DNA of 33,684 bases from the NCBI GenBank assembly GCA_938017685.1, contig CALIIL010000067.1, forward strand, positions 1 to 33,684, given 5' to 3'. How positions within the stretch are numbered: the first letter of the stretch is position 1; each line of letters opens with the position of its first letter. The translations under genes and the position numbers were made by a program. Positions 1 through 33,684 of this stretch are shown one piece after another. This DNA comes from an uncultured Chitinophagaceae bacterium. GTDB taxonomy: Bacteria; Bacteroidota; Bacteroidia; Chitinophagales; Chitinophagaceae. A model generated the notes under the pieces. It was not told the origin of the DNA. It ran no database searches and saw nothing but the letters and a program-made list of their open reading frames with translations.

Positions 1-154
1 TAGCCTAGCTCTTTAATATCTGTTATTACAAAATAAGCTAGAATGCCAGATGGAAGAAAGTGTGATATAAAATGTTCTGCCAAATCTTAAAATTTAACCC
101 CAAAGATAATTTACTCCCCACAGTTATCACGTGATCCATAAATGCTTCAAATAT

Positions 155-230
155 GCTGATAACAAGCTAAATTAGCCATTAAACGAAACAATGGGGGGCA
201 CTTGTTACAATTATCCCGTTATCCGTCAGC
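155..230. repeat. Inverted-repeat region upstream of the toxin gene
   Basis: Two nested inverted repeats can be read here: TAACAAG at 160-166 pairs with CTTGTTA at 201-207, and GCTGA at 155-159 pairs with TCAGC at 226-230. A perfect 10-bp palindrome ATCACGTGAT lies just before it at 126-135. No gene is visible in 1-296. The arrangement of an AAC-containing arm and a GTT-containing arm recalls a cassette recombination site, but that is an inference from shape only. Confidence 0.35.
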
Positions 231-272
231 TAGAATAAAATAAATTTAACAGTTTCCTAAAGAAGAAACTCG

Positions 273-280
273 TATATTTG
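273..280 (+). promoter_or_regulatory. Bacteroidota -7 box upstream of the HigB-like toxin gene
   Basis: TATATTTG matches the TAnnTTTG -7 consensus of the primary sigma factor in Bacteroidota. It would start transcription about 10 bases before the ATG at 297, giving a very short leader. No clean TTTG -33 box was found at the expected distance, so the call is moderate. Confidence 0.5.
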
Positions 281-296
281 TATGGAATATTAATTA

Positions 297-641
297 ATGG
301 ACGATTACAAATTCAAGGTTGTATTTCTGGAAGAGGCAAATCAGTTTTTAGGCAAACTCGACAAAAAATCAAGAGATAAAATTATCTACAACATTTGGAA
401 ATCGAGAAGCACAAATGACAAAGTATTATTTAAGAAACTTCAAGGCGAAATTTGGGAATTTAGAACCTTATTCAACAAAAAATATTTTAGATTGTTTGCA
501 TTTTGGGATAAAGATGATAAGACGGAAACGGTTGTTATTGGAACACACGGTTTGATAAAAAAGACTGACAAAATCTCAAAAAACGAAATCATAAAAGCAG
601 ACAGAATTAGAGAAGATTACTTTAAAAATAAAAAGAAATGA
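297..641 (+). CDS. HigB-like toxin (phage Gp49-like / RelE superfamily)
   Basis: This 114-residue basic protein resembles the Gp49-like HigB toxins, ribosome-dependent mRNA interferases of the RelE fold. Family-like stretches are the N-terminal FLEEANQFLGKLDKKSRDKI helix, then KLQGEIWEFRTLFNKKYFRLFAFW, which corresponds to the central strands (roughly residues 49-71), and a Lys-rich C-terminal helix. The next gene begins inside its stop codon (ATGA overlap at 638-641) and encodes an XRE regulator. The toxin-first order is typical of higBA. A likely promoter box lies at 273-280. Cleavage activity is inferred from the family. No truncation is seen. Confidence 0.85.
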   Translation: MDDYKFKVVFLEEANQFLGKLDKKSRDKIIYNIWKSRSTNDKVLFKKLQGEIWEFRTLFNKKYFRLFAFWDKDDKTETVVIGTHGLIKKTDKISKNEIIKADRIREDYFKNKKK

Positions 642-949
642 AAACATATAGTTTAGAAGAAGTAACTGATAAATATATCGGCAAGAAAGGAACAAAAAAA
701 CGTGACGAATTTGAAAACGAACTTCGTTTAGATTTATTAGGTCAAACGATTAAACAAGTTCGGCTTGAAAGAAATTTGACGCAGGCACAATTGGGCGAAC
801 TCGTTGGTGTAAAAAAAGCACAGATTTCAAAAATTGAAAACAGCTTGACAGATGCAAGATTTGAAACTATTTTGAAAGTTTTTAAAGCATTGAAAGCTGA
901 AATAAACTTTAACGTGAAGCTAGAAAATCAATTGATACAACTGACCTAA
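638..949 (+). CDS. HigA-like XRE-family antitoxin
   Basis: The product has 103 residues with a helix-turn-helix of the XRE/Cro type at about residues 36-90; the signature is LERNLTQAQLGELVGVKKAQ followed by ISKIEN. In higBA modules this protein binds the toxin and represses the shared promoter. Its start codon overlaps the toxin stop (ATGA), so translation is probably coupled. The N-terminal 35 residues (LEEVTDKYIGKKGTKKRDEF) probably contact the toxin, as in related antitoxins; that is inference. It is followed by a hairpin-rich non-coding stretch rather than by another gene of an operon. Confidence 0.87.
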   Translation: MKTYSLEEVTDKYIGKKGTKKRDEFENELRLDLLGQTIKQVRLERNLTQAQLGELVGVKKAQISKIENSLTDARFETILKVFKALKAEINFNVKLENQLIQLT

Positions 950-1195
950 AAGGAAGCCGAACGGATAACAAGGGCTGATAAGGAATACGGGCTTCACTCT
1001 AAACCGAAATAATCCGTTTCAAAAAACGCCAAAACTACGCTCTGGTCCGAAGCTTCGGACTTAGGAAAAAATAAAGCAAAAGCGTAGCTTTAGCTAACAA
1101 CATTATAGCTTTGAGATTATGCTCCGTAAGTCCGCACTCCTCAAAGCCAAAAAGTTGCCCATAATATAAATCAACATTGAGAATAATCGAATAAA
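950..1195. repeat. Hairpin-rich intergenic DNA, cassette-boundary-like
   Basis: No gene is seen in these 246 bases. Several inverted repeats are: GAAGCC 953-958 with GGCTTC 990-995; ACGGAT 961-966 with ATCCGT 1012-1017; the perfect 16-bp palindrome GTCCGAAGCTTCGGAC at 1045-1060, flanked by CTACGCT 1035-1041 and AGCGTAG 1081-1087; and GCTTTGAG 1108-1115 with CTCAAAGC 1140-1147. The last pair sits between GCTAACAAC at about 1093 and AAAGTTGCC at about 1152, an AAC...GTT framing similar to integron attC sites. The 13-mer AAGCCAAAAAGTT at 1144-1156 recurs with one change at 2291-2303. No attC identity is claimed. Confidence 0.45.
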
Positions 1196-2206
1196 ATGGA
1201 ATTTAAGAAGTTCAATTCAATAGAAAACTCATATCAAAAAGGGTTTATCCAATCAATATTTGACAGAGGATTTTCCGAAATAGATTACGTAGTTCAAGAA
1301 AAAACTCACGGAGCTAATTTGAGCATTATTACCAATGGGAAAGAATTAACTTCAGCAAAACGAACCGAACTGATAGCTGATGACGAAAATTTCTACAATT
1401 CAAAATCCGTTCTCGAAAAATATAAAAATAAGGTCATTGAATTATTTCAACACCTTTCGAACGATTTTGAATTAAATACTCTCACTATTTTTGGTGAATT
1501 AATTGGTGGTGACTATCCTCACAAAGATGTGCTCATTAACAAAGAGGCTAAATTGGTTCAGAGAGGAATTTATTATAACCCAGAAAATGTTTTTTTTGCA
1601 TTTGACATACTAATAAATTGCGAGGAATATCTAGGCGTAGAAATGGCAAATGAACTTTTTGAAAAATTTAGATTTATTTACGCAGATACTCTTTTTAAAG
1701 GGAATTTAGGCGAATGTTTGGAGTATCCAAATAAATTTCCGAGTACTATACCTGCTAAATTTGGATTACCTGAACTTGATGGAAATATTTGTGAAGGTGT
1801 TATTATTCGACCTATAAAACCATTGTTTTTTAATAGTGGTTCGAGAATACTAATCAAAAACAAAAACGAGGAATGGTCTGAAAATAATAACTATATCGAT
1901 AAAGAAATACTACGACAACTTTTACACGATGACGAAGAATTGAGCAAAGAGGCAGAAAACCTTTGTCAAGAGGCATACAAATTCATTTCTGCAAATCGAT
2001 TAAACAATGTGATTAGTAAAATTGGCGAATTAAATCCGAAAAAAGATTTCGGTCGAGTATTGGGAATGTTTAACAAGGATATTCTAACAGACTTTCTTAA
2101 AGAAAACCGAGCTGAATATGACGCATTGGAAAAACACGAAAATAAAGCCGTGAATAAATTTGTGAACAAGCACGCAAGCCAATTAGTAGCTGAACATTTT
2201 GCGTAA
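1196..2206 (+). CDS. T4 Rnl2-like RNA ligase
   Basis: The 336-residue product closely parallels phage T4 RNA ligase 2 (334 residues), which seals 3'-OH/5'-phosphate nicks in double-stranded RNA by an ATP-dependent ligase-adenylate, RNA-adenylate route. Nucleotidyltransferase motifs are all visible: motif I KTHGAN with catalytic Lys36, motif III FGE at 99-101, motif IIIa FFAFDIL at about 133-139, motif IV EGVIIRP at 200-206 and motif V ILIKNK at about 218-223. The C-terminal Rnl2 domain is also present; NRLNNVISKIGELNPKKDFG is nearly the T4 sequence. The reading frame is intact and full length, so an active enzyme is likely. It stands alone on the plus strand in a patch with a toxin-antitoxin pair and cassette-like repeats; phage or cassette acquisition is inferred. 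Its biological substrate is unknown. Confidence 0.92.
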   Translation: MEFKKFNSIENSYQKGFIQSIFDRGFSEIDYVVQEKTHGANLSIITNGKELTSAKRTELIADDENFYNSKSVLEKYKNKVIELFQHLSNDFELNTLTIFGELIGGDYPHKDVLINKEAKLVQRGIYYNPENVFFAFDILINCEEYLGVEMANELFEKFRFIYADTLFKGNLGECLEYPNKFPSTIPAKFGLPELDGNICEGVIIRPIKPLFFNSGSRILIKNKNEEWSENNNYIDKEILRQLLHDDEELSKEAENLCQEAYKFISANRLNNVISKIGELNPKKDFGRVLGMFNKDILTDFLKENRAEYDALEKHENKAVNKFVNKHASQLVAEHFA

Positions 2207-2360
2207 AAGTACTATGGGCAAGAACGAATAAGCGCAATAGCAGGAAAAGTGATAAAACGAAAGAAATTGTATAAATTTAAGGTAAGTTATAAGCCGAAAA
2301 GTTAGTATGTGAAAGTCCGCTACTATTCTTATACTAGACCGTTCAAGAACACTATAACCC
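2207..2360. repeat. Downstream flank of the RNA ligase with repeated motif
   Basis: The gap holds a second copy of the AAGCC(A/G)AAAAGTT motif at 2291-2303 and of AAGTCCGC at 2313-2320, both also present in the 950-1195 gap (1144-1156 and 1128-1135). The repetition on both sides of the RNA ligase gene suggests a bounded unit. No gene and no clear terminator were found here. Confidence 0.4.
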
Positions 2361-3650
2361 TTACTCCACCATAACTTTCCGAACAACATGCTCACCATTT
2401 AGCTCTATTTCTACCAAATAAAGCCCGTGTCCTAAAGCGGCAACATCCAGTTTATTGATTCCAACTTGTAGGTCTTGCTCAAGCATTATTTGACCCAAAA
2501 CAGAAAAGATACGTAAGCTAGCCCCAGGCGTGTTTATCTCAATATTTAATATGTCAGCAGAAGGACTTGGATAAACCAACACTTTATTTAAACATTCTAA
2601 ATATTTGACATTCAAAGAACTAAGACTTCTACAAGATACGGACTGGACGTCCCATTCTTCGCCTTGATTACAATGACCACAAAGCACCTCCTTCATAAAG
2701 CAGGTAGATTTATCCAGTGTGTATTGGTAATATTGATTGACAAATACATCCTTTATTCCATTTGTTTTATAATTGCCTAAGTGGCATAATCCTTCATGAT
2801 CCATTCGCGGCCCAATAAGCTTTGGACCGAACAATTCCGGAAAGCTCTGGGTAGCCGAGCAATTAAAGAATGATCCCATTTCTATAGGAACCACATTATT
2901 AGCCTCGCCATGCATAGACAATACCTGCACACTTTCGCTCGCATCCATCATGGCAGTATCCATAACTGCTCCTCCCCAATTCAATACACCTTTGATATCA
3001 AAACTCTTTACAATAGGATTAGTACCTACATCTATGCCACCCATCATCGTTACAGATGTAGGATACATGCTTAACACTTCACTATCTTCTAAAAAAGCAA
3101 CTTGCAATGCGGTTATAGCTCCGGCTTCACTACCGCCTACAAATACATAATCCTCATCAATCTCATAGAAAGCTGATTTATCTAGTATAAATCGAATAGC
3201 TGCCTTAGCATCTTGCACAGCACGATACATGGCATTATATAATGACAGGCTATTTCCTGCACAATAAGCCGCGCTAACGGTATCCCAACCCATTCTATAA
3301 TCAATGGTTGCTGCAACAAAACCGCGCTCTGCTAGTTGCTTACAATAATCATCGTAATCATTTTTACTACCATGATTAAAAGCGCCACCATGTATAAGAA
3401 CAACTAATGGTCGCTTATCCAAGAGATCTATCGTTTTATTAGGATAATGGATATTAAACTTCAAGCTATCCTGCCCATTGGTCCAATTGCTATTAAAACC
3501 AAACTCTACATCATAATCACTGACAACCACTGCACTATTAAATATGGGGCTTTCGGAAAAACGATTGGGTATACAATGAGGACTAGACTGAACGACCATT
3601 TGCGTAGCGCAAACAATACTTAACAGGGCTATAAATAAGCTTCTTTTCAC
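2361..3650 (-). CDS. Secreted alpha/beta-hydrolase-like protein with T9SS sorting domain, probably catalytically altered
   Basis: The 429-residue protein has a signal peptide (residues 1 to about 21), an alpha/beta-hydrolase domain of the carboxylesterase/BD-FAE kind (about 60-330) and a C-terminal type A sorting domain (about 356-429, beginning VLVYPSPSADILNIEI). It should cross the outer membrane by type IX secretion. The oxyanion-hole motif HGGAF is at 87-91. The nucleophile elbow, usually GGSSAG or GxSxG, reads GGSEAGA at 172-178, with Glu175 (codon GAA) where the catalytic Ser is expected. The acid segment HGEANNVVP (247-255) has Asn251 where relatives carry Asp. It may be a binding protein rather than an esterase. 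The gene is convergent with the RNA ligase and divergent from rplK, apparently monocistronic. Confidence 0.8.
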   Translation of the reverse strand: MKRSLFIALLSIVCATQMVVQSSPHCIPNRFSESPIFNSAVVVSDYDVEFGFNSNWTNGQDSLKFNIHYPNKTIDLLDKRPLVVLIHGGAFNHGSKNDYDDYCKQLAERGFVAATIDYRMGWDTVSAAYCAGNSLSLYNAMYRAVQDAKAAIRFILDKSAFYEIDEDYVFVGGSEAGAITALQVAFLEDSEVLSMYPTSVTMMGGIDVGTNPIVKSFDIKGVLNWGGAVMDTAMMDASESVQVLSMHGEANNVVPIEMGSFFNCSATQSFPELFGPKLIGPRMDHEGLCHLGNYKTNGIKDVFVNQYYQYTLDKSTCFMKEVLCGHCNQGEEWDVQSVSCRSLSSLNVKYLECLNKVLVYPSPSADILNIEINTPGASLRIFSVLGQIMLEQDLQVGINKLDVAALGHGLYLVEIELNGEHVVRKVMVE

Positions 3651-3787
3651 GAGATAAAACTACACCAAAAGCACTATTCTATTTAGATTTGAACTTATTT
3701 TTACTTAGAAAGCCAAATTGCTGAGCGTTTTCAGTAGCTAGACTTCAAAAAAAGAAGTTAATACCATTAAAATTCCATAAAACGTTT

Positions 3788-3795
3788 TACATTTG
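3788..3795 (+). promoter_or_regulatory. Bacteroidota -7 box upstream of rplK
   Basis: TACATTTG matches TAnnTTTG, about 88 bases before the rplK ATG, so the ribosomal gene mRNA would have a leader of roughly 80 bases. No convincing -33 TTTG element was found. Confidence 0.5.
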
Positions 3796-3836
3796 CGCTC
3801 CTCAAAGCTCAATTCAACGGAAGTGAGTAGTTGGGA

Positions 3837-3856
3837 GCCACACCTTAAAGCGTGGC
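3837..3856 (+). promoter_or_regulatory. Hairpin in the rplK leader
   Basis: GCCAC at 3837-3841 pairs with GTGGC at 3852-3856, 26 bases before the rplK start. In many bacteria L1 represses this operon by binding a leader stem that mimics its rRNA site; whether this short stem plays that role is inference. Confidence 0.3.
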
Positions 3857-3882
3857 GCTAAAACCAAAAAAAAGTAAAAATT

Positions 3883-4332
3883 ATGGCAAAAGAAATTGGT
3901 GGCTTTATTAAGCTACAATGTCGTGGTGGAGCGGCTAACCCCTCTCCTCCAATCGGACCAGCACTAGGTGCTAAAGGTGTAAACATTATGGACTTCTGTA
4001 AGCAGTTCAATGCACGTACACAAGACCAACAAGGAAAAGTACTTCCAGTGGTTGTTACGGTTTACGCAGACAAAAGTTTTGACTTCATTATCAAAACTCC
4101 TCCAGCAGCAGTCCAGTTAATGGAAGCGGCAAAATTAAAGAAAGGATCTCCTGAAAGTAATCGTCAGAAAGTAGGTAAAGTAACTTGGGATCAAGTGAAA
4201 ACTATTGCTGAAAGCAAAATGGTTGACTTAAACGCATTTACAGTAGAAAGCGCTATGAAAATGGTTGCAGGTACAGCGCGTAGTATGGGATTAGTTGTTA
4301 ACGGCACAGCCCCTTGGGAAGAGCAAAACTAA
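3883..4332 (+). CDS. rplK: 50S ribosomal protein L11
   Basis: The 149-residue uL11 is the stalk-base protein that binds the GTPase-associated region of 23S rRNA. Recognisable are the N-terminal [20 protein letters not shown] block, where the proline-rich hinge precedes the RNA-binding part, and the C-terminal [10 protein letters not shown] motif. Length is close to the usual 141-147. It opens the rplKAJL gene set with only 13 bases before rplA. The usual upstream secE-nusG pair is not here: the neighbour is a divergently transcribed secreted hydrolase gene. Confidence 0.98.
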
Positions 4333-4345
4333 AAAAGACTAAATC

Positions 4346-5044
4346 ATGGGATTAACAAAAAATAGAAAAGCAGCCGCTGCTAAATTAAAAGACAACACTT
4401 TCTATAGTGTTGCTGATGCAGCAGGTTTAATAAAAGAAGTAAACTGTACTAAATTCGACTCTTCAGTTGATTTACATATTCGTTTAGGTGTTGATCCGCG
4501 TAAAGCTGATCAAGCTATTCGTGGAACAGTAACCTTACCACATGGTACAGGTAAGACAAAATCAGTATTAGTATTATGTACTCCTGACAAAGAAGAAGAA
4601 GCAAAAGCTGCTGGCGCTGACTATGTTGGTTTAGACGAGTTCGTAACTAAAATTGAAAAAGGCTGGACAGATGTAGACGTAATTGTTGCTACACCTTCAG
4701 TAATGCCTAAGATCGGTCGTTTAGGTCGTGTTTTAGGACCACGTAACTTAATGCCTAATCCAAAAACAGGAACTGTAACAAATGATGTTGCAGGTGCTAT
4801 TGGAGATATTAAAGGTGGTAAGATTGCATTTAAAGTTGATAAAGCAGGTATCATACATGCTTCTATTGGACGTGTGTCATTCAAACCAGAAATGTTGTTA
4901 GAGAATTCTATGGAATTGATAAGCACCATTGTAAGAATGAAACCATCCTCTGCTAAAGGGACTTATTTGAAAAGTGTTTCAATGGCCTCAACGATGAGCC
5001 CTGGAATAAAGATTGACACTAAATCAGCAGCAGCAAATGCTTAA
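4346..5044 (+). CDS. rplA: 50S ribosomal protein L1
   Basis: The 232-residue uL1 binds the L1 stalk of 23S rRNA and in many bacteria represses translation of the L11-L1 mRNA. Visible family blocks are [12 protein letters not shown] near residue 67, the [20 protein letters not shown] segment in the middle and [15 protein letters not shown] in the C-terminal half. Full length. It is sandwiched between rplK (13-base gap) and rplJ (28-base gap), so co-transcription is near certain. Confidence 0.98.
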
Positions 5045-5072
5045 TTTTTAAACAAATTAAAAAGAAAAGATT

Positions 5073-5609
5073 ATGACACCAGCACAAAAAAATGAAGCGA
5101 TAGAAATATTGAAAGAAAAGTTTTCGCAGTATGAAAATTTTTACTTGACCAATACAGAATCGCTTTCTGTAGCACAAATAAGTGACTTACGTCGCAACTG
5201 TTTCGAGAAGAATGTCGAAATGAAAGTCGCTAAGAACACATTAATCAAAAAAGCACTCGAAGCACTTAATGCTGAAAAATATGAAGGAACATTTGATTCT
5301 TTAAAAGGTGTAACAGCCCTTATGTTTTCAGAAAGTGCCAAAGAGCCTGCAGTAATAATTTCTGATTTCCGCAAGGACAACCCTGCTGCCGAAGATAAGC
5401 CTGTATTAAAAGCAGCCTTTATTGATGGTGACGTAATGGTTGGAGATGATAAATTAGCTATGCTAAAATCATTGAAAAGCAGAAACGAACTTATTGGAGA
5501 AATTATTGGTCTATTACAATCGCCTGCTAAGAACGTTATTAGCGGTCTTAAAAGCGGTGGTGGTAAATTGGCTGGTATCCTTCAAACACTTAGTGAAAAA
5601 GCCGAATAA
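5073..5609 (+). CDS. rplJ: 50S ribosomal protein L10
   Basis: The 178-residue uL10 anchors the L7/L12 dimers on the ribosomal stalk. The N-terminal rRNA-binding domain shows the VKNTLIKKAL-like segment (here VAKNTLIKKALEAL), and the C-terminal helical tail that carries L12 dimers is ALEAL-poor but present (NVISGLKSGGGKLAGILQTL). It follows rplA by 28 bases and precedes rplL by 88 bases, a gap long enough for independent translation control of the more abundant L12. Confidence 0.97.
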   Translation: MTPAQKNEAIEILKEKFSQYENFYLTNTESLSVAQISDLRRNCFEKNVEMKVAKNTLIKKALEALNAEKYEGTFDSLKGVTALMFSESAKEPAVIISDFRKDNPAAEDKPVLKAAFIDGDVMVGDDKLAMLKSLKSRNELIGEIIGLLQSPAKNVISGLKSGGGKLAGILQTLSEKAE

Positions 5610-5697
5610 TCGGTTCAAAAAAACTTACATATCGTTACATAATGCTTCCACATTATAAAAACACAAACAATAACACAAACATTAAAACAAAACAAAA

Positions 5698-6072
5698 ATG
5701 GCAGATTTAAAAGATTTCGCAGAACAATTAGTAAACCTTTCAGTAAAAGACGTTAACGAATTAGCTAACATCTTAAAAGACGAGTACGGTATTGAACCAG
5801 CAGCAGCTGCAGTAGTAGCTGGACCAGCAGCAGGCGGAGACGCAGGTGGTGGTGCTGAGCAAACTGAATTTGACGTAGTATTAACTGGCGCAGGCGCTAG
5901 CAAATTAAACGTAGTTAAAGCAGTAAAAGAAATTACTGGTTTAGGTTTGAAAGAAGCTAAAGAATTAGTAGACGGAGCTCCTGGAAATATCAAGGAGGGT
6001 GTATCTAAAGCAGAAGCTGAAGACATGGTAGCTAAGCTTAAAGAAGCTGGTGCTGAAGTTGAAATGAAGTAA
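5698..6072 (+). CDS. rplL: 50S ribosomal protein L7/L12
   Basis: The 124-residue bL12 is the multicopy stalk protein that recruits translation GTPases. It has the N-terminal dimerisation helices, a flexible Ala/Gly-rich hinge at about residues 36-57 ([20 protein letters not shown]) and the conserved C-terminal domain ([20 protein letters not shown]). A strong terminator at 6096-6127 closes the operon directly after it. In most bacteria, including most Bacteroidota, rpoB and rpoC come next; here they are absent and a broken protease gene follows. Confidence 0.98.
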
Positions 6073-6095
6073 TATTTACTTTAATAACTAATTAA

Positions 6096-6127
6096 AATCC
6101 CCATGCTCACAGCGTGGGGATTTTTTT
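6096..6127 (+). terminator. Intrinsic terminator after rplL
   Basis: A 12-bp stem (AATCCCCATGCT / AGCGTGGGGATT, one G-U wobble) with a 3-base loop is followed by seven T residues. It lies 24 bases past the rplL stop and shows that transcription ends here rather than continuing into rpoB. Confidence 0.9.
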
Positions 6128-6259
6128 GTGCAATAAAATAACCACACCAATCTTTAAACAGATTAATAATGTCAAAGTGCTGCTTTTTAACTTCAACATA
6201 AACGAGCATCTATTCGTCTTATGAATTATAAACATTAAAAAAAAGCCAAGAGCTATTTT

Positions 6260-7654
6260 ATGCTTAAATTAATTAAACATGCAAAAAATCAAATTAAGCT
6301 ATATAAGAAAATATTATTCATTACTCACTATGTTATTTACGATTGTTTCGATACAATCCTATGCCAAAAACCTAGTGAATTAATATTGCGCACTGAAACA
6401 ATAGAGTTGCAACCTAATCTAAATGAATTTATTAATACCTCAAGCAACAGTTCTTCTAAATATAAACTGCTAAGTTTTCATACCATTCCTACTGGTGATG
6501 TCAAAGCATCACTAAAAAGTAATGGTGTAGATTTATTAGAATATGTGCCAAACAATAGTTTTATTGTACGTTTTTCTTCATTATTGTCCCCTACTTATTT
6601 ACAAGACAAAAATATCAAAGGAGTATATGATCTTCCACGAGCACTAAAGTTAGATTATAGAATAATACATTGGGATCTACCTCATCATGCTATAGCTGAT
6701 GAGAATAATATAAATGTAGCAATCATAGCTATGAATGGTTTAAATGTAAAAGATTACAGTACATCATTAGAGCAGAATAATATTGTACCTTACGAATACG
6801 GTCAAGACATTCGATTTGCTTATTGCGTTATGAGCCAAGCTCAAGTTGAAGCAGTTGTAAAAATGCCTTGGGTACGATCAATAGAGTTAATCAATGAACC
6901 AGGCAAGCCCAAATCTACAGAGGGGCGCTCACTACAAAAATCTAATATTATAAATAGTGACTTGAGCAATGGACTTTCTTATAATGCTAATGGAGTAAGC
7001 TTGCAAGTAAGAGATGACGGCTTAGTAGGACCACATATTGATTATCAAGGTCGCTTAACCAATCTTACTACAGACGCCACAGGAACGCACGGCGATGGAG
7101 TTGCTGGCGTTATGGGCGGAGCTGGTAACATAGACCCAACGGTTGAAGGTGGAGCATCTGGTGCTGACATATATGTGATAAATTATCAAGCAAATTTTCA
7201 GGATAACACATTGAGCTTACACCAAAACGATGATGTAATGATTACAAACTCATCTTACAGCAATGGCTGTAATGATGGTTATACATCTACCACACAAACG
7301 GTTGATAGACAAATTATAGATAACCCAACCCTGATGCATGTATTCTCAGCGGGGAACTCTAACAACAATGATTGTGGTTACGGCGCAGGAGACCAATGGG
7401 GCAACATGATAGTGTCCAAAAAAGTGTGTAAAGTCCATATTTTAAGTGTTTTTGTGTTGCAATTACAAAAATCAATCTTTTGGATTTTACACACTTTTTT
7501 GGACACTATCCACCGTATAATTGGTATTGGTTTACTACTGCATATGGTTACAGACTTTATAGATTGTTTATTTATGTATAACCAATGTGACGAATGTGCT
7601 ACTGAACCTGCACTACAACCAATTTTACAATCAATTAAAGAATTAGTAAATTAG
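6260..7654 (+). pseudogene. Truncated and frameshifted S8 (subtilisin-like) secreted peptidase
   Basis: The open frame encodes a subtilase prodomain (about residues 40-220) and part of an S8 catalytic domain: the Asp region VRDDGLVGPHIDYQG (near 7013-7018), the His region GTHGDGVAGVMGG (His codon at 7088-7090) and the oxyanion Asn in VFSAGNS (7355-7357). The GTSxAxP catalytic serine and everything beyond are missing: after GDQWGN the frame runs into a 103-bp inverted-repeat element (7408-7510) and unrelated DNA. The N-terminus is also broken. A typical signal peptide, MLFTIVSIQSYA preceded by basic residues, is encoded in another frame from ATG 6279 and stops at about 6383, so one base has been lost or gained near GCCAAAAACC (about 6361-6373). 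Two independent lesions make it a pseudogene. Confidence 0.85.
7408..7510. mobile_element. 103-bp MITE-like element with perfect 25-bp terminal inverted repeats
   Basis: Bases 7408-7432 (beginning GATAGTGTCC and containing six A, then GTGTGTAAA) are the exact reverse complement of 7486-7510. The 53-bp interior is AT-rich and encodes no transposase. The end sequence is of the style seen in IS256-family insertion sequences (GATA...GTGTAAA), so it may be a non-autonomous derivative; that assignment is inference. No target-site duplication is recognisable: the flanks GGGCAACAT and CACCGTATA differ. This suggests deletion of adjacent DNA after insertion, consistent with loss of the protease 3' half. 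Confidence 0.8.
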
Positions 7655-7662
7655 CTTATACT

Positions 7663-7681
7663 CTAGTCTTGAAAAGACTAG
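7663..7681. other. Perfect hairpin between the protease remnant and nhaB
   Basis: CTAGTCTT (7663-7670) and AAGACTAG (7674-7681) form an 8-bp stem with a GAA loop between two convergent reading frames. It lacks a T tract on either side, so it is at best a weak bidirectional terminator. Confidence 0.4.
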
Positions 7682-7684
7682 CCA

Positions 7685-9160
7685 TTATAAAAAGTAAATC
7701 ACTCCGACCAGTCCAATACCTCCTAATACAATAGTATAAGGTAACGCCATCTTAATCATTTTGACATAAGACAATTTAATAGCAGGAGCCAATGCCGAAG
7801 TGAGCAAAAATAGAAAAGCCGCTTGCCCATTAGGTGTTGCTACACTCGGCAAGTTAGTGCCCGTATTAATCGCAATCGCTAATGTTTCAAACTCTAAACG
7901 AGAAATCTTACCTGCCTGAAAAGCAGCTTCTACCTCATTAATATACACTGTGGCCACAAATACATTATCACTAATCATAGATAATATACCATTAGCTCCA
8001 TAGAACATAGCAGGTTGTACCGCCTTATCTTGCTCCAATACGTCTTGAATACTGGGTTTAAATAACTGTAAGTCATGTATCCTACCTACAATAACGAAGA
8101 ACACCGCTAGTAAGGCTGTAAATGGCAGCGCTTCCTCAAAAGCTTTACCAATACTATGCTCATCAATAATACCCGTAAAGGCCGTTTGTAACACAATAAT
8201 GGCCAAACCAATTAAACCAACAGGAGCTAAATGAAAAGCCAATGCCGCAATTAAAAATATGGCGGATACAGCCTGAACAATTAAAGCAAACTTCTCCGAC
8301 TTGGTTCTTTTTTCATCTTCCTCTTCTAAGTAACCTTGAATAATATCTCTCACTTGTGGTGGAAGTTTGGCTCCAAATCCAAATGACTTCGTAAACTCTA
8401 AAGCCACACAAGTGGCAAGACCAGCAATCAAAACAGGAATAGTTATTGGTGCCATGGCCATAAAGAACTCAACGAAATCCCAACCTAGTTTATCACCGAT
8501 TAAAAGATTTTGGGGCTCGCCTACAATAGTACATACGCCACCAAGTGCTGTTCCAACAGCGCCATGCATGACCAAGCTTCTTAAAAAGCTTCGGAACTGC
8601 TCTAATGTTTCTGAACTTAACTCCTTTCTATCCATCACACCACTATCATCATAATCTCCATCCCCAGAGTGCACTTTCATATAAACTTGATAAAAACCAA
8701 CAAATACACCAATAAGTACAGCCGTAACAGTCAATGCATCTAAAAAAGCACTAAGAAATGCCGCAATAAAGCAGAACAAAAGAGAGAGGACAACTTTGGA
8801 ACGAACCTTTACAAAGATTTTTCCAAAAATGAACATGAGCAACGGCTTCATAAAATAGATGCCTGCTACCATAAATACCAACAGTAGAATAACTTCTAAG
8901 TTTCCTTCAATTTCATGAAAAACCGTACTAGGACTGGTAAGATGCATCAGTACAACTTCAAAAGCTATTAAACCGCCTGATTGCAAAGGATAACATTTTA
9001 AAGCCATAGCCAATGTAAAGATGAACTGCCCAATAACAATCCAACCAGTGGCTGTAGGACCTACTGCATAGAGCAATATAGGGTTCATGATTAAAAAGGC
9101 TAAGATGGTTTGCTTATACCATTTTGGAGATTTCCCTAAAAACGAATTAAATAATTCCAT
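7685..9160 (-). CDS. nhaB: Na+/H+ antiporter NhaB
   Basis: The 491-residue polytopic inner-membrane protein parallels E. coli NhaB (about 513 residues), which exchanges sodium for protons. Shared blocks include [14 protein letters not shown] near residue 50, [19 protein letters not shown] near 87 and the [20 protein letters not shown] segment near 135, plus a later [14 protein letters not shown] segment typical of ion transporters of this superfamily. It is alone on the minus strand, with a likely -7 box at 9220-9227. Presence of a possible Na+-pumping pyrophosphatase 2.2 kb away would fit a sodium-based membrane economy, although the ion moved by the latter is not settled. Confidence 0.95.
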
Positions 9161-9219
9161 AATTGACTTCTAATACTTCTGCTAAACGTTGCAATATTAG
9201 GTCTCAAATTACTTGTAGT

Positions 9220-9227
9220 CAAACATA
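9220..9227 (-). promoter_or_regulatory. Bacteroidota -7 box upstream of nhaB
   Basis: On the minus strand TATGTTTG matches TAnnTTTG, about 60 bases before the nhaB start. A TTG triplet lies 16 bases further upstream, shorter than the usual 19-21 spacing. Confidence 0.4.
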
Positions 9228-9433
9228 TAAGCTTAGTTCACTTCAATTTTAATAGTTTCAGGTATTACTGCCTATTTTCATAAAACCCAAAATGTATCGT
9301 CGAACGGTTTTAAGCGAAGTGCCATGAGGCTAATTTAAAAGCAAAGGACAAAACCAGAAGTAAACAACTGAATAACTATATGCTCCTCCCAATGCTCAAT
9401 TCACAAAATACTCTTTACATTTATATCCATATT

Positions 9434-10096
9434 ATGAGCTTAGACAAAAATCAAATAGCACAGCGTATTGCGCAAGAATTACAAGATGGCTTCTATGTAA
9501 ATTTAGGCATTGGTATACCTACCCTTGTGGCCAACTATATACCTCAAGGAGTAGAAGTTGTATTGCAAAGTGAAAATGGATTATTAGGTATGGGACCTTT
9601 CCCAGAAGCTGGCAAAGAAGATGCTGATTTAATCAATGCAGGCAAGCAAACGATTACAACACTGCCAGGTTCAGCATTCTTTGATAGTGCCATGAGTTTT
9701 GGCATGATACGATCAGGCAAAGTAGATCTTACTGTACTGGGAGCGATGGAAGTTGCTCAAAACGGTGATATTGCCAATTGGAAAATACCTGGTAAAATGG
9801 TTAAAGGCATGGGCGGTGCTATGGATTTAGTAGCCAGTGCTAAAAATATTATTGTAGCCATGCAACATACCGACCGCAAAGGCAACTCTAAACTATTAGA
9901 AAAATGCTCCTTACCAATTACTGGTTTGAACTGCGTAAAAAAAGTAGTAACCAACCTAGGTGTATTTAATATCACAGATAATGGATTTGAATGTCTTGAG
10001 TATGCCCCTGGTGTATCAATAGAAGAAATTAAAGAAAAGACCGCAGGCACATTAAGCATTGCAGATAATGTACAAGAAATGACCTTTAGCGCTTAA
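9434..10096 (+). CDS. scoB: 3-oxoacid CoA-transferase subunit B
   Basis: The 220-residue protein is the beta subunit of succinyl-CoA:3-ketoacid (or acetoacetyl) CoA-transferase. It has the N-terminal GFYVNLGIGIPTLV glycine-rich segment and SENGLLGMGP, whose Glu47 is the residue that forms the glutamyl-CoA intermediate. An in-frame ATG exists at 9380, but the sequence between is not family-like and a TACATTTA promoter-like box falls within it (9416-9423), so the start at 9434 (MSLDKNQIAQRIA) is preferred. The subunit A gene, usually adjacent, is not in this window: upstream is divergent nhaB and downstream is infC. Confidence 0.93.
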   Translation: MSLDKNQIAQRIAQELQDGFYVNLGIGIPTLVANYIPQGVEVVLQSENGLLGMGPFPEAGKEDADLINAGKQTITTLPGSAFFDSAMSFGMIRSGKVDLTVLGAMEVAQNGDIANWKIPGKMVKGMGGAMDLVASAKNIIVAMQHTDRKGNSKLLEKCSLPITGLNCVKKVVTNLGVFNITDNGFECLEYAPGVSIEEIKEKTAGTLSIADNVQEMTFSA

Positions 10097-10179
10097 TAAT
10101 ACTATTATAAACCGATGACAAAAAAGCTTGGGTAACTCGCTCGGCTTGATTAACTTTACTTTTTACTTTAATAAATTGA

Positions 10180-10725
10180 ATGCGTCCTAGAAAAAGGAAT
10201 TACCAACCACGCCGTAAAGGCCCCGAACACAGAATTAACGAATTAATTACCGCTGCAGAAGTACGAGTTGTAGGCGAAGACATTGAACAAGGCGTTTATC
10301 CTCGAGAGAAAGCTTTAGAACTGGCTCGCGATCAAGGTTTAGATTTAGTTGAAATATCTCCAACAGCCAAACCTCCCGTTTGTAGAATTGTTGATTACAA
10401 GAAATTCCTCTACGAGAAAAAGAAAAAGGATAAAGAAGTTAAAGCCAAATCTGCTAAAACGGAATTGAAAGAAATACGCTTCGGTCCTAATACAGATGAC
10501 CACGATTTTGAATTTAAAACGCGACATGCCATTAAATTCTTAGAGGCAGGTAATAAGGTAAAAGCATACGTGCAATTCCGAGGTCGCTCAATCGTATTTA
10601 AAGATAGAGGAGAATTAATTCTATTAAAATTTGCTGAGCGATTAAAGGAAGTTGGTTCATTAGAGCATATGCCTAAGTTAGAAGGAAAAAGAATGCACGC
10701 GATTTTTATACCAAAGAAAAAATAA
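10180..10725 (+). CDS. infC: Translation initiation factor IF-3
   Basis: The 181-residue protein has the IF-3 N-terminal domain ([15 protein letters not shown] near residue 18 and [18 protein letters not shown] near 44), a Lys-rich linker helix (about 75-95) and the C-terminal domain ([20 protein letters not shown], about 97-116). IF-3 binds the 30S subunit and polices start codon choice. It starts with ATG rather than the AUU found in enterobacteria. A terminator at 10749-10777 follows at once, so the rpmI-rplT genes that normally follow infC are not in this transcript. Confidence 0.98.
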
Positions 10726-10748
10726 ATAAATCTTATTAATCTATAACT

Positions 10749-10777
10749 AAAAGCCGATATTTTTTATCGGCTTTTTT
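10749..10777 (+). terminator. Intrinsic terminator after infC
   Basis: AAGCCGATA pairs with TATCGGCTT around a short T loop, and six T residues follow. It sits 24 bases beyond the infC stop and isolates the gene. Confidence 0.88.
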
Positions 10778-10894
10778 GTTTTTGCATTTAAAAATATTCT
10801 ACACCTTATGGTTTTGGAACTGTTAATATAATCACAGAGACTAAACTTCGTTGTCCTAAATGCGTCAAAAATACAAATACAAAAACATAAGATC

Positions 10895-11329
10895 ATGAGA
10901 AACAAATTTTTACTTACAGGACTATTAGCCATTATCGGCTTATTTACTTTCAGCTTAACAGCAGACGCTCATCGCGGTAATCGTGGGCATAATCATAGAG
11001 GACAACACAAGCATGTTATAAATAAAAGAGGACGCACAATCGTCATCTGGCATAACAATAACCAACGCTGTAACTTCCGAAACAATGGCTTCAACAGAGG
11101 CAACAGAATGTGTAGTCACATGCGCGGCATGATGAACAACAGAGGTTGTAACCAAAGAGTTATACGTTGTAACAGCAGAGGATGTAACATGTACGGACAA
11201 CGCTTCAACGGCAGAAACAATAACCAATGGGGTTATAACGATGGAGGTCGTAACGGTCGTGGAGGAAACGGCAGAGGCGGTAATGGACGAGGAGGAAACG
11301 GACGTAACGGAAATGGCGGACGCAGATAA
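10895..11329 (+). CDS. Small secreted Arg/Gly/Asn-rich protein with five cysteines
   Basis: I do not recognise a family. The 144-residue product has a clear signal peptide ending at ADA (residue 25). The mature part is strongly basic and built from Arg, Gly, Asn and His: a His/Arg-rich start (HRGNRGHNHRGQHKH), a middle with five Cys (59, 73, 85, 92, 97) mostly in RGCN- or RCN-like contexts, and a tail of RGGNG repeats from about residue 122. Such a polymer-like cationic chain could bind nucleic acid, metal or polysaccharide, but nothing shows which. The odd Cys count would permit an intermolecular disulfide. It stands alone between two terminators. Confidence 0.65.
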   Translation: MRNKFLLTGLLAIIGLFTFSLTADAHRGNRGHNHRGQHKHVINKRGRTIVIWHNNNQRCNFRNNGFNRGNRMCSHMRGMMNNRGCNQRVIRCNSRGCNMYGQRFNGRNNNQWGYNDGGRNGRGGNGRGGNGRGGNGRNGNGGRR

Positions 11330-11346
11330 TCTAAATTAGACACAAT

Positions 11347-11380
11347 AAAAAAGTGCGCTCTATTGAGCGCACTTTTTTTT
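11347..11380. terminator. Bidirectional terminator
   Basis: GTGCGCTC (11353-11360) and GAGCGCAC (11365-11372) form a perfect stem with a TATT loop, with six A before and eight T after. It can end both the plus-strand secreted protein gene and the minus-strand pyrophosphatase gene that converge here. Confidence 0.9.
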
Positions 11381-11398
11381 AAATAAATATTTTAATAC

Positions 11399-14233
11399 TT
11401 ACTTCGAAGTAACTCGAACTGCAATTCTTCTATTCATTGCTCTTCCCAATTCGGTTGCGTTATCACCAACAGGATTAGCTGAACCATATCCTTTTGCTTC
11501 CAATCTTCCTGCTTCAATTCCTTTTTCAACTAGAGAACTCATAACTCCTTTTGCACGACTATCGCTTAAGGTAACATTATTAGCAGCATCTCCAGTGTTA
11601 TCTGTATAACCACCAATTTTTACATTAATAGACTTATTAGCATTTAATATAGCAGCAATATTATCTAATGTTGTTTTACTATCTGCTGTTAAGTTAGCAC
11701 TTCCCGTTTCAAAATGTAAGCCATCAAAGTTTATCCAACCTTGTGTTTCATCCTCACTAATAGCACCATTTTTCGCAAAGTTTATCAATTCCATTACTGC
11801 ACTATTTTCAGCAATATTAATTGAAGTGCCATCAGCTAAAGTTACCTCTTGCATCGCTCCTTGCTTCTTAGTTGCGTATCCATTAGCATCTAATTCATAA
11901 GCACTTGAAGCATCATTCTTGTCTTTACAACAATCTTTTTCACAACCTGCTTCACACTCCTTTTTCTCTCCTTCTTCTGCACAGCATGGTTTAGTACAAC
12001 CTGGAGGGCAACATTTAGCTTTTGCATGACCGCCAGCTGCTGCTTTAGCAGTTGCCAATTGGAGCAATTCAATCTTGTTAGCTCTGTCTTCTTTAATTTG
12101 ACCTGCATACATTGTTGCTAATGTTGGAGCAATAACCAGTGCAACAATACTCATTAACTTAATTAAGATATTCATTGAAGGACCAGAAGTATCTTTAAAA
12201 GGATCTCCAACCGTATCTCCCGTTACAGATGCTTTATGTGGCTCAGAACCTTTGTAGAACATTTCGCCATTAATTTCAGCTCCTGTTTCAAACGTTTTCT
12301 TTGCATTATCCCATGCTCCACCGGCATTGTTTTGGAATATTCCCATCAATACACCACTAACCGTTGCACCTGCTAAAAAGCCTCCTAATACTTCAGGACC
12401 AAAAGCAAAACCAATGATTAATGGAGATACTATAGTTATTGCACCGGGTAATACCATTTTCTGCAAAGATGCTTTGGTAGAAATATCTACACATTTATCA
12501 TATTCTGGCTTGCCAGTTCCTTCCATAATACCAGGAATTTCTTTAAACTGTCTACGCACTTCTTCCACCATGGCCATAGCTGCTTTACCAACTGCCGTAA
12601 TAGCTAATGAAGAGAATATAAATGGTATCATACCACCTACGAATAAACCAGCTAAAACATCTGCCTTATAAATATCAATACCATCAATGCCAGAAATTCC
12701 AACGAAAGCGGCAAACAACGCCAAAGCAGTTAAAGCAGCAGAAGCAATAGCAAAACCTTTACCAGTAGCTGCCGTAGTATTACCTACCGCATCTAAAATA
12801 TCCGTTTTGGCACGCACCTCATCAGGTAACTCACTCATCTCTGCTATACCACCTGCATTATCCGCAATAGGACCAAAGGCATCAATAGCTAATTGCATAG
12901 CTGTTGTAGCCATCATACCCGCAGCAGCAATAGCTACTCCGTATAAACCAGCACAATAGTAAGAACCATAAATACCAGCTGCCAAAACAATAATAGGTAA
13001 TAACGTACTTTCCATTCCAATGGCCAGCCCACCAATAATATTAGTAGCATGACCTGTTGAAGATTGTGTAATAATAGAATTAACAGGACGCTTGCCCATA
13101 GCTGTATAATACTCAGTAATAATACTCATTAAAGCTCCAACTGCTAGTCCTACAAATATGGCACCGAATACACCCATACGAGTAATTTCAAAACCGCGTA
13201 ATTCCATTGTTTCAGGTAGGATGTACATAACCAAACCAAATGAAGCAATTAAGGTAATAATCATTGACCCCCAGTTACCCAAGTTTAATGCATTTTGCAC
13301 TTTTGATGTATCAAGTCCTGCGCTATCGCTAACACGTACCATTAAAACTCCAATTATTGAAAATATAATACCTAAACCGGCAATCATCATGGGCAATAAT
13401 ATCGGTGATAAACCACCAAACGAATCAACCAATGCAGATCCGCCTAAACTAGTTACCTCACGGCCTAATACCATTGTTGCTAAAACGGTAGCAACATAAG
13501 AACCAAATAAATCGGCACCCATACCTGCAACATCACCAACATTATCTCCTACATTATCTGCAATTGTTGCTGGGTTACGAGGATCATCTTCAGGAATACC
13601 AGCCTCAACTTTTCCTACTAAATCAGCACCAACATCAGCAGCTTTGGTATAAATACCACCACCAACACGAGCAAATAATGCAATACTCTCAGCTCCTAAA
13701 GAGAAACCAGTCAATACTTCTATCACTTGCTCCATGGCTAAGCTATCCATCGCTTCTGGAGCAAATGCTGCATATAAAATGATAAATAAACCACCTAGAC
13801 CTAATACAGCTAAACCAGCAACACCAAGCCCCATAACAGACCCTCCAGTAAATGCTACTTTTAAAGCTTGAGATAAACTTGTGCGAGCAGCTTCTGCAGT
13901 ACGTACATTACTTTTTGTTGCAATACGCATACCTATATAACCAGCCAATGCACTAAAGAAAGCACCAATAATAAATGCAATGGCTATAGACCAGTGTGAA
14001 GTCTCAGAACTCCAACCTAATAGACCAAGCAATAAAGCTACAACAACCACAAACTTTGCAAGCATGGTATACTCTGCTTTTAAAAATGCCATGGCACCAT
14101 CAAAGATGTACTTAGCAATTTCCCTCATGCGGTCTGTTCCGTCTGCTTGTTTTTCCACCCATGCACTTTTTACAAAAGTGTATATTAAGGCTATCACGCC
14201 AAAAGCGGGTACTGAATAGAATAATATGTCCAT
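11399..14233 (-). CDS. hppA: K+-dependent membrane pyrophosphatase fused to a Cys-rich linker and an OmpA domain
   Basis: Residues 1 to about 710 form a complete ion-pumping pyrophosphatase, which hydrolyses PPi to drive Na+ or H+ across the inner membrane. Key motifs are [11 protein letters not shown] (200-210), [19 protein letters not shown] (216-234), WDNAKK (641-646) and [14 protein letters not shown] (672-685). GNTTAA at 484-489, with Ala488 rather than Lys, marks the K+-dependent type. Normal members end near 660-730 residues; this one continues to 944. Residues 741-769 carry nine Cys (CCPPGC, CC, C, C, CC). Residues about 834-944 are an OmpA-type peptidoglycan-binding domain, with Asp878 and Arg893 at the spacing of E. 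coli OmpA Asp271/Arg286. Because the C-terminus of this family is on the outer side of the membrane, the extra part would be periplasmic. One continuous frame, no sign of a joining error. Confidence 0.95.
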
Positions 14234-14256
14234 AATTAATATTTTCTTAAAGTCGG

Positions 14257-14264
14257 CAAAAATA
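14257..14264 (-). promoter_or_regulatory. Bacteroidota -7 box upstream of hppA
   Basis: On the minus strand TATTTTTG matches TAnnTTTG, 23 bases before the pyrophosphatase start codon, giving a short leader. No clear -33 box was found. Confidence 0.45.
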
Positions 14265-14311
14265 GGTTAGACAGCTTGAATAATTAGCATTAAAATCGAT
14301 TTATTAAGCAA

Positions 14312-14345
14312 ATAAAAATCCCCATGAAGCCTATTCATGGGGATT
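14312..14345 (-). terminator. Intrinsic terminator after the SGNH lipoprotein gene
   Basis: On the minus strand an 11-bp perfect stem (AATCCCCATGA / TCATGGGGATT) is followed by a run of five T. It lies 22 bases past the stop of the lipoprotein gene, closing the fadL-esterase operon before hppA. Confidence 0.85.
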
Positions 14346-14367
14346 AAATATTGTTTTTTTCTTAATG

Positions 14368-15741
14368 TTAGTTTGGAAATATAATTCCGTCGTAACTCGT
14401 TACATCAACACTAGGTATTGTAGCATTATATTGAGCATTTATAACTCTAATAAACTCATTGGCTACCAAAGCATAACCGCGCGGGTTAGGATGTATACCG
14501 TCTAAACTAAATGCACCACCGCTTACGAATTGTGCATTTAATTCTGAACCATTATACACCAGTCCAGATTTAAAGGACTTCATATATTTATTCATGTCAG
14601 CATATGCCACACCATAGCTTGAAGCTAAAGCTTCTATAGCTATATTATATTGATCTGTATATGACCTTACAATCGCCACCTCTTCAGCATCTAATACATA
14701 TTGATCTTGCAAGGCCTTATTAGGCAATACGCCCCAACCGGCACAACTTACAGAGTCCATTGGTAATGTAAGCACCATATAATCTTGAGCTGTAGCATGT
14801 CTAATTTTAAATGTTGGGTGAGCTACAGTCGTATCTTCAATTACCATTGGGTTAGCACCTGCTTTCCAAGTAACATTCGTAATTCCAAGTTGAGCATATT
14901 GAGCATTAAGCGTATCAGCTTGTCCTTGTCTTAAGTTTATTGGGTTATAAGGTATTGTTGTAAAAAATGGTATTGAAGTAATATCAACAATATTAGCCAC
15001 TACCCCTTTTGCTCCTCGATTAGCCATAGAATCCATCACTGCATTTAGAGCACCTTGTACCATGGCTGGATCTATTAAATCTCCTCCTAATGGATTTGGA
15101 AAGTTTGGAGAAATAGCCCCAACACCACCATTTGTTGCAAATCCTAAAATATCATTATTACCTAACCATAACAAATAGAAGGAAGGCTTCGCTCTAAGCG
15201 CCTCAGAAAGCATTGAGCTTACACCTGGCGTTTCTACAAAACGAGATAAATATGGATTACCTTGGGTAGCACTACTATAGGCTCCAATAGCTACATGAAA
15301 AGATGAAGCTCCAGGCACACCGATTAAATTATAAGGACCACCAGCACTAACATTAGTAGGCGTAGTAGCAGGACCGCTCGCAAGCACAGGACCTAAACTT
15401 GTAACACCTAAGCAGTTGGTTGTATAACCTAATACTCTTCTTGGAATAATGCCTGCACTAGACAAGCCCATACCATTTCCAGAGTTTAATAAATACGGTA
15501 CTTTAAATGCACCGCCACCTGCTTTGGCAAATTGCCCGGCCATCATAACTGGGAATGAATTTTGCTGTCCTGAATAAATCAAAGCACCATCGGCATAGCC
15601 AGATGTCAATGAATTTCCAATAGCCACAAAACTTGTTAAATCAGCATCTCCTGCTGTAGCTGCTGTACCTTCAAGATTGGGTTTACACGAAAAAGCCAAT
15701 AAGGCCATTCCTAAACACGATATATATATTAACTTCTTCAT
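14368..15741 (-). CDS. SGNH/GDSL-family esterase lipoprotein
   Basis: The 457-residue protein starts with a lipoprotein signal (LLAFSC, acylated Cys19), so it should sit in a membrane as a lipoprotein. SGNH hydrolase blocks are present: block I GNSLTSG with nucleophile Ser44, block III GNND at 194-197 and block V DGIHPNPRGY with Asp414 and His417. The family hydrolyses ester bonds of lipids, acyl chains or acetylated glycans. Its start overlaps the stop of the FadL-like gene by one base (TAATG), so the two are translationally coupled. Esterase action on what FadL imports is a reasonable inference. The length is above the roughly 200-residue SGNH core, with insertions between blocks I and III. 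Confidence 0.88.
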   Translation of the reverse strand: MKKLIYISCLGMALLAFSCKPNLEGTAATAGDADLTSFVAIGNSLTSGYADGALIYSGQQNSFPVMMAGQFAKAGGGAFKVPYLLNSGNGMGLSSAGIIPRRVLGYTTNCLGVTSLGPVLASGPATTPTNVSAGGPYNLIGVPGASSFHVAIGAYSSATQGNPYLSRFVETPGVSSMLSEALRAKPSFYLLWLGNNDILGFATNGGVGAISPNFPNPLGGDLIDPAMVQGALNAVMDSMANRGAKGVVANIVDITSIPFFTTIPYNPINLRQGQADTLNAQYAQLGITNVTWKAGANPMVIEDTTVAHPTFKIRHATAQDYMVLTLPMDSVSCAGWGVLPNKALQDQYVLDAEEVAIVRSYTDQYNIAIEALASSYGVAYADMNKYMKSFKSGLVYNGSELNAQFVSGGAFSLDGIHPNPRGYALVANEFIRVINAQYNATIPSVDVTSYDGIIFPN

Positions 15742-16994
15742 TATAATGTATTAATTCTTTTCTTAACTTTTTTATTAATCAAGTAGCTTACACCAACACC
15801 CGGTATAATTACTTTTGTCTTATAGGTTCCTGATAATTGCGTTTCAGTATTAATATCTCTTCTCTTGATTACATCTTCATATAATAATGAAAAATCGATT
15901 GAGATACGATCTTCTAACCAATAAGTACCTCCCATTGAGATGCCTACTTTATCATTGTCCGGTAATTCAGGATTTACGTAACCATTTTGTACAGGCGTTT
16001 GATCAAAAAATGCTCCAGCACGAACACTTACACGACGAGAAGCGTCATATTGAAAACCAGCTCGGAAAGCCCAAGCATTTTCATAGTTTCTTGGAGATGG
16101 ATCATCTACTAAAGCCGATGTATTATCTGCATAATCAAAGCCTAAGCTTTCGAACGAATTCCAGAACGTATAATTTACATCAACACCAACAGTAAAGTCT
16201 TTATTTGCTTTATAAGCAAAACCAACACCCGCCTCAGAAGGCAATGGCAATTCTGTCGTAAATGTGGTATTAGGAAATGTACTACTTAATGCGGTAGGAA
16301 TATTAGAAAAAGTAGCCGAACCATTATCAACTTTCATATCTACACGCGAGTGATATACAACACCACCAGTCAATCTTTTATTTAGATTAAAATAAGCACC
16401 TAAGTTATAACCAAAACCAGCAGCCGAACCTTCAAGCTTAGCTGAACCTTCGCCTATGCTATTCTCTATTGGTAATTCTTTTTCCAATGTTACATGCCCT
16501 AAAGAGTAAACAAAACCTGCTCCAAAAGATAAAAAATCATTGACCTTGTAAGCAACTGTTGGCTGGATAAATACATTAGTCAAATTAATATTGGTCAATA
16601 CATAACGACCCGTCCAATCGGTAGGATATTTAACCCCACTTCCAAATGGTGTATAAACACCAACACCTAAAGTTACAGGCGAGTTCTTGATATGATAATT
16701 AGCATACAAGCTAAAAGGGGTAAAGGTTTGATTTTCGGCAAAGGTGCTAATATTCGTATTGGTCTCTATGAACTGTACACGAGGTACAATAGCACTTACG
16801 CCAAAGTTTATTTGGTTCTCAATAAATGATAAAGCACCCGGGTTAAAGTATACGGAACTGGCATCCTGCGCCAACCCAATACCTACATGGCCCATGCCAA
16901 TTTGTTTCTGTCCTTGTAGTCCAATCTTAAAACCGCCAGCATACACCAACGACACCATGGACATACTCAGAAGTAATAGTGATAGTTTTTTCAT
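15741..16994 (-). CDS. FadL/OmpP1-family outer-membrane channel for hydrophobic compounds
   Basis: The 417-residue protein has a signal peptide (MKKLSLLLLSMSMVSLVYA) and the FadL-type N-terminal hatch sequence GGFKIGLQGQKQIGMGHVGI, followed by LAQDASSVYFNPGALSF, which is a hallmark of the family. The remainder alternates in beta-strand pattern (for example YVLTNINLTNVFIQPTVAY), consistent with a 14-strand barrel. FadL proteins pass long-chain fatty acids or other hydrophobic molecules across the outer membrane. It is the first gene of a two-gene operon with an esterase lipoprotein and has a good promoter at 17018-17048. Confidence 0.93.
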   Translation of the reverse strand: MKKLSLLLLSMSMVSLVYAGGFKIGLQGQKQIGMGHVGIGLAQDASSVYFNPGALSFIENQINFGVSAIVPRVQFIETNTNISTFAENQTFTPFSLYANYHIKNSPVTLGVGVYTPFGSGVKYPTDWTGRYVLTNINLTNVFIQPTVAYKVNDFLSFGAGFVYSLGHVTLEKELPIENSIGEGSAKLEGSAAGFGYNLGAYFNLNKRLTGGVVYHSRVDMKVDNGSATFSNIPTALSSTFPNTTFTTELPLPSEAGVGFAYKANKDFTVGVDVNYTFWNSFESLGFDYADNTSALVDDPSPRNYENAWAFRAGFQYDASRRVSVRAGAFFDQTPVQNGYVNPELPDNDKVGISMGGTYWLEDRISIDFSLLYEDVIKRRDINTETQLSGTYKTKVIIPGVGVSYLINKKVKKRINTL

Positions 16995-17017
16995 TCTCGG
17001 TATTATTTATTAATTGT

Positions 17018-17048
17018 TAAAGGTATGGTTTCAAATTTTCAATTCAAA
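17018..17048 (-). promoter_or_regulatory. Promoter of the fadL-esterase operon
   Basis: On the minus strand a TTTG (-33, at 17045-17048) and TACCTTTA (-7, at 17018-17025, one mismatch to TAnnTTTG) are separated by exactly 19 bases, the classic Bacteroidota spacing. This is the best-formed promoter in the window. Confidence 0.65.
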
Positions 17049-17123
17049 TAAAACGTTAAGGATTATTTGGGTTGTTTTTTAAATGAAAATAAACTAATAT
17101 CAGGAGCAAATTATTTAACTTAT

Positions 17124-17417
17124 CTAGTATTCTCTCGGTTCTTGATGAGTGCTTCTAATTCTTAGAATAATGATATCAGTGGCGGTTACCTCATAAGCTA
17201 CTCGATATTTGTAAATTTCAAACGCTCTTATATTTCCCTGATTATTAGGCTTGTACTTGTCCAATGGATAACGCTCAGGAAATGATGTTAAACGATTAAC
17301 AGAAGAAAGCACTTCCTCCTTGACTTTTTGACCATTCTGCGTTGAGTCTTTTTTTATATACTCAACAATACTTTTAAATTGTTGTTTAGCTGTCTTTGTC
17401 CAAACAACTCTTACCAC
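17124..17417 (-). CDS. RelE/ParE-family toxin
   Basis: The 97-residue basic protein fits the ParE/RelE fold: WTKTAKQQFKSIVEYIKKDS at the N-terminus (long helices), then SFPERYPLDKYKPNNQGNIR and FEIYKYRVAYEV, and the terminal strand IIILRIRSTHQEPREY. Such toxins inhibit gyrase (ParE) or cleave mRNA on ribosomes (RelE); which one applies cannot be told from sequence. It overlaps the upstream antitoxin gene by seven bases, the usual antitoxin-first order. Confidence 0.88.
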   Translation of the reverse strand: MVRVVWTKTAKQQFKSIVEYIKKDSTQNGQKVKEEVLSSVNRLTSFPERYPLDKYKPNNQGNIRAFEIYKYRVAYEVTATDIIILRIRSTHQEPREY

Positions 17418-17641
17418 TTTGCCGCATCCTTTTCTACATCTTCATGAGAAGTAAATTCTCCACGTTTATACTCTGCTCTTGCCTCTTCTAGCTCTTGATT
17501 ATACTGCTCAGTACTTATACGTTCGTCAACTCCATTCTTTTTTAACTTGGTCAATAATTCTATAATAGAGAAACGAATGCTAGGGTTCTTAACCTTGTCT
17601 AGCATGGCTGTAATTATTTTTATATCAGCACTAATGTCCAT
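17411..17641 (-). CDS. Antitoxin partner of the ParE-like toxin
   Basis: The 76-residue protein is acidic and largely helical, with a C-terminal segment (YNQELEEARAEYKRGEFTSH then EDVEKDAAKW) of the type found in antitoxins encoded before RelE/ParE toxins in Bacteroidota. I see no standard helix-turn-helix or ribbon-helix-helix DNA-binding domain, so how the pair is regulated is unclear. Identity rests on the seven-base overlap with the toxin and the tail motif. Confidence 0.75.
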   Translation of the reverse strand: MDISADIKIITAMLDKVKNPSIRFSIIELLTKLKKNGVDERISTEQYNQELEEARAEYKRGEFTSHEDVEKDAAKW

Positions 17642-18006
17642 ATATTCAAAAATAAAGAATTTATGAATAATAATAAAGACTTAAAGTCAACACACCGTTT
17701 TTTTTAGCAATATATCAAATTAAAAGCCTGGATTTATGAATTTATTTTTCATTACAAATTTCATAGTATATCTCGGGCCACCACTGCATATCTTTAGGCA
17801 TATGGGCACATTTATATACCAACAGATTATTTTTTTTTCTTTTAAAGACAGCACATTATTAAAAAAAGCTCGTTTAGCATTCTTCATTATTTCACACTCA
17901 AATAAAAAAACCACTAACGCCACATGAGGCTTAAGACCAAATAAGTCAATGACTTATAGAGGCTGGACAAAATATTAGTTTAGTACAAACTTTAAAATAG
18001 AATTAC
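17642..18006. other. Gap between the toxin-antitoxin pair and the next gene, with a possible decayed small gene
   Basis: The 365-base gap has no confident gene. On the minus strand from ATG at 17887 to TAA at 17742 two frames can be joined across a run of nine A (complement of 17831-17839): MKNAKRAFFNNVLSLKEKK, then LLVYKCAHMPKDMQWWPEIY and a short tail. It could be a small gene with a homopolymer frameshift or sequencing slip, or chance. A 17-bp near-palindrome ATAAGTCA-A-TGACTTAT lies at 17941-17957. Confidence 0.3.
17941..17957. promoter_or_regulatory. Operator-like palindrome
   Basis: ATAAGTCA and TGACTTAT are exact inverted arms around one A. It lies downstream of the 89-residue protein gene stop on the minus strand. 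It has the size of a dimeric repressor site, but no promoter elements overlap it, so a function is only a guess. Confidence 0.25.
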
Positions 18007-18276
18007 TTACCCCTGCGCTTTCAAAAAGTCATTATAGAACTTCTCACCATCATCGCTTAAAGCTTCAGTATCTATTTCAATTTGTGGCAAAATATCTAAC
18101 ATCGCTTGCACGCGCCCTTCGACTGGAAGAAACTTATTTATAACCGCCACATTGTGCTCTTTTATTAAACAATAACCACTTTGAAAGTTCCCTTTTTCAA
18201 AGCGCACACGAAATCCTACTTCTTCAAAAAGAGAACGTAATTTTTCTAGGTTTGTTTTCGTTAATTTTATAGCCAT
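18007..18276 (-). CDS. Small conserved-looking cytoplasmic protein of unknown function
   Basis: The 89-residue protein has no signal peptide or membrane segment. It begins with a Lys/Leu-rich helix (LTKTNLEKLRSLFEEVGF), then a strand-like region RVRFEKGNFQSGYCLIKEHN and VAVINKFLPVEGRVQAMLDI, ending in an acidic helix. The GNFQSGYC-type core seems to me shared by short proteins in other Bacteroidota, but I cannot name a family or function. It is divergently transcribed from the barrel protein gene with only 14 bases between starts, so the two promoters must overlap the coding sequences. Confidence 0.75.
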   Translation of the reverse strand: MAIKLTKTNLEKLRSLFEEVGFRVRFEKGNFQSGYCLIKEHNVAVINKFLPVEGRVQAMLDILPQIEIDTEALSDDGEKFYNDFLKAQG

Positions 18277-18290
18277 ATCTTTACACTCAA

Positions 18291-18962
18291 ATGAGAAATT
18301 CTAAAGTAAAACAATTGTTTATTTCAGGGCTTTTTGTACTGCTTAACTTATGCACACCAACAGCAAAAGCTCAATATTACAGTGATGAACCTACCTTTTT
18401 TGGTGGCTTCATCTTAGGAACAAACTTTGCCCAGGTTGATGGAGATAACTTTGCTGGCTTTCGTAAGATTGGATTAAACGGTGGAGCTATTGTGCATACT
18501 CGCATTGGCGAAGGCTTTACTGCCAGCATGGAATTGTTGTACTCACAAAAAGGAAGTATTGCTGGTAAGAACCAAGTACCTATTCGTTATGGTCCAAGCC
18601 GCTTTTTAATAGAGGAATATAATATTAGAATAACAAGCGCATCCGTTCCTTTAAGCATCAACTATTTTTTTCCGGACAAGAGAAGTATTGTGAGCGCAGG
18701 AGCGACTTATGCATATTTGGTTGATGCAACTGCTGTATTAAATGGCGTTGAAACCATTGAACAATTTCCCTTTAAAAAACATGAGGTAGCATTGCAACTC
18801 GGAGGTAGTTATCGTCTTTGGAAAAAATTCTATTTGAATATGCGCTTTCAAATGTCCATGTTGAATATTAGAAAAACCTATGATCCTCGTGCCGAACGTG
18901 CTGAACAATTTAATAGAATGGTAAGCCTACGATTAATGTACTTATTTAAGAACAACGATTAG
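18291..18962 (+). CDS. PorT-like outer-membrane beta-barrel protein
   Basis: The 223-residue protein has a signal peptide ending near AKAQ (residue 28) and then repeated amphipathic strands such as GGFILGTNFAQVDGD and FTASMELLYSQKGSI, ending in VSLRLMYLFKNND. This fits the small eight-stranded barrel family (PorT/OMP_b-brl_2) common in Bacteroidota. PorT itself is needed for type IX secretion, which is relevant because a T9SS substrate is encoded at 2361-3650, but family resemblance alone does not show this one is PorT. It is followed five bases later by the GTG start of the nucleotidyltransferase gene, so they are probably co-transcribed. Confidence 0.8.
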   Translation: MRNSKVKQLFISGLFVLLNLCTPTAKAQYYSDEPTFFGGFILGTNFAQVDGDNFAGFRKIGLNGGAIVHTRIGEGFTASMELLYSQKGSIAGKNQVPIRYGPSRFLIEEYNIRITSASVPLSINYFFPDKRSIVSAGATYAYLVDATAVLNGVETIEQFPFKKHEVALQLGGSYRLWKKFYLNMRFQMSMLNIRKTYDPRAERAEQFNRMVSLRLMYLFKNND

Positions 18963-18967
18963 TCATT

Positions 18968-20386
18968 GTGAATATTACGCTAAGCGACAAAGAACAATTT
19001 ATATTAAGCCACATTGGACAAGCTGCCGATCAATTAGGTCTGGATGCCTATGCTATTGGAGGTTTTGTGCGAGACAAAATATTGGGGCGTCCTTGTATAG
19101 ACTTTGATATTGTATGCTTAGGCAACGGTATGGAACTGGCTAAAAAAGCAGCAGAACAATTCGAAGAAAAACCAAATGTTCATTTATATGAAAATTTTGG
19201 TACTGCACAATTTAATGTACAAGGTTATGACATAGAATTTGTAGGAGCGCGCAAAGAAAGCTACCGTAAAGATTCACGAAAGCCTATTGTTGAAAATGGT
19301 TCGTTAGAAGATGATCAACGCCGCCGCGATTTTACAATCAACGCGCTATCATTATCAATTAATAATAAAGACTTTGGCGTTGTACATGACCCTTTTAACG
19401 GAATAGCGGATATTGAAAATAAAGTTATTAAAACACCTTTGGCTCCGACTAAAACTTATATTGATGATCCATTACGAATGATGCGTGCCATACGCTTTGC
19501 CACTCAACTAGAATTTACAATTGAGCAAGCAAGCTTGGATGCAATCAAAGAAAACGCTGAGCGTATCAACATCATTTCTCAAGAAAGAATAACGGATGAA
19601 TTGAATAAGATTATCTTAAGCTCCAAGCCATCCATCGGCTTTATTCTCTTAAAAGAAACGGGACTGCTCCCCTATTTCTTCCCACAGATGTTAGACCTCT
19701 TAGGGACAGAAATAATTGATGGCCACGGTCATAAAGACAACTTTTATCACACCCTACAAGTACTAGATAACATTGCACCTAACACCAATGATTTATGGTT
19801 GCGTTGGGCAACCGTATTACATGATATAGCCAAGCCCGCTACCAAGAAGTATGAAGCAGGGCACGGCTGGACATTTCATGGGCATGAATGGCTGGGCGGG
19901 AAAATGGTGCCCAAAATTTTTAAGCAGCTTAAGCTACCCATGAATGACAAAATGAAGTTTGTACAAAAAATGGTACGCCTTCATTTAAGACCAATCTCAC
20001 TCACCAAAGATGAAATTACAGATAGTGCGCTGCGCCGTTTGCTATTTGACGCTGGTGAAGATATTGATTCATTAATGACACTTTGCAATGCAGATATTAC
20101 TTCTAAAAACGAGCGCAAGGTTGTGCGGTTTCGAAAGAATTTTGAACTAGTAAAAAAACGCTTAATTGAAGTTGAAGAAAGTGATAAGATACGCAATTGG
20201 CAACCACCTATCACAGGAGAAGTAATTATAAAGACCTTTGATCTAAAACCATCTAAGATTGTTGGTGACTTAAAGTTAGCCGTGCGCGAAGCCATTCTTG
20301 ATGGAGACATCCCGAATGATTATGATGCAGCCTTTGAGTTCTTATTAGAAAAAGGCAAAGCGCTAAATTTAAAAAGAAAAGCCTAA
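18968..20386 (+). CDS. CCA-adding enzyme / poly(A) polymerase family nucleotidyltransferase with HD domain
   Basis: The 472-residue protein belongs to class II tRNA nucleotidyltransferases, which add or repair the 3' CCA of tRNA. The head domain shows GGFVRD at 31-36 and the catalytic carboxylates in CIDFDIV (Asp45, Asp47), then RRDFTINALSL, and DPLRMMRAIRFATQLEF for the neck. A C-terminal HD phosphohydrolase-like domain contains LHDIAKP and the HGHEWLGG segment. CCA addition versus tRNA repair or poly(A) activity cannot be told. The start is GTG at 18968, five bases after the barrel gene stop. The 3' end overlaps the converging metzincin gene by four bases. Confidence 0.93.
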   Translation: MNITLSDKEQFILSHIGQAADQLGLDAYAIGGFVRDKILGRPCIDFDIVCLGNGMELAKKAAEQFEEKPNVHLYENFGTAQFNVQGYDIEFVGARKESYRKDSRKPIVENGSLEDDQRRRDFTINALSLSINNKDFGVVHDPFNGIADIENKVIKTPLAPTKTYIDDPLRMMRAIRFATQLEFTIEQASLDAIKENAERINIISQERITDELNKIILSSKPSIGFILLKETGLLPYFFPQMLDLLGTEIIDGHGHKDNFYHTLQVLDNIAPNTNDLWLRWATVLHDIAKPATKKYEAGHGWTFHGHEWLGGKMVPKIFKQLKLPMNDKMKFVQKMVRLHLRPISLTKDEITDSALRRLLFDAGEDIDSLMTLCNADITSKNERKVVRFRKNFELVKKRLIEVEESDKIRNWQPPITGEVIIKTFDLKPSKIVGDLKLAVREAILDGDIPNDYDAAFEFLLEKGKALNLKRKA

Positions 20387-21063
20387 GCCCAAGCAGGCGC
20401 GTTGGCTGGTCGATCATTGTTTAAGTGAGCGTGATGGTATCGGTTACTAAACTTTCCTATCACATGCACCTTCTTTTTAATCAAATGCCCTAGGCCTAAA
20501 TCATTAATATCTTCTTGATATACTTTTCTAAATTTAGGATGCATAGTACCACCTGCTTCGCCCGCTTGCTTCGTTGGGTCGTACTGATATTCAGGATTAA
20601 CTAATGTACCTCTTGGGTACATAATACCCGGTTGCCCATGACCTCTTAAGTCTAGATCAGAAGGGTGCGGCAAGCCTATGGTGTGTCCATATTCATGCGC
20701 TACGGTTGTGCTTCCTTTATATAAATTCTCAACTTTAAAATATCCAGTATTGGAATGCAAGCCATCTACAAAAGAAATATTTCCGTAGGCAAACTCTTCC
20801 ACTCTTACATAATTATTTCTTGGGTTTTTATTAGCCAAAATATCGGCGGGTGTCAGATCTGGGAATAAAAACACTTTTGTATTAAAACATACGAGATAAG
20901 GATAATCATTTAACCATAATAATGCGCGTGGTGCATTCCACATATCATTAATTTCATCTTCTGCATTTTTTCTAATCTCTTCAGAAATTCCATTTCCATA
21001 GAAAAAAAGATTAGATACTATTGTAATGTGTGCCTTTTGCTGATCAATTTCTATAATACCCAC
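20383..21063 (-). CDS. Metzincin-type zinc peptidase (M10-like) without signal peptide
   Basis: The 226-residue protein carries HEYGHTIGLPH at 123-133, a full HExxHxxGxxH zinc site (His123, His127, His133, catalytic Glu124), and a Met-turn candidate GIMYPRG with Met148. These define a metzincin, probably matrixin-like. Its N-terminus, MGIIEIDQQKAHITIVSNLF, has no export signal and no propeptide cysteine switch is evident, which is odd for this clan since most are secreted. Its 3' end overlaps the converging cca-type gene by four bases. Substrate unknown. Confidence 0.82.
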   Translation of the reverse strand: MGIIEIDQQKAHITIVSNLFFYGNGISEEIRKNAEDEINDMWNAPRALLWLNDYPYLVCFNTKVFLFPDLTPADILANKNPRNNYVRVEEFAYGNISFVDGLHSNTGYFKVENLYKGSTTVAHEYGHTIGLPHPSDLDLRGHGQPGIMYPRGTLVNPEYQYDPTKQAGEAGGTMHPKFRKVYQEDINDLGLGHLIKKKVHVIGKFSNRYHHAHLNNDRPANAPAWA

Positions 21064-21076
21064 AATATCGAATGTA

Positions 21077-21110
21077 CAAAAAAAGCGCTCAACAAATGTT
21101 GAACGCTTCT
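21077..21110 (-). terminator. Intrinsic terminator after rpmE2
   Basis: On the minus strand AAGCGTTCAACA pairs with TGTTGAGCGCTT (one mismatch) and is followed by a run of T. It lies about 25 bases past the L31 stop, before the peptidase gene start at 21063, and separates the two minus-strand genes. Confidence 0.85.
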
Positions 21111-21132
21111 TAATATGATTAATTTATTACAA

Positions 21133-21381
21133 TTATTTTTTTGCGTAACGCTTTTTAAATTTATCAATACGTCCTGCAGTATCAACCATCATTTTCTTAC
21201 CAGTGTAGAACGGATGCGATGAACTTGAAATATCTAATTTAATTAAAGGGTATTCGTTACCATCTTCCCACTTCGCCGTTTCAGTACTTTTAGCAGTAGA
21301 CTTAGAAAGAAAGGTTGAATCATTTGTCATATCTTTAAATATCACAAAGCGATAATTTTCTGGATGAATGTCTTTTCTCAT
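21133..21381 (-). CDS. rpmE2: 50S ribosomal protein L31 type B
   Basis: The 82-residue protein begins [20 protein letters not shown] and contains [11 protein letters not shown] near residue 50, the hallmark of L31. There is no cysteine, so it is the zinc-free type B form. The frame extends upstream to an ATG at 21417, but the added 12 residues are not family-like, so the start at 21381 is chosen. The gene ends with its own terminator at 21077-21110 and is divergent from the GT39-like gene. Confidence 0.95.
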
Positions 21382-21492
21382 TATTTTACGTTTTTGCGCA
21401 TGATACCAACCATGCAATTGAAGCGCGAAGTTAACTTCTTTTGATAAATAGACAAATTATTGTGTTATTTTAAAGCATTTTTGCGCCTAAGT

Positions 21493-23130
21493 ATGAGCCA
21501 TAAACAGCTAAAACTAGTATTTATACCTATTCTATTCATTTATTTGATCAATTTGTTCATTGCTCCCTTTGAAATAGATGCTGCTCAATATGCCGAAATG
21601 AGTAGAGAAATGCTCAAAAGTGATCATTGGCTGCACCTTTTTGATGGCGGATATGATTACTTAGACAAGCCCCCCTTTCTATTCTGGATATCTGCATTAA
21701 GCATGAAAATATTTGGGGTGAGTAATTTTGCTTACAAACTCCCTTCTACCCTTTTTGCCATTGGCTCTATTTATTGTTTGTATCGTTTTTCGAAATTATG
21801 GTATAATGAGAAAACGAGTTTGTACGCCGCTTTGATATTAGCCTGTTCTCAAGCCGTTTTTTTAATCATCAATGATATTCGTACCGATACTATTTTAATG
21901 AGTTTTGTTATTGCTTCATTTTGGCAAATGAGTAGCTGGTTGCAACAAAAAAATAATTGGGGTTGGCTTTGGGCTGCTGTATGTATTGGTGGTGGCATGA
22001 TTACCAAAGGGCCTGTTGCGCTTATTGTATTTGGTATGGGTATGCTACCTCATTTTATTATTAAGAAACAATGGAACAATTTATTTCGGTGGCAATACTT
22101 AGGAATGCTAGTTGTCGTTGGGATTATCTTATTGCCGATGTCTTATGGTCTTTATACACAGTTTGATCTGCATCCAGAAAAATTAGTCAATCATGCGCAA
22201 GGCGTTTCAGGACTAAACTTTTATTATTGGACACAAAGCTTTGGACGCATTACCGGAGAAAGTGTTTGGGATAATAATGCGCCATTCTATTTTCTCTATA
22301 TGAACTTGCTTTGGGGACTACTCCCCTTCACATTATTTTTTATAGCAGCAACGGTCAAAGGTTTTTTACGCCTAAAAGAAAACAACATACAAACAGAATG
22401 GATGAGCACAGCAGCCGTTGTACTCGCCTATCTTTCTTTGGGCATAAGCAAGTTTCAGCTACCGCATTACATCTATGTTATACTGCCATTTATATGCCTC
22501 TTAGTTGCTCGCTACATAAGAAGTATTGAAGACTACTTTACACATAAGTTTCGTATAATGCGCTTTATACATATTGGGTTGTTTTATGTTATTGCAGCTT
22601 GCTTTACAATAGGTTTATTGTATGTATTTCCCAACGCAAACCTCTTACAAAAAGCCGTTGTAATTCTTAGCAGTCTAGGCATAGTAGCATGTATTCAACT
22701 AAATAATAAAAAGAAGTTGCAAGTAGTGCCTATGCTAGTATTAATAGCCGTTTGTTATAACCTTTCGCTCTCCTTCTTCTTTTATCCTAATTTATTAAGC
22801 TATCAACAAGAAGATAAAATAGCCCAAGTGCTTCATGAGCAACATTTAGCTACTAAAGAAATAGTCACTTTTAAATATCCTGTTGGCAGAGCATTAGATT
22901 TTAACCTAAGGAAAGATGTTCAAAAATTTAAAACATTAGACAGTATTAGACATGGCCAAATAGTTATTACCGATAGCATAGGAAAGGCCAAACTTGCCCA
23001 AAATAATATGGATGCAAAAATAATTTATAGTGGTTTAAACTACCCTATTGCTTTAATACAGATAGGCTTTTTATCTCCAACCAGCAGAGCATCTTATTGC
23101 TCTAAGTATTATTTACTTGAAATGAATTAA
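21493..23130 (+). CDS. GT39-like (ArnT/PMT-type) membrane glycosyltransferase
   Basis: The product of about 545 residues has some dozen hydrophobic segments. Its first outer loop reads PFEIDAAQYAEMSREMLKSD then YLDKPPFLFW, the signature of ArnT/PMT glycosyltransferases, whose Asp in EIDAA-like motifs serves the polyprenyl-phosphate sugar donor. Such enzymes move a sugar from a lipid carrier onto lipid A, protein or glycan on the outer side of the inner membrane. An ATG at 21460 is in frame, but the intervening residues (MCYFKAFLRLS) add nothing typical, so 21493 is preferred. It converges on the GT87-like gene with a four-base overlap of ends. Confidence 0.85.
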   Translation: MSHKQLKLVFIPILFIYLINLFIAPFEIDAAQYAEMSREMLKSDHWLHLFDGGYDYLDKPPFLFWISALSMKIFGVSNFAYKLPSTLFAIGSIYCLYRFSKLWYNEKTSLYAALILACSQAVFLIINDIRTDTILMSFVIASFWQMSSWLQQKNNWGWLWAAVCIGGGMITKGPVALIVFGMGMLPHFIIKKQWNNLFRWQYLGMLVVVGIILLPMSYGLYTQFDLHPEKLVNHAQGVSGLNFYYWTQSFGRITGESVWDNNAPFYFLYMNLLWGLLPFTLFFIAATVKGFLRLKENNIQTEWMSTAAVVLAYLSLGISKFQLPHYIYVILPFICLLVARYIRSIEDYFTHKFRIMRFIHIGLFYVIAACFTIGLLYVFPNANLLQKAVVILSSLGIVACIQLNNKKKLQVVPMLVLIAVCYNLSLSFFFYPNLLSYQQEDKIAQVLHEQHLATKEIVTFKYPVGRALDFNLRKDVQKFKTLDSIRHGQIVITDSIGKAKLAQNNMDAKIIYSGLNYPIALIQIGFLSPTSRASYCSKYYLLEMN

Positions 23131-24395
23131 TCGACTACTTTTTCATCAGTAAGAGAATACAAATATTGAGCTACCAATAATACACTCAACACAATTAAAC
23201 TAAAATAGTAATAACGGTAAGACAAAGGGCTAAAACTAAAGAATAGCAAAGTGGTCAAGTATAAAAAAGCAATACTGTTTTTCTCAAATTTATAGTTGAT
23301 ACTGCGTGCCGAAAATATTCCTAAGAAGCAAGTAATTAGCATCACCGCAGCTTGGCATGTTCTAATAATATAGCCTAATTGCTCCGGCGCCATTTCATTA
23401 AAAAACGTTCTAAAGTAAATTGCAAAGTGAATGCCGTAGGAGTAAGTCCAGCCCATAGGATGATCACCACTTGGTGTAAGCTCACCTATTGCACAGCCAT
23501 TATGATAGTCCAAACCCGTTTTAAGAATAGTAGGATCAGCTATTAAAAATGGAACATATAATACCAATACGGCTAATACAACAGCGCCAAAAGCCATCAT
23601 AGATTTTCTCCAGCCAAAAGCTTTAAAGGAATAAATAAATAATACGGGCAACCAAAACACAAAGGTATATCGTGACAGAATACACAGAATAACCCCAACT
23701 ACTATCCATGAAATATTTTTCTTAATCAAAGCAGCTCCAAGTAATAAGTAGTAACCTCCTATCAAGTATTCTGGAGAGACCGCAATATCATCCTTCAAGT
23801 AAATAATATGCAACCACAAAACAAAGGCAGGCAGCACAGCAATAATGATATTATAGACTAGCGGCAAGCTCTTTTTTAATAAAAGTGCCATATAAATAGC
23901 ACTGCATATAATGTAAATAATAATAGCCGACCAGCGTGTATCAATGCCCGTTTCTAAAGACAAGCCCATTGGCAGCCAATGCAAAGGCATGTATACCGGA
24001 AAGGGCGCATGATGATAAATAGTTACTTTAGAATAAGGAAAAACACCATCAGCCCAGCGTGTATAAAGCGTCTCTAATTGCCCTATAACATCCGAGTTAG
24101 GCGTGGGCAGCGGGAAATGCACAAAGATCTTCCTTAACTCTTCATAGGAGGACAAGAGGCACATTATACCTATAAAAAAAGCAAGTACTAATTGATTTTT
24201 AGTACTTGCTTTTTGAAAGTTTATTTTAATTCTTTTAGTAAAGAAAAAAATATGAAACAGAGAATATGAAACTAAGACAAATATTATTGGATTATATAAG
24301 TAGGTCAATTGCCTAGGTCCTTCGATATAAAGAAAGGATTGCAAACCTATAATAGCCAATAAAAAAAATAAGGTCTTATTCTCTTTACTCCACAT
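23127..24395 (-). CDS. GT87-like (DUF2029) membrane glycosyltransferase
   Basis: The product of about 422 residues has ten or so membrane segments. Loop sequences such as NSDVIGQLETLYTRWADGVF and VYMPLHWLPMGLSL match the DUF2029/GT87 polyprenyl-phosphate-dependent mannosyltransferase type in style; substrate unknown. An in-frame ATG at 24461 would overlap lpd by 56 bases, so the ATG at 24395 (MWSKENKTLFFLL), ten bases after the lpd stop, is the better start. Transcription probably comes from lpd. A perfect 15-bp terminator-shaped hairpin lies inside its reading frame (24174-24214). Confidence 0.72.
   Translation of the reverse strand: MWSKENKTLFFLLAIIGLQSFLYIEGPRQLTYLYNPIIFVLVSYSLFHIFFFTKRIKINFQKASTKNQLVLAFFIGIMCLLSSYEELRKIFVHFPLPTPNSDVIGQLETLYTRWADGVFPYSKVTIYHHAPFPVYMPLHWLPMGLSLETGIDTRWSAIIIYIICSAIYMALLLKKSLPLVYNIIIAVLPAFVLWLHIIYLKDDIAVSPEYLIGGYYLLLGAALIKKNISWIVVGVILCILSRYTFVFWLPVLFIYSFKAFGWRKSMMAFGAVVLAVLVLYVPFLIADPTILKTGLDYHNGCAIGELTPSGDHPMGWTYSYGIHFAIYFRTFFNEMAPEQLGYIIRTCQAAVMLITCFLGIFSARSINYKFEKNSIAFLYLTTLLFFSFSPLSYRYYYFSLIVLSVLLVAQYLYSLTDEKVVD
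24174..24214 (-). other. Terminator-shaped hairpin inside the GT87-like coding sequence
   Basis: On the minus (coding) strand AAAAAGCAAGTACTA pairs perfectly with TAGTACTTGCTTTTT around a 9-base loop and is followed by two more T, giving a seven-T run. It encodes QKASTKNQLVLAFF and lies about 60 codons after the chosen start. The geometry is that of an intrinsic terminator in the direction of transcription. Confidence 0.6.
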
Positions 24396-24405
24396 GAAGT
24401 ATTGA

Positions 24406-25812
24406 TTAAATATCAACCGCTTCGCCATAAGCTGCAGCAGTTGCTTCTTTAACACCTTCACTCATTGTAGGGTGAGGATGCACAGAGTTTAATACTTCTT
24501 GGTATGTTGTTTCTAAGGTTCTTCCTAATACCGTTTCTGCAATCATATCAGTAACACCATTTCCAATCATGTGCGTTCCTAACCACTCTCCGTACTTAGC
24601 ATCATATATTACTTTTACAAAACCAGTTGTATCTCCTGATGCAGCAGCTTTACCACTGGCAATAAACGGGAACTTACCAACTTTCAATTCGTAACCTGCT
24701 TCCTTCGCTTGCTTCTCAGTATAGCCTACTGAAGCAATTTCAGGATGGCAATAAGTACAACCTGGAATATTTCCGTAATCGATTGGCGTAGGCTTATGCT
24801 CTGATTTCTTTTCCATATAAGCAATGTACTCAGCACATAAGATAGCTTCTTTACTCGCTACGTGAGCCAATGCTTGTGTAGGTAATATATCACCAATGGC
24901 ATAAACACCAGGAATATTTGTTTGGCAATACTCATCTGTAAGTACGCGTCCTTTTTCCATTTTTACGCCTACTGTTTCTAATCCAATATTTTCTAAATTA
25001 GCAACAACTCCTACCGCACTCAATACAACATCAGCTTCTAAAATTTCTTCACCCTTTGCCGTTTTAACTGTTGCCTTTACTCCATCTCCACTAATATCCA
25101 CGCTTTCTACACTACTCTCAGTCATCACTTTAATTCCGCGCTTACGGAACTGCTTGCTTAACTCGCGAGAAATATCTTCATCTTCTATAGGAACTATACG
25201 TGGCAAAAATTCTACAATAGTAACTTCTGTTCCTACGCTATTATAAAAATCAGCAAACTCTACTCCAATAGCACCACTACCCACAACAATCATTTTCTTT
25301 GGCATGCTTGGCAAGGTCATTGCTTCACGGTAACCAATTACTTTTTGACCATCAATAGGCAAGCTTGGCAATTCGCGTGCGCGACCACCTGTCGCGATGA
25401 TAATATGTTTAGCATCATACATTGTTGCTTTTCCTTCAGCATCCGTTACCTCAACTTGACCTTTGGCTTTAATCTTACCATAACCCATGATAACATCAAT
25501 CTTGTTCTTTTTCATTAAGAATTGAACACCTTTACTCATGTTACCCGCTACGCCACGACTACGCTTAACCATACCGCTAAAATCAGCTTTCGGGTTTTCT
25601 ACCATTACGCCGTAATCAGCTGCATGCTTGGCATATTCAAATACTTGGGCACTTTTTAATAAAGCCTTAGTAGGTATACAACCCCAATTTAAGCATACAC
25701 CGCCTAAACTTTCCTTCTCAATAACTGCCGTTTTAAATCCTAGTTGAGAAGCTCTAATAGCAGCTACATATCCTCCAGGTCCACTCCCGATTACTATTAC
25801 ATCGTAATTCAT
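24406..25812 (-). CDS. lpd: Dihydrolipoyl dehydrogenase (E3)
   Basis: The 468-residue flavoprotein reoxidises dihydrolipoamide in the pyruvate and 2-oxoglutarate dehydrogenase complexes. FAD-binding GSGPGGY is at 9-15, the redox disulfide GGVCLNWGCIPTK has Cys40 and Cys45, an NAD-binding GSGAIGVEF segment lies near 178, and the C-terminal HPHPTMSE holds catalytic His447 and Glu452. Full length. The E1 and E2 genes are not adjacent. Downstream, ten bases after the stop, comes an unrelated glycosyltransferase gene. A promoter box lies at 25841-25848. Confidence 0.97.
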   Translation of the reverse strand: MNYDVIVIGSGPGGYVAAIRASQLGFKTAVIEKESLGGVCLNWGCIPTKALLKSAQVFEYAKHAADYGVMVENPKADFSGMVKRSRGVAGNMSKGVQFLMKKNKIDVIMGYGKIKAKGQVEVTDAEGKATMYDAKHIIIATGGRARELPSLPIDGQKVIGYREAMTLPSMPKKMIVVGSGAIGVEFADFYNSVGTEVTIVEFLPRIVPIEDEDISRELSKQFRKRGIKVMTESSVESVDISGDGVKATVKTAKGEEILEADVVLSAVGVVANLENIGLETVGVKMEKGRVLTDEYCQTNIPGVYAIGDILPTQALAHVASKEAILCAEYIAYMEKKSEHKPTPIDYGNIPGCTYCHPEIASVGYTEKQAKEAGYELKVGKFPFIASGKAAASGDTTGFVKVIYDAKYGEWLGTHMIGNGVTDMIAETVLGRTLETTYQEVLNSVHPHPTMSEGVKEATAAAYGEAVDI

Positions 25813-25840
25813 AATATCGTATTCTTTTAAAATTTGAATG

Positions 25841-25848
25841 CAAAAGTA
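25841..25848 (-). promoter_or_regulatory. Bacteroidota -7 box upstream of lpd
   Basis: On the minus strand TACTTTTG matches TAnnTTTG, 28 bases before the lpd start. Confidence 0.5.
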
Positions 25849-25905
25849 GGCATTAAATAAAGATTTAAGAAATACTCAAAATAGAAATAACACGGATTAT
25901 TCCGC

Positions 25906-26547
25906 CTACTCCACAGTATCTTCTAATAGTTCCTCGGTTTGAAACATCTTATTGAGCTTCAACTCCAATTGAAAAGCCCCCATAAATACATAATAAGTTG
26001 ATTTTGGCTTTAAAAAACCAACCCCCTTCTTGTTTAATGCCGCATTAGTAAAAACCAGCTTATTGCGCAATGGTTTAATGTTTTTATCTCTTAATACAAT
26101 CCCATCTTCCGCTCTTGATTGCACATTGTCATTAACCCAAGACTTCCCATCAGCCGAGCGAGTGTACACTGGAGGTTTTATCCCAAAATTAGCAACTAAG
26201 TAATTTTCTGGTTTGTCAAACTCAACTTTTTGCCCCTGCTTACCCCAAAAAGAGATCTGAGACCAATCACCAGAAGTAAACTGCTTTAAATCTGATTCAT
26301 TAAAAAAGTACACATCACAAAAAGTAAAGTTCTTCCTAAAATCAGAAATAATCGCATTTCTATACCCAAGTACTATCCTTTCTAAATTTTTAACTTCCTT
26401 ATCTCGACCTTGCCTTTCTGCCCTAGAAATTTTACTCTGCATATCTGGCAATCTAAAAAAAATAACATCTGGCCGATCAATATTTTGAGCAACAACCGTT
26501 GAAGTAATTGAAGAGAGTAAAAACAAAATCAAAAATATATTTTTCAT
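25906..26547 (-). CDS. Exported protein of unknown function
   Basis: The 213-residue protein has a signal peptide (MKNIFLILFLLSSITSTVVA, cleaved before QN). The mature part starts with a strand-like DRPDVIFFRLPDMQSK and a charged helix, then mixed alpha/beta sequence with phrases such as YLVANFGIKPPVYTRSADGK. No catalytic motif or known domain is recognised; it has one Cys (about residue 77) besides the signal peptide. It follows the glycan operon by 61 bases in the same direction and could be co-transcribed, though that gap and the role are uncertain. It ends in an acidic EELLEDTVE tail. Confidence 0.7.
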   Translation of the reverse strand: MKNIFLILFLLSSITSTVVAQNIDRPDVIFFRLPDMQSKISRAERQGRDKEVKNLERIVLGYRNAIISDFRKNFTFCDVYFFNESDLKQFTSGDWSQISFWGKQGQKVEFDKPENYLVANFGIKPPVYTRSADGKSWVNDNVQSRAEDGIVLRDKNIKPLRNKLVFTNAALNKKGVGFLKPKSTYYVFMGAFQLELKLNKMFQTEELLEDTVE

Positions 26548-26608
26548 AAATAGAAACTAAAAGTAATTATTTCAACAAGGAGTTTTGTAGGAATTAAGTA
26601 AAAAACCG

Positions 26609-27424
26609 CTAAAGTTTCTCCAACACAATTTGGCGTTGAAGTGCAAATGTATTCTTTGAAATAGCCACTAATATTTTATCTATGGTATTAAAAAGATTAA
26701 GCATAATCATAGGCAGCTTTATTGTTTTAGTCTTAGCAGTTACACCACCTGATAGCGGAAAAATACTAAACTCACTATGACTTTGATGCAAGCTTTTAAA
26801 ATTAAAATGTGCCTCAAACTGTTGCATATTATCGAACAATAAATTAGGTATCACATTATTTCCAGACCATAAATCCTCCGGATCGTTACAGATACATTCT
26901 TTATCAAATGGATTGACATCGTAATTATAACCTTCGTGATGCATTAGTTTTAAAACCAATCGAAGAAAAAAGGAACCATTCACTTCTTGGATTAATAACT
27001 TACCTCCCGGTTTTAAAACCCGCAAGCTCTCTGTTATAAATAAATGAGGCTTAGCCAAATGATGAATCATATTACTACTCACTATAAAATCTAAACTTTC
27101 ATTTTCATACGGCATATTCAATGCGTCTACCTTGCGGTCTATCCAATCAAAATCGGCGAAGTCAGTTAGCTCATAATTGTCACATTTTATGTACAATTCG
27201 CTTACGCCATTTCCACAGCCCACCTCAATGCCTTTGTCGGTTTTTTCATTAATAAATTGATTCATCCACTCGTATCGTCGGCTCAATAGATATTCAAGAT
27301 TACGGGGTCTATTGGCCATGAAATCTTTTCTCGAAGTAGCTACATCATCTACTTGGCTCATTTTATTAGCGCCAGTTTCTGATTGATACGGTTTAGAAAG
27401 AAATAAAGGTTTTTTAAACTTCAT
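26609..27424 (-). CDS. Class I SAM-dependent methyltransferase
   Basis: The 271-residue protein contains the SAM-binding motif I EVGCGNG at 67-73, a NMPYENESLDFIVSSNMIHH segment (motifs II-III, near 95-118) and LRVLKPGGKLLIQEV near 130-150, all typical of class I methyltransferases. The C-terminal third lacks a recognisable domain. It is the last gene of the tight minus-strand glycan operon, one base after the GT2 gene, so it probably methylates a lipid, sugar or quinone-like acceptor handled there. The substrate is not determined. Confidence 0.87.
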   Translation of the reverse strand: MKFKKPLFLSKPYQSETGANKMSQVDDVATSRKDFMANRPRNLEYLLSRRYEWMNQFINEKTDKGIEVGCGNGVSELYIKCDNYELTDFADFDWIDRKVDALNMPYENESLDFIVSSNMIHHLAKPHLFITESLRVLKPGGKLLIQEVNGSFFLRLVLKLMHHEGYNYDVNPFDKECICNDPEDLWSGNNVIPNLLFDNMQQFEAHFNFKSLHQSHSEFSIFPLSGGVTAKTKTIKLPMIMLNLFNTIDKILVAISKNTFALQRQIVLEKL

Positions 27425-27425
27425 A

Positions 27426-28364
27426 CTAATCTACAATTTCTTCAACGATGTAAAAGGGTCGTTTTTTGACCTCAAAATAAATGCGTCCGATATACTCGCC
27501 GATCACACCTAGAATAACCATAATCACGCCTCCTAAAAAGAAAACCCCTACAGCCAAAGTAGCCATACCAGGAGTATCCGTTGGTGAATATCCAAAAATC
27601 TTAAACCCAAGAATACGATGTATTACAAAAAACAAACCAATAAAGAATGACGGGATAGCAATGGTAAAACCAAGGTAAGTAGCCATGCGCAACGGGAAAG
27701 TAGAAAAATCTAACAAGCCATCAATGGCTAAATTTATCAATTTACTTAAAGTATATTTCACTTCACCGGCTGCTCTTTCGGAGCGTTCATATTCAACGCC
27801 TATCTGCTTAAAACCAGCATAAGCTCGCAAGCCTCGAACAAATCGACTACTCTCTAACATTTCAGTATTCAAGACCTTAACCACACGCTTATCCATCACA
27901 CAGAAATCGCCTGAATCTAAAGGAATATCAATATTAGAAATTGCACGCAAAATGCGATAAAATAATTTGTAACTCGCTCGCTTAAAAAACGATTCTTTAC
28001 GCTTCTTTCTTATCGCGTAAACTACATGATAACCTTCACGCCATTTATCTAAAAAACGTGGCAACTCTTCTGGAGGATCTTGCAAGTCGCCATCCATTAT
28101 TATTACAGCATCTCCTTTGGCATGTTTTATCCCAGCACTAATGGCAGCTTGGTGACCAAAATTGCGCGATAGCTTCAAGCATTTAAAATGACTATCAGCA
28201 TCACAATATTTTTTTATTTCTTCAAAGGTTCCGTCATAAGAACCATCATCAACAAAGAGCACTTCATAATCCTCTTTCCATAAAGGACTAGCAGAAGTTA
28301 ATCGGCTAGTTAGCTCCTCAACATTTTCAATTTCATTAAATAATGGAATAACTATTGATATCAT
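27426..28364 (-). CDS. GT2 polyprenyl-phosphate glycosyltransferase (DPM1/GtrB/ArnC-like)
   Basis: The 312-residue enzyme starts with the GT-A fold sequence MISIVIPLFNEIENVEEL and has VDDGSYDGT near residue 40 and the metal-binding MDGDLQDPPEE near 95. Two C-terminal membrane helices (about 232-256 and 270-298) anchor it. Such proteins load a nucleotide sugar onto undecaprenyl phosphate at the inner face of the membrane, giving the donor used by GT39-type enzymes. The gene starts two bases after the FAD oxidoreductase gene and ends one base before the methyltransferase, so all belong to one operon. Confidence 0.93.
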   Translation of the reverse strand: MISIVIPLFNEIENVEELTSRLTSASPLWKEDYEVLFVDDGSYDGTFEEIKKYCDADSHFKCLKLSRNFGHQAAISAGIKHAKGDAVIIMDGDLQDPPEELPRFLDKWREGYHVVYAIRKKRKESFFKRASYKLFYRILRAISNIDIPLDSGDFCVMDKRVVKVLNTEMLESSRFVRGLRAYAGFKQIGVEYERSERAAGEVKYTLSKLINLAIDGLLDFSTFPLRMATYLGFTIAIPSFFIGLFFVIHRILGFKIFGYSPTDTPGMATLAVGVFFLGGVIMVILGVIGEYIGRIYFEVKKRPFYIVEEIVD

Positions 28365-28366
28365 AT

Positions 28367-29728
28367 TTAAAATCCAATTTTACCAGCCAACGATTGATTT
28401 GCAGGAACATAGTCCGTTTCAATACCCATTACTCTGCAAGCCTCGGCTGCAACTCGTATCGAGTTATTGGTGCTGCGCTCATCAGGGTATACATGGCTCA
28501 TGCTGGCAAGATACATATTTTCTATTTCTGTTTTACAATTTGGAATTTTATTAGAAAAATTCATATCACAAACCGTAGCGGCTGTCATTGTTTTGAACAA
28601 ATGAATATTCTTTAAATCTGCTTCGCTAAAAGCTGGATAAATGACCTTAAGCTTGCTAACCATATCTTTTTTTATTTCCTCTTCCGTCATCGTGGCTATA
28701 GCTTCTTCATGAGCAAAATATCTTGATAAATAAGCAATATGACTACCGGCATATTCACTCGCTGGTATAAAGTTAGTATGCTCTATTACACCACCAAACG
28801 GAAAACCTTCCGAGGCAATATTTAGCCAATAAATTTCACTTAATGGTTTTGTCATTTCTAAAATAACACACATCGCGCCAAAGTATTGCACCCTACTTAT
28901 TTGCTGGCTCAAGGCAGGAAACCCCTTAGCTAACATGGGATACAAATAGTTACTAGGCAGCGTCATTAAATAGTCCTTTGCACTAATATGCGCTCCTTGA
29001 ACTTTAAGCGATTGTATTTTATTGCCTTCAGTAATAATTTCATCTACACGAGCGTTATTGATTAACTGCACATTCATATCGGCCAATGCTTTTAGTAAGG
29101 CTTGCAATAAAGTATCCAAGCTACCCGTCAAATAACCTAAGCGTTCGTCACCACCTTTGCGCGAGCCCATGCGTTGGCGCATACGCCCCACCATCCATGC
29201 CAGTGGCACTTGATTGGCAAAGGGTCCAAACTTTACTTTTAACAAAGGTTCCCACAATGATTTTGCGGTGCTCTTGCCCGCCCATTTTCTCAACCATTCC
29301 ATCGCGGAAACTCCTTCGTATTTTTCCCACTGTGCAACTTTTCCTAAGAAAATGGTGGACAAGCCAAACTTGAATTTATCTACCCAAGAGATAGGCTTAA
29401 ACTTTAATAAATCTTTAGGCGAATTGAAATCATATATTTTACCTTCAGTATAAACGCCCATGCTTGTTTTCTTAAAAAACAATTGATCGGCAATACCTAA
29501 ATCTTTAATCAACCAATTGAGCTCAGCATCATGCATAAAGAAATGATGATAGTAAAACTCTAACTTATTTCCTCCAATTTCGAAAGTATTTAGCAAGCCT
29601 CCAAATCGCTCACCTGCTTCTAAGACAGCTACTTTTTTACCAGCCTTAGCTGCTAAATAGGCCGATGCCAATCCTGTAATACCACCTCCAACAATAACTA
29701 AATCAGTATCTTCTCTTAACGCTTCCAT
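28367..29728 (-). CDS. FAD-dependent oxidoreductase (amine-oxidase / protoporphyrinogen-oxidase-like fold)
   Basis: The 453-residue protein has the dinucleotide-binding GGGITGLASAYLAAKAGKKV at 14-33, a flavin-linked RFGGLLNTFEIGG just after, and a C-terminal conserved block near YPDERSTNNSIRVAAEACRV that closes the FAD site. Related proteins sit in polysaccharide clusters of many Bacteroidota and act on lipid-linked or nucleotide sugars, including UDP-galactopyranose mutase relatives, but the substrate here is unknown. It is the second gene of the glycan operon, 28 bases after the TPR glycosyltransferase and two bases before GT2. Confidence 0.85.
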   Translation of the reverse strand: MEALREDTDLVIVGGGITGLASAYLAAKAGKKVAVLEAGERFGGLLNTFEIGGNKLEFYYHHFFMHDAELNWLIKDLGIADQLFFKKTSMGVYTEGKIYDFNSPKDLLKFKPISWVDKFKFGLSTIFLGKVAQWEKYEGVSAMEWLRKWAGKSTAKSLWEPLLKVKFGPFANQVPLAWMVGRMRQRMGSRKGGDERLGYLTGSLDTLLQALLKALADMNVQLINNARVDEIITEGNKIQSLKVQGAHISAKDYLMTLPSNYLYPMLAKGFPALSQQISRVQYFGAMCVILEMTKPLSEIYWLNIASEGFPFGGVIEHTNFIPASEYAGSHIAYLSRYFAHEEAIATMTEEEIKKDMVSKLKVIYPAFSEADLKNIHLFKTMTAATVCDMNFSNKIPNCKTEIENMYLASMSHVYPDERSTNNSIRVAAEACRVMGIETDYVPANQSLAGKIGF

Positions 29729-29756
29729 TATACTCTCTCTTGAATTATATTATTTA

Positions 29757-31913
29757 TTACTGCCCTATGAGATTATAAAATTTTCTCGCCTCAGCCTCGT
29801 TACCCAGTTTCATATAGGCATCGCCCATCGCTTTATAACAAGCTCCTCTTAACTGCTGCGATTGCGAGGCATTATTCAAGTTGCCTATGGCTGTTTGATA
29901 TTGCCCTTGACCAATCTGTGCTAATCCTAAGAAATAATATCCTTGAATAAATTGAGGATTTGCTTGAATCAAGCCGGTAAATATTTGGCTTGCACCAGCA
30001 AAGTTTTGCTGCTCTATCATGAGCATGCCCATAAAATAATTGCTCTCCAGATCAGCAGGGTTTAGTGCCAATGCTTTTTTCAATGTCGCATCTGCTTCAG
30101 CCAAGTTTCCTTTTTGCATATAAGCGTCCGCTAGCTTATTCATAATAGGCGTATTCTTATCATCCGTTTCTAAATAAGTGGCAAAACTAATAATAGCACT
30201 ATCCATATTACCTTGTTCATAATATTTAAGTCCAGCCATATCTGCGCTGCTTCCACGCTTTATCAATGCGCTTAATGTTTTACCCTCAACAGAAGCTTTG
30301 TACACCGTTGATTTTGGCAGCCATAATTCCTTCAACATATCTTCTCTTGGTATTAATGCAATATGGAATAATGCATAATCCCAATCTTGTAAGTTACGCT
30401 CACGATAACGGATGTATCTAAATCGCACTTTGGCATCCTTAGGAAAATACTTCGGTACAATATGCACCGCATTGGTCACTAAGGTTATACTATCTTTTTG
30501 CTTGGGTAAAATTTCTTTAATAAAATGGTCCGACGTTTCTTTTAAACTATTGTAATAAAAATCTACTTCATAATTACCATAAGCTCCAGCCACACCACCT
30601 ACTAATTTATTGTAGTATGTATTGGTATTAGGAAAAGTGGTCACAATAAAATATAATGGCTCAAGCAGCATCAAAGCCAAAAATCCTAAAACAGCCAATT
30701 CTAATTTCACATTTTTACTTTTAAAGAAAGCTGCTAGTTTATCCCACCCAAAACTCGCCAGTACAATGGCTGATGGGAATATAAATAAGGTATGGCGCCA
30801 AGCATGAAACACATTAGATCCCGAATAAATAATATACGCAAACGGAAAGAATGCAGTAAACGCAACAAAGTATAATAGTGCTGCTCTTTTATCTTTTCTA
30901 AATGACCAAATAAAGACTGCAAACAATATCAAACCGGCTAAAAATGCGAAGGTATTTGTCAGCGTAAAGATCTTAGGTAAATAAGAGCTCGGCAGTTCAG
31001 TTGAAAACATTTCCACACCTTCATAAACTTGCTTCATGCCTACACTCAGGTTAGTCATTTCCTTTAGGGCAAATAATGGATTATTGATTGGATCAATGAG
31101 ACCAAATGGCCAGAACAAACAACCCGCTAAATAACCTCCAATGGATACAATGGCCAAAGACTTCACCAGCTTAGAAATACTTGGCGCGCCCTCTTCATTT
31201 CTAAAATTAAAGAACCATAAAAAAGCTGCCAGCACAAACATTTCAGGAATAAGTAATATACCACCAACACGAGAAGCGATTGTAAAACCTATGGGTAAAA
31301 TAGCAAACAGATAATCTTTCCAAGTAGCCTTCTCTAGATTGGTAAACAAGCGTATCATGCCATATAAGGCCATAACCCAAAAAGCGGCCATGGGTATATC
31401 CTTAGGATTATTCATAGCATGTCCTAAAAAGAAAGGAGATAAAAACATGAGCCAAATACCAAGAATAGCCGCTCGCGTTCCAATAATCTTCTTAATAATC
31501 TTAGAGGCAAAAAATATCGCTAAGAAACCCATCAGGGCATTCATAATATGACGAGTCGTAAATAATTCAAAGGGAGATATCTTCGTCACAACGGCACAAA
31601 TCGTATCATAAAAACCACCATAATATTTAAGTATACTATCTCGGTCATACTCTTTGGGCATATTAAACACCGTTTCATCCGAACCAAATGAAGTGTAAAA
31701 ATTTAGTATCGCATTACCATACTCATTCATATCAACCTCATCTCCACTTAAACCATACCAGAAGCTCATGCATACCATGAGCGCAAGCACTACCCAAAGG
31801 CTTATCTTATATATCCATACAAGTTTTTCATTCGATATAACAACCTCTTGAACTATGGGTTGTACTTCTTCTTGTATTTTCGAAGGTTTGGTCGTTATTT
31901 TTGTCTTAGCCAC
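29757..31913 (-). CDS. GT39-like membrane glycosyltransferase with C-terminal TPR repeats
   Basis: The 718-residue protein starts with a cytoplasmic Lys/Thr-rich tail, then about ten membrane segments (roughly residues 30-425) with an ArnT/PMT-style outer loop (GLSGDEVDMNEYGNAILNFY). Residues about 560-718 carry three to four tetratricopeptide repeats, such as YYEQGNMDSAIISFATYLET, YMQKGNLAEADATLKKALAL and YYFLGLAQIGQGQYQTAIGN. The combination of a lipid-sugar glycosyltransferase with TPRs suggests it docks a partner protein or substrate. It leads the four-gene operon; a -7 box is at 31934-31941. Confidence 0.83.
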   Translation of the reverse strand: MAKTKITTKPSKIQEEVQPIVQEVVISNEKLVWIYKISLWVVLALMVCMSFWYGLSGDEVDMNEYGNAILNFYTSFGSDETVFNMPKEYDRDSILKYYGGFYDTICAVVTKISPFELFTTRHIMNALMGFLAIFFASKIIKKIIGTRAAILGIWLMFLSPFFLGHAMNNPKDIPMAAFWVMALYGMIRLFTNLEKATWKDYLFAILPIGFTIASRVGGILLIPEMFVLAAFLWFFNFRNEEGAPSISKLVKSLAIVSIGGYLAGCLFWPFGLIDPINNPLFALKEMTNLSVGMKQVYEGVEMFSTELPSSYLPKIFTLTNTFAFLAGLILFAVFIWSFRKDKRAALLYFVAFTAFFPFAYIIYSGSNVFHAWRHTLFIFPSAIVLASFGWDKLAAFFKSKNVKLELAVLGFLALMLLEPLYFIVTTFPNTNTYYNKLVGGVAGAYGNYEVDFYYNSLKETSDHFIKEILPKQKDSITLVTNAVHIVPKYFPKDAKVRFRYIRYRERNLQDWDYALFHIALIPREDMLKELWLPKSTVYKASVEGKTLSALIKRGSSADMAGLKYYEQGNMDSAIISFATYLETDDKNTPIMNKLADAYMQKGNLAEADATLKKALALNPADLESNYFMGMLMIEQQNFAGASQIFTGLIQANPQFIQGYYFLGLAQIGQGQYQTAIGNLNNASQSQQLRGACYKAMGDAYMKLGNEAEARKFYNLIGQ

Positions 31914-31933
31914 GGCAACATTGAATTGATTGT

Positions 31934-31941
31934 CAAATGTA
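31934..31941 (-). promoter_or_regulatory. Bacteroidota -7 box upstream of the glycan operon
   Basis: On the minus strand TACATTTG matches TAnnTTTG, about 20 bases before the TPR glycosyltransferase start. The 187-base region to icd thus holds divergent promoters. Confidence 0.5.
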
Positions 31942-32082
31942 GCGATAAATATTCAATGAGATAAGCCGTTTTTGCGCTTTAGACGAGCACCATCGCTGTT
32001 TATTACAGACACTATTTCTATATGTATAATTTAAGTGTATAACCTTTTAATTGACTTGTCAGTATTAAAGAAATCAAATCTA

Positions 32083-32090
32083 TAAATTTG
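32083..32090 (+). promoter_or_regulatory. Bacteroidota -7 box upstream of icd
   Basis: TAAATTTG matches TAnnTTTG. Transcription would start near 32097, which makes the ATG at 32101 almost leaderless and supports the ATG at 32140 as the real icd start. A TTG at 32056-32058 is a little far (24 bases) for a -33 box. Confidence 0.55.
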
Positions 32091-32139
32091 CACAAAATCA
32101 ATGAAGGCATTTGCACTCATTAAGATTAAAACTGAATGT

Positions 32140-33366
32140 ATGAATAAAATTAAAGTACAAAATACTGTTGTAGAAATAGACGGCGATGAAATGACCCGCA
32201 TAATCTGGAAATTTATTAAGGATAAACTAATCCTTCCTTACGTTGAAGTGCCGATTGAATACTATGATTTAGGTATTGAAAAGCGCGACGAAACAAATGA
32301 CCAAATTACCATTGACGCTGCCCATGCGATTAAGAAGCACGGAGTTGGTATTAAATGCGCAACCATCACACCTGATGAGAACCGTGTGGAAGAGTTTGGC
32401 TTAAAGCAAATGTGGCGTTCGCCTAATGGTACCATTCGTAACATCTTAGATGGTACGGTATTTCGTGAGCCCATCGTGATGGACAATGTACCTCGTTTAG
32501 TTTCTAATTGGACGGCTCCTATCATTATTGGACGTCATGCTTTTGGTGACCAATATAAAGCAACGGATACAATTATTAAAGGCAAAGGAAAATTAACCAT
32601 GACCTTTGAGCCAGAACAAGGCGAAACACAAACCTTTGAAATTTATAATTTCGAAGGAGATGGTGTAGCCATGAGCATGTATAATACCGATAAGAGTATT
32701 TACGGCTTTGCTCGCTCTTGCTTCAATGTTGCTTTAAACAAAAAATGGCCATTATACCTTTCTACAAAAAACACCATCTTAAAACAATACGATGGTCGTT
32801 TTAAAGACATTTTTGAAGAAGTATATCAGAACGAATACAAAGCCAAATTTGATGCGGCAGACACAGTATACGAGCACCGCTTAATTGATGATATGGTAGC
32901 TGCGGCTTTAAAGTGGAATGGTAATTTTGTTTGGGCTTGTAAGAATTACGATGGCGATGTACAGAGCGATACTGTAGCACAAGGTTTTGGTTCATTAGGC
33001 TTAATGACTTCTGTATTAGTAACGCCAGATGGCAATACAATGGAAGCAGAAGCAGCGCATGGTACGGTTACACGTCACTATCGCGAGCACATGAAAGGTA
33101 ATCCTACCAGTACAAATCCAATCGCCTCTATTTTTGCTTGGACACGTGGTTTAGCGTTTAGAGGGAAGTTAGATAACAACCAAGCACTAATTGATTTCTG
33201 TACAAGTTTAGAACAAGTATGTATCGATACTGTACAAAGCGGTATTATGACTAAAGATTTGGCCGTATGTATTAGCGGTAACAAAGTAGCACATGGCACA
33301 GACTATGTCTACACCGAAGAATTTTTAGACGCACTTGACAAAGGTCTCCAAGCTAAAATGGCTTAA
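32140..33366 (+). CDS. icd: NADP-dependent isocitrate dehydrogenase (eukaryotic-like type)
   Basis: The 408-residue enzyme oxidatively decarboxylates isocitrate to 2-oxoglutarate in the TCA cycle, producing NADPH. Family blocks include [20 protein letters not shown] near the N-terminus, [15 protein letters not shown] near 73-87, the substrate loop [20 protein letters not shown] near 92-111, and [15 protein letters not shown] for the cofactor end. The sequence is of the type shared with mitochondrial and cytosolic IDH (about 405-410 residues), not the E. coli type. The frame extends to an ATG at 32101, but the 13 extra residues are not conserved-looking and lie at the likely transcription start. 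A terminator follows at 33387-33420. Confidence 0.97.
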
Positions 33367-33386
33367 ACAACAATAACACTTATATC

Positions 33387-33420
33387 AACGTCCAAATGTT
33401 TTCATTTGGACGTTTTTTTT
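33387..33420 (+). terminator. Intrinsic terminator after icd
   Basis: AACGTCCAAATG and CATTTGGACGTT form a perfect 12-bp stem around a TTTT loop, followed by a T run. It lies 20 bases after the icd stop. Confidence 0.92.
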
Positions 33421-33434
33421 GTTTAGTATCCTTT

Positions 33435-33530
33435 GGGCGTTCCCCTCCTATGGTCGGGTCGGGCTATCCGTTGCAAGTCCTCGCGCGCCGCGGCGCACTG
33501 TGGGCTTTCCACTACTATCCCTAACGCAGA
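33435..33530 (+). ncRNA. GC-rich structured element, possible non-coding RNA or repeat
   Basis: This stretch is strikingly GC-rich against an AT-rich background and encodes no evident protein. GCGTT at 33437-33441 can pair with AACGC at 33523-33527 to close the element, and GCGCCGCGGCGC at about 33486-33497 is a perfect palindrome inside. Recognisable blocks are GGTCGGGTCGGGCTATCCG, GTTGCAAGTCC and GGGCTTTCCACTACTATCCC. The pattern is familiar to me from intergenic repeats in other Bacteroidota and could match an Rfam family such as Flavo-1, but I cannot confirm the identity. Strand is assumed from the usual reading of these blocks. Confidence 0.5.
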
Positions 33531-33565
33531 TTAGTACTTGGTACTTATGTAGCCTTCCCTAAAAA

Positions 33566-33684
33566 TTGGACAGTTTAAAAATCAGAAAATCTTTAATTTT
33601 AAACTGTAAAACATGAAAAGAAGTAAATTTAACGAGAGCCAGATCATCAAGGCTCTAAAAGAAAACGAACAAGGACGAAGCGTT
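33566..33684 (+). mobile_element. Left end of an IS3-type insertion sequence, cut by the window edge
   Basis: The end begins near TTGGACAGTTTAAAA at 33566. CAGTTTAAAA (33571-33580) and TTTTAAACTG (33597-33606) are perfect inverted arms within the leader. A transposase reading frame starts at 33613. The exact boundary cannot be set without the right end. Confidence 0.7.
33613..33684 (+). CDS. IS3-family transposase OrfA (partial, 5' end only)
   Basis: The 24 visible residues, beginning MKRSKFNESQIIKALKENEQ and ending GRSV, match the start of IS3-family OrfA proteins (helix-turn-helix that recognises the element ends; typical form M-KSKF-ESQI--ALKE-E-G). The gene runs off the window. OrfB with the DDE domain would be expected downstream. 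Confidence 0.82.
   Translation, partial: MKRSKFNESQIIKALKENEQGRSV

Follow-up and report, generated by a model that had tools for sequence, protein, structure and literature searches.

An Rnl2-type RNA ligase gene as a probable single-gene cassette of an integron-like array in a Chitinophagaceae bacterium

Introduction

What is an RNA ligase of the phage T4 Rnl2 type doing in a bacterial chromosome, just downstream of a toxin-antitoxin gene pair? The question is raised by a contig of an uncultured Chitinophagaceae bacterium, which we analyzed as one stretch of 33,684 nucleotides (the window). The original prediction was that the enzyme could repair RNA cut by toxins or by anti-phage nucleases, or be part of a counter-defence cargo. 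Our analysis leads to a different answer. The ligase gene is very probably a single-gene cassette in an integron-like array, lying beside a separate toxin-antitoxin (TA) cassette and served by an IntI-related tyrosine recombinase. Sequence comparison establishes the cassette ends, the family of sites, an exact unit of transfer, compensatory changes in the site arms and a recombinase beside such sites. The discrete cassette, with its complementary ends and attC-like site, had been overlooked.

Results

The ligase gene appears in the ORF list of the window as an uninterrupted frame of 336 aa. It matches the Pfam families RNA_ligase (PF09414, E 6.5e-20, over the cut-off) and T4_Rnl2_C, the Rnl2-specific C-terminal domain (PF18043, E 3.9e-20, 72.4 bits against a cut-off of 27), and its best solved structure is T4 RNA ligase 2 (2hvq, E 3.2e-30). 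Nucleotidyltransferase motifs I-V, including KxHGxN, are all present (KTHGAN36, KRTEL55, FGEL99, FFAFDI133, EGVIIRP200 and LIKNKN219), confirming that the ligase is complete, as had been claimed. The likeness to T4 RNA ligase 2 and the Rnl2 family, which includes the kinetoplastid editing ligases, consists of motifs I, Ia, III, IIIa, IV and V together with PF18043. The cassette ligase differs from that family in carrying an additional GGxYPH segment after motif III, in sitting alone on a bacterial cassette and in scoring below the NCBIfam equivalog cut-off (TIGR02307, 175.5 against 197.15 bits); because that cut-off is missed, we call it Rnl2-type by domain architecture only. The "long near-identities" to T4 Rnl2 read from the sequence earlier were overstated, as the best identity to a phage homologue is 34% and T4-like phages reach 31-32% (1325 phage records matched).

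Between copies of the cassette the ligase motifs are intact and dN/dS is 0.04-0.17, a sign of strong purifying selection, indicating that the protein is in use. An AlphaFold model of the ligase reached a pLDDT of 48 and was left unused. As judged from the conserved motifs, ATP would adenylate K36, the AMP would go on to a 5'-phosphate, and sealing would follow at a nick that has a 3'-OH; the enzyme probably seals nicks in structured RNA with 5'-phosphate and 3'-OH ends.

We examined the DNA around the ligase gene for the borders of a mobile unit (Table 1). The ligase cassette starts with GTTGCCCATA and ends with TATGGGCAAG, and its ends are inverse-complementary over positions 1155-1166 and 2210-2221 (start GTTGCCCATAATA, end TACTATGGGCAA). 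The TA cassette likewise has ends that are exact inverses of each other over 9 nt, its R'' end having been placed by site homology. The RNase-type toxin module claimed beside the ligase is indeed there, and its organization is of the HigBA type, the gene of a RelE-superfamily toxin being immediately followed, and overlapped, by that of an HTH antitoxin. It resembles TA cassettes of chromosomal integrons, which are also two-gene units with their own leader before the first gene; unlike them, it sits in a non-IntI array. The site that follows the ligase cassette shows no excess folding. This site is the probable distal end of the array, and with a degenerate right-hand site the ligase cassette may no longer be excisable. 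A search of the window against Rfam gave no match, and a scan for promoters and terminators found sites no commoner than in shuffles. Elsewhere in the window, the last ~80 residues of the ORF at 6260-7654 seem to be read in another frame than the peptidase-like part before them, possibly through a frameshift or an assembly error.

Table 1. Features of the cassette region, in positions of the window.
Feature	Position	Strand	Evidence
Toxin-antitoxin gene cassette	218..969	+	GTTATCCGT (218-226) to ACGGATAAC (961-969)
Gp49/HigB-type (RelE superfamily) toxin	297..641	+	PF05973, E 4.4e-13
HTH (Xre/HigA-type) antitoxin	638..949	+	PF01381, E 1.1e-12
attC-like site between both cassettes	961..1156	+	R'' ACGGATAAC (961-969), folded body 970-1153, R' GTT (1154-1156)
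RNA-ligase gene cassette	1154..2221	+	R' GTTGCCCATA (1154-1163) to R'' TATGGGCAA (2213-2221); DNA homology unit with L002, L003 and L007
Rnl2-type RNA ligase ORF, cassette cargo	1196..2206	+	Pfam, structure match, motifs
Degenerate or truncated 3' site after ligase cassette	2222..2360	+	R'' AAC reads AAG; without matching L''/L' arms

The TA and ligase units are separated by a site stretch of ~185 nt (970-1153) that forms a hairpin. Positions 965-1098 are 81% identical to a site on contig G000:C84 of the same genome, which lies one cassette 3' of a recombinase gene, and a blast search of the genome gave 13 matches, representing about a dozen sites. Folded as single-stranded DNA, the window site has a z-score of -3.3 and the C84 copy one of -6.1. 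We then compared the two ends of 20 cassettes, placing the ends by site homology rather than by seeking a match. The 7 bases that follow GTT agree with the complement of the cassette's other end at 6.55 positions on average (14 cassettes exactly), whereas mismatched pairings of ends give 2.89 of 7, and in 100000 permutations a value as high as the observed one never occurred. Similarly, the left and right arms of 33 sites are complementary site by site, to a degree reached in none of 20000 within-genome permutations. The complementary arms point to selection acting on the folded strand, as in attC sites. Each cassette opens with GTTR and about 6 cassette-specific bases, closes with their reverse complement and AAC, and has the hairpin site behind it.

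Searches for sites by simpler means were less informative. A simple attC-like scan was swamped by chance matches, and a k-mer scan found no repeated sites in several relatives (e.g. L048, L049, L054, L062 and L063), so not every recombinase gene has an array that this method can recognize. Among the site copies in the window's own genome, degenerate ones on contig C122 lie near a gene for a PIN-domain protein (PF10130; L081:2899-3333, minus strand). Two contigs, G000:C84 (1-120) and G000:C93 (1-68), end inside the same cassette start, GTTATAGCCAATGTAAAACTTAAATTTTAGTC; this suggests that a duplicated cassette broke the assembly there.

Three other genomes, with the labels Flavobacteriaceae or Maribacter, encode close relatives of the ligase at 83-89% protein identity. 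In blastn comparisons the homology of the window DNA to these genomes (79-88%) begins at 1154-1158 and stops at 2224-2226, and each genome has flanks of its own; the L003 copy starts with GTTACCCATA and ends with TATGGGTAAC. These limits identify the ligase gene, as far as DNA comparison can, as a one-gene cassette that moves horizontally. At cassette-level similarity the ligase is found in 1 of 296 genomes of its own family and is absent from two genomes of the same genus, and so appears to have been acquired recently. The recombinase is present in each of the three genomes that carry the cassette ligase and lacking from three Bacteroidales genomes whose ligase is not on a cassette.

The recombinase of the window's genome is a tyrosine recombinase of 382 aa (G000:C84:995-2143). 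In the assembly, which consists of 178 contigs, no join links the window contig (C67) to C84. Just 3' of the recombinase gene a first cassette starts with GTTATAGGC and ends with GCCTATAAC, and this one cassette with its site stands beside the recombinase on C84. The same-genus genome G478 encodes a recombinase 82% identical to it. DNA homology between the two loci runs through the recombinase gene and stops exactly at CAGAT^GTTA, where the first cassettes differ; from this one genome pair, CAGAT^GTTA appears to mark an attI-like insertion point. The first cassette of G478 (contig C7; L129:6283-7122) encodes a penicillin-binding transpeptidase-domain protein (PF00905) that is class D beta-lactamase-like, and its ends are complementary (GTTAGCACC ... 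GGTGCTAAC). The recombinase would recombine folded single strands of the sites, cutting at GTT, and circular cassettes would be inserted just 3' of its own gene.

In L059, L065 and L053, which belong to the same family as the window, and on a Rufibacter plasmid (L110), the recombinase gene has an array of co-oriented cassettes with sites on its 3' side. On this closed plasmid of Rufibacter tibetensis the array is clean (L110:8943-14538), made of small and mostly hypothetical cassettes, four with exact 9-nt complementary ends. Across the class, a contig end lies within 3 kb of the recombinase in 39 of 73 cases on the 3' side and in 9 of 75 on the 5' side, as expected if a repeat array lies 3' of the gene. 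Matches to the recombinase at E <= 1e-40 occur in 150 of 295 Bacteroidia genomes, a count set by the threshold alone and not by membership of the group. In most of the long recombinases, residues 1 to about 100 form an N-terminal region with no Pfam match.

Discussion

The system shares much with integrons, including chromosomal integrons and CALINs. Both have a tyrosine recombinase by a co-oriented array of mostly single-gene cassettes, although the window array is on a contig other than that of its recombinase. Both have imperfect inverted repeats that fold as single-stranded hairpins with co-varying arms, their structure conserved beyond sequence, and cassettes with complementary ends and a conserved GTT, as at 218-226/961-969 and 1155-1166/2210-2221 of the window. 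An insertion point beside the recombinase gene, here fixed in one genome pair only (C84 and G478), and cargo of TA and resistance type are also common to both. Against this stand the array lying 3' of the recombinase in the same direction, and an N-terminal extension of roughly 60-130 aa in most members of the group. Our literature search, which took in few subscription papers and no preprints, found no description of such a system.

Could this nevertheless be an integron of the ordinary IntI kind, or a CALIN derived from such an integron, with a divergent integrase and standard cassettes? The array logic, folded sites and complementary ends would fit, as would the IntI-like C-terminal 'SPLD' tail of most group recombinases and a TIGR02249 score of 197.8 bits, yet both recombinases that were scored fall under the integron-integrase cut-offs. 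The additional domain of IntI, described as essential for integron function (PMC8138268), is absent from all 27 long recombinases and present in 15 of 15 IntI proteins: residues 186-246 of the integrase structure 2A3V face 18 recombinase residues, and the spacing from KGxKxR to HxLRHS is 62-65 residues in 27/27 group recombinases, against 104-105 in 15/15 IntI and 65-70 in Xer proteins. The tree sets the group recombinases in a clade of their own (support 85), separate from that of IntI (support 100). The cores also depart from the R' GTTRRRY and R'' RYYYAAC of integrons, with GTTR followed by variable bases in 26 of 27 sites and GTTRRRY in 1 of 27 (1 of 19 distinct cores). Canonical IntI was found in 84 of 296 genomes of a phylum sample, one of them, among the matches listed, from the window's class, and a survey with IntegronFinder 2 described integrons as rare in Bacteroidetes, where nothing was reported beyond In0 elements and one complete integron, in Salinibacter (PMC9024848). 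We consider an ordinary IntI integron unlikely. Because the domain and the core, two features that define IntI integrons, are both lacking, we file the system as an integron variant: as read from its genes and sites, it is integron-like in organization and not an IntI integron. Boundaries drawn by another kind of element, such as a MITE or a transposon with inverted ends, hardly come into question. The units do have inverse-complementary ends, as transposons do, but these ends vary between cassettes while matching within each, and the units stand in tandem, co-oriented, on the 3' side of a tyrosine recombinase whose insertion point is fixed. Phage origin, a TA-ligase operon, an IntI integron and a transposon were each rejected.

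The cassette reading also bears on what the ligase does. That the ligase and the TA genes form one RNA-damage and repair module, as the original prediction had it, finds some encouragement in their adjacency and shared orientation, and distant homologues of the ligase do occur in RNA-repair neighbourhoods. We nevertheless give this module very little credence. Toxin and ligase belong to different cassettes, and a recombination site stands between the two, so their adjacency appears to be array neighbourhood rather than a repair operon. The survey of close homologues for recurrent TA, phage or defence genes came back empty: the ligase cassettes of L002, L003 and L007 have different neighbours, none of a toxin, phage or defence family, and the sole PADLOC match beside them is a generic methyltransferase domain. 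Toxins of the RelE/HigB type cut RNA so that one end carries a 5'-OH and the other a 3'-phosphate or cyclic phosphate. Since such ends need end-healing enzymes, since no Pnkp scored over its cut-off in the genome and since the other copies lack a toxin, direct repair of the neighbouring toxin's cuts by an Rnl2-type ligase is unlikely. That the ligase came from a phage and serves as counter-defence cargo against anticodon nucleases is similarly very improbable. T4 uses RNA ligase in tRNA repair, and T4 Rnl2-like ligases are common in phages, but identity reaches 89% among bacterial homologues against the low phage values given above, a scan of viral contigs confirmed no relative and no phage genes adjoin any copy of the ligase cassette. 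Of the earlier idea of cargo, mobility holds, as the copies in Flavobacteriaceae illustrate; nothing here points to a phage origin.

Distant bacterial homologues of the ligase (41-47% identical, from other Bacteroidia) adjoin RlaP, DUF434, a cyclic-phosphate-processing receiver (cREC_REC) and RNase T-type exonucleases, and for this reason a general RNA-repair role, by analogy with these neighbourhoods, is plausible. In contrast to them, the cassette ligase has none of those partners beside it. The likely benefit of the cassette would be the repair of nicked structured RNA, without specific coupling to the toxin.

A remnant of such an array may also lie beside a resistance gene. On the Acinetobacter plasmid pJAT2044 (L107:2967-4988) and on plasmid pHH1107 (L108:6064-8085), tet(X3) is located directly 3' of a gene annotated 'xerD/TnpF', a truncated member of the recombinase group that is 53% identical over 228 aa. 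Behind tet(X3) comes an attC-like site of which the left half is present, with E 1e-5 to a site in L051 and an alignment that starts from CTAAC. In the deltaISCR2-xerD-tet(X3)-res-ISCR2 segments of Acinetobacter plasmids (PMC8635130), tet(X3) is placed like a first cassette after the recombinase; unlike the integron-like arrays, the segment is only a remnant, presently moved by ISCR2. By its position and flanks tet(X3) looks like a captured first cassette, though both end sequences match only partly.

On balance we favour, with less confidence than for the ligase cassette itself, a wider proposal: a second, non-IntI class of integron would be present in roughly half of the species in the Bacteroidia sample, using folded GTTR sites and missed by present integron finders, with a cargo that includes the RNA-ligase and TA cassettes of the window and the tet(X3) segment. 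In its recombinases the N-terminal region might take the place of the IntI-specific domain when sites are recognized. A large gene-shuffling system may thus have gone unnoticed in Bacteroidia. If the proposal is right, a cassette system without the IntI-specific domain would alter the definition of integrons and give a natural point of comparison for the reading of folded DNA by recombinases. It would also account for the movement of accessory genes among Bacteroidota, including an RNA-repair enzyme and a resistance gene found later in Acinetobacter.

Follow-up and report, generated by a model that had tools for sequence, protein, structure and literature searches.

The window analysed here, a 33,684-nucleotide stretch of DNA from an uncultured Chitinophagaceae bacterium, contains a hairpin with the form of an intrinsic terminator, nested in the coding sequence of a multi-pass membrane protein whose gene lies directly after lpd (Table 1). 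On balance, this hairpin is probably the terminator of lpd, built by substitutions in place within a variable loop encoded by the following gene, whose protein would then be made only by read-through. We infer that transcription terminates at the hairpin; the arrangement of the sequence around it, its rarity within genes and the fate of the lpd 3' end in related genomes are the evidence considered below.

Table 1 Features around the nested hairpin (positions of the window)
Feature	Position	Strand	Remarks
Multi-pass membrane protein gene	23127..24395	-	422 aa; no Pfam match; holds the hairpin
Seven-T tract	24174..24180	-	at and past the end of the 3' arm
Hairpin	24176..24214	-	5' arm 24214-24199, loop 24198-24192, 3' arm 24191-24176
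Spacer from lpd stop to next ATG	24396..24405	-	10 nt; no terminator within, unlike the congeners
lpd, dihydrolipoyl dehydrogenase	24406..25812	-	TIGR01350, 568.9 bits

The two arms are complementary at 16 of 16 nucleotides and enclose a loop of 7 nt, and five of the seven T of the tract are themselves base-paired to the A run at the front. A preliminary description of this DNA had placed a perfect hairpin at 24174-24214 in the direction of transcription. The structure is real and lies there, with perfect arms and seven T, but the 15-bp stem and 9-base loop given for it leave out the innermost A-U pair and become 16 bp and 7 nt. The RNA fold predicted for a 71-nt stretch containing the hairpin has an energy of -19.9 kcal/mol (z = -5.96) that none of 200 shuffles equals, and the hairpin alone reaches -18.0 kcal/mol. 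Two hallmarks of intrinsic terminators, a stable stem-loop and a T tract directly 3' of the stem, are thus present. Only four of the 16 pairs are G-C, a point against a terminator of lpd, although intergenic terminators with three or four G-C pairs also exist in this genome. The structure could instead serve mainly as a stabiliser of an RNA 3' end, as a processing block or as the end of an ORF-internal small RNA, since 3' ends inside ORFs are known to yield small RNAs in E. coli (PMC7815308). Nevertheless, no Rfam match was found within the window and the T tract suits termination, so that such roles appear very doubtful. On the opposite strand, no terminator-like perfect stem was found in 22901-24400, hence the hairpin could also stop antisense transcription. 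This possibility is not favoured, as the plus-strand T run is only five nucleotides long and lies wholly inside the stem. The membrane-protein gene converges with a plus-strand PMT_2 gene ending at about 23130, and no other perfect-stem terminator-like site was seen around the ends of this pair in the same interval.

The hairpin occupies codons 61-74 of the membrane-protein gene (counted from the ATG at 24395), in sense orientation, as had been proposed when it was put some 60 codons into the gene. It begins 181 nt downstream of the A of this start codon and 191 nt downstream of the lpd stop codon. The protein had been labelled a GT87-like glycosyltransferase, a label that the sequence searches do not bear out: neither Pfam (E up to 10) nor NCBIfam (E up to 1) yielded a match, and a PDB profile search returned only an unrelated cytochrome (E = 1.3). 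A structure model of the protein alone has a mean pLDDT of 43.9. Homologues were matched in 76 of 394 genomes of the family, the best full-length identity being 36%; a pattern scan of genome contigs gave 29 pattern matches and no relative. The 14 aligned members share invariant S-D-V, W, D.RW and SR residues, which indicates a real protein family. The homologue stretch closest to our sequence (L050, G411:C1:1655124-1656140; 44% over 127 residues) is split into several frames in a single-contig genome, and represents either a decaying gene or sequencing errors.

The position of the hairpin inside the gene depends on the start codon. If the protein began downstream, in the region of the ATG at 24164-24162, the hairpin would be an ordinary intergenic terminator of lpd, and there is indeed an in-frame ATG shortly 3' of the T tract. 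Yet the N-terminal 88 residues match a profile of 13 homologues with 27.2 bits, far above the best of 500 shuffles (9.4 bits), so that translation most likely starts upstream of the hairpin, and the late ATG would cut the third hydrophobic segment. A misplaced start is consequently very improbable. Homologous coding sequence is found on both sides of the hairpin and the predicted translated region covers it. In the alignment, the hairpin sits in a variable segment that separates the second hydrophobic stretch from the third. The distance from an NP-like site to the SDV motif is 66 residues here and 64-71 residues in the 13 nearest full-length homologues; this normal length suggests that the hairpin was probably built by substitution rather than by insertion. 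A mobile palindrome was considered and rejected, since the hairpin is single-copy in the whole genome even when three mismatches are allowed and the length of the protein is unchanged. No comparable stem occurs in the first 450 nt of any of 28 homologues (the full-length ones being about 36% identical or less), the longest stem among them having 11 bp and belonging to a broken copy. This absence from the homologues weighs against a nested terminator of lpd; at so low an identity it counts neither for nor against the regulatory role proposed in the preliminary description.

The rarity of such structures within genes was evaluated on 60 stretches of the same genome together with the window (61 sequences, 814,043 bases), in which 695 ORFs were called mechanically, without a gene finder. 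Perfect stems of at least 12 bp with at least three G-C pairs and at least six T in eight were found in 49 intergenic places, at one ORF edge and only once inside an ORF in sense orientation, namely the nested hairpin (stems were counted per strand, so that symmetric terminators count twice). Even when the tail criterion was dropped, it remained the sole sense perfect stem of at least 12 bp within an ORF in the sample. Forty synonymous-codon shuffles of 693 ORFs produced 25 stems of at least 12 bp in total, two of them with T tails; one had 14 bp and none reached 15 bp. For the membrane-protein gene alone, 20,000 synonymous shuffles gave a single stem of at least 16 bp, and the probability of this stem given the peptide and the codon usage of the genome is about 4e-4. 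In 1.13 Mb of three other genomes of the family (G002, G024 and G006), one sense stem of at least 12 bp with a T tail was found within an ORF, a 14-bp stem in G006 whose 80-aa ORF is of doubtful reality. The hairpin could still be a silent coincidence, in which the peptide and AT-rich codons form a palindrome by accident and the RNA is kept unfolded by constant translation; predicted terminators are said to be numerous within ORFs, where suppression is to be expected (PMC4824070). Against this stand its uniqueness among the 695 ORFs, the single occurrence in 20,000 shuffles and the fact that it coincides with the absence of the normal lpd terminator, all of which make the coincidence improbable, in keeping with the earlier remark that coding sequence is seldom so symmetric by chance. 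The survey also brought to light a 69-bp perfect inverted repeat with a 4-nt loop and a smaller terminator hairpin inside (L100 8472-8613, at the end of G000:C36), which may be a fold-back assembly artefact. An identical 15-bp hairpin lies in opposite orientation near the ends of contigs C14 and C35 (L078 25-60 and L099 160-195), which may therefore overlap or share a repeat.

The nested hairpin resembles the intergenic Rho-independent terminators of this genome in its A run, its stem length (14-16 bp in these terminators), its short loop, its T tail and its energy, and differs from them in lying entirely within coding sequence. Its energy is better than that of 61% of the 74 terminators sampled from intergenic regions or ORF edges, whose median is -16.6 kcal/mol. 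Within the window it is the first terminator-like hairpin 3' of lpd, nothing being found earlier, and the short spacer without a hairpin is consistent with the initial proposal that the membrane-protein gene is read through from lpd. A match to lpd was found in 58 of 59 genomes, and the best 30 places were taken as loci; one of these belongs to the window itself and another lacks a stop within reach, leaving 28 for comparison. In 23 of the 28 relatives, a terminator-like hairpin (dG of -11 kcal/mol or better) begins about 15-133 nt past the lpd stop. These include both congeners, whose lpd is 92% and 86% identical to ours; they lack the membrane-protein gene, and in each the hairpin begins 23 to 27 nt beyond the lpd stop. 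The remaining five (L016, L021, L026, L033 and L036) have no such strong hairpin after lpd, which indicates that lpd need not have one and speaks against the hairpin being its terminator.

These observations would fit a simple course of events. The membrane-protein gene stands directly after lpd, where relatives have the lpd terminator, and its variable loop contains a terminator-grade hairpin that leaves the length of the protein unchanged; the origin of the hairpin would lie in substitutions made in place. Most polymerases leaving lpd would then stop at about 24174, which would give lpd its own 3' end and hold the membrane protein at the level of read-through. More tentatively, a ribosome following the polymerase closely over the first 60 codons might cover the 5' arm and raise read-through, in which case the output of the gene may depend on translation. 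In messages that end there, the second ORF would have no stop codon, and the ribosomes translating it would be expected to need rescue, a need stated for a test construct (PMC4824070). One difficulty for this account is that a translating ribosome could mask the hairpin fully and render it silent.

The preliminary description went further and proposed an intragenic attenuator gated by the ribosome. In this reading, close translation would cover the 5' arm and let the polymerase read on, whereas lagging or failing translation would let it stop, so that the output senses translation. In attenuation of the pyrBI type the role of antiterminator falls to the ribosome, and the nested hairpin would likewise require a ribosome close behind the polymerase over the terminator; here, unlike there, there is no leader peptide, the terminator is within a structural gene and no sensing signal is identified. 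Of the 50 perfect-stem terminators in the genome under study, 47 begin 16 nt or more past the stop codon, and in the congener G002 all 23 do, as would be expected if ribosomes mask hairpins. This spacing is a hint, short of proof, of coupling between transcription and translation in this genus, by which translating the second gene could relieve termination. The pattern is weaker elsewhere in the family (19 of 21 in G006, 12 of 19 in G024). For E. coli, a distance of about 100-200 nt is given for the first ribosome to reach the polymerase (PMC4824070), a range that includes the 181 nt available here, and the extent to which terminators within ORFs are repressed is said to depend on coupling (PMC4824070). 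Coupled ribosomes there have been shown to repress terminators near stop codons or in ORFs, except in about the first 100 nt (PMC4824070; EF-P study PMC5021804). B. subtilis is reported to have terminators near its stop codons and only weak coupling (PMC7858274, PMC12207403). Purine-rich genes have been linked to runaway transcription (PMC13323073), but as a sign of it the purine content is ambiguous here, with a median of 0.544 over the ORFs of the sample and 0.445 in the membrane-protein gene. Moreover, no alternative pairing that would exclude the terminator emerges above background for either arm: upstream pairing of the 5' arm does not exceed that of shuffles, so that no antiterminator was found, and the pairing of the 3' arm with the end of lpd is equalled by 11% of random coding stretches. 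The attenuator, though plausible, appears rather unlikely, and a constitutive terminator of lpd accounts for the same facts in fewer steps.

A search for Rho (TIGR00767, PF07497) gave no match in this draft genome (G000, 93.6% complete); Rho is present in both congeners and in 36 of the 39 genomes searched. In G002, rho is located one gene from cinA; in the genome studied here other genes stand beside cinA, with no contig end there, and rho may have been lost or relocated, or may fall in a gap. It could be imagined that, in a lineage that may lack Rho, a nested intrinsic terminator does the work of Rho by silencing a newly arrived untranslated gene, the foreign gene by lpd being expressed only if ribosomes follow at once, a scenario that we regard as highly improbable.

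ORF-internal 3' ends and intrinsic terminators have been reported in E. coli (PMC7815308), so that terminators within ORFs are already known and the nested hairpin is a well-marked further case. As in the E. coli examples (PMC7815308; PMC4824070), the hairpin lies in an ORF and its effect is expected to depend on translation; it differs from them in that its 3' end would likely belong to the upstream gene and in being known from the genome sequence alone. At 16 bp, its stem greatly exceeds the 6 bp predicted at ispU in E. coli. Excerpts of transcriptome papers on Bacteroides and Flavobacterium (PMC7366714, PMC9723704) contain no statement on terminators inside genes. If the hairpin is the terminator of lpd, it provides a clean natural case in which the 3' end signal of one gene is encoded within the protein sequence of another, and this placement makes transcription-translation coupling in Bacteroidota-like bacteria testable at a single site. 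It also suggests how the transcript end of a highly used gene can be preserved when another gene lands behind it.
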